From Candidatus Methylacidithermus pantelleriae (GTDB lineage: Bacteria > Verrucomicrobiota > Verrucomicrobiia > Methylacidiphilales > Methylacidiphilaceae), in the NCBI RefSeq assembly GCF_905250085.1, contig NZ_CAJNOB010000045.1, forward strand, positions 62,001 through 126,000: a DNA stretch of 64,000 nt, in the 5' to 3' direction. The notes below the pieces were generated by a model. The model was not told the DNA's origin. It saw only the letters and a list, made by a program, of their open reading frames with translations, and ran no database searches. This document shows, one piece after another, positions 1 through 64,000 of the stretch. Position 1 is the stretch's first letter; each line of letters opens with the position of its first letter. The translations under genes were made by a program, and so were the position numbers.

Positions 1-454
1 TGGCAGCTTCCTTTGGACAGGTCCAGCCGAGGGCTTGGAGAAGTTTGTAGCAGACGAGCGCGCTAGCCGGTGCTAATGGGTCAATGAGGTTCCAGGTTCC
101 GTAGCAGGTATTGCTTGCGTGGTGATCCAAGTTGATGTCCACCTTCCGATTCCAAAGAGCGAACGTCGGGCCGAGGCGTTCTTGGGTTGAGGTGTCCACG
201 GCAATCACGATATCACATCCTTGAGGGGCGGTCTTAGGGGTGGAAACGACTTCTTCCGATCCGGGTAGAAACCGGTAGCTTCTGGCCATCCCGTCCTCGT
301 TACAGACCAAAACTTCTTTCCCTAGGGCACGCAAGGTCCAAGCCAACCCAAGGCTGCTTCCGTAGGCATCTCCGTCGGGGCGTACGTGGGAGAGGATGAC
401 GATAGAACGTGCGTTTTTGAAAAGCTGGCCAATCTCGTCCCAGGATTCGTTCAT
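1..454 (-). CDS. nrnA: NrnA-type DHH phosphoesterase (oligoribonuclease / pAp phosphatase), partial
   Basis: Only the first 151 codons are present; the 3' end lies outside the window. The protein starts at ATG 454 and reads MNESWDEIGQLF, followed by HVRPDGDAYGSSLGL at about residues 20-34. This is the first metal-binding motif of the DHH superfamily. VDTSTQERLG follows, and NLDHHASN gives the DHH signature proper at about residues 112-119. NrnA enzymes degrade 2-5 nt RNAs and dephosphorylate 3'-phosphoadenosine 5'-phosphate in the cytoplasm, with Mn2+ held by the Asp and His residues of these motifs. The gene lies 106 bp downstream of the site-2-protease-like gene on the same strand, so co-transcription is possible. 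The C-terminal DHHA1 domain cannot be checked here. Confidence 0.9.
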   Translation of the reverse strand, partial: MNESWDEIGQLFKNARSIVILSHVRPDGDAYGSSLGLAWTLRALGKEVLVCNEDGMARSYRFLPGSEEVVSTPKTAPQGCDIVIAVDTSTQERLGPTFALWNRKVDINLDHHASNTCYGTWNLIDPLAPASALVCYKLLQALGWTCPKEAA

Positions 455-560
455 AAAAAGTATCGGTGCCAAGCTACTGGTAAGGGTTTTCTTTGAAAAG
501 GGGAATTGCTTGCTCTGGGCAAGACGGGCTCGGAAAAAGGGGAATTTTTTCTAACGAGTT

Positions 561-1796
561 CTAAAGATAGGGTCCGTGGAGGGTCCAAAGATCCTTCCAG
601 GAAGGAGGCACCGGAAGTAGGACCAGTCCGGCCAACGCCCAAAGAAGATATCCGAGAAGCGTGCGAAGCCAACCGGGGGAAGCGAGCTCATTTTGTACGG
701 GTCGGCAAGGTCCAAGATGCAGCAGGGAAAGGAAGAGGACCCAACTCAAGAGGGCGGGCCAAAAAAAGAGGCAGAAAAGGAAAAGGAAAAGGACGGTGCT
801 TAGGCTAATCCTCCGCAGAGCACGAATGCCCCAGAGTGCATGGGCGAGCCATCCTCCATTTAGCCCGGAAACGGGCAAAAGGTTGAGCGTGGTTACAAGA
901 AGCCCCACCCATCCCCCAAAAGCCAACGGGTCCAGCACAGCCCGCTGCTCGAGGGTTACCTTATCCCCGTGTGCCAATTGCGAAAATACCCAAAAAAACA
1001 CTGAGGATCGGAGAGGAACTCCTGGTGCAAAGGGCAGGGGGGAACCGGAAACAAAACTTGAGTTTTTCAGGCCGAACCAGAGGCAGGGAAGTGCCACGGC
1101 CAATCCTGCGATGACACCGAAGGCTGCGGAATCGTACAGCCCGCGGCGCTCCACGCCGCTGTGTCGAACCGGCAGCACGGAGCCGAAGGTTCCCAAAGCC
1201 AAAGGGGCTGGCAACCAGTACGGGGGACCCAGGCGGATTCCGTGGAGGAAGGCGATGGCATAGCGGGTAACGTCTTGAGCCAAAAGCGTCGCCCAAATGG
1301 GCCAAGCCCCCTGAAAGGCCAGCAGGGCCTTGGAGGGTTCCAAAGGGAGGGTGATGCCATGGTGAAAACCTCCGGCCCAGGCCGTCGTTGCCAGCGTAAG
1401 GAAAAACAGAATGGAGGGGAGGAGCTTGGGGGATGGAGGTTGGGGTGGGTGAGAGCGCTGGAACGTGAGCCGGACTTGAGCTTCTTCCTCTCCGAGAAAG
1501 TATACGTCAATCTGGGTATCGGCCAGTCGCTTCCGGACGGTATCGAAGGCCTCGGATGCAGCGATTCCCGTGAGGGATCCAACAAGCTCCAGCGTTCCCT
1601 GTGGCCCCTCTCCCTGCCACCGGGTGTGAATAACTCCCTCAAGAGCCTTTTCGATGATGGGTCCTTCCGTTTCCCAGGAAAGCGCTGGAACGTCATCCTC
1701 CCGCTCGTTCCTCTCCTTCTTAGGGAAGGCCAGCACGTAGCCGATCCATGCATAGCCAGCACAAAAGAGAACGAAAACGATCCAGAGGGTATTCAT
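561..1796 (-). CDS. Site-2-protease-fold (M50, EGY-like) membrane protein without catalytic residues
   Basis: This 411-residue protein has an N-terminal membrane segment, a soluble region (about residues 30-120) and then about seven hydrophobic segments. The order GPPYWLPAP, GTFGSVLPVR, LYDSAAFGVIAGL and NLLPVSGLNGGW matches site-2 proteases of the plant/cyanobacterial EGY group. Active members carry HExxH just before the PYWLP-like motif and an LDGG aspartate near the end. Here the HExxH position reads AQDVTRYAIAF and the second motif is LNGG, so both the zinc-binding His/Glu and the Asp are absent. I infer an inactive pseudoprotease, comparable to the known non-catalytic EGY3 of plants. Its role is unknown; chaperone-like or regulatory functions are conceivable. 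The neighbouring nrnA is co-oriented. Confidence 0.8.
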   Translation of the reverse strand: MNTLWIVFVLFCAGYAWIGYVLAFPKKERNEREDDVPALSWETEGPIIEKALEGVIHTRWQGEGPQGTLELVGSLTGIAASEAFDTVRKRLADTQIDVYFLGEEEAQVRLTFQRSHPPQPPSPKLLPSILFFLTLATTAWAGGFHHGITLPLEPSKALLAFQGAWPIWATLLAQDVTRYAIAFLHGIRLGPPYWLPAPLALGTFGSVLPVRHSGVERRGLYDSAAFGVIAGLAVALPCLWFGLKNSSFVSGSPLPFAPGVPLRSSVFFWVFSQLAHGDKVTLEQRAVLDPLAFGGWVGLLVTTLNLLPVSGLNGGWLAHALWGIRALRRISLSTVLFLFLFCLFFWPALLSWVLFLSLLHLGPCRPVQNELASPGWLRTLLGYLLWALAGLVLLPVPPSWKDLWTLHGPYL

Positions 1797-1930
1797 TCAA
1801 AGGTTCTCTATGGGACCCAGGGCTAGATTGTACGCAATGACCGCCGGGGTGTGCGGGAAAGGGGCTATTTGCTTTGTCACACAGGAGGAGCTTGACGAGC
1901 CTGGGAGTGTTCGTAGAGAAGGAATGGTAC

Positions 1931-3034
1931 ATGGGCCGGCCACGAAAGGCAAGAGGAGCTTGTGAGAACCCTTCCCCCAAGTTTGCTTCCTATTGGCCGC
2001 AGGAAGATCCTGGCGAGACTCCGGACGGTCCCACTCTCCCCAAAACGCGGATTCATTGGCTGGGTGCCGTTTCCCTTTTTTCCTACAACCATAGCCCTGA
2101 TCTAACGTTTCGGGTAAGTCTTAACCCCTACCGGGGTTGTGAACATGGTTGTGTGTACTGTTATGCCCGCCCGACGCACGAGTATCTTGGTCTATCGTGC
2201 GGGCTTGACTTCGAAACGAAGATCTTTGTTAAGCGGGAGGCCCCTGAGCTATTGCGCCGGGCGCTGGCTAGCCCGCGGTGGAGACCCGATCCCATTGTCT
2301 TAAGCGGGGTCACCGATCCCTACCAGCCCGTAGAGAGTCGACTCCGGGTAACACGGAGATGCCTGGAGGTCCTGGCCGAAACCCGACATCCCGTCGTTGT
2401 GGTCACCAAAAGCCGGTTAATTACGCGGGATACAGACCTTTTGAGGGAATTAGCTCGGCATAAGGCGGTGGGCGTTTGGATTTCGCTTACAACTCTGGAC
2501 GCAAAACTCGCCTCGCGTCTGGAACCTCGAGCCTCGCTTCCCAAGGCCCGGTTGGAAGCGATCCAAGCTTTGAGTGCGGCCTCCATCCCGGTGGGGGTTC
2601 TGGTGGCTCCCGTCATTCCGGGCCTCACGACCTTCGGGCTGCGCGAGCTTTTGGGAAAAGCTCGAGAGGCCGGAGCGTGCCGAGCCGGTTACACCCTCCT
2701 CCGGCTTCCTGGCAAAGTCAGGGAACTTTTTGTGTCGTGGTTAAAGACCCATATGGCGCAGTCCGAGGATCGGATTCTTCTGACCGTTGCTTCCTGTCGG
2801 AATGGCCAGGTGAATTCTTCTGAGTTTGGAGTCCGGCTCTACGGAGAAGGCCCGGTGGCGGATCTTTTTGGAAAGCTTTTTAGCGTTTTGGCCAGTAAAG
2901 CCGGTTTGACCGAAGAAGGGTTTGAGCTTTCGGGAGAAGCTTTCCGCCGGCCAGCGCTGGGAAATTGCGAGGGGGAGCAACTGGAGTGGGATTGGGCGGA
3001 AGCCAGGCGTCCTCTTGCCCGTGAGGAACTCTGA
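1931..3034 (+). CDS. PA0069-family radical SAM protein
   Basis: This is a 367-residue radical SAM protein. The [4Fe-4S] cysteines are seen in CEHGCVYCYARP (Cx3Cx2C), followed by the SPL-like features VLSGVTDPYQPVE, VVVVTKS and VAPVIPGLT. It matches the PA0069/Rv2578c group related to spore photoproduct lyase; no member has a firmly established reaction. The start is uncertain. ATG 1931 has an AAGGAA eight bases upstream, while the frame is open back to TTG 1874, and TTG 1892 has AGGAGG just in front of it. The protein is monocistronic, with about 390 bp to uvrB. Proximity to uvrB suggests, but does not show, a role in nucleic-acid repair. Confidence 0.85.
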   Translation: MGRPRKARGACENPSPKFASYWPQEDPGETPDGPTLPKTRIHWLGAVSLFSYNHSPDLTFRVSLNPYRGCEHGCVYCYARPTHEYLGLSCGLDFETKIFVKREAPELLRRALASPRWRPDPIVLSGVTDPYQPVESRLRVTRRCLEVLAETRHPVVVVTKSRLITRDTDLLRELARHKAVGVWISLTTLDAKLASRLEPRASLPKARLEAIQALSAASIPVGVLVAPVIPGLTTFGLRELLGKAREAGACRAGYTLLRLPGKVRELFVSWLKTHMAQSEDRILLTVASCRNGQVNSSEFGVRLYGEGPVADLFGKLFSVLASKAGLTEEGFELSGEAFRRPALGNCEGEQLEWDWAEARRPLAREEL

Positions 3035-3427
3035 GCGGATAGGCTGGAGCGCTTAGCCTTTTTGGAGAAGAGCTCCGGTGGCAATGGTCGGCGGGGGAGC
3101 GAATGGCGCGGTACCGGGAATTCCCTGAAAAGGGGAGAAAATCCTTCGCGGTCGTTTGGCCTGGCGGGTTTTTTTCCCGATAGAAAAGGAAGGGTTTGTT
3201 AGCCAAGGACCGGGGCCGACGGTTGCCTTTGACCAGGGTGTTTCGCGAAAGGAGGAAACTACGAGGTTGAGCTTTTCCAGGTGGTGGGAGTAGCTAGGAG
3301 GGAAAAAGGAAAGTCAAGGTTTTGACCGTTTCGCGTAAGCCCAAGCGCTTTGCCTAACCGGAGCAGCTTGGCGAGGTTACGGTTGGAAGGACTAGCCAGA
3401 CCGTTTTTCGACAGCCACATTGTATCC
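3035..3427. other. Intergenic region between the radical SAM gene and uvrB
   Basis: No convincing gene or RNA was seen in these 393 bases. The uvrB frame is open back to 3350, but the conserved UvrB N-terminus begins at ATG 3428, so the upstream codons are probably untranslated leader. A promoter for uvrB-pyrH-frr should lie here; I could not fix its boxes with confidence. Confidence 0.5.
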
Positions 3428-5497
3428 ATGGATTTTGAGCTTCATGCCCCCTATCCACCCAGAGGGGATCAACCCAAAGCGATTGAGGCAATCACAGAGC
3501 GGTTGGTGCGCGGAGAAAAGCACACGGTCCTTTTGGGGGTGACGGGTTCCGGCAAGACGTACACGGTCGCCAACGTGATCGCTCGGCTCAACCGCCCAAC
3601 CCTGGTGATTTCTCACAACAAGACCCTGGCGGCCCAGCTGTACAGCGAATTTAAGCAGTTCTTTCCCAAAAACGCCGTGGAATATTTTGTATCGTACTTT
3701 GATTATTACCAGCCGGAGGCGTACATCCCTAGTACGGACACCTACATCGAGAAGGATTCGAGCATTAATGAGGAGATTGAACGGTTGCGACTTTCGACGA
3801 CCACAGCTCTTTTGACCCGGCGGGATGTCATTGTGGTGGCCAGTGTGTCGTGCATCTATGGGTTGGGGTCTCCGGAAGACTACGCCAACATGGTGTGTGT
3901 TTTTCGCGTAAAAAGTCTTTTTCCCCGGGAAGAGATCCTCGAGCGTTTGGTTCAGATGCAGTATGAGCGGAATGAGGTTGAGCTTGCCCCGGGCCGGTTT
4001 CGAGTACGTGGCGATGTGATTGAGCTGTGCCCGGGCTCGGCGGAATACGGGATTCGGGTTGAGTTATGGGGAGATGAGATCGAGCGCATCTGTCGGTTTG
4101 ATCCTCTGACGGGGCGGAGGATAGAGCCGTGTGACCAGGAGGTCATTTTCCCTGCCCGTCATTATGTCACCCCTGAGGAAAAAATGAAACGGGCGCTTGC
4201 TGCCATCCGTGAGGAACTGGAAGAAAGAGTGGCAGAGCTTGAGCGGCAGGGCAAGCTACTGGAAGCGCAACGGCTTCGGCTCCGGACGACCTATGATTTG
4301 GAAATGATGCAGGAGGTGGGCTACTGCAATGGAATCGAGAACTACTCTCGGCATCTGAGCGGGCGGGCGCCGGGTTCTCGGCCGTATTGTCTTTTGGATT
4401 TTTTCCCCAAGGATTTTCTTACGGTGATTGATGAATCCCATGTGACGATCCCGCAATTGGGGGGAATGTACGAGGGAGACCGTTCGCGCAAGCTGGTTTT
4501 GGTCGAGCATGGGTTTCGGCTCCCTTCGGCGTTGGACAACCGGCCGCTCAATTTTCGGGAGTTCGAAGAGCTGGTAGGGCAGGTTCTCTATGTTTCGGCC
4601 ACTCCGGGGGATTATGAGCTAGGCAAGGTTGGAGGGCAAGTCATCGAGCAGATCGTGCGTCCAACTGGACTGTTGGATCCGGTTGTGGAGGTTCGACCCT
4701 TGAAAAACCAGATTGACGATCTGGTAGCGCGCTTGAGGGAACGGGTTGCCAAAGGCCAGCGAGCACTTGTGCTGACTTTAACCAAGCGCACGGCGGAGGA
4801 TTTGGCCGATTATTTGAGAGAGCTTGGGATCCGGGTGCGGTATTTGCATGCAGAATTGGATGCTATTGAGCGCGTGGAAATTTTGCGGGGATTGCGTGCA
4901 GGAGACTTTGATGTTTTGGTGGGCATTAATCTTTTGAGGGAGGGGTTAGATTTGCCGGAGGTATCCCTGGTAGCGATTTTGGATGCGGATAAGGAGGGGT
5001 ATCTTCGTTCGGAAAGGTCGCTTGTTCAGATTGCAGGTCGGGCAGCTCGACATCTGGAAGGGATGGTGATTCTCTATGCGGATGAAGTTACGGAATCGAT
5101 CCGGAAGTTTTTAGAGATCACCCGTTGGCGTCGAGCGCAACAGCTAGCCTACAATGAGGCCCATGGGATTAGACCGCAAAGCGTAAGTCGAAGGGAACAA
5201 GAAAGTCTGCGTGTGGTCGCCAGTGCCGTTGGCTGGGATAAGAAAAAGGGCTTGGGTGAGGAGCGCTGGCAGGATCTGGATTTGGCAGAGGTTTTACGAG
5301 AACTTGAACAAGAGATGATGGAGGCTGCTTCTCGGTTGGAGTATGAGAAAGCGGCCCTTTTGAGGGATCAAGTACAGGAGGTGCGGAAGCGTTTAGGGTT
5401 ACCTCCGGTGCGGGGCATGCGTGCTTCCGGGGCGTGGAAGGGACTCACGGGTAAGGGAAGACGCGTTGGGAACCGGAAGGTGGGGAGCCGGTCTTGA
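3428..5497 (+). CDS. uvrB: Excinuclease ABC subunit B
   Basis: UvrB (689 aa, normal length) is the DNA-damage-verifying helicase-like subunit of nucleotide excision repair. It accepts DNA from UvrA and recruits UvrC. The N-terminus [19 protein letters not shown] fits the family exactly and fixes the start at ATG 3428. Walker A is [10 protein letters not shown] and the beta-hairpin region is [20 protein letters not shown]. The DEAD-like motif is VIDESH, the later motifs are YVSATP and [14 protein letters not shown], and QIAGRAAR is motif VI. A C-terminal UVR domain (about residues 600-645, with [14 protein letters not shown]) binds UvrC. A short basic tail follows. pyrH starts 29 bp downstream on the same strand, so repair and pyrimidine/translation genes appear to share a transcript, which is an uncommon neighbourhood for pyrH-frr. 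Confidence 0.98.
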
Positions 5498-5526
5498 CAT
5501 AGGATGGGAATCGAAGAGAGTCGTCC

Positions 5527-6321
5527 ATGGTGGAGTCGTCGGGCACATTTCTTCGGCCGGTGTATCGGAGGATTTTGTTAAAGCTTAGTGGGGAGGTATT
5601 GGCGAGCGAGCGGGAGGCCCTGGACCTTGATCTTACTATTAAGATAGCAAGGCAAATTGCCCGCGTCCACGCGCTGGGGATTCAAATCGCCATCGTGATC
5701 GGAGGGGGGAACTTTTGGCGTGGAACCACTGCCGCTCGCGCCGGAATGGACCGAGCCACCGCCGACTACATGGGAATGCTGGCCACGATCATCAACGGAT
5801 TGGCTCTGCAGGACCGGCTGGAAAAAATTGGTGTTCAAACGCGAGTCCAGACCGCCATCGAAGTCCGAAGCGTTGCAGAACCGTTCATCCGGCGACGCGC
5901 CATCCGACACCTGGAAAAAGGAAGGGTCGTCATCTTTGTCGCCGGCACCGGAAACCCATTTTTTTCTACCGATACGACGGCAGCGCTGCGGGCAAGCGAA
6001 ATCGGCGCCGAAGTCATCCTGAAGGCAACGAAGGTGGATGGAATCTACGATAGCGATCCCACCCTCAATCCAAAGGCCCAGCGCTACGAGCGTGTCAGCT
6101 ATCTGGACGCCCTGCGGAATCGTTTAACCATTATGGATTCGACGGCCTTCTCGCTTTGCATGGATAACCGGATTCCCATTATTGTGTTTAATGCTTTCCA
6201 AGAAGAAAACCTTTTGGCCGTGGTCCAAGGCAAACCGGTCGGCACCCTTGTCTGGGACGGTGAGGGAGAGCCTGTCGCGGCAAGAAGCGACCGCGAGTCA
6301 ACAGCCGTGCCTGGGAGCTAG
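5527..6321 (+). CDS. pyrH: UMP kinase
   Basis: This 264-residue uridylate kinase phosphorylates UMP to UDP in pyrimidine nucleotide synthesis. The amino-acid-kinase fold shows [12 protein letters not shown] (phosphate-binding Lys) near residue 15, [11 protein letters not shown], the [15 protein letters not shown] helix typical of bacterial PyrH, and [17 protein letters not shown] near residue 140. VDGIYDSDP also matches. The frame ends with a slightly extended charged tail. Its stop is 2 bp before the frr start, so the pair is almost certainly translationally coupled. tsf and rpsB, the usual upstream partners, are not in the window; uvrB is upstream instead. Confidence 0.97.
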
Positions 6322-6323
6322 TC

Positions 6324-6884
6324 ATGACCCTCGAAGAAATTCTTCTGGAAACCGAAGAACGAATGGAGAAAGCCTTAGAGCATAGTCGCCAGGAGTTTGC
6401 GACGATTCGGACGGGGCGGGCGTCTCCGGAACTGGTAACTCACCTCATGGTCGAGGCGTACGGGACTCACATGCGTCTGAGGGATATTGCGGCCATCACT
6501 ACTCCGGATCCTCATTTGATCGTCATCCAACCCTGGGATCTTACCCTGGTCGATTCGGTCCGCAAAGCACTGGAAGAGTCCAAGTTAGGGGTAAACCCGG
6601 TAGTCGAGGGAAAATCCATCCGGGTTCCGATTCCTCCCCTGTCCGAAGAGAGACGTCAAGAATTGGTGCGCTCGGTCCGCCGTCTGGCCGAAGAGGGTAG
6701 GGTGGCACTGCGCGGAATCCGAAGGTATGCCCTGGAAACGGCCCGAAAGCTTGAACGGGAAGGAGAATGGTCGGAAGACGATTTGCGTCACGCAGAGAAG
6801 GAAATCCAGAAACTGGTTGACCGGTTCATGGAAGAGATGGAACGGCTCCTGGAAAAAAAGGAACGGGAACTTTTGACCGTGTAG
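6324..6884 (+). CDS. frr: Ribosome recycling factor
   Basis: RRF (186 aa, the normal size) splits post-termination ribosomes together with EF-G. The family signature is clear: N-terminal TEERMEKALEHSRQEFATIRTGRASPELV, shown here as the long helix with its RTGRASP motif (about residues 28-34), then the domain II segment with ITTPDPHLIVIQPWD. The C-terminal helical bundle has IPIPPLSEERRQELVRS and ends with a long charged helix. The gene follows pyrH after 2 bp. The region just beyond the stop contains an IS607-type left-end remnant. Confidence 0.97.
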   Translation: MTLEEILLETEERMEKALEHSRQEFATIRTGRASPELVTHLMVEAYGTHMRLRDIAAITTPDPHLIVIQPWDLTLVDSVRKALEESKLGVNPVVEGKSIRVPIPPLSEERRQELVRSVRRLAEEGRVALRGIRRYALETARKLEREGEWSEDDLRHAEKEIQKLVDRFMEEMERLLEKKERELLTV

Positions 6885-7528
6885 CGTTTCTGGTTGGTAA
6901 GCTTTCCAATCGGTTGCCCATAGCTAGAAATATCGGGAGACATAAGGCTGTGTATGGGCAAGTCTATCCGCATGAGGTTTGAGTGCGTGGGCCAAGCGGC
7001 CGACAACCTATTTACACATCGACCCGAGACACTTTTCTCTAACTCCTTAAGTTTCCACTACAAAGGTCAAAAAACCCAAGGAAGGGAAGCGAGGGTGCGG
7101 ATAGGCTTCAAACAAGCTCCTTTGCAGAAGTCCCTTTGGGGGCGTGGGTCATAATGGCCGGTCCGGTTCCAGACCCTTCTCAAAGAAAGAAATGGATGGG
7201 ATCAAGCGTTAGCTTCCAACCAAGTATGTCTTTCCTGGGCCCCGTTGTCGCTTAGTCCAGAGGCCCTTTGTGTGCCGCACCGGTAGGCGGAACCAGCCAG
7301 AGGCTTTTGTGGTACTTCACCCACCGCGGAACGGGTAGTGAATCTGCTCTTTTGTCTTTGGGGGGAGGTTTTTCCCTTTTGATCCTCCCACGATCCCAAT
7401 CTGCCCATATGCGCGGGCGCGTGTCTTTGCTCCAGAAAGGGAGGGAAATTCGAAAGCCTCCTTGCACCCTGCTGCTTTCCCAAAGGATGAGCTAGTGCCT
7501 TGTGCCTATTTTTTTCTTCGTTTCTTTC
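6885..7528. other. Intergenic region after frr, partly mobile-element debris
   Basis: Besides the left-end remnant at 6911-7015 I see no gene in these 644 bases. Short open frames between 7200 and 7495 on both strands overlap each other and resemble no family; I treat them as chance. Confidence 0.5.
6911..7015 (+). mobile_element. IS607-type left-end remnant (copy E)
   Basis: CGGTTGCCCATAGC (6911-6924) is followed, 13 bases later, by AGACATAAGGCTG (6938-6950) and by a stretch reading like the start of the IS607-type TnpA gene (GTGCGTGGGCCAAGCGG at 6983-6999). The same arrangement occurs at 13899, 19857, 53804 and 61461. Only about 100 bp survive here; the transposase genes are gone. It sits directly behind frr. 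Confidence 0.6.
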
Positions 7529-8380
7529 TTATATTAAAGGGAAAAGATCCAAAAACTGGCCGTGGATTGCCGGAAAACTTTTGGCTATTGCCTGGGTGAC
7601 AAAAAGCTTGGCCAAAAAGATCGCCTCTCGAAGGCCTAGTCCGAGAGCCAAACCTGCTGCAATGGCGCTTGAAAGCGCGCACCCAGTTCCGTGAGGATCG
7701 GCATTTTCGATACGCGGAGCCTCTAGCTCTTCCACCTTGTTTCCGTCACTAAAGAAGTCAATAGCCCATGATCCCTTAATGTGCCCCCCCTTGATAAGGA
7801 CTGGGGCTCCAAACTTTCGTGCCAGTTCTTGGCTTGCTTCGGCAGCTTCTTCAGGCCCGGTAATCTCTTTTTCAAGTAAAACCATCGCCTCATAAAGATT
7901 GGGCGTAAAAACCGTAGCCATGGGGATGAGCTTATCCTTGAGGGAAAATAACGCGTCTTTCTGGAGGAGAGCTTCCCCGCTGGAAGACCGGATCAAGGGA
8001 TCCACCACAAGCCGGGGAAGGGGCTTGAAGGATTGCAGCTCGTTGGCGACCGCTTCGATCGTCTCGCCCCGATAGAGCATGCCCACCTTGGCCGACACCG
8101 GTGCAATGGTTTCCCGGATGCATTGGAATTGCTCGCGGATCATCGACTGAGGTAAAGGCCAGATGGCGGAGATTTTCCCGGGTCGTTCTGCTACGACGCT
8201 GGTCAGTACTGTCGCAGCCATGACCCGGAAGGCGGAGAAAGTCTTTACATCGGCCTGGAGTCCGGCGCCACCACTACAATCCGAACCGGCGATTACCAGG
8301 GCCCAGACAGGGTTCTTGCCAGGCAAAGAGGTTCGGGGTAGGCTCACAGTGGTGGAAAAAAAGGATACTCTCGGTGCCAT
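7529..8380 (-). CDS. thiD: Hydroxymethylpyrimidine/phosphomethylpyrimidine kinase
   Basis: ThiD (283 aa) makes HMP-PP for thiamine synthesis by two successive phosphorylations. The ribokinase-fold motifs are present: VIAGSDCSGGAGLQADVKTF (about residues 31-50), SAKVGMLY, LVVDPLIRSSSG, TPNLYEAM, GAPVLIKGGH and the catalytic DPHGTGCALSSAIAAGLA, with the Asp of DPHGTGC as base. The N-terminus is about 25 residues longer than usual before the IAGSD motif, so a downstream GTG in the TTVSLP segment is an alternative start. If ATG 8380 is used, its start codon overlaps the apaG start on the other strand. No TPP riboswitch was recognised upstream. Confidence 0.95.
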   Translation of the reverse strand: MAPRVSFFSTTVSLPRTSLPGKNPVWALVIAGSDCSGGAGLQADVKTFSAFRVMAATVLTSVVAERPGKISAIWPLPQSMIREQFQCIRETIAPVSAKVGMLYRGETIEAVANELQSFKPLPRLVVDPLIRSSSGEALLQKDALFSLKDKLIPMATVFTPNLYEAMVLLEKEITGPEEAAEASQELARKFGAPVLIKGGHIKGSWAIDFFSDGNKVEELEAPRIENADPHGTGCALSSAIAAGLALGLGLREAIFLAKLFVTQAIAKSFPAIHGQFLDLFPLI

Positions 8381-8801
8381 GATTCGGGGGATTGAGCTTC
8401 CTGGACTTCGGGCAACCTTGGACCATCTCGATTATAGTCCCTTTCTTTGGGGAGGTCCGCACAAGCGCCACGCCTTTGTCTACTACATCACCATTGCCAA
8501 TGATAGCCCGCATACGGTTACTCTCCAAGGCAGGAAGTGGGTTCTTACAAGTCCTCTGGGGAAAAAAACCGTGATTGAAGGGGACGGGATCGTTGGCGAG
8601 CGTCCCCGCTTGCGACCTGGAGATCGGTTCCATTACCATAGCTACCATCTAGTAGGTGGCCGTGCATGGGTGGAAGGCTCCTATTTTGGCATCGACGAAT
8701 CGGGAAGATGGATCGTGGTGCGGATTCCAGGGTTTGCGCTGGAACCTCCGCTCATTGAGCCCTCGAACGCCAAGGAGGAGTCAGCGGAAGCGGAAGGCTA
8801 G
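8379..8801 (+). CDS. apaG: ApaG-domain protein
   Basis: This 140-residue protein is an all-beta ApaG domain. GDGIVGERPRLRPGDRFHY matches the glycine-rich loop and the PGxxFxYxS signature of the family, followed by GSYFGI. ApaG was linked to Co2+/Mg2+ resistance and Ap4A levels in enterobacteria; in vitro pyrophosphate binding has been reported, but the general role is unsettled. ATG 8379 fits the family N-terminus; the frame extends upstream to 8163 but that stretch is antisense thiD. The start overlaps thiD's start as CATG, so the apaG promoter must lie inside the thiD 5' region. Confidence 0.88.
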   Translation: MIRGIELPGLRATLDHLDYSPFLWGGPHKRHAFVYYITIANDSPHTVTLQGRKWVLTSPLGKKTVIEGDGIVGERPRLRPGDRFHYHSYHLVGGRAWVEGSYFGIDESGRWIVVRIPGFALEPPLIEPSNAKEESAEAEG

Positions 8802-10061
8802 CAAGGAAAAGCGGAGAAGACCCAGAGCCTAGGAACTCGTAGAGGCTATCCCTCCCAGGGGGCACGCCAAAAGGAAAGAAAAAGTAAAAAAACCTCTTCT
8901 TGGCGAAACAAAACCCGCCGCAGAGGTATCGCGAGTCCAATGTTTTGGGGTTTTCCTCCCCGCAAAAGCCACCATTCTTCTGCTGGGGGAAACATGAAGG
9001 CTCCCAGAAGGAAGGGAGTTTTTTTTAAGACCTTCTTCGGATAAGAAGACCCGACCAAGCAGTGGCTGCTTTTCCCAGGGAAACGCGGGGATTCCCTGTG
9101 GCTTCGTTCCTTTTCCCGTCTTCTTTTGCCGGGGTTAGGTAGGGACCCAAGTCGGGCGTATTCCTTTTTTTGGATGATGGGCAGGCTGCTAGGCGTGTCC
9201 AAGCCCGTTCCGACCGGGACAGAAGACAAGCCATGCACGTTTTGCCCGTCAGGACAAACTCTGCGAGTACAGAAAAGATCACGGAAAATCGGCAGTTCGA
9301 GGTGGGCACGGAGTAACACGGCAGTTGAGCGCTTTTTCCTTGGGGAACCCCAGAAAGCAGTGCGAAAGTACCGTGGAAGAAGGGGGGCTTGAGGTTCTTT
9401 TTGAACGCCTTTCCGAAAGACCGTGTGGCCAAAAGGAATGCTGAGAAAACCCAGCTCTTAGCTGGGAATCACTAGCTTGAGATTGCGTGGCCTCTTCGGA
9501 GCCGATACATTTGTCAAGAGGTAAAAAGGGGCGCAAAGGAAAAAAAAACGGTGACGTCCCGGGAAGAAGCCAGCTTTTTTCCCTTTTCTATTTATGGGAA
9601 GGGAAACAAAGGCTTCGAGAGAACAAAGGCGATGGTCGAGGTATGCTTCCAAGCGAAGTTGTGGGAAGCGAAATGGGCAGGTAAAGCTCAAGGCTCGTAT
9701 CGGGCCCTTCTGCGGCCTTTATGGGTGAGCCTTGGGGGATCTCCGGAGAAAGAAAACTCCTTGTTTCTTTTTCACGCCGGCCTTTCCGGTCATCCGAGCT
9801 GGCACAGTGTGGTGCAAAGGGTTCCGAGCCTCCCGCTGGGAGGGCTCGTTCTTTCCGCGAAGGTTCTGCCCCAAGAAAACTTCCAGGAAGTCCGTCACGG
9901 CCTTGTCCTAGGCCATTCTCTGGGTGAGTGGTCGAGGACCCAGCCTCGGATGGCAGGGACGTGCTCTACCCGGGGTCCCAGGGGATTTGCGTCACCAGGG
10001 ACACGTAGCAAAGGGGACTGGCCCCGGTCTTCGAACGAAGAACGTAAAGAAAGGGGGAGCA
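8802..10061. other. 1.26-kb region without recognised gene
   Basis: Several open frames cross this stretch on both strands (for instance 9551-10237 + and 8846-9319 -), but they overlap, lack family resemblance and lack good ribosome sites. A stem-loop GAGCCTCCC-GCT-GGGAGGGCTC (9825-9846, one bulge) is followed by GTTCTTTCC and might end a transcript. A non-coding RNA is possible; I could not match RNase P RNA, tmRNA or SRP RNA. Confidence 0.4.
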
Positions 10062-10664
10062 ATGAGTGGCAATCGTTCCAAAAATTCTTCACGACGCAGA
10101 GATCGCCGAGCCAAGGAGGCAACTTTTTCACGAACGCCGGCAAAGGGCGGAACGGCGAACAAGCCCAAAGGATTGGTTCAAAAGATTGCTGGATTGGTTC
10201 AAGGACTCTTCGGAAAAGGAAAGCCTTCTCCAACTAGTGACCACGTAAACGAGCCCGAGGAGGTAAAGAAAAGCCGGGAAGCACTACGGCGTTCGCCTCG
10301 GCGGGATAGTTCTGCGCAGGTGACGCGCCGACCGGCTCCTCCTTCTCGTCCCTCCCTCTCGGAAACGAGCGCGGAGGTTCGGGCTGAGGAAATCACAACG
10401 CCGCGTCTCTACGTAGGGAATCTTTCCTACGAGGCAGGAGAAAGCGATCTTTTTGAGCTGTTCTCCCAGGTGGGCCCGGTGAGAAACGTTCAATTGATTC
10501 GGGAAAAGCGCGGAACGCGCTCCAAGGGATTCGGGTTTGTAGAGATGGCGGATGTGGAAACTGCCAAGCAAGCGATCGTGCAGCTGCATCGGAAGGAGTT
10601 TATGGGTCGGGAACTGGTGGTTAGCGCGGCCAAGGGAGAGACAAGAAGGAAAGAGGCAACGTAA
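10062..10664 (+). CDS. RNA-recognition-motif (RRM) protein with basic N-terminal extension
   Basis: This is a 200-residue protein starting at ATG 10062 behind AAGGGGGAG. Residues 1-110 are a low-complexity, Ser/Arg/Lys-rich and probably disordered region (NRSKNSSRRRDRRAKEATFS). Residues about 115-195 form one RRM: LYVGNLSYEAGESDLFELF is RNP2 with helix 1, and KGFGFVEM is RNP1 with the aromatic Phe residues that stack on RNA. RELVVSAAKGE is the last strand. Bacterial single-RRM proteins of this kind bind single-stranded RNA and are best known from cyanobacteria (Rbp) and a few other phyla, where some are cold-induced. The long basic tail ahead of the RRM is unusual, since most bacterial RRM proteins are about 80-110 residues. 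Target RNAs are unknown. Confidence 0.88.
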   Translation: MSGNRSKNSSRRRDRRAKEATFSRTPAKGGTANKPKGLVQKIAGLVQGLFGKGKPSPTSDHVNEPEEVKKSREALRRSPRRDSSAQVTRRPAPPSRPSLSETSAEVRAEEITTPRLYVGNLSYEAGESDLFELFSQVGPVRNVQLIREKRGTRSKGFGFVEMADVETAKQAIVQLHRKEFMGRELVVSAAKGETRRKEAT

Positions 10665-10782
10665 GCATGGCCGTTGGCATTTCGCAGGTTTTGGAATCAG
10701 GGGCAACGGCACGTAGCTTTTAGGCGGAAGGCGTGTAAGACTTATAAGCCGGCCCCGCGGATGGGAAGCGCGCACGCGTTTT

Positions 10783-11988
10783 ATGGTCTCGAATCGCCAG
10801 CAAGGTGATCCCGCTGGAGAGAACTTGGATTTTTCCCTGGCCCGTTTGATCCAGGGTAGCGAGGCTGTCATTACCCTGGAGGAGCTTCAGGCCAAGCTTC
10901 GCAAAGGGCGCCCTCTCCGGGTAAAGTTTGGGGTGGATCCCACAAGTGCTGACATTCATCTCGGTCATGCAGTGCCTCTGTTTAAGCTTCGCCAGTGGCA
11001 AGAAGCAGGCCATGTGGTGGTGCTAATCGTCGGTGATTTTACCGCTCGGATCGGGGACCCTACGGGTCGAAACAGCACACGTCCGGAACTTGCGCTGGAA
11101 GAAATCCAGGCGAACGCTCGTACCTATCAGGAACAAGCGTTCCGGATTCTGAGGCCAGATCGCACGGAAGTTTTGTGGAACGGAACCTGGTTTGAGAAGA
11201 TGAGTGCCGGAGAATTTCTTGCCCTACAAAAAAGGGTCACGGCTACTCGTCTTTTGCAGCGCAGGGAGTTTCAAGAACGGCGCGACCGCGGGGAACCCAT
11301 TGGTCTCCACGAGCTGGTATATCCTTTGTTGCAGGCTTGGGATTCGGTGGTGGTCCAAGCGGATGTGGAATTGGGAGGAAGCGACCAGCTTTTCAATCTG
11401 CTTTTGGGGAGGGAACTCCAGGCCCAAGTGGGACAAGAACCCCAGGTGGTCCAGACTGTCTCTTTGCTCGAGGGGCTGGATGGAACCCGGAAGATGAGTA
11501 AATCGTTCGGCAACACGATTGGGATTACCGAAAGCCCTCAGGAAATCTTTGGGAAGGTAATGAGCATTTCGGATGAGCTCATGCTTCGATGGTACCAGGT
11601 GCTCCTAGGGACCCAGCCGGAACCGGGCGTGCATCCCATGGAGGCCAAGAAACGATTAGCCCAATGGATTATTGAGCGCGTGCATGATCCTGAAGCGGCA
11701 CAAAAGGCTCGGGAAAGTTTTGAGCGTGTTTTTAGTCGCCGAGAGTTTCCGGAGGACGCTCCGGAAATGGTCGTGGAAAGTCCCCAGATCCCTTTGGTTC
11801 GACTTCTTCACACCGTTGGGGCGGCTTCCAGCCTTAGCGAGGCTAGAAGGCTGGTAGCTCAGGGAGCGGTGAGTTTGGATGGGGAAAAATGTTCGGACCC
11901 AAACAAGGTTGTGGACTGTTCGAAGGGGATTTGGCTACGATGTGGCAAGCGGTTTTTTGCTAAGATACGGACCCTACCCAGAGGGTAG
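10783..11988 (+). CDS. tyrS: Tyrosyl-tRNA synthetase (TyrRS)
   Basis: This 401-residue class I synthetase charges tRNA-Tyr. The signature is HLGH (in ADIHLGHAVPL, about residue 62) and KMSKS (in RKMSKSFGNT, about residue 235), with GDFTARIGDPTGR and LGGSDQLFNLLLGRELQ in the Rossmann core. A C-terminal S4 RNA-binding domain (about residues 340-395, LSEARRLVAQGAVSLDG) is intact. The length and signature place it in the TyrRZ-like branch rather than the Escherichia coli branch. The stop codon TAG is inside a small stem-loop (see 11972-11989). The gene is 118 bp downstream of the RRM gene on the same strand. Confidence 0.97.
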   Translation: MVSNRQQGDPAGENLDFSLARLIQGSEAVITLEELQAKLRKGRPLRVKFGVDPTSADIHLGHAVPLFKLRQWQEAGHVVVLIVGDFTARIGDPTGRNSTRPELALEEIQANARTYQEQAFRILRPDRTEVLWNGTWFEKMSAGEFLALQKRVTATRLLQRREFQERRDRGEPIGLHELVYPLLQAWDSVVVQADVELGGSDQLFNLLLGRELQAQVGQEPQVVQTVSLLEGLDGTRKMSKSFGNTIGITESPQEIFGKVMSISDELMLRWYQVLLGTQPEPGVHPMEAKKRLAQWIIERVHDPEAAQKARESFERVFSRREFPEDAPEMVVESPQIPLVRLLHTVGAASSLSEARRLVAQGAVSLDGEKCSDPNKVVDCSKGIWLRCGKRFFAKIRTLPRG

Positions 11989-12059
11989 GCATATGATATG
12001 CTTGATAAGCCTGTTAGACTGTGCAGACAAAGATACGGAGCCTAGCCAGGGGGGTAGGC
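11963..12059 (+). terminator. Two near-identical hairpin units at the tyrS 3' end
   Basis: AGATACGGA occurs at 11963 and again at 12031. Each is followed by a stem-loop: CCTACCC-AGA-GGGTAGG (11973-11989), which contains the tyrS stop codon, and GCCTAGCC-AGGG-GGGTAGGC (12040-12059). A third palindrome, GCATATGATATGC, lies at 11990-12002. The arrangement looks like an intrinsic terminator or processing site, but none of the stems has a clear T-run, so its function is not established. Confidence 0.4.
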
Positions 12060-12146
12060 TCAAAAGAGGGAAAAAGAAGGGGTCAAAGACGTTCCCTCGG
12101 CAAGGACCGCATCAAAAGAACCCCTTATTGAAAGGAGACGGAAGCT

Positions 12147-12326
12147 ATGAAACGTTGGATCCTCTGCCTAATTCCGATGCTTGTGCTAGTGGGGACCTCG
12201 GTCCCGGGCCATGCAGCGACGGAAATACAGCTTGCCAAAAAGTCAAAAAAGCTTTGCACCTGTCCCAAGTGTGAAGCAGGGGACAACTGTGCGGCTCACA
12301 AGGGTAAGAAGTGTGACTGCGGTTAA
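12147..12326 (+). CDS. Small secreted Cys-rich peptide (59 aa)
   Basis: ATG 12147 is preceded by AAGGAG at about nine bases, and the frame ends at TAA 12324-12326. MKRWILCLIPMLVLVGTSV is a typical signal-peptide n- and h-region, with likely cleavage after GHA-A. The mature part is basic and has six cysteines in CTCPKC, NC and CDC spacing, followed by a C-terminal CG. Such Cys pairs suggest metal binding or disulfides in the envelope. I recognise no family with certainty; similar tiny Lys/Cys-rich secreted peptides occur in several environmental bacteria. It stands alone, between tyrS and mobile-element debris. Confidence 0.7.
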   Translation: MKRWILCLIPMLVLVGTSVPGHAATEIQLAKKSKKLCTCPKCEAGDNCAAHKGKKCDCG

Positions 12327-12919
12327 AGAAAACCCGAGAGAAATCTTCCCTCACATGAGGCGTTAGGCGTGAGGGGCACGGAGAACTTCGGGTTTGTTGT
12401 CCCTGAAGCGCTTCTTTGGGGGGTGAGTGATCCTCGAAGGGACACTCGCCCCCAGAAGTGTAGCGTGCCGATCAAATGTTTTTTCTTTGGAGAGCACTTA
12501 TCTCCCCATCTTGGCGTTCCTGCTGCACTGGCTTTTCATAAAAAAAACGGAAAATGGGATTCGGTTTAGGAAGCAGACGCTTCGGACCGAAAGAGCACTC
12601 ACGCACGCACCCGTCTCTGGCTAGACTGAAACGTTCTGCACGGTTGTATACCGTCAGATCTCCAATACAGGTGGTCGTTTGCTTCTCACTGTTTGTCGAT
12701 CTCTTTTGCCCTATGTCACGGAAGAGGATGCTAGGGCAGCGGTGAAGCTCTTCCAGAAAAACATACCTTCCCTGTGACATCCTGTCTGTGAGCTTCTCTT
12801 TCCCCAAGCGGGACACGAGTGTGGACGTTAGGTAAGGAGGTTTGAGAACTCCTCCATCCAAAGGGAAAAAAGAGGATACAGACGGCCCAGTTAGCGATTC
12901 GGGCCTATCCCTAAGCGTC
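12327..12919. other. Intergenic region with no gene seen
   Basis: No coding gene could be supported in these 593 bases. CCCTCAC at 12350-12356 and GTGAGGG at 12369-12375 could form a stem behind the Cys-rich peptide. GTCACGGAAG near 12716 and CTTCCCTGTGAC near 12768 form a loose inverted repeat about 50 bp apart, without known meaning. Confidence 0.4.
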
Positions 12920-13262
12920 GGACTGTGCGGGAGAGGCCGTGTCGGCCCGCAATGGATGGCTCAAGCCTCACTTTCCTCCTGCCTGCAAAGAAATGGGGCA
13001 AACCATGTGTGGGTGTTGTCAGTGTTGGGAGGAGCCCGGCAGTAGCGCATGCGGTGTATGCTCGGTCGGGAGGCAATTGACTGCCTCCCGCACCTCTCGC
13101 TTTAGAAGCGCGGGCATGGGCGTTACCTGGGCGTGCCACTGAAACCTCGGTACGCGAACCGCCGGCAGGGCTTTTCGGCTGGTGTCTGCAAGGATCTACC
13201 CGGGTAGGGGAACATGGTCCATGGTTTGAGGGACGGTTCCCTACGGGAACCGGAGACAGCAC
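12920..13262 (+). mobile_element. Solo right-end remnant of the IS607-type element
   Basis: The sequence can be aligned by eye with the 3' ends of the two IS607-type remnants at about 15830-16125 and 21840-22110. Shared blocks include GAAACCTCGGTACGCGAA (13141-13158), GCCGGCAGGGCTTTTCGGC and the final hairpin. The upstream CTGCCTGCAAAGAAATGGG resembles the tnpB 3' coding part of copy A. There is no left end or transposase nearby, so this is an orphan end 125 bp upstream of the macro-domain gene. Confidence 0.65.
13068..13207 (+). ncRNA. Candidate omega-RNA-like structured end, solo copy
   Basis: Three stem-loops in a row: GGGAGGCA/TGCCTCCC (13068-13075 with 13082-13089, perfect 8 bp), CCCGC/GCGGG (13087-13091 with 13110-13114) and CTACCC/GGGTAG (13196-13207). 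The same three occur, in the same order, at 15946-16090 and 21938-22082. TnpB omega RNAs are known to overlap the tnpB 3' end and the element's right end, which is where this lies. Expression is not shown. Confidence 0.45.
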
Positions 13263-13388
13263 TCCCAACATGTCAAGCGATCATGGATGCAGGCCTTTCT
13301 AGGTGAACAGCCAAAAGGGAGTCTTTTGGATGAACCAAGCTTTACAGGTACTTTTTTAGCGAAAAAAAGCTAATGTGGAGGGTGGCCG

Positions 13389-13934
13389 ATGAAGGATCGA
13401 ATCGAGGTGGTTGTAGGAGATATCACGCAAATGCAGGTGGACGCTATTGTTAATGCAGCCAATACCAGCCTTTTGGGGGGTGGCGGGGTGGACGGAGCGA
13501 TTCACCGTGCTGCAGGCCCAGAACTTAAGGAGGAATGCCGAAAGCTTGGGGGTTGTCCAACTGGGGAGGCGAAGATCACGCGGGGATATCGCCTCCCTTG
13601 CCGTTGGGTCATCCATGCGGTTGGCCCCGTTTGGCACGGGGGGACTCAGGGAGAAGAAGAGCTTTTGGCGAGCTGTTATCGCCGGGCGCTCGAGCTAGCT
13701 GAAGAGCATGGGGTGCGCTCGATCGCGTTCCCTGCGATTAGTACAGGTGCCTATCGATTTCCCAAGGATCGCGCTGCTCGGATTGCGGTTCGTGAGATCC
13801 GGTGTTTTCTGGAAGCGCATCCGACGATCGAAAAAGTCTTTCTTGTGGCTTTTGATGAGGAAATGCGCGGTTTTTATGAGAAAGCTTTGGAGGATGAAGG
13901 GTTGCTAAGAGCGAAAAACGATAGGGACACGTAA
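13389..13934 (+). CDS. Macro-domain protein (ADP-ribose / O-acetyl-ADP-ribose hydrolase family)
   Basis: This is a single macro domain of 181 residues. The motifs are [20 protein letters not shown] (about residues 6-25), [19 protein letters not shown] and [17 protein letters not shown], the ADP-ribose phosphate loop. VDAIVNAAN with [10 protein letters not shown] matches the MacroD/YmdB type, whose members remove ADP-ribose from proteins or hydrolyse O-acetyl-ADP-ribose. ATG 13389 follows GGAGGGTGG at a suitable distance. The last ten codons (LRAKNDRDT and stop) lie within the left end of an IS607-type element, so the natural C-terminus may have been replaced. No DarT or other ADP-ribosyltransferase is adjacent. 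Confidence 0.92.
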
Positions 13935-14530
13935 GGCTGTTCCTGGCAGGAGAGCAGATCCCAACGGAATGGAACGTAGGTGCCGAGCGGCGGAGCGTTT
14001 GCTACAAGACGGCTTGGAGGTTGAAAAAGGGGCGTTTGCGGGTTCCCGCAGAAGAGTTGCCGACTAGGACGGCAATCGTTCATGCGGGGCGGAGTGGGCT
14101 AACGGCGTGGACCTCTACGCACGGGTGTCCAAGCGCCGATCCGAAAGCGGATTAAGAGAGACAATCAGCTTGGGTTGTCCGAAGTTGGCTCTCAAGCAAA
14201 CCGTCGCGGCCTTGTCAAGGCCATCGAGGAAGTCGGCTTTGGGATGGAAGGTTCTCAGAGAGGGTTCATTGGGCGGGTCTCTTATCCCAAGGTCGGCGCC
14301 ATCCTGGTCAAGTGGTGCAACCGGCTGATGTGTTTGGGTTTGGAGTACTGGAAAGCGGTATGAACTGCGCAGAGTCGATCTATCCTGGCGGTGGATCCGA
14401 ATGAGAGGACCGATGATATCGTGCGCGACCTGTATGAGGAGATCGTCACATTGTGCCCCCTTTACGCGAAGAAATCCGCGCAAAAGCGTGCCCAAGAAGG
14501 CGCTCGAAGCGATTGCATGAGTAAGCTCCC
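13935..14530 (+). pseudogene. tnpA: IS607 TnpA (serine recombinase) remnant, copy A
   Basis: The N-terminal helix-turn-helix part survives as TAWRLKKGRLRVPAEELPTR (about 14009-14068). YARVSKRRSESGLR follows, from the catalytic-domain start, and VDPNERTDDIVRDLYEEIV (14391-14447) comes from the C-terminal part. The pieces are in different frames and there is an early stop after the PAEELP block, so no functional recombinase can be made. IS607 TnpA normally combines a MerR-like DNA-binding domain with a serine-recombinase domain. Confidence 0.75.
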
Positions 14531-16100
14531 TTTTCTGACTTACTCGACGCCGTTCCCGGGTGACGATCGAACAGGGGGCGTTGCTTACCGCCTATGCGGC
14601 GCTCTACGGGCGGGTGGAGCGGAGTTTTTCTGCCAGATGCGCGTTCGTGTCTCGCTAAAGAAACGTAAGGGATTCTTCCCGCCGCGGTTCAGCTTGGCCG
14701 TCCCAGAGTTCCATGCCCTCCGGGTCCGTGCTCAAAGGAAAGGTCGCTGGGATGGGTGAAAGGCGGCCCGAGCCTCATGGAGGAAGCTAAGAAATGGATC
14801 CGGAAGAGCCGAAACGGTGATCCGCAAGCTCGAGGAGAAGATGTTGCGAGCGAACGTTTTGCACGAGAAAAAGTGGGGGCTGGCCATTCTGCGGACGAAG
14901 CTTGACGCGCTTTTGGCTAAAAAGGAGTCCCCGAGTGGGTGTGCCTCTCTCTCGGTTCGTGCCGCCTCTTTCCGTAAAAAGTTTTCCTTGGAAAAAAACG
15001 GATACGCCAACCATGGGGACGGGAAGAGGGATTGACGGGCGGAGCGCGGCCTGCGGCTCTCTCTACGGTTGCGCCTGGCGGATGCGTTGGGGGAGCCCAA
15101 GCCAATACGTGGTTTTTTAACGAGCGTACGCCTTGGCGCTTTGCCTACGCCCACGAGGGGACTCTCCAGGCGCTTGCCGCCAGCGGGATCGTGACCGCGC
15201 CAATCACGTTGGGAAAACTCGTCCGGAAGCGGGAGGGATTTGCGGGAAACTGATCGCTTCGTGTGCGAGAGAAAAGGGGTGGCGGGTGTTTGCCGCGTGT
15301 CAAGGTGCGGACCCGTTTGGGTGACACGCCGCCTTGCTGGAGCGGTCGGCATCGACACGAACGAGGACCATCTGGGCTTGGCGGAAACGGACCGCGTTGG
15401 CGATCTTGTGAGAATCCGCCGGATCGGACGTAATCTCGAGGGGAAGAGCGAGGAGCAGGCGAAAAAGCTTTTTTACTGATGCGTGCAAAGAGGGTGCCCT
15501 TGCGCCGAATTGGGCAAGGCGCTTGTGATCAAACGATGGGATCTTCGCAAAGAAACAAGCTTTGAGTCGGTGGATTTTCTTTGGGCTCGCTCGCTCTTTT
15601 CCTTCGCCTATGCTAAGGCGATCGCGATGGCTCGAAAGTCGGCTTTTTTCCCGCCGGAATCAAGGGGATCGAAGTCGAGCCGGCCTACACGTGTGTGATC
15701 GGTGCGGTCAACCACGCGCGCCGTCATAGCATCAACTTCTTACCAAGGCGCGGCCTCGTGCCCTCTCCCCGAGAGGATTGGGTTTCTCCGAACGCCCATC
15801 CCTGCCGGAGACAGTCATGCCTACTTGCAATGGCAGTTATGTGACCTTCGCCCTATCCGCAAGCAATGGGACGAAGCGTGTAGGTCGCTTCTCTGGCGGA
15901 GGTTCGGGGGAGAGTCAAAGCGGCATAAGCAAACGCATGCCCGGTGGGAAGCGATCCACTGCCTCCCGCGCCTTTGTCCCCCAAAAACGCGGGTCTGGGT
16001 GCTATCCGGGCTTTGCCAGCGGAATCCCGGCACTCAAATCGTTGGCAGCACGGTTCGGCCGCGTCCCGGACGATCTTCCCTGGCAGGGAATGGTTGCCGA
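14517..16100 (+). pseudogene. tnpB: Large TnpB (RNA-guided nuclease family) remnant, copy A
   Basis: Coding similarity runs in shifting frames: FSARCAFVSLKKRKGF, KLEEKMLRANVLHEKK, ILRTKLDALLA, KREGFAGN, AGAVGIDTNEDHLGLAETD and IRRIGRNLEGKSEEQAKKLF. GIDTNEDHLGLAE contains the RuvC-I aspartate (GIDxN). The C-terminal coding part overlaps the structured right end. At least five frameshifts or stops are present. The long, insertion-rich N-terminus indicates the big IS607-associated TnpB type rather than the compact IS200/IS605 type. Copy B at 20480 is the closest relative in the window. Confidence 0.75.
15946..16090 (+). ncRNA. Candidate omega-RNA-like structured end, copy A
   Basis: Stem 1 is GGGAAGC/GCCTCCC (15946-15952 with 15961-15967, one A-C mismatch). 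Stem 2 is CCCGCG/CGCGGG (15965-15970 with 15988-15993). Stem 3 is TTCCCT-GGC-AGGGAA (16076-16090). Stem 3 differs in sequence from the solo copy while keeping its pairing. The position at the tnpB 3' end fits a guide RNA scaffold; that is inference. Confidence 0.45.
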
Positions 16101-16162
16101 TGGTTTTAGGAACGGCTCAAAGAAATGTTTCTCGATTTTTTGGTCTGCCAATGGATGGGCGT

Positions 16163-17518
16163 TTAGGGCTCTACTTGGGGTAAGCCTTGGGAAGAGGGTT
16201 TTCCCTTTTGCTCTCGCTCGATTCGAACTCGTCGCAAGCGCTGGGGAGAGGCATCTTCTACGGTGATCCGAAATCCATCGACGGTGAGACTGTCCCATTT
16301 TGCGGGACGTCTTCCCCAAAGCCCCAGACACCATTCTTCCACAGTTTGTCGAGTTTCGGTTGGCAAGGGCCACCCGGTCTCAAGGGCAAGGTCTCGGAGC
16401 GGCATTTCAGGATCGATGAGCACCATTTCTTGGGTGCGTTCGAAAATCGGTCCTTTCTCAATGTCAAACTCATCTCGAATGTCTCCTACGAGTTCTTCCA
16501 ACACATCCTCCAGGGTGACAATCCCTACCATTCGATCCTCGGTGTCCACTACGACCGCCAGATGGTTGCGAGAGGATCGAAAAAGCTCCAACATCACCGG
16601 CAGTTGGGTTTGTGGAAGAAACGTTAAAGCGGGACGCAAAAGGGCCTTGAGGTCGGTTTGGCTGCCAAGCGCAAGAAATTGCCACAGCAGCTCTTGGATG
16701 AGGAGGATCCCGACGACACGATCCTTAGAATCGGCACACACGGGGAAGCGGCTAAACCCGCAACGCTGCGCAATGCGCAGGTTTTCTTCCACCGACAAGT
16801 GGGTCCACAGAACGACCACCTGATCTTTGGGAATCATGATTTGTTCTGCGGTAATCCGTTTGAGGCGTAACGCCTTGAGCATGATTTTATGGATAAGCTC
16901 ATCTGCGGGGTGGATGTGAGGGGCATGAGCCAGGACCTCTTGAAGTTCTTCCAGAGTAAACGGTTCCTCCGTGGGGACTGAGAGGCTAAACCCTGCTAAC
17001 CGCAGCATCCGGAGAGAGGCTTGGTGTAAAAGCCAGACGAGTGGGAAAAAAAGGTAGAAAAAGATCGTCAACGGGGCGCTAGACCAAAGGGCCACCGCTT
17101 TGGGACGTTGGAGCGCAAGCGAACGGGGAGCCAGCTCCCCTAAAAGGATTTGCAAAAGGCTAATCAAACCAAAAGCCAAGGGATACGCAAGGGTAGCCGC
17201 CCACCCCGAGTGGGACAAGCCTGCCCAGGAGAAGATCCTTTCCAACTGACGCGCTATCCACGGCTCTCCCAGCCAACCCAGCCCCAGCGTTGAAAGGGTA
17301 ATTCCTAATTGTGTTGCCGAGAGGTAGGCTTGGATGTTGCGCAGGATGTGGAGCGCAATGGGAGCTCGCCAATCGCCGGCATTGGCCAGGGGTTTCAGCT
17401 GGGTCCTCCGGACCTTGACCAGAGCAAATTCTGCCGCGACAAAAAAACCATTGGCGAAGATAAAGAATGCCAGTAAGAAAAGCTTGGCAAATTCGGTGAG
17501 ACAGCGGTCAAAAGACAT
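16163..17518 (-). CDS. CNNM/CorC-type (HlyC-like) membrane protein with CBS domains
   Basis: This is a 451-residue protein. A DUF21/CNNM membrane domain (about residues 1-195, four hydrophobic segments, AAEFALVKVRRTQL and LGELAPRSLALQRP) is followed by a pair of CBS domains (about 210-335; MIPKDQVVVLWTHLSVEENL, SRFPVCADSKDRVVGIL, DTEDRMVGIVTLEDVLEELV). The C-terminus is a CorC/HlyC transporter-associated domain (about 350-430, QTVEEWCLGLWGR). Relatives act in Mg2+ or Co2+ efflux or Na+/Mg2+ exchange, and the old name hemolysin is historical. CBS domains would sense Mg-ATP. The gene runs toward the right end of IS607 copy A. Confidence 0.93.
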   Translation of the reverse strand: MSFDRCLTEFAKLFLLAFFIFANGFFVAAEFALVKVRRTQLKPLANAGDWRAPIALHILRNIQAYLSATQLGITLSTLGLGWLGEPWIARQLERIFSWAGLSHSGWAATLAYPLAFGLISLLQILLGELAPRSLALQRPKAVALWSSAPLTIFFYLFFPLVWLLHQASLRMLRLAGFSLSVPTEEPFTLEELQEVLAHAPHIHPADELIHKIMLKALRLKRITAEQIMIPKDQVVVLWTHLSVEENLRIAQRCGFSRFPVCADSKDRVVGILLIQELLWQFLALGSQTDLKALLRPALTFLPQTQLPVMLELFRSSRNHLAVVVDTEDRMVGIVTLEDVLEELVGDIRDEFDIEKGPIFERTQEMVLIDPEMPLRDLALETGWPLPTETRQTVEEWCLGLWGRRPAKWDSLTVDGFRITVEDASPQRLRRVRIEREQKGKPSSQGLPQVEP

Positions 17519-17848
17519 GGCCGTTTGTGTGGGTTACTACTATAAGATGGGCGCTTTGGGCCAGTGGCAAAACTATGGTCTCCCTTGGGAGGGCAGCACA
17601 CTAAGAGGGCGTGCCGGCTGACAGCACTCGACTCGCGGGTAGCTCAGTGAGGGAAGGAAGTTTGGGAAGGCTTCGCAACCGAAAAGTTCTTCCACTGGCG
17701 GGCACGCTTGATTTTTTTGAGCAAGAAACTTTCGTCCAACTAACGTGAACTTTTCTCGGATCCTTTCAATCGCCCCGAGGAGCAGGGCAGCTTCCGGGTG
17801 GCTTCTTGGCTTAGACCCTTTGGTCCCTTTCTCGGTGGGGAGGATGAC
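17519..17848. other. Divergent intergenic region between the CNNM gene and folC
   Basis: These 330 bases separate two divergent genes and must hold both promoters; no boxes are clear enough to call. GCGGGTAGCTCAGTGAGGG at 17635-17653 resembles a tRNA D-arm, but no acceptor or T-arm follows. Confidence 0.45.
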
Positions 17849-19162
17849 ATGGACTACTTAGAAGCACTCCGGATTTTAGGCTCGGTTCGCAAGGGAGGAG
17901 CGAAGTTCGGTCTTACTAACATGCAGCGTTTGGTCCGCCGGCTGGGTAACCCCCAGGACTGCCTTCGATTCATCCACATTGCAGGCACCAATGGGAAAGG
18001 CTCGACCGCAGCGTTTCTGGCTTCCGTCCTCCAGCGTGCGGGTTTCCGAGTAGGACTCTACACTTCCCCGCACCTTTGTAGTATTCGCGAGAGAATTCAG
18101 ATTAATTTTTCCAAGATTAGCGAGGAGCGGTTTGCGGCTCTTGTGGAGGAAGTGCTGCGCGCGGCGCAAGCTCGAGAGGACGAGGATGGTCTTATTGAGC
18201 CAACTTTCTTTGAAATTCTTACAGCTGTCTCTCTTCTTTACTTTGCGGAAGAACGAGTGGATTGGGTCGTTTGGGAGACTGGGTTGGGGGGGCGTCTGGA
18301 TGCCACCAATGTGGTGGTCCCGGTAGCTTGTGTCATCACCCAGATTGATTTCGATCACCAGGCCTACTTGGGTCATACCCTAGCAGAGATTGCTCGGGAA
18401 AAAGCAGGGATCCTCAAAGAAGGGATCCCGACGGTTGTTGCGGTAGAGAGGGAGGAAGCGCGCCGTGTGGTAAAGAAACGGGCCAACCAGTTGGGAGCTA
18501 CGTTCATCCCAATAGAAGAGGAAGTCCCCTGGAAGCTTTTGCAGGTCAATCTCCGAAACCAGGAGGCTCGGATTGGAAAGCAAAGCTATACCCTTGGGCT
18601 GGTGGGAGAGCACCAGGTTCGCAATGCGGCCTGCGTCGTCGCTTTGTGTCAGCGTGGTATCTTCGGTCCGGCATCTCTCTTGGATCGGGCGCTCAAGGAG
18701 GGACTCCAACAGTTGCCCTGGCCGGGTCGCTTTCAGGTTTTGCAGGAAAACCCTCCATTTGTGGTGGATGGAGCCCACAACCCCGCAGCTGCCCGAACTG
18801 TGCGTGCGACCTGGCAAGCGGTTTTTGGCTCGATTCCCTACCATTTGTGTATTGGGGTTGTGGCGGACAAGGATGCTTCAGGTATAGCGCAGGAGCTTGA
18901 GTCCGGAGCTTTTCGTGTCACGGTTGTCAAACCGCCAACGGAACGAGGGATGGAACCCCACCTGCTCGCCAAGCACTTTCCGTCGGTACCCGTAGAAGTG
19001 GCAGAAAGCTGGGGAGGCGTTGCCGTGAAACTGTTTGAAAGGAATCGGGAACCGGTTCTTTTGACTGGATCGTTTTATCTGGTGGGTGAGGTACTGGCAG
19101 ATTTCTATGGATGGGAGAAGGAATTTAGCTGGAATGAGCTTTTGAGCCCTCCGCAACGCTAG
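17849..19162 (+). CDS. folC: Bifunctional folylpolyglutamate / dihydrofolate synthase
   Basis: FolC (437 aa) adds glutamate to dihydropteroate and to folates. The Mur-ligase-like signature is HIAGTNGKGSTAAFLASVL (P-loop, about residues 42-60), then GLYTSPHL, WETGLGGRLDATN, DFDHQAYLGHTLAEIAREKA with the Mg-binding His, and FVVDGAHNPAAARTV near residue 310. ATG 17849 follows GGGGAGG with five bases between and matches the family N-terminus (MDYLEAL). The open frame reaches back to a GTG at 17798. A HAD hydrolase gene begins 14 bp after the stop, and the two are probably one operon. Confidence 0.96.
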   Translation: MDYLEALRILGSVRKGGAKFGLTNMQRLVRRLGNPQDCLRFIHIAGTNGKGSTAAFLASVLQRAGFRVGLYTSPHLCSIRERIQINFSKISEERFAALVEEVLRAAQAREDEDGLIEPTFFEILTAVSLLYFAEERVDWVVWETGLGGRLDATNVVVPVACVITQIDFDHQAYLGHTLAEIAREKAGILKEGIPTVVAVEREEARRVVKKRANQLGATFIPIEEEVPWKLLQVNLRNQEARIGKQSYTLGLVGEHQVRNAACVVALCQRGIFGPASLLDRALKEGLQQLPWPGRFQVLQENPPFVVDGAHNPAAARTVRATWQAVFGSIPYHLCIGVVADKDASGIAQELESGAFRVTVVKPPTERGMEPHLLAKHFPSVPVEVAESWGGVAVKLFERNREPVLLTGSFYLVGEVLADFYGWEKEFSWNELLSPPQR

Positions 19163-19176
19163 GAAGGCAATTTTGG

Positions 19177-19881
19177 TTGGAAAACGTGATGCCGTTGAAA
19201 CTCAAAGGGATTTTCTTTGATGCCGTAGGCACACTCATTCGACCGGCGCGTCCCATCGGACACACCTATGCAAGGGTGGCTCATCACTACGGCGTGTACC
19301 TGGAACCCAAGCAAGTTGAAAAAGCTTTCCAGGAGGTTTTTGCAAGGATGCAGTGGAGACCTTCGGCATCGGTTCCTCAGGACGGAGAGGATCGAACTTG
19401 GTGGAGGGAGGTTGTCTTCGGGGTCCTTGAGAACTTTTCAGTGGGTCCCGCTTTTCCTTTTGAATCCTATTTTGCGGAGTTGTATGAACTTTTTGCGCGG
19501 CCGGATCAGTGGCGTGTTTTCCCTGAGGTGCCCGAAGTTCTTAGCCTTCTTCGCGAAATCTATCCCCTTTGGGTCCTTTCGAACTGGGATGACCGGTTGG
19601 CTCCTGTTTTGGAGGGCTTGGGTCTATTGAGAGTTTTCTCCCATGTATGGGTCAGTTCCCGCTTAGGGGCCGCCAAGCCTGACCCTGAGTTTTATCGTAG
19701 AGCTTTGAAAAAAGTACATTGCGAACCCCACGAGGTTATGCTCGTGGGGGATGACCCCCACGGGGACGTAGAGGTCCCGAAAGGCCTGGGCTGGCAAACC
19801 TTTTGGATCCGTCGACCGGAACGCGATTTGTGGGATCTCGTGGACTTTTTGCGCACGGCTTGCCAAGAGCAAGGGATATAA
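19177..19881 (+). CDS. HAD-family hydrolase (DREG-2/HDHD3-like)
   Basis: This is a 234-residue haloacid-dehalogenase-fold protein. Motif I is FFDAVGTLI: the nucleophile Asp is kept, but the usual second Asp is Val, as in the DREG-2/HDHD3 subgroup. Motif II is VLSNWDD, motif III is the Lys in GAAKPDPEFY, and motif IV is MLVGDDPHGDVEVPKGLGWQ. Substrates are unknown; small phosphorylated metabolites are usual. The start may be TTG 19177 (AGGAAGG eight bases upstream) or ATG 19189. The last codons (ACQEQGI and stop) coincide with the left end of IS607 copy B, so the C-terminal tail may derive from the element. Confidence 0.85.
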   Translation: MENVMPLKLKGIFFDAVGTLIRPARPIGHTYARVAHHYGVYLEPKQVEKAFQEVFARMQWRPSASVPQDGEDRTWWREVVFGVLENFSVGPAFPFESYFAELYELFARPDQWRVFPEVPEVLSLLREIYPLWVLSNWDDRLAPVLEGLGLLRVFSHVWVSSRLGAAKPDPEFYRRALKKVHCEPHEVMLVGDDPHGDVEVPKGLGWQTFWIRRPERDLWDLVDFLRTACQEQGI

Positions 19882-19891
19882 AGACACATAA

Positions 19892-20485
19892 AGCTGTTCA
19901 TAGCAGTGTATCAGAACGAAATTCACTACGTGGGCGAGGCGGCAGGGTGTTGGCTAGAGCACGGCTTGGCGGTTGGATAAGGAGGGGCCTTTGCCTCTTC
20001 CCGTAAAAGAGTTGCCGACCGGGTCGGTCGTCGTGCATGGGGAGGCGGCACCATCCGATGGCGTGGCCCTCAACGCGCGGGTGTGCAAGCGCCGATCCAA
20101 GAGCGGATTAAGACAGACAACTGGCTTGGGTTCTCCGAGTTGGCTCTCCAGCAAACCGTTGCACATCGTCAAGGCCGTCCAAGGAGGTAGGCTCCGGGAT
20201 GAAGGGCGATCGGAGAAGGGTCGTTGGGCAGGTCTGTGATCCGAAGGTCGGCGCTGTCCTGGTCGAGCACCGCCTCCAGCTGATGCGTTTCGGCTTCAAG
20301 TACCGGGAAGCGGCATGGGCCGGCTAGAGTCGATCCATCCGCGTGATGGATCCCAATGAAATGCCCGACGATATCGTATACGCGACCTGCATGAAAAGAT
20401 CGTTTCGCTGTGTGTGAGGCTTTACCAGAAGAGATGTGCGCAGAATCGCGCCCAAGAAGACGCTCGAAGCGATGGCAGGAGTAAG
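19892..20485 (+). pseudogene. tnpA: IS607 TnpA (serine recombinase) remnant, copy B
   Basis: Recognisable pieces are EGPLPLPVKELPTGSVVVHG (19982-20041), from the DNA-binding domain, and VALNARVCKRRSKSGLRQ, where the catalytic-domain YARVS motif has become NARVC. VGAVLVEHRLQLMRF follows in another frame. The catalytic Ser of the YARVSS region and the continuity of the frame are lost. Confidence 0.75.
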
Positions 20486-22077
20486 CTCCCTGTTTTCGCT
20501 TACCAGGCCCGGTTCCCGGGTGACGATCGAAGAGGGGGCGTTGCTTAGCGCCTATGCGGTGGTCTATGGACGGGTGGAGCGGAGTTTTTCTGCCAGATGC
20601 GGGTTCGTATCTCGCTAAAGAGACGTAAGCGATTGTTCCTGCCGCGGTTCGGCTTGGCCGTCCCAGAGTTCCATGCCCTCCGGGTCCGTGCTCAAAGGAA
20701 AGATCCCTGGGATGAGTGAAAGGCGGCCCGAGCTCATGGAGGAAGCTAAGGAATGGATCCGGAAGACCGGAAACGGTGATCCGCAAACTCGAGGAAAAGA
20801 AGCGGCGATCGAACGTTTTGGACGAAAAAAAGCAGGGGTTACCCATTCTGGGAACGAAGCTTGACGCGCTCCTGGCCGATCCGACGTCGCCAGCGGATGC
20901 CTGTCTCTCTCCGGTCGCGCCCGCCTCTTCCCGGACAGAGCTATTGTTGGGAGAAAAAGGACACGCCCACTATGCGGACTGGAAAGAGGGACTGGCAGGC
21001 GGAGCGGAGTAGCCAGTTCGATGTCGCTCGGGTCGAAGACGGGACCACGAGCAACCCGTCCTGCTAAGCCATGGTCTCCCCGGAGGGGAGCCTATCGGCT
21101 TGCGGTCGCAGCTGCCGGACGGACGGGGGAACCCGAGCCAAAAGCTGGTTTTTCAAAGGGCGTGTGCTTAGCCTACGGCCAGGAGGCGATCCTCGAGGTT
21201 CTCCTCTGCCAGCGGGATGGTGGTGGCGCCGAGCAAGAGAGTAAAACTTCCCCGGAAGCGGGAGGGATTTGCGGTAAAGCTACCGCTTCGTGCGGGACAG
21301 CAAGCGGTGGCGGGTCTTTCCGAGCGTCGAGGCGCAATCTCTTTCCTTGGTGACACGCCGCCTTACCGGAGCGGTCGGCATCGACACGAAACGAGGATCA
21401 TCTCGCCTTGGCCAAAACGGATTGCTTTTGACAATCTCGTAAGAACCCGCCGGATTGGGTTGCAGCTCTATGGGAGACGCAAGGAGCAAGCCAAAGCGAT
21501 TTTTGTGTGTGCGTGAAAAGAGATCACCCGGGCCTAGCGCCAAATCGGGCAGGCCGCTTGTGATCGAACAATTGGATCTTCGCAACCGAAAACTCAAGCT
21601 CGAGTTGGTGGATTTTCTTCGGGCTCGCTCGCTCTTTTCCTTCGCCTGCCGGCAAGGCGATCGCGATAGCTCACGTCGGCTTTTTTGCTGCCCGAGTGGA
21701 CGTGATCGACGTCGACCAGGCCTACACAGCTGTGATGGGTGCGGTCAACCACGCGCACTGTCATGGTACAAGTTTTTCCCAGGGCGCGGCCTTGTGCCCT
21801 CGCCCGGAGAGGGTTGGGACTCTCCGAACGCCCATCCGTGCGAGAGCCAGTCGTGCCCAGGCGAAGCGTCTCTGGTCGTTTCTCTGGCGAGGGTTCGGGA
21901 AGAAAGTCAAAGCAACGCAAGGAGCGCAAGCCCAGTTGGGAGGCATTGAGGGCCTCCCGCGCCTTTGTCCCCGAAAACGCGGGATTGGACGTTTCCTGGC
22001 CTTTGTCGGTGAAACCTCGACACGCGAATCGTCGGCAGCACTGTTCGGCCGGCACCTCGGACGATCTTCCCTGGTAG
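20470..22077 (+). pseudogene. tnpB: Large TnpB remnant, copy B
   Basis: The start is well kept: AMAGVSSLFSLTRPGSRVTI then EEGALLSAYAVVYGRVERSF (20470-20600). Later pieces in other frames are KLEEKKRRSNVLDEKKQG, LGTKLDALLADPTSP, VRLPRKREGFA-like text near 21240, QLDLRNRKLKLELVDFLRAR and VDQAYTAVMGAVNHAHCHG, the latter from the target-strand-loading / RuvC-III region. The last frame ends in SDDLPW and TAG 22075-22077, inside the third right-end hairpin. Several frameshifts make it non-functional. Confidence 0.75.
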
Positions 22078-22082
22078 GGGAA
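21938..22082 (+). ncRNA. Candidate omega-RNA-like structured end, copy B
   Basis: Stem 1 is GGGAGGC/GCCTCCC (21938-21944 with 21952-21958), stem 2 is CCCGCG/CGCGGG (21956-21961 with 21978-21983), and stem 3 is TTCCC-TGGTAG-GGGAA (22067-22082). The linker CGGCAGCACTGTTCGGCC is shared with copy A. Stem 3 contains the tnpB stop codon. Confidence 0.45.
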
Positions 22083-22341
22083 GGGTTGTCTACGGTTTTA
22101 CGAACGGTTTGGGGCGACCTGTCGGAGTAATTCTCTACTGTTCGGCGGGTTTTCTTTGGGCCAAACGGGATGGCGATGGTCGTTTTGGGGGGTTCTCCTC
22201 TCTTTTTCGCTCCTAAGACCCGGATGGAAGCGTTCCCATGCGGAGTATGGATAGGGTATCCTGAGGACTTTGAGGACAGGAGGGGCGGCGTCAATCATGG
22301 AAGACGTTGACCCCGACCCGAGCCTAAGCGTAGGGTAAAAG

Positions 22342-23043
22342 GTGGCACGCATTCGAGAAGCCCGTAGGAGCGCTCAAACGATTACGCTTAAGTGGATTGC
22401 GGCGGCGAGTGGGCTTGTGCTTGTGGGTTTTGTGATCGTCCACATGCTGGGCAATCTCTTAATCCTTGGGCCAGCCTCCTGGTTGGATCGCTATGCGTGG
22501 GGGATTAAGAGCCGCCCATGGCTTCTTTGGCCAGGAAGAGTTTTTCTTTTGGGAGCAGCTTTAGCTCATGTGTGGGCGACCTTTTCCCTTTGGTCCTCCA
22601 ATCGCCGGGCTCGAGCTGGGTCCTATGCGATGCATGACCCTATGGGAACTACATTGGCTTCTCGGACCATGATGACAACCGGCTTGCTAGTTGGCCTATT
22701 TGTCCTTTTCCATCTTTACCATTTTACCTGGCACGGCCCACCGTTTGGTTTTTACGGAACTTTCTGGTCCTACCTACCCGAGCTAGGACGGGCCGTCCCC
22801 GATGTGCGCGCCATGGTTGTGAGAGCCTTTCGCCAACCCCTAATTTCGGTCACGTACTTGTTGGCCATGGGGATTCTTTTTTTTCATGTGCGGCACGGAG
22901 TCCGGAGCATCTTTCACACCACGGGGATTGTGCGGGCACGCTCGATCGCCAGGATTGAACTCCTAGCCAAGGTCATAGCCCTCGGAGTTTGTCTTGGGTT
23001 TTCACTTGTTCCGCTTGCTGTGTTATTGGGTCTGGTCCGCTAA
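22342..23043 (+). CDS. sdhC: Succinate dehydrogenase cytochrome b subunit
   Basis: This 233-residue, five-helix membrane subunit belongs to the single-anchor type seen in Bacteroidota, Chlamydiota and Verrucomicrobiota (as in Bacillus SdhC or Wolinella FrdC). Candidate haem-ligand histidines are in VIVHMLGNLLI, ALAHVWATF, FHLYHFTWHGPP and FFHVRHGVRSIFHT. It anchors SdhAB, carries b haems and passes electrons to quinone. GTG 22342 is the likely start. In related genomes sdhC directly precedes sdhA; here a dead TnpB element of about 1.25 kb separates them. Confidence 0.93.
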   Translation: MARIREARRSAQTITLKWIAAASGLVLVGFVIVHMLGNLLILGPASWLDRYAWGIKSRPWLLWPGRVFLLGAALAHVWATFSLWSSNRRARAGSYAMHDPMGTTLASRTMMTTGLLVGLFVLFHLYHFTWHGPPFGFYGTFWSYLPELGRAVPDVRAMVVRAFRQPLISVTYLLAMGILFFHVRHGVRSIFHTTGIVRARSIARIELLAKVIALGVCLGFSLVPLAVLLGLVR

Positions 23044-24310
23044 AAGGTTAACCGCTCCCGGCTGACAGTCAAAAGGCTTGTCTGTCTCCTACGCAGCAAG
23101 ATACTCACCATGCGGTTCCCAGACGTTCGGCACGTTGGCGAGTGCCTTAGCCCGAGGAGGGTTGTTCCAGGCCGTGTGAACATCCGCGTGGTCTATCCAC
23201 AGGCCACGCATCGGAACTCGGGTTTGCTACAAGCGATGGGTTTAATCGATGTGCCCGCTTGGAGAGGATTCTCTGGGTAGTGTTACAGGAGATCGACCAC
23301 TATGCGTTCCACGCCAGCTTGCCTGGCTTTGCATCCGACAGAATCTCCGAAGCTTGGTAGCGAAATACCCAACCGCCCATTGTCGCCGGCTGCTGCCTGC
23401 CAAACCGTGCCTTCGCGGGTATTCCCTAAAGATTTTCCAGAGCCATACCATGCCGGCTGTCTTTGGCCTTGGTAAGGAGCTTTGTGGAAATCCCATGATA
23501 GGTGTCTTTGCAAGATCGGGTCTTCCGACCCGAAAGGAAGTTGATTCTTTGGGCCACCGTTTTTGACGTTTTCCTCGTAGTGCAGCCTTTTCGAGCGATC
23601 GGCGAAGGTTTCTGGGTTTAGAGACGGTGGGTTTCCGTAGTGCGAACCGTACGATTGCTCGGCCGTCGCTGCCCATGGCAATGATTTTCCCCTCTCGGGT
23701 CTACCCTTACAAAACTTGTCGGAGGCGTCTTTCTCCTGTCCGGCCCATCGACGGTCACCTGCAAAAACCATTTGCCGTCCTTGCGAAGGACCAAGTCCAA
23801 CTGTCGCCTGCCATCCACCATGGCTGGGCCTCATAAGCGCTCATGAGGAAGGGAAGACCAATGTGGCCAGAAAGCGTCAGGAACGATACGCGCGTAACAC
23901 CTTGGTAACTAAGGAGACGCGGTTTGAATGGAATAGACCGGAACGTCCTCAAATTAAGGCCGTAGCGGTGTGGTGCGCTTGTATCCTAGGCACACTTGAG
24001 AAATGCAGCGCACCGCGATTTTGGGCGCGCGGCAGGCGAAATCGGGTGCGTACTTCAGCGTAAAAGAGTTTTTGCAATAAGATGGAGTTTGCCTTTTTCC
24101 CTCCGGGGGAGCCACGCGCCGGCAAGCTCGTTTGTCCCCGAAGGGAAAGCGCGCATCGCGGCCGCAAGGGCTGGACGAGTTCTGGCGTGGGCAAAAGCCG
24201 GCTTGGCAGGGTCCGTTTCATGCAGTGTATTAGAGAAGTATGGATCAACAGGTGATATGGGTGTTCCCTCCCCCCGCTGAAGTCAAGGACTTCCGCGCCG
24301 GAGGCACACT
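23044..24310. other. Insertion-derived spacer between sdhC and sdhA
   Basis: About 740 bases are a TnpB remnant on the minus strand (see 23095-23830). The remaining 24-kb part up to the sdhA start shows no gene; it must provide a promoter if sdhAB are transcribed separately, but no clear boxes were found. Confidence 0.5.
23095..23830 (-). pseudogene. tnpB: Compact TnpB (IS200/IS605-type) remnant inside the sdh locus
   Basis: Reading the minus strand: RRQLDLVLRKDGKWFLQVTV (23805-23746), from the beta-rich WED-like region, then shifted frames with GGPKNQLPFGSEDPILQRH and AKDSRHGMALENL-like text. A C-terminal block, HADVHTAWNNPPRAKALANV, comes from the region after the zinc ribbon. The expected RuvC-I Asp motif and zinc cysteines are largely unreadable. 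The remnant shows at least four frame changes. It lies antisense to sdhC and sdhA. Confidence 0.65.
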
Positions 24311-26233
24311 GTGAATTTTCCGTTGCTCAAGAGTCGCATCCCGGAAGGAGATTTGAGCCAGAAGTGGACTCGATGTAAGGACCACCTGCGGCTCATCTCG
24401 CCAGTGAACCGGAGAAAATACCGGATTCTTGTGGTAGGTACGGGGCTTGCAGGGAGCTCTGCGGCCGCAAGCTTGGCAGAACTCGGTTACCAGGTCCGGG
24501 TTTTTACCTTACACGATAGTCCTCGGAGAGCCCATAGCGTGGCTGCCCAGGGAGGGATCAACGCGGCGAAAAACTACTGCAACGACGGGGATAGCGTATG
24601 GCGTCTCTTCTATGAAACCCTAAAAGGGGGCGATTTTCGCTCCCGCGAAGCCAATGTCTACCGGCTCGCAGAGCTTTCGGTTCGCATTATCGACCAGTGT
24701 GTGGCTCAGGGAGTTCCTTTTGCACGAGAGTATGGAGGGCTTCTTGCGAACCGCTCGTTTGGTGGTGCACTTGTTTCGCGGACTTTCTATGCTCGAGGAG
24801 CTACAGGGCAGCAGCTTCTTTTAGGAGCCTATCAGGCCTTAAGCCGGCAGGTCGCGCTAGGACGTGCCGAGATCTTTCCCAGGAGCGAAATGTTAGAGCT
24901 TGTCGTGTGCGAGGGGAAGGCTTGTGGCATTGTTACCCGAAATCTTCTGACCGGAGAGATTACCGCTCACGCCGGGGACGCGGTGGTGCTGGCCACGGGC
25001 GGGTACGCAAATCTTTATTTTCTTTCAACCAACGGCCGGGGTGCCAATGCCACCGCGATCTGGCGTGCCTACAAGCAGGGTGCCGGTATGGCCAACCCTT
25101 GTTTCGTTCAGGTACATCCAACTTGTTTACCCCCAGTAGCACGCTATCAAAGCAAGCTCACGCTTATGTCGGAGTCTCTCCGGAACGATGGCCGGGTTTG
25201 GGTGCCGAAAAAACCGGGCGATTCTCGCCGGCCCAACCAGATTCCGGAGGAGGATCGTGATTACTTTCTTGAGCGCTTATATCCTAGCTACGGCAATTTG
25301 GTTCCCCGAGACATTGCTTCCCGGGCAGTCAAACAGGTTTGCGACGAAGGGCGCGGCGTGGGTCCGATGGGAAAGGGAGTCTATCTTGATTTTTCGGAAG
25401 CGATTTCTCGGCTCGGTCGCAAGACCCTGGAAGAGCGGTACGGCAATCTTTTTGCCATGTACCGGGAAATCACGGGAGAGGACCCCTATGAAACGCCGAT
25501 GCGTATCTATCCCGCTGTCCATTATACCATGGGAGGTCTGTGGGTAGACTACTTGCTTATGTCGACCCTTCCAGGCCTTTTTGCCATTGGGGAGTGCAAT
25601 TTCTCGGATCATGGTGCCAACCGGCTGGGTGCCAGTGCTCTCATGCAGGCACTGGCGGACGGATATTTCATCTTGCCCTATGCGGTGGGGGATTATCTCG
25701 CATCTCACCAGCCTGGAGGCCTCCGGGAAGACCATGCGGTCTTTACCGACGCGGTACGGCGATGCAGCCAAAGAATCACGCGACTCCTTGAGCTAAAGGG
25801 ACGGCGGCCGGTCGTTGAGATTCACCGTGAGCTTGGAGAACTTCTCTGGGCCCATTGCGGAATTACTCGCACGGACAATTCCCTGCGAAAGGCTTTGTCG
25901 GAGATTGGGCGATTGAAAGAGGTGTTTTGGCGGGAGGCCATTGTTCCCGGAAAGGGCGAGGAGCTTAACCAAGCGTTGGAATATGCAGGGCGGGTAGCGG
26001 ATTTCTTGGAACTGGCTGAACTTTTGTGCTGGGATGCGCTGGAAAGAAGGGAATCTTGTGGATGTCATTTTCGTGAGGAGTTTCAAGATTCCAACGGGCA
26101 GGGGATTCGAGATGATGTTCATTATGCCCATGTGGCTGTTTGGTTTTACCGGGGGGATCACGAGGTGCCGCTTCGAGCCATAGAGCCTTTAGTTTTTGAG
26201 TCCACGGTACCGGAGGCAAGAAGCTATCAATGA
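24311..26233 (+). CDS. sdhA: Succinate dehydrogenase flavoprotein subunit
   Basis: This 640-residue catalytic subunit oxidises succinate to fumarate. The FAD-binding motif is [19 protein letters not shown] (about residues 42-60). [15 protein letters not shown] supplies the covalent FAD-linking His, HPTCLPP and [10 protein letters not shown] belong to the dicarboxylate site (RDIASRA has the proton-shuttle Arg), and [20 protein letters not shown] closes the FAD site. GTG 24311 has GGAGG six bases upstream. The roughly 35-residue N-terminal extension before the FAD motif is normal for the SdhCAB type with a single membrane subunit. Its stop overlaps the sdhB start. Confidence 0.97.
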
Positions 26234-26991
26234 GGTTTGTCTTGCGGATCTGGCGACAGAAAGATCCTTGCAGCCAGGGGCGATGGGTTACCTACCAGGT
26301 GGAAGGAGTGGAACCGGATATGTCTTTTCTCGAAATGCTCGATCAACTGAATGAGAATCTTCTCCGGCGTGGAGAAGATCCCGTGGCGTTTGAATCCGAT
26401 TGTCGCGAGGGCATCTGCGGGGCTTGTGGCCTGGTGATCAACGGGCGCCCCCATGGACCCAGGGGTGGCATTGCCACGTGCCAGCTCTACATGCGAGAGT
26501 TTCGGGACGGTCAAACGATCACGATTGAGCCGTGGCGGGTGACCGCTTTTCCCATCCTCAAGGACTTGGTGGTCGACCGGTCTGCACTGGATCGTGTTGT
26601 CCAAGCCGGGGGATATATATCGGTTTCCACAGGCCAAGCTCCCGAGGCGAATACCTATCTTGTAGCCCATGAGGTAGCGGAACGAGCGTTTGATTTTGCA
26701 CACTGTATCGGTTGTGGAGCCTGCGCGGCTGCTTGCAAGAACGGATCGGCTCTGCTTTTTGTAGGAGCCAAACTCGCTCATCTCTCTCTTTTACCACAGG
26801 GACAAGTGGAGCGGGATCGCAGGGCCATGGGGATGATCGAGGCAATGGAAAGGGAGGGGTTCGGTGCATGTAGTTTCACGCGCGCTTGTGAAAGCGTCTG
26901 CCCCAAGTCGATTTCCGTGGAGGCGATCGCTCGGGCCCACTGGGAGTATGCGAGAGCAAAACTCCGCAAAGTGTTTGGGAGCGGGACGTGA
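26230..26991 (+). CDS. sdhB: Succinate dehydrogenase iron-sulfur subunit
   Basis: This 253-residue protein carries electrons from FAD to quinone through three Fe-S clusters. [10 protein letters not shown] (about residue 58) with the later C in IATCQLY binds [2Fe-2S]. [11 protein letters not shown] (about residue 159) binds one high-potential cluster, and the [15 protein letters not shown] block (about residues 214-228) completes the [3Fe-4S]/[4Fe-4S] set. ATG 26230 overlaps the sdhA stop as ATGA, so the two genes are translationally coupled. Confidence 0.97.
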
Positions 26992-27281
26992 GCCTTTCCG
27001 GGCGACCGACCCGGTGAGCCTCACTTATTGATCAGGGGATTTTTGATCCCGTTGGATTCCGTAGTGCGCCACAGGTGCATTGGGCAGGATTCTTGGTTCG
27101 GGGAATCGCCCCAAAAAGGGAAAACACCTCGGAGGCTGCGATGGCTGTCAAAAGGGGGCCTAAAGGAAACCTTTTTACTGGCAATGCTCTGGGACTTGCT
27201 TGCGCGAGGCTACTCTAGCTTTTTTGGGCGAACCAATGACTTGTTTCCTCCTGCGCATTCAGTAGCGTTGTCCGGCCCGGG

Positions 27282-27971
27282 TCAAGGACGCTTTTCCTCC
27301 ACGACATAGCTTCTGGCTAGCCAATCGGGTAAGCCTTGCCGGTTCGGGGTAAAAAGAATGGGAATGAATCCCAGTCCCACAAGGACCAAAGAGAGGAGTT
27401 TCCCCAGGGAACGCATGGCAGCCTGCCCGAGAGAAAGCCGATCTCCCTTTGTGTTGATCACTTTGAGTCCTAGGAGCCACTTCCCCAGCGTAGCCTGGTA
27501 CGAAGAGCTTTCTGCAACGGTAGAATAAACCCACAAAAGGAGAAGCAACATCGTCAGGTAAAAGAGGAAAAGAAAATTGGATACGGCAGGATCACTGCCA
27601 AGATCTGGCTCGGCCAATCGAGCTGCGATGCTGACGAGGGCCAAATCCAGCACACCTGCTGCGAATCTTGAAAGACGAGAGGCCAGTTTAACCCCCGGAG
27701 GGGGCCCGCCCGCGGCTTTGGCCGGAGCCGGTGGTGGGGTTTCCAAGACAACGGCCTCGGCAAGCCAAGGGATTTCTGCGATCCGTTTCCAACCGGGTGA
27801 ACCCGGATACCACGCAAGATCATCCGCGCCAAAAAGCGCTTCCTGAAGCCGTTTCTTTGCCTCCTCCAGGGAAAATGGCCCGTGTCGCTGCCCTTCTTTC
27901 GCCAGATAAAAGCGCGAAGGGATCTCCGCTCCGAGCTCACCGGTTTGAGGAGGAGTCTCTTCCTCTCCCAC
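27282..27971 (-). CDS. GYF_2 plus RDD-domain membrane protein
   Basis: This 229-residue protein has two parts. Residues about 20-75 (FYLAKEGQRHGPFSLEEAKK, WYPGSPGWKRIAEIP) form a GYF_2-type domain, which usually binds proline-rich peptides. After a Pro/Ala linker, residues 95-225 form an RDD domain with three membrane helices; LASRLSRFAAGVLDLALVSI shows its Arg and Asp residues and ATLGKWLLGLKVIN its second motif. RDD proteins are linked to ion exchange or envelope functions. GTG 27971 has AGGAGGG seven bases upstream. Confidence 0.85.
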   Translation of the reverse strand: MGEEETPPQTGELGAEIPSRFYLAKEGQRHGPFSLEEAKKRLQEALFGADDLAWYPGSPGWKRIAEIPWLAEAVVLETPPPAPAKAAGGPPPGVKLASRLSRFAAGVLDLALVSIAARLAEPDLGSDPAVSNFLFLFYLTMLLLLLWVYSTVAESSSYQATLGKWLLGLKVINTKGDRLSLGQAAMRSLGKLLSLVLVGLGFIPILFTPNRQGLPDWLARSYVVEEKRP

Positions 27972-28081
27972 AAGCTCCCTCCTTTTTGTGTTTCCCTTCG
28001 ATTAGGAGGCGTTGCTTCCCATGCAGGTTCGCATGGCTTACCTCCAACTATAGCTTTGTTTCGTGAAGGAACAACTTGCGA

Positions 28082-28933
28082 TTATCCGAACCGGCCCGTG
28101 ATGTAATCTTCCGTCTGTTTTTGGCTGGGCTTAGTAAACAGCTTTCCAGTCCGGTCAAACTCGATAAGCTTCCCCATAAAGAAAAAGGCTGTGTAGTCGG
28201 AGACCCGAGCGGCCTGCTGCATGTTATGGGTCACAATTACCACGGTGTAGCGCGTTTTGAGTTGCACAATCAATTCCTCGATCTGCCTTGTGGCGAGCGG
28301 ATCAAGAGCGGAACAAGGTTCGTCCATGAGAACGACATCCGGAGCGACCGCAAGCGCGCGCGCAATACAAAGACGTTGCTGCTGGCCGCCTGATAAACTG
28401 GTCGCGGGTGCGCGAAGCCGGTCCTTGACTTCGTCCCATAACGCTGCCATCTGGAGTGACTGTTCCAACCGTTCTTCCAGAATCCTGCGGTCGCGCACGC
28501 CATTGAGTCGAAGCCCGACTAAGACATTCTCTTCGATGGTCATAGTGGGAAAAGGGTTAAACTTCTGAAAAACCATCCCCACTTTCCGACGCACCACCGT
28601 GGGGTTGATGTTGGGCGAGTAGAGGTCCTGACCAAAAAAAAGAATCCTTCCTTCTAGCCGAGCGCCGGGTGTTAGCTCGTGCATTCGATTGAGCGTCCGC
28701 AGAAAAGTCGTTTTGCCGCAACCACTGGGACCAATGATGGCGGTCACCTGGCGTGCTGGGATGGAAAGCGTGATGTCAAAAAGGACCTGTCGTTTTCCAA
28801 ACCAGACCGAAAGGTTTTGGATATCGAAGGCTACTCCTTCTTGGTGGGACGCTTGTGACTCCTCATGAGTGGATGGGACAGCTTGAGGTATCTGGGAAGT
28901 TTTCGGTGGGTGCATAAAGCTTGGTAGCGGCAT
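28082..28933 (-). CDS. pstB: Phosphate ABC transporter ATP-binding protein
   Basis: PstB (283 aa) powers high-affinity phosphate import. Walker A is [20 protein letters not shown], the signature is [16 protein letters not shown], Walker B is [13 protein letters not shown], and the switch His is in [20 protein letters not shown]. These segments are diagnostic for PstB. The first 35 residues are extra, and an ATG at codon 7 is an alternative start. The gene is last in the pstS-C-A-B order; phoU is not next to it. Confidence 0.97.
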
Positions 28934-28940
28934 GGGCGAT

Positions 28941-29831
28941 CTATCCGGATCGAGCTAACCTCCCTCCCAAAAACCGAACGGTTGTTGTGGTAAGTAGGAC
29001 AAGAACCAAAAGCACCAGCGCCCCCGCCCAAGCTTGCCGGTGCCAGTCATCGTAAGGAGAGATGGCATAGACAAAAATTTGAAGGGGGAGGGCCGCCATC
29101 GGCTGATCCAGGCGGAAACTCCAGTAGGGATTCCCAAAAGCCGTAAACAGTAACGGAGCTGTTTCTCCGGCCACCCGGGCTAGCCCCACAAGCACTCCGG
29201 TTACAATCCCCCGAATCCCTGTACGGAGAACGATGAACACGGTCACTTTCCAGTGCGGGATTCCTAGGGCGATCCCTGCTTCTCGATAGTCCTGGGGAAT
29301 GAGTCGAAGAATTTCTTCGGTCGTACGCATAACGATCGGAAGCATCATAGCTCCCAAGGCCATAGCTCCACTAAGACCGGAAAAACCTTTGAAGGGAACC
29401 ACCATAAGGGCATAGAAAGTCATGCCCCACACAATGGAAGGGACCCCGTTAAGAACATCTGCTACGAACCGGACCCACGGGTGAATTTTCTCATATCCAA
29501 ACTCGGAAAGGTAAACGGCTCCCAAGATGCCGATGGGCGCCCCCACTAGGGTCGCGACAGCCAAAAGAATTGCTGAGCCCACAATGGCGTTAGCCATCCC
29601 TCCACCTGTCTCACCCGGCGGACGGGGCAGGTGCGTAAAAAACTCCCAGTTAACCGAACTCCATCCGGCTTGGACCAGAAAGAAAAAAATGAGGGCGAGC
29701 GGGGTCACCACCGCGACCGCGCTAGCCGCACAGAGGAACGCCATCCAGTAACTTTTATAGCGGCGCCAGCGGCTGTGAGTGTCCTCTTTCCATTGGATGT
29801 CCACGCCCTGCGATTCTTGGAGAACTGCCAC
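28941..29831 (-). CDS. pstA: Phosphate ABC transporter permease PstA
   Basis: This 296-residue inner-membrane permease has six hydrophobic segments. ITLE-type landmarks are [46 protein letters not shown] and [20 protein letters not shown] (the EAA loop that meets PstB), followed by [16 protein letters not shown]. It starts 3 bp after pstC ends and stops 7 bp before pstB, so the three are tightly coupled. Confidence 0.96.
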
Positions 29832-29834
29832 CGG

Positions 29835-30776
29835 TTACTCGCTCCCTTTGACGGTTTCAATTAAGATTTGCGCCAAAACGTTCACAACCACCGTTAGACC
29901 TAGAAGGATGAGGCCCAGCTCAAAAAGGGCGCTTAGGTATGTCGTGGTTGTAGCTTCGGTAAATTCATTGGCAATGACACTAGCCAACGTATACCCAGGG
30001 GAGAGAAGGGAAAGAACAATCTCTGGACGGTTTCCCACCACCATCGTTACGGCCATCGTCTCTCCGAGCGCTCGACCAAGCCCCAGAATGGCAGCCCCAA
30101 TGAGGCCTCGCTTGGCATAGGAAAGAACGGCAATCCGTGTCACCTCCCATCCGGTAGCACCGAGCGCATAGGCAGCCTCACGCTGGAGGTCCGGGACCGA
30201 TCGCAGGACCTCGCGAGCCACGGCGCTAATGATGGGGAGGATCATAATGGCAACGATGAGGGACGCCGCCAAGAGGCTTGGCCCGTAGGAGGATCCGGAA
30301 AAAAACGGAAGGAAACCGAAAGTTTTTTTGAGAACGGGGTAGACATAATCCCGCAGCCACGGGACGAACGCAAAGAGGCCCCACAATCCCCAGATGACGC
30401 TGGGAACAGCCGCAATCATTTCGATAAGGGAAGCAACGGGTTGTCGTAACCAGACTGGGGCCAGCTCGGTCAGGTAGATCGCTGTACCCACGCTAACGGG
30501 GAAAGCAAGCACTAGAGCCAGAAGAGAGGTCACTAACGTTCCATAGATAAACGGGAGAGCTCCAAAATCTTCTCGAACCGGGTCCCATTCGGACTTCCAA
30601 ATGAATCGGATGCCGAACCTCTCAATCGCTACCCGGGACTGTAGATAAACTTCCCATCCCACCAGAACGATCAAAAGGAACACAGAAAAAGCAGCGATCA
30701 TGCAGAGAAACCGGAAGGCCCGGTCACCGATGCGGTGAACACGAGCCTTCGGCAGACCACCCAACAAACCGTACAT
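29835..30776 (-). CDS. pstC: Phosphate ABC transporter permease PstC
   Basis: PstC (313 aa) is the second permease of the importer. FGALPFIYGTLVTSLLALVL, EMIAAVPSVIWGLWGLFAF and REVLRSVPDLQREAAYALGA (EAA loop) match the family, as does GRALGETMAVTMVVGN. The hydrophilic N-terminus is followed by six helices. It starts 68 bp after pstS on the same strand. Confidence 0.96.
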   Translation of the reverse strand: MYGLLGGLPKARVHRIGDRAFRFLCMIAAFSVFLLIVLVGWEVYLQSRVAIERFGIRFIWKSEWDPVREDFGALPFIYGTLVTSLLALVLAFPVSVGTAIYLTELAPVWLRQPVASLIEMIAAVPSVIWGLWGLFAFVPWLRDYVYPVLKKTFGFLPFFSGSSYGPSLLAASLIVAIMILPIISAVAREVLRSVPDLQREAAYALGATGWEVTRIAVLSYAKRGLIGAAILGLGRALGETMAVTMVVGNRPEIVLSLLSPGYTLASVIANEFTEATTTTYLSALFELGLILLGLTVVVNVLAQILIETVKGSE

Positions 30777-30844
30777 AGCTATGCTACTGGCCGGGAACCT
30801 TTACGAGCCCCCGGCCACTGGGAAACCTTTTTTGGTTACCTTCC

Positions 30845-31861
30845 TCAATACGTAATTTCGTTGATTTTTGCCAGGACCCTTTGACGTAAGCTTTCTGGAA
30901 GCGGGGCATAGTGGAGGCTTTTAGCGATTTTTTCCCCGTCCGTCAGTGCCCACCGCAGAAATTCCACAAGTTTCTTCCCTTTCTGCGGATCCTTCTGTTC
31001 GGCATATACCAAAAGCCACGTGGCTCCGGCAATCGGATAGGCCTTTTCGCCCGGAGGGTTTACCAGGGAGAACCGGAAGTCGTCCGGTATGGTAGCCCCT
31101 TCGAATGCGGCAGTAATCGAGTCCAGGGTGGGCTCGATAAAAACCCCCGCCTGGTTCTGGATTGCAGCCACAGGCAACCGGTTCTGAATGGCGTAAATCA
31201 GCTCGACATAGCCGATGGAGTTCGGCGTTTGTTTCACTTGTCCTGTAACCCCCTCGTTTCCTTTTGCCCCGAGCCCGACCGGCCAATTGACTGACGTGCC
31301 CTTGCCCACGCGTTCCTTCCATTCGGGACTTACGCTACACAAGTAATCCGTCCAAATATAGGTCGTCCCGCTTCCGTCAGAGCGATGGACCACTACGATG
31401 TCTGCATCCGGGAGTTTTGCTGTGGGATTAAGACGGGTGATTTGGGGATCGGTCCATTTGGTAATTTTTCCTAAAAAAATATCCGCAAGTACTGGACCGG
31501 TCAGCTTAAGCTTGGGATTGCCTGGGAGATGGTAGGTGACCACTACCGCACCTCCCACCGTGGGAATGTGGAGAATTTTGCCGGGGGCTTTTGCCAGATT
31601 TTCGTCGCTCATAGGAGCGTCTGACGCCCCAAAATCTACCGTTCGTTCCAAGATTTGTCTTTGCCCACCGCCTGATCCGATCGATTGATAGTTGAATCGA
31701 ACGGTCGGGTCTACGTGTTGGTATTCGTTAAACCATTTGGAATATAAAGGATACGGAAAGGTCGCCCCGGCTCCGTTAATCAAGAGTTCCCCGTAGGCTT
31801 CGCTCACAAACCGGAAAGGAAACGTTAGACATACTAGGATGATAACCCACACCTTTTTCAT
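30845..31861 (-). CDS. pstS: Periplasmic phosphate-binding protein
   Basis: PstS (338 aa) captures phosphate for PstCAB. A signal peptide, KKVWVIILVCLTFPFRFVSE, is followed by NGAGATFPYPLYSKWF, SIGSGGGQRQ, FGASDAPMS and HRSDGSGTTYIWTDYL, which are the phosphate-binding loops (Thr/Ser/Asp/Arg). SIGYVELIYA follows. ATG 31861 has a strong GGAGGAGG upstream. Regulation by phosphate starvation is expected from the family, but I could not identify a reliable PhoB site. Confidence 0.97.
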   Translation of the reverse strand: MKKVWVIILVCLTFPFRFVSEAYGELLINGAGATFPYPLYSKWFNEYQHVDPTVRFNYQSIGSGGGQRQILERTVDFGASDAPMSDENLAKAPGKILHIPTVGGAVVVTYHLPGNPKLKLTGPVLADIFLGKITKWTDPQITRLNPTAKLPDADIVVVHRSDGSGTTYIWTDYLCSVSPEWKERVGKGTSVNWPVGLGAKGNEGVTGQVKQTPNSIGYVELIYAIQNRLPVAAIQNQAGVFIEPTLDSITAAFEGATIPDDFRFSLVNPPGEKAYPIAGATWLLVYAEQKDPQKGKKLVEFLRWALTDGEKIAKSLHYAPLPESLRQRVLAKINEITY

Positions 31862-32297
31862 TGGTTTTTTCCTCCTCCTTCTGCGGTCGATTTACGCTCC
31901 CTACCTACTTTTCTCGCTTAACGCATCGGAATCCCGATGAGCCTATAACCCCCGGGCTAGCATAAAAAAGAGCTGTCCCCGTTCTTTTCCTTTCTTTCTT
32001 ACACGACAAAGGGCCGTTAGGTATGTGACAATTTTGTAAAAAGCCTGGGAGCCCCTCCTCTAGGGAAGGGGGGAAGAAGTGGGCAAAACGACCGATCGTG
32101 TCGGCGTTGGTTGCTTGTCCCCGGCTTGCCCCCCAGGCATTGGAAGGAGGTTGGCCCGCGAAAAGGCTTGGGAAAAAAGACTAGGCAGGGGAAAAAGAGA
32201 GCATGATCGCATTGGGATCGCGTCGAAGCGGAAAAAGCGTATAAAAAAGCAAGGGAAGCGGGCGGCAAACCTGGGAAAACACTAGCAGGAAAGACAC
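31862..32297. other. Divergent intergenic region between pstS and ald
   Basis: These 436 bases separate divergent genes. They hold no recognisable gene. CCCCTCC-TCTA-GGAAGGGG near 32049-32066 is a possible stem. GTATGTGACAATTTTGTAAAA near 32019 has a TGTGACA core, but it does not make a full pair of Pho-box repeats. Confidence 0.5.
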
Positions 32298-33377
32298 ATG
32301 GTTATTGGAATTCCTAAGGAAACGAAGGAAGGAGAGCGCCGGGTGAGTCTTCCCCCGAATGGGGTGGCGCGTTTGGTCTCACTGGGGCACATCGTTGTAG
32401 TAGAAGAACACGCGGGGATAGGATGTGGGTGGACAGACGAGCATTACCGGGAGGCAGGAGCCCAGATTGTAAGGGATAAACAGGAGCTTTTTGACCGTGC
32501 AGAGCTTGTGGTCAAGGTAAAGGAACCTCTTGCGCTCGAGTGGGACTTGTTTCGCCCGGGTCAAATCCTTTTTGGCTTTTTGCACCTGGCGGCTAACCAA
32601 GAACTTGCTCGCGTGCTCCTGCAAAAGGGCGTCTCAGCCATTGGCTGCGAGACTGTGCGCTACCAGGGCCGGTTGATTCTCCTGGAACCGATGAGCCGGA
32701 TTGCAGGGAAAATGGCTCCCTTGGTGGGAGCGTACTTTTTATCGGCTGCCCAGGGAGGCTGCGGGCGGCTTCTTTGCGGGCTTCCTGGAGTGCCCCGGGC
32801 TAGAGTGGTGATCGTCGGGGCTGGCACGGCGGGATGGGAAGCTGCGAAAACCGCCCTAAGTCTTGGTGCGCACGTGGTTCTTCTGGAGCAAGACCCTTTT
32901 CGCTTAGAGCACCGACAGGGCGAACTTGCGGGTATAGAGACTCTTCTTTTTTCGGAAAGAGCGTTGTTGCAAGCGTTGGAAGGGGCAGAACTCCTCATCT
33001 CGACGGTTCACGTTCCTGGAGCCCGTGCCCCACGAGTTTTCAACTCCCGGAACTTATCCCGCATGGTACGTGGAGGTGTTTTTGTGGATCTGGCGATCGA
33101 TCAAGGGGGCTCCTCTGAAACTTCCCGACCGACTACCCACGCTCATCCTGTGTATGAGGAAGCGGGTGTGTGGCACTATTGCGTGGCAAACATGCCCGCA
33201 GCCTATCCGGTGACCGCAACGGAGACGTTTGCCCCTCGTCTTCTCCGGTATGTGGAAAGGATTGCTCAGCTGGGCTTAGAGGAGGCAGTGGAGAAGGACC
33301 CTGGCTTGCGGGAAGGCTTGCAGATTCACCAGGGAAAAGTTCTTTTGTCTTCCTTGCGGGAAGTTCTGGGTGAATAG
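32298..33377 (+). CDS. ald: Alanine dehydrogenase
   Basis: This 359-residue enzyme interconverts alanine with pyruvate and ammonium using NAD(H). PKETKEGERRVSLPPNGVA at the N-terminus, VVKVKEP with the substrate Lys, FGFLHLAAN with the catalytic His and VVIVGAGTAGWEAAKTALSL (NAD Rossmann loop, about residues 168-187) match Ald. MVRGGVFVDLAIDQGG also matches, with its Asp. The length is close to the family's usual 370. ATG 32298 follows a weak AGGAAAG. In methylotrophs Ald can serve ammonium assimilation; whether that holds here is not shown. Confidence 0.96.
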   Translation: MVIGIPKETKEGERRVSLPPNGVARLVSLGHIVVVEEHAGIGCGWTDEHYREAGAQIVRDKQELFDRAELVVKVKEPLALEWDLFRPGQILFGFLHLAANQELARVLLQKGVSAIGCETVRYQGRLILLEPMSRIAGKMAPLVGAYFLSAAQGGCGRLLCGLPGVPRARVVIVGAGTAGWEAAKTALSLGAHVVLLEQDPFRLEHRQGELAGIETLLFSERALLQALEGAELLISTVHVPGARAPRVFNSRNLSRMVRGGVFVDLAIDQGGSSETSRPTTHAHPVYEEAGVWHYCVANMPAAYPVTATETFAPRLLRYVERIAQLGLEEAVEKDPGLREGLQIHQGKVLLSSLREVLGE

Positions 33378-33553
33378 GTGGGAGTGTGGGGGAGAGGGAG
33401 CGTTGGGCTAGAGTCTTCCATGGGTGGGTTTGCCATGCGGTCCTAACGAGAGGTCTCTTGAGGATTTTTCTTGCGCCAATCAAGGCTAGGGAATTGAAGC
33501 CCAAAAACGGCTTTGCTAAAGAGGACCTTGTTTTTGGGGCCAAAAGGAAAGCG

Positions 33554-33901
33554 ATGCAGGAAGCCCCAGGGAGGGGGAGAGTGAAAAAGAGGCTCCTCAT
33601 TGTAGTGACGGCTAACCCTGCGACGAGCGGGCGGCCAGCCGAAGCTCTCCGCGTAGCCGCGGGTCTAGCCGCAGAAGAGAAACTGTCCGTTTCGGTTGCC
33701 CTCGAGGGACCTGCTCAAGCCTGTTTGGAACCGCCACGGGGCTGTTGGCAGGATGAAGAACTTTTACTTCGTTCCCTCGAGATCCTCAAGGAGTGGGGTG
33801 TACCTGTGGAAACCCAAAAGGTGGATCGGGAAGAGTTTGACCTTGTGGTAGTCTTTGGTGAAACCTCCCTTAGCCCCCAGCCATTGTTGTTTGCATCCTA
33901 G
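33554..33901 (+). CDS. Small DsrE-like protein of unknown function
   Basis: About 115 residues. LLIVVTANPATSGRPAEALR then VAAGLAAEEKLSVSVALEGP resembles the first two strand-helix units of the DsrE/DsrF/TusD fold, where residues after the first strand handle sulfur. No cysteine in the typical catalytic position is obvious; the only Cys are CLEP and GCWQDEE. The start is uncertain: ATG 33554 (AAGGA five bases upstream) or GTG 33581 (GGGAGGGGGAG just before). The polyprenyl synthase gene starts 18 bp after its stop, so they are probably co-expressed. Confidence 0.6.
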   Translation: MQEAPGRGRVKKRLLIVVTANPATSGRPAEALRVAAGLAAEEKLSVSVALEGPAQACLEPPRGCWQDEELLLRSLEILKEWGVPVETQKVDREEFDLVVVFGETSLSPQPLLFAS

Positions 33902-33919
33902 TGTGGAAAGGACCAACCC

Positions 33920-34822
33920 GTGTTCTCGCTCAGCAACCCTAGCGACTGGGAGGGCTACCTGCGCTCGCAAAAGGAGGTTGTGGAAAAAGCCCTGGATGAG
34001 CGGATCCCCCGGGCTGATCGCCAACCTAAGCGTTTGCATGAGGCAATCCGCTATAGCCTCTTTGCGGGAGGTAAACGCCTGCGGCCGATCCTTTGTTTAA
34101 CGACATGTCAGACGCTTTGTGGTCACTGGGAGCCCGCGATTCCTTGGGCCTGCGCTATTGAATGTATTCACACCTATTCTCTCATTCACGATGATCTTCC
34201 CTGTATGGATAATGATGACTGGAGAAGAGGTCGCCCTACTCTTCATCGAGTCTTTGGTGAAGCGATCGCCATCCTGGCCGGAGATGCTCTTCAAGCTCTT
34301 GCGTTTGAGATTGCCTCTTCCGCAAAGGGAACTCCGAGGTATCCGGTCCCATTGCTTCTCGGCGAACTAGCTCGCGCGGCGGGAAGTCGGGCGTTGGTGG
34401 GGGGACAAGTGGGGGATTTGGAAAGTGAAGGGAAGGAAGTCTCGCTTACCCAGCTGCGGTTGATCCATCGGCGCAAAACCGCGGCTTTGATCGTGGTCTC
34501 CGTGCGACTTGGTGCAATGGCAGCGGATGCGGAAACCTGGGAACTGAAACAGTTGACTCGGTTTGCTCGTTTCCTCGGGGTTGCGTTCCAAATCCGAGAT
34601 GATGTGCTCGATGTAACTCAGACTCAGGAAAAACTAGGAAAAACGGCAGGGAAAGATCTTCAATCACAAAAGGCGACCTACCCAAGGATCGTGGGCCTTG
34701 CGGAAGCAAACCGGCTTGCTGCGCTTTACACCCACCGAGCGTTGGAAGCCCTTCGGCCCTTTGGAGAACGGGCAAGCCCGTGGATCCAATTGGCTCACCA
34801 TCTTCTCGAGAGGGATCGCTAA
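33920..34822 (+). CDS. ispA: Short-chain polyprenyl diphosphate synthase (FPP/GGPP synthase)
   Basis: This 300-residue trans-prenyltransferase extends DMAPP with IPP. GGKRLRPIL binds IPP. The first Asp-rich motif is DDLPCMDND, with the two-residue insertion typical of bacterial farnesyl diphosphate synthases. The second Asp-rich motif lies in FQIRDDVLDVT. The residues before the first motif (CIECIHTYSLIHDD) decide chain length, and small residues there leave geranylgeranyl as a possible product. GTG 33920 has AAAGGA eight bases upstream. It supplies precursors for quinones, bactoprenol or hopanoids. Confidence 0.92.
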   Translation: MFSLSNPSDWEGYLRSQKEVVEKALDERIPRADRQPKRLHEAIRYSLFAGGKRLRPILCLTTCQTLCGHWEPAIPWACAIECIHTYSLIHDDLPCMDNDDWRRGRPTLHRVFGEAIAILAGDALQALAFEIASSAKGTPRYPVPLLLGELARAAGSRALVGGQVGDLESEGKEVSLTQLRLIHRRKTAALIVVSVRLGAMAADAETWELKQLTRFARFLGVAFQIRDDVLDVTQTQEKLGKTAGKDLQSQKATYPRIVGLAEANRLAALYTHRALEALRPFGERASPWIQLAHHLLERDR

Positions 34823-35310
34823 AGGGGCTTGGCAAGAAAAAATCGAGAGTTATTCTGGCTGACACAAGAGCGTGGGTCCTAACCCTGGCTTGGTAGCGAG
34901 GAGTCCTTTGACCCCAAGCCTCTACCGATAGGTCCGCAGGCTCCTTGCGGGCGGTTTACCCTTTGGGAGTTTATCCAACACAGGTTTTGGGTACGGCGTA
35001 ACGTGGCCTTTTTTGCGTTGCTACTCCGCAAGACTTGCGCTGCCGGAGGAAGAAAGGTCGCTCCTCTTACTTGGGTAAGCTCTTTACGTCATACCGGTTT
35101 CCTGGTGAAGGCGGCCGTGCGGGCCATGCTTTCACCGCTTATCCTAGAGAGGCCTCTTCGTCTCGGCAAAAGACAGGGGAAACCCACCTTCATTTCGTCC
35201 GTAGAGAAGACGGTGGCACAAAGATTTATGGATAATTATTTGACTTTTTTGGAAGTATAAACAATTTATCTTTTGTTAAAAATAAAAAAGCCAAACAAGC
35301 CGTTTATCGA
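34823..35310. other. Intergenic region upstream of arsR
   Basis: No gene could be supported. The last 90 bases (about 35225-35300) are much richer in A and T than the surroundings and directly precede the arsR frame. This is where an ArsR-controlled promoter would be expected; no clean inverted repeat was seen. Confidence 0.45.
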
Positions 35311-35613
35311 TTGGCAGCCTTGGCTCATGCCAGCCGCCTCAAGATTTACCGGCGGCTGGTGCAAGCGGCTCCTCACGGATTGAGCGCCGGAGAACTAGCT
35401 CAGGTACTCAAGGTTCGGGCACCGACGTTGTCGTTTCACCTGAAGGCGCTTTTGCACGCGGGCCTGATCAAGGCACGGCACAGCGGCCGGTTCATCTATT
35501 ACTCGGCCGACTTTACCGCCATGAACAAGCTATTGAGCTATCTGACTGAGAACTGCTGCGGAGGCCTTCCTTGCGACACTAGAGTAAAGAGAGGTGTGGA
35601 GAGAAAAGCATGA
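35311..35613 (+). CDS. arsR: ArsR-family transcriptional regulator
   Basis: This 100-residue winged helix-turn-helix repressor reads MAALAHASRLKIYRRLV, then GLSAGELAQVL and the recognition helix RAPTLSFHLKALLHAGLI. Arsenite sensing usually uses nearby cysteines; CCGGLPC at residues 87-93 near the C-terminus is a plausible metal site, as in other short ArsR proteins. The frame is open upstream but has no ATG, so TTG 35311 is used. The protein may have lost a few N-terminal residues. It precedes a broken acr3 gene, which supports a former arsenite-resistance operon. Confidence 0.85.
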   Translation: MAALAHASRLKIYRRLVQAAPHGLSAGELAQVLKVRAPTLSFHLKALLHAGLIKARHSGRFIYYSADFTAMNKLLSYLTENCCGGLPCDTRVKRGVERKA

Positions 35614-35689
35614 AACGTTTGCCCGGTTACGGTTGGATAAACCTCATCCTGCGGTGCTGGCCAGAGAGACTACGGCGACGGACGGGGCC

Positions 35690-36688
35690 AAAATCGATCG
35701 GGCTCTTTGAACGTTACTAATCCTCTGGGCGCTTGCTTGCATGGCCATGGAGTATGACTTGGCCGCGCGATACCGCAGCTATTCGTGACCCTAAGCGCTT
35801 GGCAGATCGGGCATGTCAATCTCCCGATGGCCCTTTTCGTATGGGCATGATTGTGCCCATGCTAGGGAAGATTGACTTCCGCGCATTGCGTGAAGTAGCC
35901 GGACACTATCGTGGCCTTGGCGTAACGCTCCTGATGAACTGGGCTATCAAGCCATTTTCCATGGCGGCGCTGGCATGGCTATTTGTTGGCCATGGGTTTC
36001 GGCCCTGGTGACCGCCAGACAAGCTCAATGACTATATCGCCGGTCTCATCCTATTGGCAGCTGCGCCGTGTACGGCGATGGTCTTTGTCTGGAGCCAGTT
36101 ATGTCGCGGTGAACCCCAGTTTACACGGACCCAAGTGGCCCTCAACGACACGATTATGCTGGTCGCTTATGGCCAATGGTATCGCTACTCTTGGGGCTTT
36201 CGTCGCTCACTGTATCGTGGTCGACGCTCCTGTTGTCGGTCGTGCTCTCCGTCGCCGTTCCTCTGGCGCTCGCGCAGGGACTACGGCGCGAACCTCTAGA
36301 AGGTGGCTGGCTAGCAAACTTGGCGGTCACACGAACGCCGGTCTGGCTTTTGGCACTGCTGGTGACATTGGTTCTCATGTTTGGGTTCCAAGGGCCGCAG
36401 ATTGTAGCGCAGCCAGGGTTATCCTACTTTTGGCGGTGCCGATCGTGCTCCAGGTATACTTCAATGGTTGCCTAACGTATGTTTTGAACGGGATCCGCGG
36501 GGAAAAGCACTGTGTGGCGGGACTATCGGCCTTAATCGGTGCCAGTAATTTCTTTGAGCTGGCGGCGGCTACCGCTATTAGTCTCTTTGGGCCTAACTCG
36601 GGGGGCGTTGGCGATCGTGGTCGGGGTTTTCGTTGAAGTTTCTATCATCATGTCAATGGCGACGTTGATCAACCGCAGCTGCTCATGA
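35690..36688 (+). pseudogene. arsB: Arsenite efflux permease ACR3, frameshifted
   Basis: Family text is continuous but in changing frames: FRMGMIVPMLGKIDFRALRE, GVTLLMNWAIKPFSMAALAW, IAGLILLAAAPCTAMVFVWS, EPQFTRTQVALNDTIMLVAY, SLLLGLSSLTVSWSTLLLSV, LMFGFQGPQIVAQPG, LLLAVPIVLQVYFNG, HCVAGLSALIGASNFFELAA and VGVFVEVSIIMSMATLIN. These are transmembrane segments 2-10 of the ACR3 family, including the conserved AAAPCTAMVFVWS Cys. At least four frameshifts and an early stop (near 35716) break it. The nucleotide sequence is still close to functional, so decay looks recent. arsR is upstream. Confidence 0.85.
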
Positions 36689-37630
36689 TACAAACGGGTT
36701 TTTTTGCTCAAATCCTTTGCCCTTCGGAAAGTGACCGGTCTTGAAAACGGTTGCCTTACTTAACCCGACTGAGTTGACCTATCCGGCAAAACTTCCTTCT
36801 CCTCTAAAAATACACACGAGTCCTCTTCGAGTGGGGCGAGCATAGAAGGCTAAATGCGCAGGCGTTTCCCGATCACATCCGTTCGCGGATGAGCGCGGAC
36901 TCCTCCCTGACACTCTTCTGGACTTGAACCGTTTGCCTGACGTGTTGTCCGCAGGGGCTTTCTTTTTCGAAAAATGGGGAGATGGGTTAGGATCGAGGAA
37001 CGAGCTCATGCGCTTGGCGGTGTCGATCCCTATGATTTGACGCTAGGAGATGAGGGCGTTTCGTGACGGAACACGCGGACGGCGGGAATCGCCGGTATGA
37101 CTTGGCCAAAGCTCCTGCCGGAACCCTTCCGGGCCGCAACCTGGAGCTGACCGCGGCACCCTTGCTTGTGCCTGCGGTATTTGGCCACGATCAGGAGAAG
37201 GGCTTGGAGCGCTGGAAGGAGGTTCTAGAGCTTGATTGTGTCTGGCAGGGTCGAACGTTTGAGGTCATCTCTGACCTCAGACCGAGGATGAACGATCGCA
37301 AGAAGGGGCGTAAGAAAGTTACGAAGCGACTGCTGGACGGTATCCTTAGTGGTCAAGTCCCCCGGTTAGTGAGATCACCCATAAGGAGGGGCTCCTCTGC
37401 TTCGGAGCGGGTGTTCGCACTTTGCTAGGCGCAGCGCGCCCGAGGCGAGGTGGTGATTCTCCCTCGAGGCGAGGGGAGAATTTTTGAGCAAGACTTGGCC
37501 AAGGACGTGCTGGAGACGATCACCCGTGTTCTGGGCTTGGCTCTACGGCTTTTGATCGCGCTGGGGCCGGAGGGTGTCTGGTGTGGCCGGCTTTGTCTAG
37601 AGCTGGGCCTTGGAAGGATGGCGGCCGCAG
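36689..37630. other. Degraded region downstream of acr3
   Basis: The frame 37063-37428 (MTEHADGGNRRYDLAKAPAG and on) has no recognised family and no good ribosome site. It may be part of an older mobile element together with the TnpB remnant that follows. Nothing else was identified. Confidence 0.4.
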
Positions 37631-38720
37631 CAAAAGCGCCTTAAAGGGAGAGCGCTGCCCGTAGATGGTCGGCGTGGTCAGGTACGCGGGCGCTCGAGGC
37701 TATCCTCGATCTTGGAGGGGCTTTGCGGGCATTCTTTTGAGGGACACGGCCGGTATTGTCGGCGGAAAAAGAAAAGGGTGCGCGGTCGTTCTTGTGTGGC
37801 CCATAAGGCCCCCCACCTTTCGTGTCGACAGCCCGAGGATCCGGCTTCCCAGCATTAACTGGGTGTGGATCAGTCAAGAGGTCTGCTTCCGCGGCAGGCT
37901 CAAGCGCGTGACGGTCAGCCGAGAGGGGGAGAGGTGGTTTGCCTTGGTCTTGGTGCGTACCGACGACATCCAGAAAGTCGAGCATTCCAAGAGGAGAGTC
38001 GCCGTCGATTTTGGCATAACCATGTTGGCCATGCGCGAGTAACCGGGGAAAAGCGATTTTCGGCGCCAACGCGCGACCAGGCGGCTTTTGAGGAAGTTGC
38101 GGAGGCAAAGCCTGAGGGCATCTCGGAAAAAGAATGGCTTGGGCTAGCGGGAGAAAAGCCAAATTGCGCCTTGCCACGATTGACGCGTGCACCGCGAGCG
38201 TCCGGTGCCATGCCATGGACAAAGCCACTACGGGGCTGGCCAAGACCTGGCGCCGCATCGGCATTGAGGATCGGAATGTTCAAGGGATCGTACGCAAGCA
38301 CTGCCTTTCCCGGTCGATCCTGGATGGCGCATTATCCGAATTCGGTCGCCCGCTTTCCTACAAGGGGCAATTGTAGAGAGCAAAGGTTTGTGGAGTGGCG
38401 GTTATTCCTCTTCAGGCAAGACGTGTTCCTGCTACGGCCTGGTGAAACCCGTGCAGGAGTTGCGGCAGCGAAAGTTTCGGTGCGACGGATATGGCTAGGA
38501 GGCCGAGCGCGATTTTAAGGTAGGGATCCATTGGGAAGGCTTGGCCGCAAGTTCTGTGGCGGCGAATCGCATGGGGAGTCACGCTGCCCGCTGGCGACCC
38601 AAGGTGTCTCTTCGACAGTTACTTCCCAGACGCGGGAAACGGCTGAAAGAAATGCCGTCCCGTGACTCCCTTGTGAGGGCCTTGATCGCATGCGCAAGGG
38701 CGATAGCCAAACCAATACTG
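37630..38720 (+). pseudogene. tnpB: TnpB remnant downstream of the ars locus
   Basis: Pieces in shifting frames match TnpB order. These are WVWISQEVCFRGRLKRVTVS then REGERWFALVLVRTDDIQ (about 37858-37974), EHSKRRVAVDFGITMLAM with the RuvC-I Asp in VDFG (about 37981-38034), and IGIEDRNVQGIVRKHCLSRS near 38255 with the GIEDL-like RuvC-II Glu. KTCSCYGLVKPVQELRQRKF near 38430 comes from the zinc ribbon. The gene ends in unreadable text by about 38720. Frames shift at least four times, so the nuclease cannot be made. Confidence 0.7.
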
Positions 38721-39005
38721 ACAAAGAGATGAAGGCGATCCGGCTCAGTCTCTTTGAAGATCGCTGGCCAGACCCGTTGCGAGCCAATCTCGTGCAAGAT
38801 CGATGGCGTTTCCACAGCCAGCATTTCCAGGAACACGTTGCGCTTATATATCGGACACCCCACCCTATGGTGGACTTTTAGGTAGACACAGTTGCCGTTT
38901 GCGACCACATCGGCCATGCGGCAATGGATGCACACCTCATGGGGCGTTTTGGCCGAACGCAATTTCTCGTGCGATTAAAATCGCGGGTTTCCTTGCGGAG
39001 GTGCT
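38721..39005. other. Region upstream of the first MFS transporter
   Basis: No gene is supported. A minus-strand frame at 38579-38962 has no family resemblance. GGAGGTGCT stands just before ATG 39006 and serves as the ribosome site of the transporter. Confidence 0.45.
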
Positions 39006-40499
39006 ATGAATGGTCCATTGCCACAATCTTACCTGGAAAACAAAAGCACGGAAACCGCAAGACCTGTGGCCCCGGTTATTTACACCTCCATCCCGGGACG
39101 CCTGGACCGGCTCCCGTGGTCCGTCTTCCACCTGAAACTGGTTTTGGCCCTGGGAATTACCTGGGTCCTCGATGGTCTTGAAGTTACCTTGGTGGGCACT
39201 ATGGGCGCGGTATTGCAGCGGCCCGACACACTGGGGTTATCGGGGGAGGAGATTGGTGCCGCAGCGTCCGCTTATGTAACTGGGGCGGTAGTGGGCGCGC
39301 TTTTCTTTGGTTATCTGACCGACCGCCTGGGGCGCAAGCGGATGTTCTTTCTCACCCTGGCCATTTACCTTACGGGCGTCTTATGGTCTGCCTTTGCTTG
39401 GAATGGATGGAGCTTCGCTCTTTTTCGTTTGCTCACCGGCTTGGGGATCGGCGGTGAATATGCAGCGATCAATTCCGCGATCGACGAATGGATGCCAGCC
39501 CGTTTGCGTGGCCGCGTCGATTTAATCGTTAATGGCAGCTTTTGGATAGGTGCCGCCCTAGGAGCGGGAGTGACCCTCGTGCTCTTTGATTGGGCATTGA
39601 TTCCCGCCGGCCTGGGGTGGCGGTTTGGCTTTGCCTTCGGAGCCGCTTTGGGGCTTGTCATTCTGGGGATGCGCCGTTATGTGCCGGAAAGCCCACGGTG
39701 GATGATTATCCACGGCAAAGCCGGGGAGGCGGAGCGGCTGGTCGCCGAGATTGAGCGGCAAGTGGAGAGAAAAACGGGGCGGGCTTTACCATTAGTAACA
39801 ACTGATCTTGCGCTAGACTGCCACCCCGCGTTGGGTTTCCGGCCCATTCTCGGGGCGGTTACGGGGCAGTATCGCCGACGCGGCTTTTTGGGGCTGATGC
39901 TCATGACGGCACAGGCCTTTTTCTATAACTCGGTGTTCTTCACCTACAGCCTTGTTCTGGTACGCTTCTATGGCGTCGAAGCAGAGAAGGCAGGCCTTTG
40001 TGTTTTTCCTCTGGCCCTGGGCAATTGGATGGGGCCGCTACTGCTAGGGTATTTTTTTGATGCGGTGGGTCGTCGACGGATGATCGCTGGCACATTCACC
40101 GCAGCAGGACTCCTGCTCGGCGCTAACAGCTGGGCATTTGCCTGCGGGCTCCTTTCAGCGCGGGAACAGATCTTGCTATGGACCGTCGTCTTCTTTTTGG
40201 CCTCAGCAGCCGCCAGCTCTGCCTATCTTACCGTGAGCGAAATCTTCCCGCTGGAGATTCGGGCCTTGGCCATCGCCTTTTTCTACGCTGTCGGCACGGG
40301 GCTCGGGGGTAGCGTGGCACCGTGGCTTTTTGGTCGACTCATTGAGGCAGGAGCTCGATCCGATCTATCCTTGGGCTATCTCATAGCGGCGGTGCTGATG
40401 CTCGTCGCAGGTGTTACCGAGTGGATTTTCGGGGTGGATGCGGAGAATCAAGGCCTAGAAACGGTTGCCCAGCCTTTGTCCGCTGCGAAGCAAAGCTAA
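39006..40499 (+). CDS. MFS transporter (sugar/organic-acid porter type)
   Basis: This is a 497-residue transporter with about twelve membrane helices and a cytosolic N-terminus. Family motifs are GYLTDRLGRKRMFF (loop 2-3, the DRxGRK motif A), RLLTGLGIGGEYAAINSAID (helix 4, as in metabolite:H+ symporters), RYVPESPRWMIIHG (the PESPRW motif before the central loop) and the second-half repeat FFDAVGRRRM. These place it in the SP/AAHS/MHS-like branch. The substrate is unknown. GGAGG lies five bases upstream of ATG 39006. It is just downstream of the ars and TnpB debris and has no partner genes. Confidence 0.88.
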   Translation: MNGPLPQSYLENKSTETARPVAPVIYTSIPGRLDRLPWSVFHLKLVLALGITWVLDGLEVTLVGTMGAVLQRPDTLGLSGEEIGAAASAYVTGAVVGALFFGYLTDRLGRKRMFFLTLAIYLTGVLWSAFAWNGWSFALFRLLTGLGIGGEYAAINSAIDEWMPARLRGRVDLIVNGSFWIGAALGAGVTLVLFDWALIPAGLGWRFGFAFGAALGLVILGMRRYVPESPRWMIIHGKAGEAERLVAEIERQVERKTGRALPLVTTDLALDCHPALGFRPILGAVTGQYRRRGFLGLMLMTAQAFFYNSVFFTYSLVLVRFYGVEAEKAGLCVFPLALGNWMGPLLLGYFFDAVGRRRMIAGTFTAAGLLLGANSWAFACGLLSAREQILLWTVVFFLASAAASSAYLTVSEIFPLEIRALAIAFFYAVGTGLGGSVAPWLFGRLIEAGARSDLSLGYLIAAVLMLVAGVTEWIFGVDAENQGLETVAQPLSAAKQS

Positions 40500-41224
40500 C
40501 CCCGCAGGGAAAGCGCACCGGTACTTTGAAACCCTTCAACAGCTGGGAGTACTGAGTCTTAGCCTATCCCTTCCCACCTGCCGCCAGCAAGACCGGCTTC
40601 GAAACTCTTGCATTTCTTCAACGTGAACAAACCGCTTTCAAGGGCATTAGAGCGATCGCTCGGGAAAATCTTCGCCATAGCCTACGGAAAGGCCTCTTGC
40701 CCATCGGCCCGGATACGGGACAGGCTTTTGAAAGTTTTTTTTCCAAAAAACGTTCGGAAAGGGCAAAAGCCCTTTGTGCGGTGCTTCCTTTTGGCCTCTT
40801 ATGGATCTTCCTGCTTCTTTTCGCGCCTGGGTTTGTTGAGAAAGGCTTTACTTGGCCATGCCAGACACATTCTCTATGAAAGCAGTCCCTATTTACCATG
40901 GAGATCCAATGGAGCAAAAAGGATGAAGGTTACAGGCATTACGGGTGACACACCAACTGTCTTTGCAAGGTTCCTCTCCTCTTTCAATTGGCCACACAGG
41001 TAAAGGGCTTTGTTTCCTATGTTCATTCTTCGTTTTCTCTTTTTCCGATGCATTCCAATAGGATGATAAAACTCGATGGCAAAACAAGACCCTTTCCGTG
41101 CAATGCGCTGGGATAACATCGGCCGTAGCTTAGCCGATCGATCGCTGTGAACATGGCCCTCTAAAGGAAAATAACCAACGGGAAGCCTTTGATTGTGTAA
41201 AGCTTTTAGATGGTTTTTCTTGCT
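40500..41224. other. Intergenic region between two MFS genes
   Basis: No gene is supported in these 725 bases. The frames at 40608-41003 (+) and 40618-40917 (-) are mutual shadows without family resemblance. The two MFS genes converge here; no clear terminator was found. Confidence 0.45.
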
Positions 41225-42460
41225 TTATAAAAAGACCAATTGCGTTCCCTTGGTAGACAATTGAGGTGTGTTGCGACACAAAAGAAAAAGAATGAGGCAA
41301 GAAAAGAATAAGAAACCTGCCGAAACCCCAACCATAAAGGAAAGCTTTTGCTCGTATAAAACGCCAAGAATGGAGCTTCCTAAAAACCACGCGAAGCCAT
41401 AGGTCATCGAAAAAAGCCCATAGGAGCTGCCGCGGCGGTGAGAAGGGGTCATGCTGGCAATGGCTGCTCGCAGGATCGATTCCTGAGCCCCGAGGCCAAT
41501 CCCCCAGAAAAGGATCCCGACGAAAGCTACCCAAAAATCTCCGAGGAAAATCATGGGGGTAGCGGGAAGAGAGAGGAGAGTAGAAGCTAGGACAACACGC
41601 AGACCCAGGCGGTCATAAAGCCTCCCAAGAAGAAGGGCCCCAACTGCATCGGCACCCATCGCTAGGGAGTACAACAGGGGCAGCAGGGGAGGAGGGAGTT
41701 TTTGGGACCGCTCCAGGTGGAAAGCGACCAAGGGAAAATCGACAAACCCAGCGGCCATCAAGCTTGCAGCTACCAAGTACCACCAAAAAGTACGCCTTAG
41801 GGGACCAGTGGGATTGGCCGGTTCTTCTCGTTCAACCTCATGCGGTCGTGGGTAAAGGATTCGGGCCCCGTTCAGTACGAGCAAGGCAAAAACGGCGGGT
41901 ATGGCCAGAGTCGCAAAGGCGACCCGATAGTTACCTTCGAAGGCAAGAACGGCCGCTACCAGTAGGGGGCCGCCCATAGCTCCCACTTGGTCTAAGGCCT
42001 CATGCAATCCAAAACCCCATCCCCGGCCCAGGGGCGTGACGACCTGGGAAAGCATGGCATCTCTCGCCGGGGTGCGAAGTCCTTTTCCCATGCGCTCCAA
42101 AACGACAAGTGCGCAAGCCCATTCCCACCGTTGGGTTAAGGCAAGAGCTGGGACGGCAAGCAGGTTAACGGCGTAGCCTGCGAGTGTTATAGTCCAGTAA
42201 CGCCGGGTTTGATCCGTAAGGGTTCCCGAGAGGAATCGAAAAGCAAACCCTACAAGCTCGCCTGCTCCGGCAATGATAGCTACCACTTTTCCGGACGCAC
42301 CAAGGGTTCCGAGGTAGGGACCAAGAATACTACGAGCCCCTTCGTAGGTAAGGTCGGCCAAAAGGCTTACAAGCCCGAGAAGAAGGACGAAGGTAAGGGG
42401 ACGGTTCTGGCACCGCGAGAAAACTTTTTGAAACAATGGGGACAAGGAGTTTCGCCTCAT
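41225..42460 (-). CDS. MFS transporter
   Basis: This protein has about 411 residues when started at ATG 42460; the frame is open to 42604 without a better start. There are twelve predicted helices. Recognisable blocks are LGLVSLLADLTYEGARSILG (helix 1), SGTLTDQTRRYW (loop 2-3), ERMGKGLRTPARDAMLSQVV (helix 4-5 region), GRLYDRLGLRVVLAS (second-half motif A) and IGLGAQESILRAAIASM. This LADLTYEGARSI plus RMGKGLRTPARDAM pattern occurs in a bacterial MFS group of unknown substrate. No operon partner is evident. Confidence 0.85.
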   Translation of the reverse strand: MRRNSLSPLFQKVFSRCQNRPLTFVLLLGLVSLLADLTYEGARSILGPYLGTLGASGKVVAIIAGAGELVGFAFRFLSGTLTDQTRRYWTITLAGYAVNLLAVPALALTQRWEWACALVVLERMGKGLRTPARDAMLSQVVTPLGRGWGFGLHEALDQVGAMGGPLLVAAVLAFEGNYRVAFATLAIPAVFALLVLNGARILYPRPHEVEREEPANPTGPLRRTFWWYLVAASLMAAGFVDFPLVAFHLERSQKLPPPLLPLLYSLAMGADAVGALLLGRLYDRLGLRVVLASTLLSLPATPMIFLGDFWVAFVGILFWGIGLGAQESILRAAIASMTPSHRRGSSYGLFSMTYGFAWFLGSSILGVLYEQKLSFMVGVSAGFLFFSCLILFLLCRNTPQLSTKGTQLVFL

Positions 42461-43052
42461 AGCAAATGTCTTGCGTTCGCCACGGACGAGAATGCTCAAA
42501 AACTCTCCCAAAGCAAAGGCAAAGGCAAATTCGACCTTATGATTGCGTGTGGAACGATCGGTTTCCCTTTGAGGAGAGCCGGGAATTTCCCGTCCCTTAG
42601 CCAAAGAGCTTGCACAATGCCTCTCCGGGAAGGGAACCCTTGCGTCCTCTTCTTGATGGGTTGCGTTTTTTCGTTTGTGCAGGGGATTTCCTAAGCTTGC
42701 TCATGGGAGTCGGCAAAGAAGTGTGCGGCGGGTTCTTGCTAGGGGCGACTTTGCGAGAAAAGCGAAAGCTGTCCGGCTCTGTGCAACCAAAAAAGCGCCT
42801 TTCCGTGAAGTTAGGCTAGCTCCCCAAAAATACGCGTTCCCTCACCGGATTTTTTGCCACCCATTCAAGGGGTTTGCGAGGCTCAACGACAGGAAAAACC
42901 TTAGGTTCTGCGGATGGGTCGTAAGGTTTTTCCAAACGTCCGTTCCCCAAAAGTGGCTTTTCTAAGCTAGCTCCGGTAGTTGTTTTCTTTCGGAGAAAAG
43001 AAAGGGTTTCCTCGGACAAAAAAATAGCTCTGCCAAAGAAAGGCCGGCTTTC
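42461..43052. other. Intergenic region upstream of the second MFS gene
   Basis: No gene is supported in these 592 bases. On the minus strand, a weak GAAAG-CCGGC-CTTTC stem (about 43035-43050) follows the stop of the MBL-rhodanese gene, and TATTTTTTTG lies about 14 bases further. It is a possible but imperfect terminator. Confidence 0.4.
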
Positions 43053-44471
43053 CTAGTTTTGCGTTTTTTCCTCTCGAATAACCGGATAATTGCGAGTTTT
43101 CCACGCTTCCATGCCACCATCAACATTGGTTACACAAACAAACCCGGCGCGCTTGAGGAGACTTGTGGCAATACTGGACCGGTACCCACTTCCACAAACA
43201 ACCCAGTAAGAAATGTCCGGCGAAAGTTCATGGAGCCTTTTGGGTAATTGGCCGCACGGGATATGGCGTGCATGCGGTAGATGCCCATTGCACCATTCTG
43301 TGGGACTTCGGACATCTAAAATTTCGATTCCTTCTTTATTGAAATTGGGTAGTCGATCGGCAAGTTCCTCCACGCTTGCTTGTGGGACATGGGCCACTTG
43401 TCGGCCCGAGCTGATCCAAGTTCTGATTCCTCCTTCAAGGTAACCGACAATCCGATCGTGTCCCACCCGAACCAGAGCCGACCTTGCTTCGGTCAAGTCG
43501 CTCCCAGGTTCGCCTACTAAAAGGATGTTGGCCTCATAGGGGAGGATCCATCCAGCCCACAGGGAGAAAGCCGGGGAAAACCCAATGGACAAAGAACCTG
43601 GGATGTGAGCTCCTCCAAACGCTTCCGGAGTCCTTAGATCAACAATGACCGTGTTGTCCTCCTCTTGCAGGGAGACGAACTCTTCCAACGAGAGTGCTCT
43701 TGCTCCGGGGATCCCGTCTAGGATTGGAGGTCCTTCACTATTGAGCTTTTTCATCCTACGGTAATACTCGGGAAACTCGGGAAGCGTCGCCAGGATGTGA
43801 CGTACCGCTTCTTCCTCCGTTGCTTGGGTGAGAAAGGGGTTGCAAGAACGCTCATATCCAAGAGTGGAGACGGTGCGTTCTGCAAGGTCCGCCCCGCAGA
43901 GCGAACCGGCCCCATGGGCCGGGTACAAAAGCATCCCATCGGGGAGTCGAGCGATACGTTCTTTGAGGGTATGAACCAGTTCCCGAGCCAGTGTGTAAGT
44001 GCGTGCTTGTCCCAAAAGGTCTGGACGTCCTACAGACCCAGCGAATAAAAGATCACCGCTAAAAAGTGCTAAAGGTTGCCCGCAGCTTGTTGGATCGTAG
44101 AGAACAAAGCAAAGGTGCTCCGGCGTGTGGCCTGGGGTATGCAAGACTTCCAGGCGCAATTTTCCCAGCAAAAGCTGGTCTCCATCTCGGAGTTTTTGGT
44201 GGGGAAACTGGTACGAATATTCTTCCCCCTCATCATGCCCGCTTAGGCAAAGGAGGGCGCCCGTTTCCTTCGCCAGTTGCCGGGCACCACTTGCATAGTC
44301 AGCGTGGATATGAGTTTCGAGAACATAGCGGATCTTGGCCCCATGGTGGGCTGCCGATTTGTGGTAGATGGCCGTATCTCTTCTTGGATCGATAACTGCA
44401 GCGTCTTTTCCCGAAAAAATCACATAGGAAAAGGCGGCTAAACCAGGGGTTTCCATTTGTTCAATCTTCAT
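43053..44471 (-). CDS. MBL-fold hydrolase fused to two rhodanese domains (persulfide-dioxygenase-like)
   Basis: This is a 472-residue, three-domain protein. Residues 1-245 form a metallo-beta-lactamase fold: THIHADYASGA (HxHxD motif), HTPGHTPEHLCF and LFSGDLLFAGSVGRPDLLG match ETHE1-like persulfide dioxygenases with one Fe. Residues about 260-355 are a first rhodanese domain whose active loop reads LLVGEPGSD, without Cys. Residues about 365-465 are a second rhodanese domain with VVCGSGYRSS, so its catalytic Cys is present. The protein probably oxidises or transfers sulfane sulfur in the cytoplasm. It is monocistronic in appearance; the cupin/diiron/glpK cluster lies upstream. Confidence 0.92.
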   Translation of the reverse strand: MKIEQMETPGLAAFSYVIFSGKDAAVIDPRRDTAIYHKSAAHHGAKIRYVLETHIHADYASGARQLAKETGALLCLSGHDEGEEYSYQFPHQKLRDGDQLLLGKLRLEVLHTPGHTPEHLCFVLYDPTSCGQPLALFSGDLLFAGSVGRPDLLGQARTYTLARELVHTLKERIARLPDGMLLYPAHGAGSLCGADLAERTVSTLGYERSCNPFLTQATEEEAVRHILATLPEFPEYYRRMKKLNSEGPPILDGIPGARALSLEEFVSLQEEDNTVIVDLRTPEAFGGAHIPGSLSIGFSPAFSLWAGWILPYEANILLVGEPGSDLTEARSALVRVGHDRIVGYLEGGIRTWISSGRQVAHVPQASVEELADRLPNFNKEGIEILDVRSPTEWCNGHLPHARHIPCGQLPKRLHELSPDISYWVVCGSGYRSSIATSLLKRAGFVCVTNVDGGMEAWKTRNYPVIREEKTQN

Positions 44472-44774
44472 GGGGTTGTTTCACTATGGCTGCCTTCATT
44501 TTACTGAAAAACGAAACTCTACCCAACGGTGCTTACCTTTCGCCTGGGCCAACTCGAAAGAGGGAAGCTTCAAATAGCGAAAGAGCAAGTCTCCTTTCCT
44601 TCGGATAGTGTTGGTCGGAAGTTGGGTCGGATTGGAAGACATTACCAACATTTTTTCTCGGCCGACACGCTTTTAGGATTCTATGCGCTTTTGTTTTGAG
44701 AGCCTCGTTCCATGAAAAGCAGAATGCCGGCTGCGTGTGCAAGGAGCAGCCAGAGGCGATTTTGGGTTCTTTCT
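44472..44774. other. Short intergenic region
   Basis: These 303 bases lie between two co-oriented minus-strand genes (cupin, then the MBL-rhodanese gene). No gene or clear signal was seen. Confidence 0.45.
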
Positions 44775-45242
44775 TCAAAACAGATACCGGGCCGTCTCGG
44801 GATTTTCTTCCAGAAGCTTCCATTCTTCCTCGCTAACCGGTTGCGGCGGATCCCGATCAGCATCCACGGGGCATAAAAACCCAAAGGGTTCGTCCTTTTC
44901 GTTGATCCACCGGTGGGGAGTCCATGGAGGGACATAGAAAAGGTCCCATGGGCGAAGCTCCCACACCCGGGTTCCAGCCAGCGCTTTGCCCTCCCCCCGA
45001 AGGACAAAAAGCAGGTGAATATGAGCGTGCTTTTCGAGACTCGAAAAGGCCCCGGGGAGAAGTTCAAAATAACGCAGTTCAAAGCCGCATGGAACGTCCG
45101 GAGGTCCCCCGAGCCGGAATCTTTGAATGCCATGCCAACCCATCCCGCGAGCCGGGCCAATGTGAAACTTGTAAGGATGGGCCTGGATCCCTTTCCACGA
45201 ACCCGACTGCGGATCAAACGGAAAAAGCGAGGCTTGCGTCAT
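44775..45242 (-). CDS. Cupin-fold protein
   Basis: This is a 155-residue single cupin domain. SLEKHAHIHLLFVLRGEGKA carries the first cupin motif (HxHx3-4... with His pair and a Gly-rich turn), and DLFYVPPWTPHRWIN the second, with PxxxxH. The paired His residues would bind one metal. It starts at ATG 45242, 42 bp after the diiron-protein gene ends, on the same strand, so the two likely work together. The substrate is unknown. Confidence 0.85.
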   Translation of the reverse strand: MTQASLFPFDPQSGSWKGIQAHPYKFHIGPARGMGWHGIQRFRLGGPPDVPCGFELRYFELLPGAFSSLEKHAHIHLLFVLRGEGKALAGTRVWELRPWDLFYVPPWTPHRWINEKDEPFGFLCPVDADRDPPQPVSEEEWKLLEENPETARYLF

Positions 45243-45284
45243 AGGCCTGGAATCTTCCGTATGCCTTATGCGTCACCTTCCGGT

Positions 45285-46250
45285 TTACATCGCGTTTCCT
45301 GAAGCCTGCACATGGAGCTGATTAATTCGTTCTGCCAGGGGTTGGGGTAGCCCCGCACTGGTCAACCGAGCAATCCGAGAGGCTTGCAGTTGCGCTTGGA
45401 ATTGAAAGGTTCGGTCCATTCCCTTCCCCAAGGCTACTCCCTTTTCCCCACCACCTGCCAGGATGGCCAAGGCTTGTTGGATTTCCGTGGGAAGACCCGA
45501 AACTTCTTGAGCGAAAGCCATTCGCTCTTCCAAAGCTTCGACGAAACGTTCTCCACAAGCTGGGTCTGCCGCCAGACGGGCTCGTAGGCGTCCTATGCCG
45601 TAGGCAACATGCCGAGACTCGTCCTCCATGGCGTGAGAGAAAAGACACCGGCTTGCCTCATCGGGAGCCCATTTTTTGAGAAAACCAAAAAGATCGAGAA
45701 ACGTTCCCTCACCGAGCACATGAAGAAGGAAGGAAGCCTTGTCAAAATCCTCTTGGTGCAAAAGTCCCAGGAGGGAACTTTCCGTCTGAGGGTAGGCGCC
45801 TACAAAGCCGATGCCATTAAGAAACACACGCTTCACAAAAGCCTCTACATGGCGGGCCTCATCCACAATCTGTGTGGAAAGGAAAAGGACTGGTTCCAGA
45901 TAGTTGGGATGGATTCTCGGAAGAAACTTGGCGGGAAGGTACCAGGCAGCAAATTCCTGGTGGATCATCCAGGTAAGGATCTGGCAGAGCGCCCGTTCGA
46001 GGGCCTCCGGGACTCCCTTCCCCTTTTCCCACGGAACATCGAAAGTCGCGTTCCATTGTCCCACTTTGGCCTGCTCGTACAAGCGTTCCACTCCAGGAAA
46101 CCAGACCAAGGGCCGTTCGAGGACTTCAAAACCAAAAGGGACCCCTTTTTCCGGTGGCTCCAGCCCTCGAGGGGCTAGTCCCTGGGGAGGGACCGACAAG
46201 GGAGGATCCCCGAGGAGTTTGCTTAAGGCAAGTTGCCCTTCTTCTAGCAT
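45285..46250 (-). CDS. Ferritin-like diiron protein of unknown function
   Basis: About 321 residues from ATG 46250; a TTG at 46289 would add 13. The four-helix diiron motif is readable. MIHQEFAAWYLPA offers a Glu ligand on helix B, STQIVDEARHVEAFVKRV gives ExxH on the next helix, and HAMEDESRHVAYGIGRLR gives the second ExxH pair. LGEGTFLDLFGFLKK contributes the remaining Glu. This layout resembles R2-like and AurF-like N-oxygenases or RNR-like oxidases rather than storage ferritins. The neighbouring cupin suggests a small oxidative or tailoring step, but no substrate is evident. glpK is upstream and is separated by 89 bp. Confidence 0.82.
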   Translation of the reverse strand: MLEEGQLALSKLLGDPPLSVPPQGLAPRGLEPPEKGVPFGFEVLERPLVWFPGVERLYEQAKVGQWNATFDVPWEKGKGVPEALERALCQILTWMIHQEFAAWYLPAKFLPRIHPNYLEPVLFLSTQIVDEARHVEAFVKRVFLNGIGFVGAYPQTESSLLGLLHQEDFDKASFLLHVLGEGTFLDLFGFLKKWAPDEASRCLFSHAMEDESRHVAYGIGRLRARLAADPACGERFVEALEERMAFAQEVSGLPTEIQQALAILAGGGEKGVALGKGMDRTFQFQAQLQASRIARLTSAGLPQPLAERINQLHVQASGNAM

Positions 46251-46339
46251 GTTTAGAGTGAGCGTAGGGGAAGAAAGAGTTCTCTGCAACGCTATCGAAC
46301 CAATTTTTTCCTCGAGGCGCCGTCATAGGAAAAAACCGC

Positions 46340-47824
46340 TCATAGGGAGCTCGTGGTTTTCGCAAGAGCTTTCTTCCATTGGTCGCGCCTGTCGGCACGC
46401 TCTTGGGGGCTTACGGTTGGGTGGTACTCCGAAAAGGAACGGGGAAGGCTCTCCAACTCATCGTGGGTTTTCCATACCCCAGCCTCAAGTCCAGCGAGGT
46501 AAGCTACTCCGAGCCCAGTCAATTCCACCTCATTGGGACATTTGACGGGAATTCCTAAAACGTCGGTTTGTAGCTGCAGAAAGGAAGGGCTGCGTGCCAG
46601 CCCCCCATCGACCCACAGTTCCACAAGGGGTTTTTGGGTTTCTGCCTGCAAAGCTTCGCATACGTCAGCGATTTGCCAGGCAATCCCCTCCAGTGCAGCC
46701 CGCGCAATTTCCCGTTTGGTTGTCCTTGGGGTGAGCCCAAGCAGGATCCCAGTTGCTTCCGGATCCCAAGAGGGACTTCCTAGGCCGCAGAGGGAAGGGA
46801 CAAAGGTGACGGTTTCGGAATTGGGGGTTTGGGCGGCGCACTCCAGGATCTCCTCAACGGACTCAAACCACTTTACGTTATTGACTAGCCATTCCAAGAG
46901 AGCGCCAGCGACAAAAACCGGGCCTTCAAAAGCGTAGGTGCGCTCCTGGCCGGTGGCCCAAGCGATAGTGGTGAGGAGGCCTTGCGAAGCAATAGACAAC
47001 CGATCCTCGCGGTTTTGAAGAACGAAGGCTCCCGTACCGTAGGTACATTTGGTGTCGCCGAGATTCCAAGCACGGTGTCCAAAAAGCGAAGCTTGCTGGT
47101 CTCCGAGAATCCCCAAAATCGGGACTCCTCGTATGCAGGCAGGCTCAATCGCTTCGCCTATGTAACCTTGAGAGGGACAAAGTCTCGGGAGAAGAGAAGG
47201 GGGCACATCAAAAAGAGCCAGGAGCTGGGGATCCCACGAGCCCTGCCGAATATTAAGAAGGAGAGTTCGAGAGGCATTACTAACGTCGCTCTTGTGACAG
47301 TGTCCTTGCGTTATATTCCAGATCAACCACGAGTCCACGGTCCCGGCGGCAAGGTCGCCCCGCAAGGCCGCTTCCCTCCACTGCGGGTGCTGGGCCAGGA
47401 GCCACATCAATTTTGGAGCGGAAAAGTACGGATCTAAGAAAAGCCCAGTCTTTTCGCGCAAAGAGGGTAGATCATGCCGTGAAGAAAGTTCTTGGCAGAG
47501 TCGCGCCGAACGACGGTCTTGCCACACGATGGCTGGAGAGAGGGCGCGCCCCGAGCTCCGCTCCCAGAGAACAATCGTTTCCCTTTGGTTGGCGATGCCA
47601 ATCCCACGGATTTCACCAGCACAAATCTTGGCGCGAGAAACTACGTCTTCGATACACTCTTTTGGAGTGAACCATAGTTCTTCCGGGTCCTGTTCTACCC
47701 ATCCTGTCTTGGGAGTAGAAACCTCCAGGGGTCTTTGCGAGAACGCACAGACCCTCCCATCGGGTGCTACGAGAAGCGCGCGAGCACTGCCCGTCCCGAT
47801 GTCCAGTGCCAGAATGTACCCCAT
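46340..47824 (-). CDS. glpK: Glycerol kinase
   Basis: This 494-residue FGGY-family kinase makes glycerol-3-phosphate from glycerol and ATP. ALDIGTGSARALLVAPDG (N-terminal phosphate loop), GIANQRETIVLWERSSG, DRRSARLCQEL and GILGDQQASLFGHRAWNLGD with its catalytic Asp lie in order. CTYGTGAFVLQN and EGIAWQIADVCEAL follow, with WVDGGLARSPSFLQLQTDVL. ATG 47824 matches the family N-terminus (MGYILALDIGT); a TTG at 47839 is an alternative. No glpF or glpD is next to it in the window. The diiron/cupin pair follows on the same strand. Confidence 0.95.
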   Translation of the reverse strand: MGYILALDIGTGSARALLVAPDGRVCAFSQRPLEVSTPKTGWVEQDPEELWFTPKECIEDVVSRAKICAGEIRGIGIANQRETIVLWERSSGRALSPAIVWQDRRSARLCQELSSRHDLPSLREKTGLFLDPYFSAPKLMWLLAQHPQWREAALRGDLAAGTVDSWLIWNITQGHCHKSDVSNASRTLLLNIRQGSWDPQLLALFDVPPSLLPRLCPSQGYIGEAIEPACIRGVPILGILGDQQASLFGHRAWNLGDTKCTYGTGAFVLQNREDRLSIASQGLLTTIAWATGQERTYAFEGPVFVAGALLEWLVNNVKWFESVEEILECAAQTPNSETVTFVPSLCGLGSPSWDPEATGILLGLTPRTTKREIARAALEGIAWQIADVCEALQAETQKPLVELWVDGGLARSPSFLQLQTDVLGIPVKCPNEVELTGLGVAYLAGLEAGVWKTHDELESLPRSFSEYHPTVSPQERADRRDQWKKALAKTTSSL

Positions 47825-48845
47825 GAGGCTGTTATTCAAGAACCGGGGCCAGTGCTTTCTTATTCAGGCAAGGTCTTTGCTGGCGGAAAAGGTTTTTTTA
47901 GACACTTTTTCACGCAAAAAATCTTTTCCTGATTGATCCGCAAACAACCTGCGATGAAGTCGCAGGTTTTCTTGTAGAGCGCAGAGATAGCTGACCTTGC
48001 CCATCCTTCCAACATCAAGAGTGTTTACAGCCGGTCTTGGCAAAGCCGCAGACTTCCCAATCCGGGTGATCTTCCGACTTGCGTTGACGTCGCTATGTGC
48101 CCGGAGGCGACGGTCAGCACACTCCCAGCCATGTCGCAAGCGTTTCCTTGGACCTCCACGACACAAATAGCTCTGGCTCGTGGAGGCTGGATCGACGTAG
48201 TCGACCGCGATGGCCGCGGCGCTTGCCTTCTCCTCGACGAACGACGGCAGCTGCCGCCAGGCTGAGCGATGCTAACGGGCGCACACGCGTTTGGCGGCTT
48301 TGATCTGGTCGCAGATGTGCGTGAGGTCTTCCATCCCGGTCCTGGCGATCCGCGCCTCAGTCGCGGCCTGGACGATGGCTCGAATCGTTTCGCAGCTCAT
48401 GTGCCGAACGCGCCGCATGTTTTTGGCGGAGACCTGCCGGAACTTCTGTCTAGCGCTCTGGCTGCCCTTGGACGGAAGACGACAACGCGGAGCAAGGGAG
48501 CAGTCACGGTTGTCGCGCACCTTTTCCGCCGTCAAAGATTTTGCCTGTGCTTATGCCGGCAAAATTCTTTTGCCGGACACCCATGCCTAGCATGGGGCCG
48601 GATGCCCGAGCCTGCCTATCTTCCGTTTCGACGACGAGGCTGGGATACCACGTTCTTTCGCGAAAGACCCATCCCGGTCCCTTCGGCCGACTGGAGGCAA
48701 AGATCTGCTTTGAGTAGTCGCGTAGACGCAGCGCGACGGTGATGCGCCGTCCATCAATACTGTAGAGTCTTTTCGGTCTCATCGTAACGCTACCGATGTC
48801 CTTTCCTTTTGACGGTCGCCCAAGCACTGTGGGAGAAGAAGAGTC
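47825..48845. other. Region between glpK and glk, mostly TnpB debris
   Basis: Apart from the TnpB pseudogene at 47990-48827 nothing is recognised. The two flanking sugar/glycerol kinase genes are divergent, so their promoters must lie near the ends of this stretch. Confidence 0.5.
47990..48827 (-). pseudogene. tnpB: TnpB pseudogene between glpK and glk
   Basis: Three frames follow each other. First, RPKRLYSIDGRRITVALRLR then DYSKQIFASSRPKGPGWVFR and WYPSLVVETEDRQ (48827-48504). Second, QSARQKFRQVSAKNMRRVRH, then RIARTGMEDLTHICDQIKAA with the RuvC-II Glu in GMEDL (48535-48272). Third, RHGWECADRRLRAHSDVNAS (48130-48055), the zinc-ribbon and RuvC-III Asp region with HSDVNAS. The RuvC-I site, normally GVDxG, reads LGMGVRQKN, so that Asp is lost even without the frameshifts. 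Its nucleotide divergence looks lower than that of the other TnpB remnants. Confidence 0.8.
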
Positions 48846-49892
48846 GTGTTCCTGGTAGCCGACATAGGTGGAACCAAGACAGAGCTAGCTTTCTACGATT
48901 CTACAACGGGTTTGGGAACCTTTACCGATCCGATTCGAGTTGCCTCTGCGAGGTACCCAAGCCTGGAGGATTTGCTTCGGGAAACTCTAGGAGACCGGCG
49001 GCGATCCCTTCAAGGAGCGTGTCTTGCGGTCCCAGGACCCGTACGCTATGGCAGGGCTCATCTGACGAACCTTCCATGGGAGGTGGACCAGCGCCGGTTG
49101 GAGGAAGTTTTGGGTGTTCCCACCTGGGTGATGAACGATGTAGAGGCCATGGCCCATGCTCTTCCGTACTTAAGTGCGTCGGATTTCAAGATAGTAAGGG
49201 AGGGGCAAAAAGATCCAAAGGGTGCCATGGTTATTGTTGCGGTAGGTACGGGCCTTGGAGAGGCGTTTCTTGTTTGGGGAAAAGACGGGTATCACGCGTA
49301 CCCTTCGGAGGGAGGGCACGTGGGCTTTGCTCCCGCTTCACCTCTCCAGAGGGAGCTCTTGGAGTATCTCCAGCTCCAGTTTGAACATGTAAGCGTGGAA
49401 AGGGTGTGTTCCGGCATGGCGATCCCCTATCTTTACCGATTCTTTCGAGCCAAAGAGGCAGCTTCGGAGGATCCCACCCCAGACCACTTAGGGGAACAGG
49501 CCCCAGATCCCACTGCCTTCATAGTAGAGCGAGCGATTCAGGAACCGGAAGCCTATCCCGATTGCCGCAGGGCCATGGAGCTCTTTGTCAGCATTTTGGG
49601 GAGCGAGGCTGGAGATTTTGCCTTAAAAATTTTAGCTACGGGAGGAGTCTACTTGGCTGGGGGCATCCCTCCACGCATCCTCCCCCTTCTTCAACACGAG
49701 ACCTTTCTGAGAGCTTTCGAGAAAAAGGGTAGGCTTTCTTCTCTCTTACGGGAGATTCCTGTCTACGTCGTTGTCCGGAGGAGTGTTGGTCTTCTGGGCG
49801 CGGCGATCGCAGCCTGCGGCTACGTTCGAACACGAAGAATCGGCTCCGCGTCGGTCGAGGGTCAGCATGCTGGAGGAACGTTACAAGACTAA
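48846..49892 (+). CDS. glk: Glucokinase
   Basis: This 348-residue enzyme makes glucose-6-phosphate from ATP. LVADIGGTKTELAFYDSTTG (phosphate 1 loop), CLAVPGPVRYGRAHLTNLPW (sugar-binding region), VMNDVEAMAHALPYL, VAVGTGLGEAFL and PSEGGHVGFAP (catalytic-domain Asp/Glu motifs) match the Glk family, as does LATGGVYLAGGIPPRILP at the C-terminal adenosine site. GTG 48846 has GGAGAAGA before it. The chain is about 20 residues longer at the C-terminus than E. coli Glk (321 aa). Confidence 0.94.
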   Translation: MFLVADIGGTKTELAFYDSTTGLGTFTDPIRVASARYPSLEDLLRETLGDRRRSLQGACLAVPGPVRYGRAHLTNLPWEVDQRRLEEVLGVPTWVMNDVEAMAHALPYLSASDFKIVREGQKDPKGAMVIVAVGTGLGEAFLVWGKDGYHAYPSEGGHVGFAPASPLQRELLEYLQLQFEHVSVERVCSGMAIPYLYRFFRAKEAASEDPTPDHLGEQAPDPTAFIVERAIQEPEAYPDCRRAMELFVSILGSEAGDFALKILATGGVYLAGGIPPRILPLLQHETFLRAFEKKGRLSSLLREIPVYVVVRRSVGLLGAAIAACGYVRTRRIGSASVEGQHAGGTLQD

Positions 49893-49930
49893 GAGGAGTG
49901 GCCGCGAAAGCTTTTGGCGCGATCCTGGCT

Positions 49931-50551
49931 CTAGCATTTTGGTTCCGTAGAAGTTGGCGGGGAAAGGCGAGCCTCGTTGATCGCACGGTAGATGGGGCCA
50001 GTCGGAGTGAGGGTTGAGGAAAAGAGGGTAATGCGATCCACAAAAAAAGGAGATGGCTCTGGACAGAGCGGCTGCTCCAATAGCTGGCGAATCATGGGCC
50101 GGGGTACGGCAGCCCGGATCCGCCCTATAGTCACGTGAGCAACAAAGGTGCGTTCCTCTCGTGTCGATAGGCCACGTTCGACGAGGAGACGAGTGAGCGT
50201 TCCGACAAGCTCTTGGATCTCACCGGCACCCTTTTTCAGAGAAACCCACAGGACTCTAGGGTTAGTCCGGTTCGGAAACGCCTCTAGCGGGCCCAGACAG
50301 GCCCAGAACGCGCTGTGGGTTTGCGCTGTCTGTTCAAGAACCTCCCGAAGGAGAGGAAGAGAGGTACTTGGGGTTTTCCCCAGAAAATGAAGGGTGATGT
50401 GGAGCTGCGACGGGTTTACCCAACGGATCTGAGGGATGTGAATTGACCAGTGGCCCAAAAGGGACTCCAAACTTTCACGAGTTGCCTGGGCCAAAGGAAT
50501 CGCAAAGAAAAGCCGCAAAAATGCGCTTTCGTTTTCTAACGCGTTTTGCAC
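49931..50551 (-). CDS. thpR: RNA 2',3'-cyclic phosphodiesterase (LigT/ThpR)
   Basis: This 206-residue 2H-phosphoesterase hydrolyses 2',3'-cyclic phosphates on RNA. The two HxTx motifs are HITLHFLGKT and HVTIGRIRAA, and LRLFFAIPL is the family N-terminus. GTG 50551 gives the start that fits; the frame runs upstream to 50728 with unrelated residues. It is convergent with glk (38 bp between stops). Confidence 0.93.
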   Translation of the reverse strand: MQNALENESAFLRLFFAIPLAQATRESLESLLGHWSIHIPQIRWVNPSQLHITLHFLGKTPSTSLPLLREVLEQTAQTHSAFWACLGPLEAFPNRTNPRVLWVSLKKGAGEIQELVGTLTRLLVERGLSTREERTFVAHVTIGRIRAAVPRPMIRQLLEQPLCPEPSPFFVDRITLFSSTLTPTGPIYRAINEARLSPPTSTEPKC

Positions 50552-51527
50552 CGGAGTTTTTTCTTTCGGGAACCAGAACCTTCGGTTGGGTGATGAGCAG
50601 AAGGAAAAGGGAAAAGCCAAGATGCATCCATCGAAAAACGAAACTTTTCGAGCGACCCTTTCTCTAGAGAAATCTAGAAATTTTCCCTTGCCTTGGAAAG
50701 TGTTTCCGTAAACCGATTGTAGTGCCAATGTGCATACAACCAGGCCGTGCGTTCAGTGTAGATCGACCCCACGAACCCGTCCGGGGAAAAGGGAAAGAGA
50801 GCGCTTAATAAAAAGGACTCATTGAAGTACAATGAAAAAGGATGGCCCTGATTTTCCCGCTCCTACTGGAGGATCCTTTTTTGGCGTTTCTTATGGAGTT
50901 CTAAGTTAGCTCCCGTTCCGCCCACCAAGCTTGGATGCTGGTTTGATTCTCACTGTTCTTCTAAAAAAGGAAGAGGGAAGCTTTTGGCTTGGGACTCTGA
51001 GCCTAGGCGAGCAAGGGTTCTTCCGGCGGAAAGGATCGGAACCGGCCGGCTCGGGAGCTCCATAAGGAGCGAGGATCAGGGGTGTTGGTGGACTGGTATG
51101 GGACCGATGAACGTGTTCTGGTCGCAGCTTGGATAGGAGCCGAAATGTGGGCTCCGCACGAGACGCCACGCGTTTTGACCCATTGCTGCGTGGTTGAGCC
51201 ATTTTTACTAGGCGTGGTCGTCCAAAGGAGAGCTTTCTTTAGGGAGTTTAAAAAAACAAACCGAGAGAAGACCCTGGCATGGTAACGTACAGGCAGGCAA
51301 AACTCATGGGCAGACCCGAGCCGTTTGCTTTTTGGGAGTTAGATCCCCGAGGAGCCATGTGCAAAGGGGGCGCCTCGGGCGGCCCTTTTCCGCAGAGGCA
51401 CCAGCACGGCTTTCAATGTGTGCATCCAGCAAAGGGCATGGCTCGCCGGGGCACGGCGGGTCAGGGACCAAACGCAAAAGGCTTCTTGGAATATTGACAA
51501 ACCTACCCCCGTCTTAAAGAAAAAGCG
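50552..51527. other. Region upstream of the helicase gene
   Basis: No gene is supported in this 976-base stretch. Frames at 51082-51285 and 51279-51497 (both +) are short and have no family resemblance. A leader and promoter for the helicase gene should lie near 51450-51520. Confidence 0.45.
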
Positions 51528-53159
51528 ATGTCGTTCATCTCAAAGTGGCGCAATCTTTATGGTAAGGAAATTGACCTTTACCCGTGGCAGAGAGAGGCGA
51601 TTTGGCAGCTGGGAGGTAGGACAGGTCTGGTAAGTGCTCCTACGGGGAGCGGTAAAACGATTGTGGCCTACCGTTGGGCAGGGCTTGAAACGCCGTGGTG
51701 TGCAAACCGCGTCATCTTTACGGCTCCCATTAAGGCCCTCTCTAACGAACGGTATCTGGAATTGCGAAGGGTCCTCGGAGAAGAGGGTGTTGGTATCCTT
51801 ACTGGGGACGTTGCGCGTAACGCCGGAGCTCCAGTTCTTTGCATGACCCAAGAGGTTTATGCCAATGCTTTCTGCGAGTTACCGGAACAGCGAGTGGTCA
51901 TCGACGAGATCCACTACATGATTCATAACCCGGATCGTGCTCGCGCGTACGCCGAGGGAATCGCGAGAACGCATCCACAAAGTCAGCTTCTTTTCCTTTC
52001 GGCTACCGTCCAAACACGCTCCCTGGCTCGTTACTTGGAGCGGTTATGCCAGCGACCCCTGGTGGTGGTGGAACATTGCGAGCGACCCGTACCGATGGAA
52101 TACCTAGAGAATCCCGTTCGCGTAGAGGAGGTGCTTTTTGATCTGGCTCCTACCCTCCTTTTTGTTTTTTCCTATCGGGGAGTAATGGAGCTGGCCCGTT
52201 GGCTCCGCCGGCGTGCCGAAGAACTGGGCGTTGAGGTTGATAGGGCCGCGGTTCGGGCGCTTGCAAGGGAATATCTTCTCCGTAACCGGCGGCTTTGGGA
52301 ACTGATCCAAGGGGGCATTGGAATCTATAGCGGAGGCCTTCTTTACAAAGAAAAGCTTCTGGTTGAACGGCTAGCACGGGAAGGGCTTCTACGCGCCGTA
52401 GTCGCAACCGACGCTCTTTCCTTGGGGATTAATCTCCCCGTACGCACCGTTCTTTTCGCTCAATTGGCACGCCCGACCTTAGGACCTCTATCAAAAATGG
52501 AGTTTTTGCAAATGGCAGGGAGAGCTGGGCGCCCCAATCTCCAGGAAGTGGGTTTTGTCGGCTACTTTCCGACTCCGTTTGAACAGCGGGGGTACAACAC
52601 GGGAGAATTGTACGAGGAACTTCGCCGCAAGCCGCTCGAGAACCTCTGTGTGCGTCCCTTTCCTTCGATGCGACGAGTTCTTTTAGGAGCCTCCATAGAG
52701 GAAGAGCTACAAGCCATAGAGTCGTATTCGTTTCCCAAGCTCAATCGAAGGGAGCTGCACGCTCTTCGCCAAGAGATTGAATTTGCCTTAAAAAGGATTG
52801 ATCTTGCTCGCAGCCAGCTGAAGCTTCTCGGAATTTCCCCGGAACGTTTTGACCGGTTGATTCGAGAGATCTATTTCGATGAGTTTTCCGTAACGGAGAA
52901 CCTTGCCTTCGTTCAGACGCTGCTTCTAGAAGGAAAACTGGATGCCCGTAAAGAAGCATGGCGGGTTATGCAAGAAAAGGGAATGGACGGGGAAATATTG
53001 AAAAAGCTTTTGCAGCTACGCCGCTTTCTTAAGAGCCTTCCTAAGGGAAAAGTCGTTGCGCTAGGAGTGCTGGATCGAATCGTGGGAGAATTGGACGAAT
53101 TTGTCCTTCATCCAGAGCGGCTCGATTGCGTTTCCCAGATGGTTCCCTCGTTTGGTTGA
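51528..53159 (+). CDS. Compact Ski2-like DExH helicase
   Basis: This is a 543-residue superfamily 2 helicase. Motif I is APTGSGKTIVAYR, II is VIDEIHYM (DEIH), III is LFLSATVQ, IV-V are VVATDALSLGINLPVRTV, and VI is QMAGRAGRPN. The C-terminal 150 residues are helical and probably form a winged-helix plus ratchet, but they are much shorter than in Ski2/Mtr4 or Hel308. DExH with LGINLP and MAGRAGR places it nearest to the Ski2-like RNA/DNA helicases. The protein likely remodels RNA or DNA; the substrate is unknown. No partner genes are adjacent. Confidence 0.9.
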   Translation: MSFISKWRNLYGKEIDLYPWQREAIWQLGGRTGLVSAPTGSGKTIVAYRWAGLETPWCANRVIFTAPIKALSNERYLELRRVLGEEGVGILTGDVARNAGAPVLCMTQEVYANAFCELPEQRVVIDEIHYMIHNPDRARAYAEGIARTHPQSQLLFLSATVQTRSLARYLERLCQRPLVVVEHCERPVPMEYLENPVRVEEVLFDLAPTLLFVFSYRGVMELARWLRRRAEELGVEVDRAAVRALAREYLLRNRRLWELIQGGIGIYSGGLLYKEKLLVERLAREGLLRAVVATDALSLGINLPVRTVLFAQLARPTLGPLSKMEFLQMAGRAGRPNLQEVGFVGYFPTPFEQRGYNTGELYEELRRKPLENLCVRPFPSMRRVLLGASIEEELQAIESYSFPKLNRRELHALRQEIEFALKRIDLARSQLKLLGISPERFDRLIREIYFDEFSVTENLAFVQTLLLEGKLDARKEAWRVMQEKGMDGEILKKLLQLRRFLKSLPKGKVVALGVLDRIVGELDEFVLHPERLDCVSQMVPSFG

Positions 53160-53980
53160 GGTCGAAAGAGTGATCTTTCACCCAAAGCAGAAAGCTCAGA
53201 GCTATAGGCGCGCTAAGAGAATCGTCCTAGAAAGGCCGACTGCAGGCCAAGGATGCGGGACATACTCAACTCAAGCAAAGGACGTAGGCAAAGTGCTTTG
53301 GCTATTTTCATTTGGACCAGACGGTTGGGGTTGCGGGGGGCCTCAACGTGCGCTAGCCGGCTGCCAGCCAGGCATCTGAGATTGGTCTGCCAGGTAGCTT
53401 TTGGTTGTCCTCAAGCGCTGAGGGGATGAGCATGCGGGAGCTTTGGGAAACGCCATTGGATCACTGGGCCTATTGGGGTAGAACATGTACACGCTTCCGT
53501 AAAACTTCCACAAGGCATGGTGGCTGCGCGGAGCAAACCACTGGGTGGATACATTCGGCATGGTCATTTGTCAAAAATCCTCATTGTGTCAACCCAACGG
53601 CCTATCCTGGGTCTGGTGCCCTCGGGACCGACGTACCGTCCTGAAAGAGCCGGTAGCTTGCGGCAACCGGTCATAGGCTGGACGCGATGTGGGAAGAACG
53701 CAGCTGGCGCCCGTGCTTGTGAAAGAGATGGAGCCTTGCCCCGTCTGCCCGTTTCTTCGTATCCCCCCGCCATCGCCGTCGGCCGCGCCGACACGTTCTT
53801 CAAGGCTTGCCAAGAGCTAAACAATACGCGGACACATAAGGTGCTCACGACAGCGTATCAGAATGGAGTTGAGTGCATGGCCCAAGCGGCAGGGTGATGG
53901 CTCCAAGTGTGCCCAAAATCTCTTTAGATCTGTGCTTCCCCATTGTAACTTTTTCGGGACAACAACCGTCATCCCTCTAC
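53160..53980. other. Region between the helicase gene and the coiled-coil gene
   Basis: No gene is supported. The right part holds an IS607-type left end (53804-53905). The left part (53160-53800) has overlapping frames on both strands with no family resemblance; it may be decayed transposon sequence. Confidence 0.45.
53804..53905 (+). mobile_element. IS607-type left-end remnant (copy D)
   Basis: GGCTTGCCAAGAGC (53804-53817) is identical to copy B over 14 bases. ACACATAAGGTGCTCA (53832-53847) follows after 14 bases, then CGTATCAGAATGGAGTTG and GGCAGGGTGATGGCTCC. No recombinase sequence remains beyond this, so only the end is preserved. Confidence 0.65.
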
Positions 53981-54349
53981 ATGAGAAACCAAAGGAACCT
54001 TTCGGTTGTTGTTACCGGCATCCTTTCTCTTCTTCTTTTCGCTTCCTCTGGTTATCCAAGTTCTAGCCAGGACGAGGCCATCCGGGAGCAAATGCGGCAG
54101 GCTCGCCTGCGCCTGCATCAGCTCAGAGAGGAGCAAGAGCGGAAGTGGGAGCAGGCGATAGCTGCCATGAATGCAGCTGGCCCTCAAGAGAAACTTAACG
54201 CTGTGGTTGCTGTGCTCAATCAACTAGCAGAGGAGCGGAGGGTTCTCCGGAGGGAACGAAAGCGTCTTTTTGAAAAAATTCGGGAGCTAAGGCGCGCAAA
54301 ACAAACGCCTGGCGCAACCGTTGTCCCTCCCGGGGAGGAAGCCCCGTAA
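53981..54349 (+). CDS. Secreted or lipid-less periplasmic coiled-coil protein
   Basis: This 122-residue protein starts at ATG 53981. NLSVVVTGILSLLLFASSGY is a signal peptide, with likely cleavage near SGYPSSS. The rest is a long charged helix (about residues 32-108; heptad-like QMRQARLRLHQLREEQERKW and AEERRVLRRERKRLFEKIRE) rich in Arg, Gln and Glu, ending in a Pro-rich tail. Small Spy/CpxP-like or Pal-associated coiled-coil proteins look similar, but no conserved LTxxQ motif is seen. Its role is unknown. Confidence 0.65.
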   Translation: MRNQRNLSVVVTGILSLLLFASSGYPSSSQDEAIREQMRQARLRLHQLREEQERKWEQAIAAMNAAGPQEKLNAVVAVLNQLAEERRVLRRERKRLFEKIRELRRAKQTPGATVVPPGEEAP

Positions 54350-55118
54350 GCGCTTCCTTTTTAGGTAAAGTTCCGGACTGGCGGGAGGAAGAGAAAAGGA
54401 GATCCCTGGTTATAGTACTCCTGGGGCGGCGAGCTGGGGGGACGGGCGTGCAGGGAAAAAAGAACCTGATGGCGAGGTTCCCGACCGCTCTACTACGAGT
54501 GGAAGAGCGAGGATTTTCGAAGGAGTCGCAGGAGCACGGAACCGAGGCTCTCTAGGTTTGTCGCAGTTCTTGCGCAGGCCGAGGAGAGCCTCTTTTCTGC
54601 GCACGTATTTGTTCTGGTAGCAAAAGATCATCCGGTTCGGGTGCTCTTTTCCAATCCTTTGTTGTGGTGCAAGGGAAAGGACGCTTGTTTTCTCTGGGTG
54701 ACACGTGACAAGAGAGTTTGAGGGTTCCCCACGGTCCGTCGCATGAGGAAAGGGATGTTTTCAGCTTTTTTTCTGGGAGCCAGAGCGGAACCGGGATAGG
54801 TCCTTCCAAGGGTACCAATGGCCCCTCTCAACCGTCCCAAAGTTTGAGGAGGGTCTAGCCTTTTCGTTGCGAAACTTGCATTCAGTCCAAAGCAAGTGGC
54901 TTGAAAGGAAAGGCCTCGCAGGTTTTGTCAAAACCTTCCTTTCGCCGTCCAAGGATTAACCAGAACATACAGAGAAGAAATTCCGGCCATTTCGCAGAAG
55001 GCCCACGGTCTTGCGTTGGAATTCCTCCCGGCATTTTTAGGGCGGGAGCTAAGCCTTTGTTCTTAACAAAATGGAAAACCCCTCTAAAAGGGGTGCTTTA
55101 TCAAAGGAGAGACAACCC
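54350..55118. other. Intergenic region upstream of the DUF202 gene
   Basis: No gene is supported in this 769-base stretch. Its last part has an ACCCCT-CTAAA-AGGGGT stem (55078-55094) followed by GCTTTATC and AAGGAG. The GGTGCTTTATCAAAGGA leader is also present in front of the decayed DUF202 copy at 62.5 kb. Confidence 0.5.
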
Positions 55119-55499
55119 GTGAAGAAGAACTTTAGCGATCACTCTGCGAACGAGCGCACGTTTCTTGCCTGGATTCGGACTGGGATCGGAATCATGGCCT
55201 TTGGATTCCTTGTGGAGCGATTCACCATTTTTCTCCACGTGCTGCAATATGAGGTGACGAGAAAGCCTCTGGAACAAGGATGGAGAGGCGGAGCTTCCTT
55301 TGGCTTTGCCTTTCTTCTCCTGGGAGCTTTCACTATCGCCTTTGGAACGGTTCGTTATTGGTACGTGAAACGCCAAATCGATAGTCCCCGTCTGGAAGAC
55401 TCGGATTTCTTTGTCTGGGACGTTGTCTTTGGTTTTCTTTTGGCCGCGGCAGGCCTTTTTTTGGCCTTGTATCTGGGTCGAAAAGCTTTCCTTCTGTAA
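55119..55499 (+). CDS. DUF202 membrane protein (YidH-like)
   Basis: This 126-residue protein has three membrane helices. The DUF202 signature is ANERTFLAWIRTGIGIMAFG at about residues 9-28, and the later helices are GASFGFAFLLLGAFTIAFGT and VWDVVFGFLLAAAGLFLALY. GTG 55119 has AAGGAG eight bases upstream and gives the family N-terminus. DUF202 proteins are unexplored; in some fungi and plants the domain is joined to vacuolar or polyphosphate VTC proteins. mntH follows 176 bp later. A decayed inverted copy lies at 62108-62469. Confidence 0.88.
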   Translation: MKKNFSDHSANERTFLAWIRTGIGIMAFGFLVERFTIFLHVLQYEVTRKPLEQGWRGGASFGFAFLLLGAFTIAFGTVRYWYVKRQIDSPRLEDSDFFVWDVVFGFLLAAAGLFLALYLGRKAFLL

Positions 55500-55675
55500 G
55501 GGTTGGACTCTTTTCTCAAAAGCCATCCCAGGGATTTAGCTCCTGGACAGTTTGGCCCCTTGGGTTTACCAGCCGAGCGGAAAGGAAACTTTTCGTTGTA
55601 GGCGTCAAACAATGTTCGCTTTAATCTTTGGTGTTGGGAAGCGTTCCCAGAATATCCCCTGCCTTTTGTGTCTTT

Positions 55676-57079
55676 ATGCGCTGGCCTCTTCGCAAGGAAA
55701 AAATTAGGTCACGCTCGCAGCCCTGGCTAAGGGCAAAGGAGAGCCATAGCCTTCCCGAAGTTTTTGGAAGCGTTCCAGTCCCCACGGAACCTTCCTTTTG
55801 GGCCAAGCTTCTTGCCTTTGCAGGGCCTGGGTATTTGGTAGCGGTGGGATACATGGATCCCGGCAACTGGGCCACCGATCTTTCCGGCGGCGCAAAGTTT
55901 GGATACGAGCTTCTATGCGTGATTTTTCTTTCCAACCTCACGGCCATGGTGCTCCAGCACCTGGCTTTGAAGTTGGGAATTGCAGGCGAAAGGGATTTGG
56001 CTCAAGCTTGCCGGGATGCTTACCCAGACGGCGTCGTTATTTTCCTTTGGATCCTATGCGAGATTGCCATTGCGGCATGTGACCTGGCTGAGGTTGTGGG
56101 CTCAGCGATAGCCCTGCAGCTTTTATTTGGGCTTCCGCTGGTGTGGGGTTGCTTGCTCACGGCTCTTGATGTCCTGGCAGTGCTCTACCTGCAACACCGA
56201 GGGTTTCGCTATCTGGAGATTTGTGTGGTTGCCCTGATTCTGGTGATTGGCGGTTGTTTTGCTGCCGAACTCTCCTTGTCTCGGCCTGATTGGATGGGCA
56301 TCGTGAGGGGGCTTGTCCCGCATCCCAAAATCCTCACAAATCCACAGATGCTCTACGTCTCCATCGGGATTTTGGGTGCAACAGTCATGCCGCACAACCT
56401 GTACCTTCACTCTGCGATCGTCCAGACGCGTCAATATCAGCCTACTTCAGAAGGAAAACGGGAAGCGATTCGGTATGCGACGTTCGATTCGACGCTAGCG
56501 CTTGGGATCGCTTTCTTCATTAACGCAGCGATCTTGATTCTTTCCGCCGCGGTTTTTCATCGATCCGGGCGATCTGAAGTAGGGGAGATTCAGGAAGCCT
56601 ATCGCCTTCTCTCACCTTTGTTGGGGAACCCGCTGGCCAGCATTCTTTTTGCCTTAGCCCTTTTAGCTTCGGGCCAAAACTCGACTTTGACCGGAACGCT
56701 CGCCGGTCAGGTGGTGATGGAAGGCTTTCTATCCCTCAAGCTTCGACCGGCGGTGCGAAGGATTTTGACACGCGCTCTTGCGATTCTGCCCGCAGTCGCA
56801 GTGATTGGCTATTTTGGCGAAGAGAAGACCACGGACCTTCTGGTTGCAAGCCAAGTGGTTTTAAGCGCGCAGTTGGGTTTTGCCGTTTGGCCCCTGGTGC
56901 GGTTTACGAGCGATCCTGCCAAGGTTGGGATTTTTGCCAATCCCCGCTGGCTTTCTTTGATTGCCTGGTTTATTACCTGGATGATTATTCTTTGTAATGG
57001 GAAGCTTCTAGCGGATATTCTTCTCCCGGTTTCTCTCCGCAACGAGCTCTACCACTTTCTGCACATCCCGATTTCTTAA
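55676..57079 (+). CDS. mntH: NRAMP-family Mn2+/divalent metal transporter
   Basis: This 467-residue, 11-helix transporter has VGYMDPGNWATDLSGGAKFG with the metal-binding Asp and Asn of DPGN (helix 1), and TVMPHNLYLHSAIVQTR with the second conserved stretch (MPHNLYLHS, helix 6). Both are diagnostic for NRAMP. ATG 55676 fits; the frame is open to TTG 55628. It imports Mn2+, Fe2+ or related ions driven by protons. The 3' end overlaps by 4 bp a convergent hypothetical gene on the other strand. A degraded copy of its 5' part is at 61905-62000. Confidence 0.96.
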   Translation: MRWPLRKEKIRSRSQPWLRAKESHSLPEVFGSVPVPTEPSFWAKLLAFAGPGYLVAVGYMDPGNWATDLSGGAKFGYELLCVIFLSNLTAMVLQHLALKLGIAGERDLAQACRDAYPDGVVIFLWILCEIAIAACDLAEVVGSAIALQLLFGLPLVWGCLLTALDVLAVLYLQHRGFRYLEICVVALILVIGGCFAAELSLSRPDWMGIVRGLVPHPKILTNPQMLYVSIGILGATVMPHNLYLHSAIVQTRQYQPTSEGKREAIRYATFDSTLALGIAFFINAAILILSAAVFHRSGRSEVGEIQEAYRLLSPLLGNPLASILFALALLASGQNSTLTGTLAGQVVMEGFLSLKLRPAVRRILTRALAILPAVAVIGYFGEEKTTDLLVASQVVLSAQLGFAVWPLVRFTSDPAKVGIFANPRWLSLIAWFITWMIILCNGKLLADILLPVSLRNELYHFLHIPIS

Positions 57080-57423
57080 TCGCGTTCGAAAAAAAGCCCG
57101 AGGGTGGAACGTGTCTCGGCCATGATCTCCCATGGTTTTTTAGCAACGCTCGACCAAGAGGCAAAGTCTAGGATTGGCAAGAGCAAGCGGAAATCTTGAT
57201 GGTCGTGCATCACCGTAACAGGAAATGCGATCCATTGTCTGGCTAAGTGGCTTTGCTCAAAAACCGCACACGCATACCAATCCTCTTTCGGCCATGGGTT
57301 GAGTGAGAACGCGGTCACCCCGAATGGATCCTCCTTTGCGTTAGCGTTCTTGGGGATGGCGGGCAGCTGAGCCCAACACAGACGATACCAGTAATTCTTA
57401 CGCAGTAGACCTCTGCCTGCCAT
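57076..57423 (-). CDS. Hypothetical protein, convergent with mntH
   Basis: This 115-residue protein has no family I recognise. ATG 57423 has GAGGAGGGA at five bases, an unusually good ribosome site. It is rich in aromatic residues (NYWYRLCWAQ, PWPKEDWYACAVFEQSHLAR, PWEIM) and has no signal peptide or membrane helix. Its stop overlaps mntH's stop by 4 bp in convergent orientation, which would make both transcripts overlap. The ribosome site argues for a real gene. Confidence 0.6.
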   Translation of the reverse strand: MAGRGLLRKNYWYRLCWAQLPAIPKNANAKEDPFGVTAFSLNPWPKEDWYACAVFEQSHLARQWIAFPVTVMHDHQDFRLLLPILDFASWSSVAKKPWEIMAETRSTLGLFFERD

Positions 57424-58333
57424 CCGTCCCTCCTCGCGGGTAGCCGTCCTTTGGCTTTCGGGAACGTCCCCAAGCCTATCCGCTACTGTGGATCCCTACC
57501 TCTAGCAGTCGAGCGATCGTTGCGAGAGCGGAGCGAGACAGAGCGGAAACTAACCCATGCACAAACGGCCATCTAGCTGCCGTCGATAGAAGACTCGAAC
57601 AGTACGACTGGGCAGTCTCCGCTGATCAAGTTTCTGGTAGGCTCTCTTATTTCCACTTAGTAACAACCAATGAGAGTGGTCGTTGTTGCCAGAGTATTGT
57701 CGCCAAACTGCGACGTGTTCCATTGCCAAAAAGCCGACCGTCACTGGAAACTCTTCTCACTCCCCAGGGTTAGAGGGGACGAACCCGGCCAGGGACAGCG
57801 CGCCCTGAATCTCCTGCAAAAAGGGAACAAAAGGGACAAGGATGGTCCAGCCAGTATGCTAACCAGGGAGTTTCTAGGGGCGGGCGATTTTCTTTCCATT
57901 CGGAAAGCACTCAACAGCGGTCTGAAGCTTTCGACCGCTACACCCGAAAGGACTACCGGAATAAGGGGAAGGCTATCCCAAAGCCATACAAGGATAAACG
58001 CTTCGTTCCGCTCGTAGAGACAGCGCAAGCGATCTTTTTTCCGACGAAAACACGTTGCGGTTCGGATGGATCGAGCGTGGCTTTTCTCAGCTCATTTTCC
58101 GGCGGTCCGGACCACTGGTTACGGAAACGGACTTCATGGAGAGGCATGGACGGGCACCCATAACGAGCTTGACCTTTTTCAAAGACATGGCATTTCGCAA
58201 CCGAAGGTCTGGAGCTATCCGAGAAGCAAGCTGCCGTGATTTTTAGCAGAAACACATCGAGTCGCCGGTCGTCACCGACTCGCGCAAGATTGGCTTTCTC
58301 AGGCAGCTATGTGGCTTTGAAAGGACGGGTCTT
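57424..58333. other. Region upstream of the patatin gene
   Basis: The part at about 57660-58260 has coding-like text in two or three changing frames (SYPRNKGKAIPKPYKDKRF-like near 57970, IERGFSQLIFRRSGPLVTET near 58066) that does not form a gene. It may be a decayed gene of unknown kind; I did not recognise its family. Confidence 0.4.
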
Positions 58334-59581
58334 TTGCGCCACCAGGGTCAGTCTATCTTCCGGATCCTTTCTTTAGATGGGGGTGGAGTCTGGGGAGTGG
58401 TCCTAGCTATGGCCCTAGGAAGGCTTTTCGGAAAGGACACACCGGGACACGAGATTCTCCGCGTATTTGATCTGGCCGCTGGAACTTCGACCGGGAGTCT
58501 CGTTCTTGCAGGACTGCTGGAGAACATGACGCCGGCTAAGATCCAGAATCTCTTTCTGGATGAAAGAACCCGCCGGAACTTTTTTGCCCCAACACAAAAC
58601 CTTTTCTACCGGCTTTTGTCCTTTCTTGGCTTCATCCCTCGCTACCAAGAAAAAGGAAAAGCAAGGGCGATCCGAGAGCTTCTTCCGGGGTTGAAGACAC
58701 GAATCCTGGCAGAAGCGGCTGCCTTAGTGCCCCGTCCCAACAGCAAAGCTCCGCTTCATCTCTTAGTAATTGCCTTTGACTATGACCGAAATGTGGCCGC
58801 TTTCTTTCGATCGAAAGTAACGCGTTCGCCGGGTTGGGGTTCAGGAGGGGAAAGCGACTTTTCGGTTGCTGAGGTTGTCGACGCCTCGACGACGGCTCCC
58901 GTGGCTTACTTCGATGCTCCAAGCCAGCTGTATTTGGAAAAGCGATGCATGCGCTTTTGGGATGGAGCAATGGGAGGATACAACAACCCAGTCCTGGCAG
59001 CGGTGACGGAAGCGATTGTGCTGGGAGCAAATCCACAAGAAATTGTTGCTTTAAGTCTTGGCACACGCCGTGTCGCTTTGCCTCCAGCTCCTGCTGGTGA
59101 AACCCGTTCGCCTCTGTTTCGCAACCCCACCCCAAGCGGGCTTCTTCAAGATGCTAGGAAAGCAGCCACGGTAATTCTGGATGATCCCCCTGATTCGGCT
59201 ACCTTTCTCGCTCACGTGCTAACCGGGGGCAGTCAAGGACTTTGGTCAGAGACGGATAGCCGAATCATTCGCATGTGCCCGATGATAAGCCCGGTTCTTA
59301 CTCCTGACGGGATCTGGAAGCCACCCGGGAATTTAGACGAAAAAGAATTTTCTATTCTGGCGCAGATGAGAATGGATGAACTAGCGCCCGCACATCTTCA
59401 AAGGATGGTTAACTATGCATCGCTCTGGATGGAGGATCTGGTCCCGAACCAGCCTGTCCGCATGGACTATGATAAGCTCGAATGTGAAATTGGCTATTCA
59501 AGCTTTCACGCTGCTTGGGATGCCTGGAAAAAAGCCATAAGCGAACCGCCGGCTATCTTTCGCGGCCCCTCCTTTTCCTAA
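58334..59581 (+). CDS. Patatin-like phospholipase
   Basis: This 415-residue serine lipase has the oxyanion hole ILSLDGGGVWGVVLAMALGR (DGGGxxG, about residues 13-32). The nucleophile elbow is AAGTSTGSLVL (GxSxG, Ser in GTSTG, about residue 50), and the catalytic-dyad Asp is in FWDGAMGGYNNP (DG, about residue 213). These three motifs are all present, so the enzyme should be active on acyl-ester lipids. There is no signal peptide. TTG 58334 has AAAGGA nine bases upstream. Related patatin domains include CapV effectors of CBASS, but no CD-NTase is adjacent, so a defence role is speculation. Confidence 0.9.
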   Translation: MRHQGQSIFRILSLDGGGVWGVVLAMALGRLFGKDTPGHEILRVFDLAAGTSTGSLVLAGLLENMTPAKIQNLFLDERTRRNFFAPTQNLFYRLLSFLGFIPRYQEKGKARAIRELLPGLKTRILAEAAALVPRPNSKAPLHLLVIAFDYDRNVAAFFRSKVTRSPGWGSGGESDFSVAEVVDASTTAPVAYFDAPSQLYLEKRCMRFWDGAMGGYNNPVLAAVTEAIVLGANPQEIVALSLGTRRVALPPAPAGETRSPLFRNPTPSGLLQDARKAATVILDDPPDSATFLAHVLTGGSQGLWSETDSRIIRMCPMISPVLTPDGIWKPPGNLDEKEFSILAQMRMDELAPAHLQRMVNYASLWMEDLVPNQPVRMDYDKLECEIGYSSFHAAWDAWKKAISEPPAIFRGPSFS

Positions 59582-60217
59582 TCTTCGCTCATCTGGAAGG
59601 ACGACCCTAGGAGCATGCAGGAACCGGCGAAACGTCACGTGTCTTTCAAAGGAGGCTGTAGGAACACCCGTCCTTTTTTGAGGGAACGGCAATACGATCG
59701 TTGTTCCTTGGAAGTACAACTCTCTCCTTGACCATTCCCGAATGTGAAGGCTTATGAGCTCCCCAAAAACCCTACCAGCCGTTCCTATAGAGCAGCTCTT
59801 CGACGATAACGAGTCGCGCTGCCAGAGCGGCTTTGAGCCTCGGACAAGACGCCGGAAAGCCTACAGGATGGATATCCTTTTAGGCAAGACGGCGGTTGGT
59901 TGCGGGAGTCCATTAGGGCAAGGCTCAAACGAACCATGCATCGGATTACCATTGATTTGTAGCTCGAGCAAACCGAAGTCTGAGGCTCGCCAACATTGAG
60001 CAAGAAAAGCCTTTTCAAGCCGGCTTGAGTTTCGCTAGCGAACCCTGGAGCAACACGAGTCGGACATATAGCCCAAACGAAAGACAGCTGGGTAATTTGT
60101 CCGGGCCATTCTTTTTCAATAGCTTGCCGATGCGCGGATGCTGGGAAGAGTTTTCTTTCTTTCGGGGCAATGGCGACGATGGCCAGTCTCTGGAGTCTTG
60201 GCAAACGAAAGGAGAGC
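59582..60217. other. Region between patatin and SIMPL genes
   Basis: No gene is supported in these 636 bases. Frames at 59754-59999 (+) and 59785-60204 (-) overlap and lack family resemblance. Confidence 0.4.
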
Positions 60218-60922
60218 TTATGGCCCCGGCGGTTTGAGATCGAACTGAACCTTGACTTGAGCCTCGTAGCGGATAAGGCCCACCTCTAATCCCGACATTT
60301 CGTTGCTCGATGCTGCTAGCGGAGCGGCCCCAAGTACTACAGGCTGCGGGCTCTCAGCGGTACTGACCACTCGTGCCAGGCCCAGTCGGAGACCGAGTGC
60401 TTGCGCAAGGGTTTGGGCATTGGTTTCGGCGTCGCGCGCGGCAGCAGCTAAAGCTTCCCTGCGCAACGCAGAAGCTCGAGAGGACTCAAAGTGGGGATCC
60501 TCGATACGGTTGATGCCTGCCTGCTTGGCGGCTTCAAGAAGAGCTCCGAGCTTGGATAAGTCCTGGAGTAAAATTTCGATCGGATGTGTAGCCTGGTAGC
60601 CGAGGAAGCGCCGCGGCTTGTCGCTTTCGTCGTATTGAGCTCTGAGGGTGATCGCCGCGGAACGGATCTCTCGCTCTCCCACACCCAAGGCCCGCGCTCG
60701 AGCGACAAACTCGCTAGCGACTCGATTCACTGCAGAGAGAGCTTGGCCAGGGTTGAGGTCCGTAGCCATGGCTGCCATTCTTAGTAGCACTCGGTCTGGG
60801 ACCACACTCACTTCACCGTGACCCCAGACGGTAATGCCTGGGAGAGGGAGCGTATCACTGCCCCGGGTAATACTGGCCGTTAAGAGACTGGCAAGGACAA
60901 ACCCTCGTACGAAAGCTTGCAT
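60218..60922 (-). CDS. SIMPL (DUF541) domain protein, secreted
   Basis: This 234-residue protein has a signal peptide (MQAFVRGFVLASLLTASI) and a SIMPL domain with ITVWGHGEVSVVPDRVLLRM (first strand-turn), ALGVGEREIRSAAITLRAQY and ARDAETNAQTLAQALGLRLG (the typical A..D A...A..LA..LGL helix). SIMPL proteins are periplasmic or outer-membrane associated and bind or are near IRAK-like partners in eukaryotes; in bacteria the role is unknown, with oxidative-stress links for E. coli YggE. ATG 60922 gives a good signal peptide; the frame runs on to 60982. The end of a second, decayed SIMPL gene lies at 63833-64000. Confidence 0.85.
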   Translation of the reverse strand: MQAFVRGFVLASLLTASITRGSDTLPLPGITVWGHGEVSVVPDRVLLRMAAMATDLNPGQALSAVNRVASEFVARARALGVGEREIRSAAITLRAQYDESDKPRRFLGYQATHPIEILLQDLSKLGALLEAAKQAGINRIEDPHFESSRASALRREALAAAARDAETNAQTLAQALGLRLGLARVVSTAESPQPVVLGAAPLAASSNEMSGLEVGLIRYEAQVKVQFDLKPPGP

Positions 60923-61460
60923 AGAATTGTAAGCGTACCCAAAAGATCCTTTATCGTAGGGAGACCTTGCGCCCCAGGTCAAGCTCCTGCTCAGCTCGAA
61001 ACTCGCAACTAGGCCGGGATTGTCAACACTGGTGTGGTTTTCCCTGGGAGATCTCTGGTTTTTTAAGTAGTATAGGCCTTCCTGGCGGGTTGAGTCGGAG
61101 TTATCCCGTTACCACCTTTTCTGCGGCCTGCTTGGTAGCTGTAAGGGCTGCATCGCATCCTTTTAAGGAGAATAGCTTAGCTTCCAGCATGCGGAAGCGG
61201 AAAACTCCTTGCGTTGGCGCCCTCGGTGGCATGCTCATTCAGGCAGCTAATGCAAAGCACCGTCCTCATCCAAGTCCCCGATCTGAACTTTCCCTACGCG
61301 TACGATGGCAGCCTCAAAGTTACTGGAAGAACCGGCCGCTTTTCTTTTTCGGTCATGCAGTAGGAGATCCGTATTACCCTTTGCCGGGCTACGCTGAGGA
61401 AACTTTCGGTGGATCGACTTCGTTGGAAAGCCGAGGGTTCGATACGTCACATACAGGGGA
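60923..61460. other. Intergenic region upstream of IS607 copy C
   Basis: No gene is supported in these 538 bases. Short frames at 60967-61509 (+) and 61247-61507 (-) overlap each other. Confidence 0.4.
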
Positions 61461-61900
61461 GTGTTGCCAACAGCAAAAAATAGAGGGATACACAAGAGGA
61501 TGTTCATAACAGCATATCCAAATGAAGTTAAGTGCGTCGACCAAGTGGCAGGGTGTTGGCTACAAGACGGCTCGGCGGATGCGGAAGGGAGGGCGTTTGC
61601 CTGTTCCTGCAGAAGAGTTGCGTACTGGAACGGTGATTGTTCATTCGGAACTCTTCACAGCTTGATCGGGTGGCCCTCTACGCGCGGCTGTGCAGGCGAC
61701 GATCCAAAAGCAGATTCAGACGCGGAATTGGCTTGGGTTTTCCAAGTTCGCTCTCAAGCAAACTGTTGCGGATCGTCAAAGCCCTCAAGGAGATCGGCTC
61801 CTGAATGAACAGCGATCGCAGAGGGCTCGTCGGGCAGATAGAGGTTCCCAAGGTCGGCGTCATTCCGGTCGAGCTCTTGGTAGTGGCCGGGACCATGATG
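61461..61900 (+). mobile_element. IS607-type remnant (copy C), left end and part of tnpA
   Basis: GTGTTGCCAACAGC (61461-61474), then ACACAAGAGGATGTTCA (61490-61506) and CAGCATATCCAAATGAAGTT match the other left ends. VAGCWLQDGSADAEGRAFAC and VALYARLCRRRSKSRFRRG-like text follow, from a broken tnpA. The tnpA text stops near 61880 at VGVIPVELLVVAG and directly joins the decayed mntH fragment, so recombination or deletion has fused the two. Confidence 0.65.
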
Positions 61901-61904
61901 TCAT

Positions 61905-62000
61905 TTTTCCTTCGAAGCGGCCAGCGCTTAACGACACAAAAAGCACGAGCGATCCTCCGAACGGGCCCGTTTTTCAAACATTGTTTGCTCTTCACAACTC
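61905..62000 (-). pseudogene. mntH 5'-end fragment (decayed duplicate)
   Basis: On the minus strand the sequence has GCAAACAATG and the block ending TTTTTGTGTCGTTAAGCGC then TGGCCGCTTCGAAGGAAAAA. This matches 55608-55700 upstream of and inside mntH (CAAACAATG, TTTTGTGTCTTTATGCGC, TGGCCTCTTCGCAAGG). The ATG has become AAG. Only the leader and first codons are copied. Confidence 0.7.
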
Positions 62001-62107
62001 AAGTTTCCTGCTGGATCATTGGCCAACCGCGGAGATCTTGTGGACCCAGGAGTCAAAGAAGCCGGGCAGCCTTGGGAAACAGGTTGCGCTCACAGAAGGA
62101 AAACTCT

Positions 62108-62469
62108 TTAACCCAGATACAAAGCCAGGAAAAAACCGGTTCCCGCTAAAAGAAAACCAAAGGCGCTCTCCCAGATAAGGAAACGCGACTCTTCCCAATG
62201 AGGGCTATCAATCGGCCTTTCACGTACCAATAGCGAATTGTTGCAAAGTCGATCGTGAAAGCTCCTAGAAGCAGGAAGGCGAAACCGAAGGGAGCAGCAC
62301 CTCGCTATCCCAGTTCCAGAGGTTTTCCCGTAGTTTCGTGAGGGAGCACATGGACAAAGATCGTGTATCGTTCGAAGAGGAACCCGAAAGCTATAATTCC
62401 GATAGCGGTCCGAGCCCACGCAAGAAAGCTTTGCTCATTCGCCGAGTGATCGCCAAAGTGCTTTTTCAC
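62108..62469 (-). pseudogene. DUF202 gene, decayed inverted duplicate
   Basis: Reading the minus strand from GTG 62469, the text VKKHFGDHSANEQSFLAWAR, then TAIGIIAFGFLFERYTIFVH, is closely similar to the intact DUF202 protein at 55119. An in-frame TAG sits at 62305-62307 (after TGKPLELG), and a later frameshift is near 62205 (before PIDSPHWEESRFLIWESAFG). The leader, GGTGCTTTATCAAAGGA, is conserved too. Two lesions make it non-functional. Confidence 0.85.
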
Positions 62470-62913
62470 GGGTTTGGGTCCTTTGATAAAGCACCCGTTT
62501 TAAAAAGTTTTCGATTTTCTTAAAAAAAACGGTTGTCCTGCTCTTGGAGGATAGGAGGGCGCTTCCGAACGTTGGAAGATCGGACTTCTCAGGGATCGGT
62601 AGGATGTTTCATGTGTCCTTGCTCTTTTTTGTCAAGCGAAGAGCTCCTTTCCATAACCTTGCGATTAGAGCTCTTTCGAAAGCACTCTTTCTGCCTTTGG
62701 GAGGGCTTGGTGCCGGAAAGAAAGAAAAAAGAGGGATCTCTTTGGGAAAAACCCCTCCGCTTCTCCTCCGGAGAACGGGTTATGGAGACAAGGTCTATCT
62801 TCTGCTTGCCTGTCTCCTGTCTCATGGTCACACCGAACTTGCCTACGGAAAAAAGAGAGCCTAAGTGAATCCCGCTAAAGGTTCCAGCCAAGCCGTACAA
62901 AGGAGGAGAAATA
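62470..62913. other. Region between the decayed DUF202 gene and cynS
   Basis: These 444 bases contain the conserved DUF202 leader (about 62475-62510) at one end and must hold the cynS promoter at the other. AGGAGG occurs at 62901-62906, eight bases before the cynS start. No CynR-type regulator gene is nearby. Confidence 0.5.
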
Positions 62914-63357
62914 ATGAATCGGCTCGAGCTAACGTCAATGATTCTAGAAGCCAAGCGGCGTAAGGGGCTGCGCTGGATTGACCTGGCGAAAGCAATTGGG
63001 AAAAGCAGAGAGTGGACAGCCGCGGCCCTATTAGGGCAAATGCCCCTAAGCGAAGACGACGCAAAGAGAATAGGCCAGCTCCTTGATTTGCCCGCTGAAG
63101 CGGTGGAGCAGTTACAATGGATCCCGTATCGAGGTGCTGGGACTCCCCAAGTCCCTACGGATCCGGTTCTCTACAGGTTTTATGAAATTCTTCTGGTTTA
63201 CGGGCCGGCACTCCGCGCCTTAATCCACGAGGATTTTGGCGACGGAATCATGAGCGCGATTGATTTCCAAATCAAAGTGGAGCGGGTGCCGCATCCGGAG
63301 GGCGATCGAGTTCGAATCACTTTGGACGGCAAATTTTTGCCGTACCGTGTTTTCTAG
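62914..63357 (+). CDS. cynS: Cyanate hydratase (cyanase)
   Basis: Cyanase (147 aa) turns cyanate and bicarbonate into ammonia and CO2, working as a decamer. Its two parts are visible: a helix-turn-helix-like domain (about residues 1-75, LTSMILEAKRRKGLRWIDLA, KSREWTAAALLGQMPLSEDD) and the catalytic domain with DPVLYRFYEILLVYGPAL (active-site Arg and Glu) and FGDGIMSAIDFQIKV (active-site Ser). All three catalytic residues are present. ATG 62914 has AGGAGG eight bases upstream. The gene stands alone amid decayed sequence, so it supplies ammonium from cyanate and detoxifies it. Confidence 0.97.
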   Translation: MNRLELTSMILEAKRRKGLRWIDLAKAIGKSREWTAAALLGQMPLSEDDAKRIGQLLDLPAEAVEQLQWIPYRGAGTPQVPTDPVLYRFYEILLVYGPALRALIHEDFGDGIMSAIDFQIKVERVPHPEGDRVRITLDGKFLPYRVF

Positions 63358-63832
63358 GCCGGTGGGTTTTTGGATGAGATAGGCGGAGAGACGTTGGCTT
63401 AGTCGCTGACCTTTTTATGGAAAGACGGCGACCGGACCTTCAAAACCAGGGTTACGACCGACCCGGGTTTTCAGCGATTGAGAGCTTCCCTTGCCAATGC
63501 GACGGTAGAGGATCCTCTGCTCATCGATCCTTTTTCTAGGCCGTGGAGAAGAGGCAATGCTTTTTACAAGCTCACCGACTGCCACGTTAAGAGTTCCGAT
63601 TCCCCACTCAGGAGGAAAAGTATTCTTACTTGAAAGATTACCGAACCGCCGGTAAAGAACTCAAGGAAGTATGATTTGCTCTTTTGCATCTTGGCCGCGT
63701 CTCACGCGACGGGGGAGGTCTTCCAAGCGCTGGTTGATCAGTTGGCTTCGATGAATTGAAGGTAGATTTTCGCCGTTGTGGGCAAACTCTATGGGTAAGA
63801 GTACCTGCGTCGAAGCGAACCGAAAGCAAACC
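63358..63832. other. Region downstream of cynS
   Basis: No gene is supported in these 475 bases. Two overlapping minus-strand frames (63638-63858) cover the sequence behind the decayed SIMPL end. Confidence 0.4.
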
Positions 63833-64000
63833 TCATGGTCCTGGCGGCTTAAGATCAAACTGTACCCTGACCCTGGTCTAGTAGCGGTTTAGACCTTCTT
63901 CCAATCCGGATGTTTCGTTGCTCGGTTGTGCCGTCCGTGTGGGGGCTAGCAGAACAAGCTGCGCGGTTTCAACGGTAGTGATCACTCGGTCAAGAGCCAA
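63833..64000 (-). pseudogene. 3' end of a decayed second SIMPL gene (partial)
   Basis: The last 56 codons up to TGA 63833-63835 read LDRVITTVETAQLVLLAPTR, then SNETSGLEEGLNRY, a TAG stop (63878-63880), and VRVQFDLKPPGP. The SIMPL gene at 60218 ends ARVVSTAESPQPVVLGAAPL, SNEMSGLEVGLIRY, EAQVKVQFDLKPPGP, so this is a paralogue with an internal stop. The upstream part is outside the window. Confidence 0.85.

Follow-up and report, generated by a model that had tools for sequence, protein, structure and literature searches.

A diiron oxygenase-like gene and a methylsulfurylase-related cupin gene, neighbors in a few bacteria only distantly related to one another, may cooperate in sulfur metabolism

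The window analyzed here, a stretch of 64,000 nucleotides from Candidatus Methylacidithermus pantelleriae, carries on its minus strand four genes in the order FGGY kinase, diiron protein, cupin and metallo-beta-lactamase/rhodanese protein. The kinase gene (46340–47839, start codon provisional) is of glycerol-kinase type, its product scoring above the cut-off of the NCBIfam GlpK subfamily model (532 vs 498 bits) and below that of TIGR01311 (553 vs 590 bits). It is the upstream neighbor of a pair formed by the gene for a predicted diiron oxygenase-like protein with ferritin-like fold (45285–46250, minus strand, 321 amino acids) and, 42 bp downstream of it, the gene for a single-domain cupin (44775–45242, minus strand, 155 amino acids; Cupin_2, E 8.9e-13). 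The original prediction had described a ferritin-like and a single-cupin gene adjoining at 42 bp behind a glycerol kinase gene, and the minus-strand open reading frames as well as the Cupin_2 match bear this out; the end point it gave for the diiron gene, 46250, is the ATG start. A TTG at 46289 offers an alternative start (45285–46289, minus strand, 334 amino acids). Sequence comparison makes the ATG the likelier of the two, as the entire open frame of a relative in genome G321 (63% identical) comprises 322 residues and begins opposite residue 12–13 of the long form. The next same-strand gene, 303 bp past the cupin, encodes a protein of 472 amino acids with a metallo-beta-lactamase and two rhodanese domains (43053–44471, minus strand; Lactamase_B 3.3e-14, Rhodanese 6.9e-30 in two stretches) and is a possible functional neighbor of the pair. 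Its domain combination might represent a persulfide-handling fusion. A scan of 43000–48200 for promoters and terminators found sites no more numerous than in shuffled sequences, and the G+C content of the two genes (0.55 and 0.56) does not differ from that of the window (0.55).

Does the diiron protein possess a complete metal site? It contains two ExxH pairs, E144-ARH147 and E224-SRH227 (numbering of the long form; minus 13 for the ATG form). A genome scan with this protein yielded 494 relatives, the best 80 of which were taken as loci L015–L094, with L015–L067 as the closer ones. L067, where the match falls into two pieces, and the distant L068–L094 did not enter the diiron alignment, the rows of which begin near the match start and place the N-terminus outside its scope. 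Each of the six ligands is present in 60 of its 61 rows, the remaining one having a gap; L061, the frame of which is cut after 76 codons, was kept in the 61-row alignment and the tree and is absent from the alignment A2. In A2 the ligand set E112, E144, H147, E194, E224 and H227 (long form) is invariant in 60 of 60 rows, far beyond chance, confirming the ferritin-like protein with two ExxH pairs of the original prediction.

Profile searches place this protein near several known diiron enzymes. A Pfam search with the window protein gave no match and the NCBIfam model for R2lox stayed below threshold (1.6e-8; best 34.1 bits vs a cut-off of 194), while Pfam AurF matches 47 of the 60 relatives at E 0.01 and a profile of the family finds the VlmB homologue 6d9f at 1.3e-10. 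In VIA-align comparisons an AlphaFold2 model built on A2 (pLDDT 90.9, pTM 0.90) aligned with the azoxy synthase VlmB (8wvr) with a Z of 21.6 (rmsd 3.4, 264 aligned residues, 19% identity), with 6d9f at 21.3, with R2lox at about 21 (17–18% identity) and with aldehyde-deformylating oxygenase at 20.4; Z differences under 1 being ties, VlmB and R2lox are tied. Foldseek ranked R2lox first (1.3e-5), 6d9f 30th and 8wvr 34th. According to the model, the window protein has the fold of O2-activating diiron enzymes, and by sequence it appears to be an oxygenase-like member of an unnamed family. The fold leaves the substrate undecided, since R2lox and aldehyde-deformylating oxygenase lie within about 1 Z of VlmB and Foldseek prefers R2lox. 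A literature search of open-licence PMC articles returned, among the matches listed, no paper naming this diiron family or the diiron-cupin pair.

Given the similarity to VlmB, it could be imagined that the pair belongs to a nitrogen-oxidizing specialized pathway, like the VlmB/AurF N-oxygenases and the cupin-containing peptide or N-N bond systems. In addition to the ferritin-like fold, the alignment over 264 residues, the AurF matches of its relatives and the 6d9f match of the family profile, the window protein shares with these enzymes six carboxylate/histidine ligands, compared as a set. Moreover, the excerpt of PMC2922099 drawn on here describes cupin-diiron fusions and MetRS-cupin systems in a peptide-ligase context, in which a cupin likewise occurs together with a diiron oxygenase; their diiron domains, however, are of heme-oxygenase type and thus have another fold. 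The window protein also differs from VlmB and AurF by its low identity, the absence of a Pfam match and its surroundings, where no genes of nitrogen chemistry were seen: the identified neighbors in the window and in genomes G350, G352 and G321 are neither carrier proteins nor peptide ligases, and the four window genes tested against Pfam include no peptide ligase or MetRS paralogue, the remainder of 40–50 kb having been read as open reading frames. As R2lox and aldehyde-deformylating oxygenase also come so close to VlmB in Z and R2lox leads in Foldseek, we regard a role in nitrogen oxidation as distinctly improbable.

How widely do the two genes occur together? A cupin gene adjoins the diiron gene in one of the 80 wide-scan loci (L015; best 80 of 494 relatives). 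A search of the phylum of L015 covered 43 genomes, 13 of which have a diiron match, strong in 10 genomes (11 loci). The cupin lies directly downstream in 4 of these 11 strong loci, namely in G321, G350, the second copy of G364, and G365. The cupins of G321 and G350, which belong to another phylum than the window, are 58 and 63% identical to the window cupin. The second G364 copy and G365 combine a divergent cupin (34%) with a divergent diiron gene, and as their cupins are 98% alike they represent one event. On the same strand the two genes are separated by 42 bp in the window, 9 bp in G321, 10 bp in G350 and 13 bp each in G364 and G365, distances that depend on the start codon picked. On the diiron tree the window, L015, G350 and G352 group together (support 100/98), and the divergent pair is found elsewhere; adjacency, with four labelled rows, needs two changes on this tree, from which G365 is absent, its diiron frame being in two pieces. 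The end branch of the window is flagged as long. The diiron-cupin adjacency recurs in two diiron lineages and is conserved, but narrowly.

Genomes with only one part of the arrangement are found as well. In G352 the diiron gene has neither a cupin nor an OsmC nor a CoA-binding neighbor, and G322 contains a cupin of the same subfamily (59%) unlinked to the diiron gene, as well as a second cupin copy at 45%. When 16 genomes with diiron loci were tested for the cupin, two had a close match (G321 and G322, 58–59%), three a weak one and 11 none. All these neighbor counts derive from tblastn with chosen queries, by which other conserved neighbors may be missed, and simple ORF picking is unreliable in GC-rich loci. 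Twelve family mates of the window genome match neither the diiron gene nor the cupin, the diiron protein is matched in two of the 288 host-phylum genomes sampled, the second at 29%, and the pair may have been transferred into the window genome. Among plasmids, eight records have distant diiron matches and two have the cupin. The idea of a conserved pair held insofar as the adjacency turns up at two places on the diiron tree, although its range is narrow; the combination of unconserved neighbors and missing ligands was not encountered, the metal-binding residues being kept in both proteins. The proposed link with glpK did not hold, the kinase gene not being a conserved neighbor: as a functional partner it was rejected after matches in 0 of the 80 loci (best of 494) and in none of the phylum loci, with flanks of mostly 1.5–10 kb.

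Such a patchy distribution could also mean that the two proteins share no reaction and meet in lineage-specific operons. The diiron protein might then be a stress protein or an R2lox-like oxidase of variant type, with the cupin serving as a sensor or an isomerase. R2lox is characterized by a Tyr-Val crosslink and a bound long-chain ligand. Its fold and its ExxH motifs align with those of the window protein, it is the top hit in Foldseek, its NCBIfam model gives weak matches, and 79 of the 80 family loci (best of 494) are without an adjoining cupin. Nevertheless, the 17–18% identity in VIA-align and the failed equivalog score in NCBIfam set the window protein apart from R2lox, and the gene order was found in two diiron lineages with cupins just 34% alike, which counts against this view. 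We consider this explanation rather unlikely.

The surroundings of the closest relatives may point to sulfur. In the neighbor comparison the window subclade has four members: the window, G321, G350 and G352. The genes in G350 are arranged in the order CysM-like, SerK/SbnI-like, rhodanese, an unknown gene, diiron, cupin, JAB and Rrf2, the Rrf2 protein being CymR-like with a score under that model's cut-off. In G352 a rhodanese gene lies 33 bp upstream of the diiron gene and genes for a DUF4395 protein and a thioredoxin follow downstream, and in G321 DUF4395 and thioredoxin genes are located upstream of the pair. Including the window, genes for sulfurtransferases, thioredoxin or cysteine synthesis are thus near all four subclade loci, as a raw count. 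Around the divergent pair loci of G364 and G365 no sulfur gene was seen.

In the family at large, 31 of the 80 loci (best of 494) show a TusA-like match preceding the diiron gene on its N-terminal side. This stretch reads as a single frame with the diiron gene in L021, L034 and L050, and in L034, the one compared with Pfam, it gives a match below gathering (E 6.7e-5). All 31 TusA-linked loci match an Rv1680-type binding protein, 27 a FadE16-like protein and seven SelD, the names Rv1680-type and FadE16-like resting on below-cut-off matches. L034:2734-6978 and its like (31 of 80, best of 494), with TusA-like/diiron, Rv1680-type and FadE16-like flavoprotein genes, possibly form a sulfur/selenium cluster of their own. 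A role for selenium in the window genome was rejected, as its SelD match is below cut-off (40.7 vs 125 bits) and the SelD link of the TusA clade does not carry over. Further loci show other arrangements. A small protein without a Pfam family was matched in 18 and a ferredoxin in 15 of the 80 loci (best of 494); in L049:4896-6867 and similar actinobacterial loci the diiron gene is followed by this small protein and a 4Fe-4S ferredoxin, a possible electron donor. In L163:8430-10605 and five alike, six of the 11 strong phylum loci, the diiron gene is flanked by OsmC on its upstream side and by a CoA-binding protein on its downstream side. L045:4851-7126 and L051:4773-7046 contain tandem diiron-family genes, the second copy in L045 being devoid of the usual ExxH motifs, which suggests an inactive partner subunit.

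The best matches of the window cupin in the PDB are 3jzv (Rru_A2000, 6e-22), 3kgz (1e-21) and 3ibm (2e-21), with identities of 41% to 3jzv (over 100 compared residues) and of 34% to 3kgz. Rru_A2000 we take to be the methylsulfurylase of R. rubrum, and 3kgz is presumably that of R. palustris. Window-type cupins, i.e., those of the window, G321, G350 and G322, are mutually 56–65% alike. Their identity to 3jzv and 3kgz is 34–46%, compared to 52–59% for the cupins of six relatives that have a RuBisCO-like protein (RLP). Like the methylthioxylulose-5-phosphate (MTXu-5P) methylsulfurylase, the window cupin consists of a single Cupin_2 domain with an HxHxH motif plus a further histidine and RYFE and FLC motifs. 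The window-type cupins retain the metal-binding H72, H74, H76 and H110 as well as C124 of FLC, and 23 of the 37 residues invariant in eight methylsulfurylase-group sequences (the six relatives and the two solved proteins) are kept in all four. In contrast, the motif around the fourth histidine is changed from TWHQFRA to TPHRWIN. By identities and motifs the window cupin would form a sister subfamily of the methylsulfurylase. Its chemistry is probably akin to that of the latter, with a substrate that is shifted or a different one. In the part of PMC5893883 consulted, methylsulfurylase acts in the MTA-isoprenoid shunt of R. rubrum and R. palustris, and the claim that the combination of families fits no nameable pathway finds no support in this respect.

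Could the cupin simply be the methylsulfurylase of this genome? The window genome G000 (2,459,655 bases, 71 contigs) encodes on contig C12 MtnA (392 bits, over cut-off), MtnK (L112:9026-10285; 384 vs a cut-off of 275 bits) and an RLP of 392 amino acids (L100:8135-9313; best PDB match 3qfw, 1.3e-66) that falls short of both MtnW thresholds (221 vs 409 and 179 vs 514 bits). On this contig MtnA is located 5.5 kb upstream of the RLP gene and MtnK beyond it. An excerpt of PMC8170126 attributes to the methanotroph 'Ca. Methylacidithermus pantelleriae' PQ17 RuBisCO, one RuBisCO-like protein and the methanethiol oxidase gene mtoX. Since a match to ARD/MtnD was found in 0 of the 13 genomes of the family, the window genome probably has no complete classical methionine salvage pathway, and the MTA-isoprenoid shunt is plausible in G000. 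In this setting the cupin might act as MTXu-5P methylsulfurylase of the shunt together with the distant RLP, its diiron neighbor handling methanethiol or methylthio-glutathione or being incidental. The structural matches named above fit this proposal, no second cupin of like similarity was found in G000, and cupin and strong RLP (204 bits or more) occur in the same 7 of 40 relatives (in 11 further genomes the match does not exceed 77 bits, a level expected of RuBisCO), with the cupin gene directly after the RLP gene in G030. However, G030 is one of four relatives the cupin loci of which were read, six of the seven co-occurring genomes belong to one family, and in G000 itself cupin and RLP genes are on separate contigs, C45 and C12, the cupin being paired with the diiron gene instead. 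G321 and G322, which have window-type cupins, contain only a distant RLP type (26% identical to that of G000). MtnA, present in 9 of 9 genomes tested including the cupin-less G323, does not discriminate, and its neighbors in G321 and G322 show no link to the diiron-cupin pair. As the lower identity and the altered fourth-histidine motif also speak against it, we judge a plain shunt enzyme to be somewhat unlikely.

Tentatively, and with a little less than even confidence, we favor the two genes as a two-gene sulfur-salvage module. The diiron and cupin genes would be co-transcribed; the cupin would act on a small organosulfur molecule, probably one carrying a methylthio group, and release its sulfur group onto a thiol; the diiron enzyme would use O2 to oxidize or demethylate the resulting sulfur product; and rhodanese, thioredoxin or cysteine synthase could then receive the sulfur in the form of sulfide or persulfide. 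Consistent with such a module are the metal-binding histidines and the cysteine that the cupin shares with the C-S-cleaving methylsulfurylase group, the complete diiron ligands in the fold of O2-activating enzymes, the same-strand adjacency with short gaps in two diiron lineages, the genes for sulfur transfer, thiol redox or cysteine synthesis found close to each of the four subclade loci, and the TusA-like stretch beside the diiron gene in 31 of the 80 wide-scan loci. Against it count the low number of loci with an adjoining cupin, with G364 and G365 being one event and having no sulfur genes in sight, and G352, which has sulfur neighbors and yet no adjoining cupin. The six OsmC/CoA-binding loci constitute a third context, the end branch of the window is long, and for those solved diiron relatives whose substrate is established, the target is nitrogen or an aldehyde. 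Furthermore, mtoX is, according to the same excerpt of PMC8170126, already present in the presumed host. The exact reaction of the pair is a guess. A specific version, which we consider a long shot, is an O2-dependent salvage in which the cupin, as a new subfamily, moves the methylthio group from a methylthio-sugar phosphate to a thiol and the diiron protein as S-demethylase generates formaldehyde and (per)sulfide to supply a rhodanese or cysteine synthase; in the TusA-linked relatives, the substrates of a similar reaction would be sulfur or selenium carriers.

In organisms that lack MtnD, the route by which methylthio groups stemming from the use of S-adenosylmethionine re-enter the sulfur pool is understood only in part. 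For the shunt of R. rubrum and R. palustris, release of methanethiol from methylthio-glutathione, by the gamma-glutamyl cycle or a putative reductase, is merely proposed in the portion of PMC5893883 used here. A conserved diiron-cupin pair that in its closest relatives lies near sulfur genes is a concrete candidate for this return. Its diiron family, for which no Pfam entry suits the window protein, also has TusA-linked members, and selenophosphate synthetase genes lie near some of these. The two genes occur as neighbors in a small number of bacteria that are distant from each other, and their products may cooperate in sulfur metabolism.
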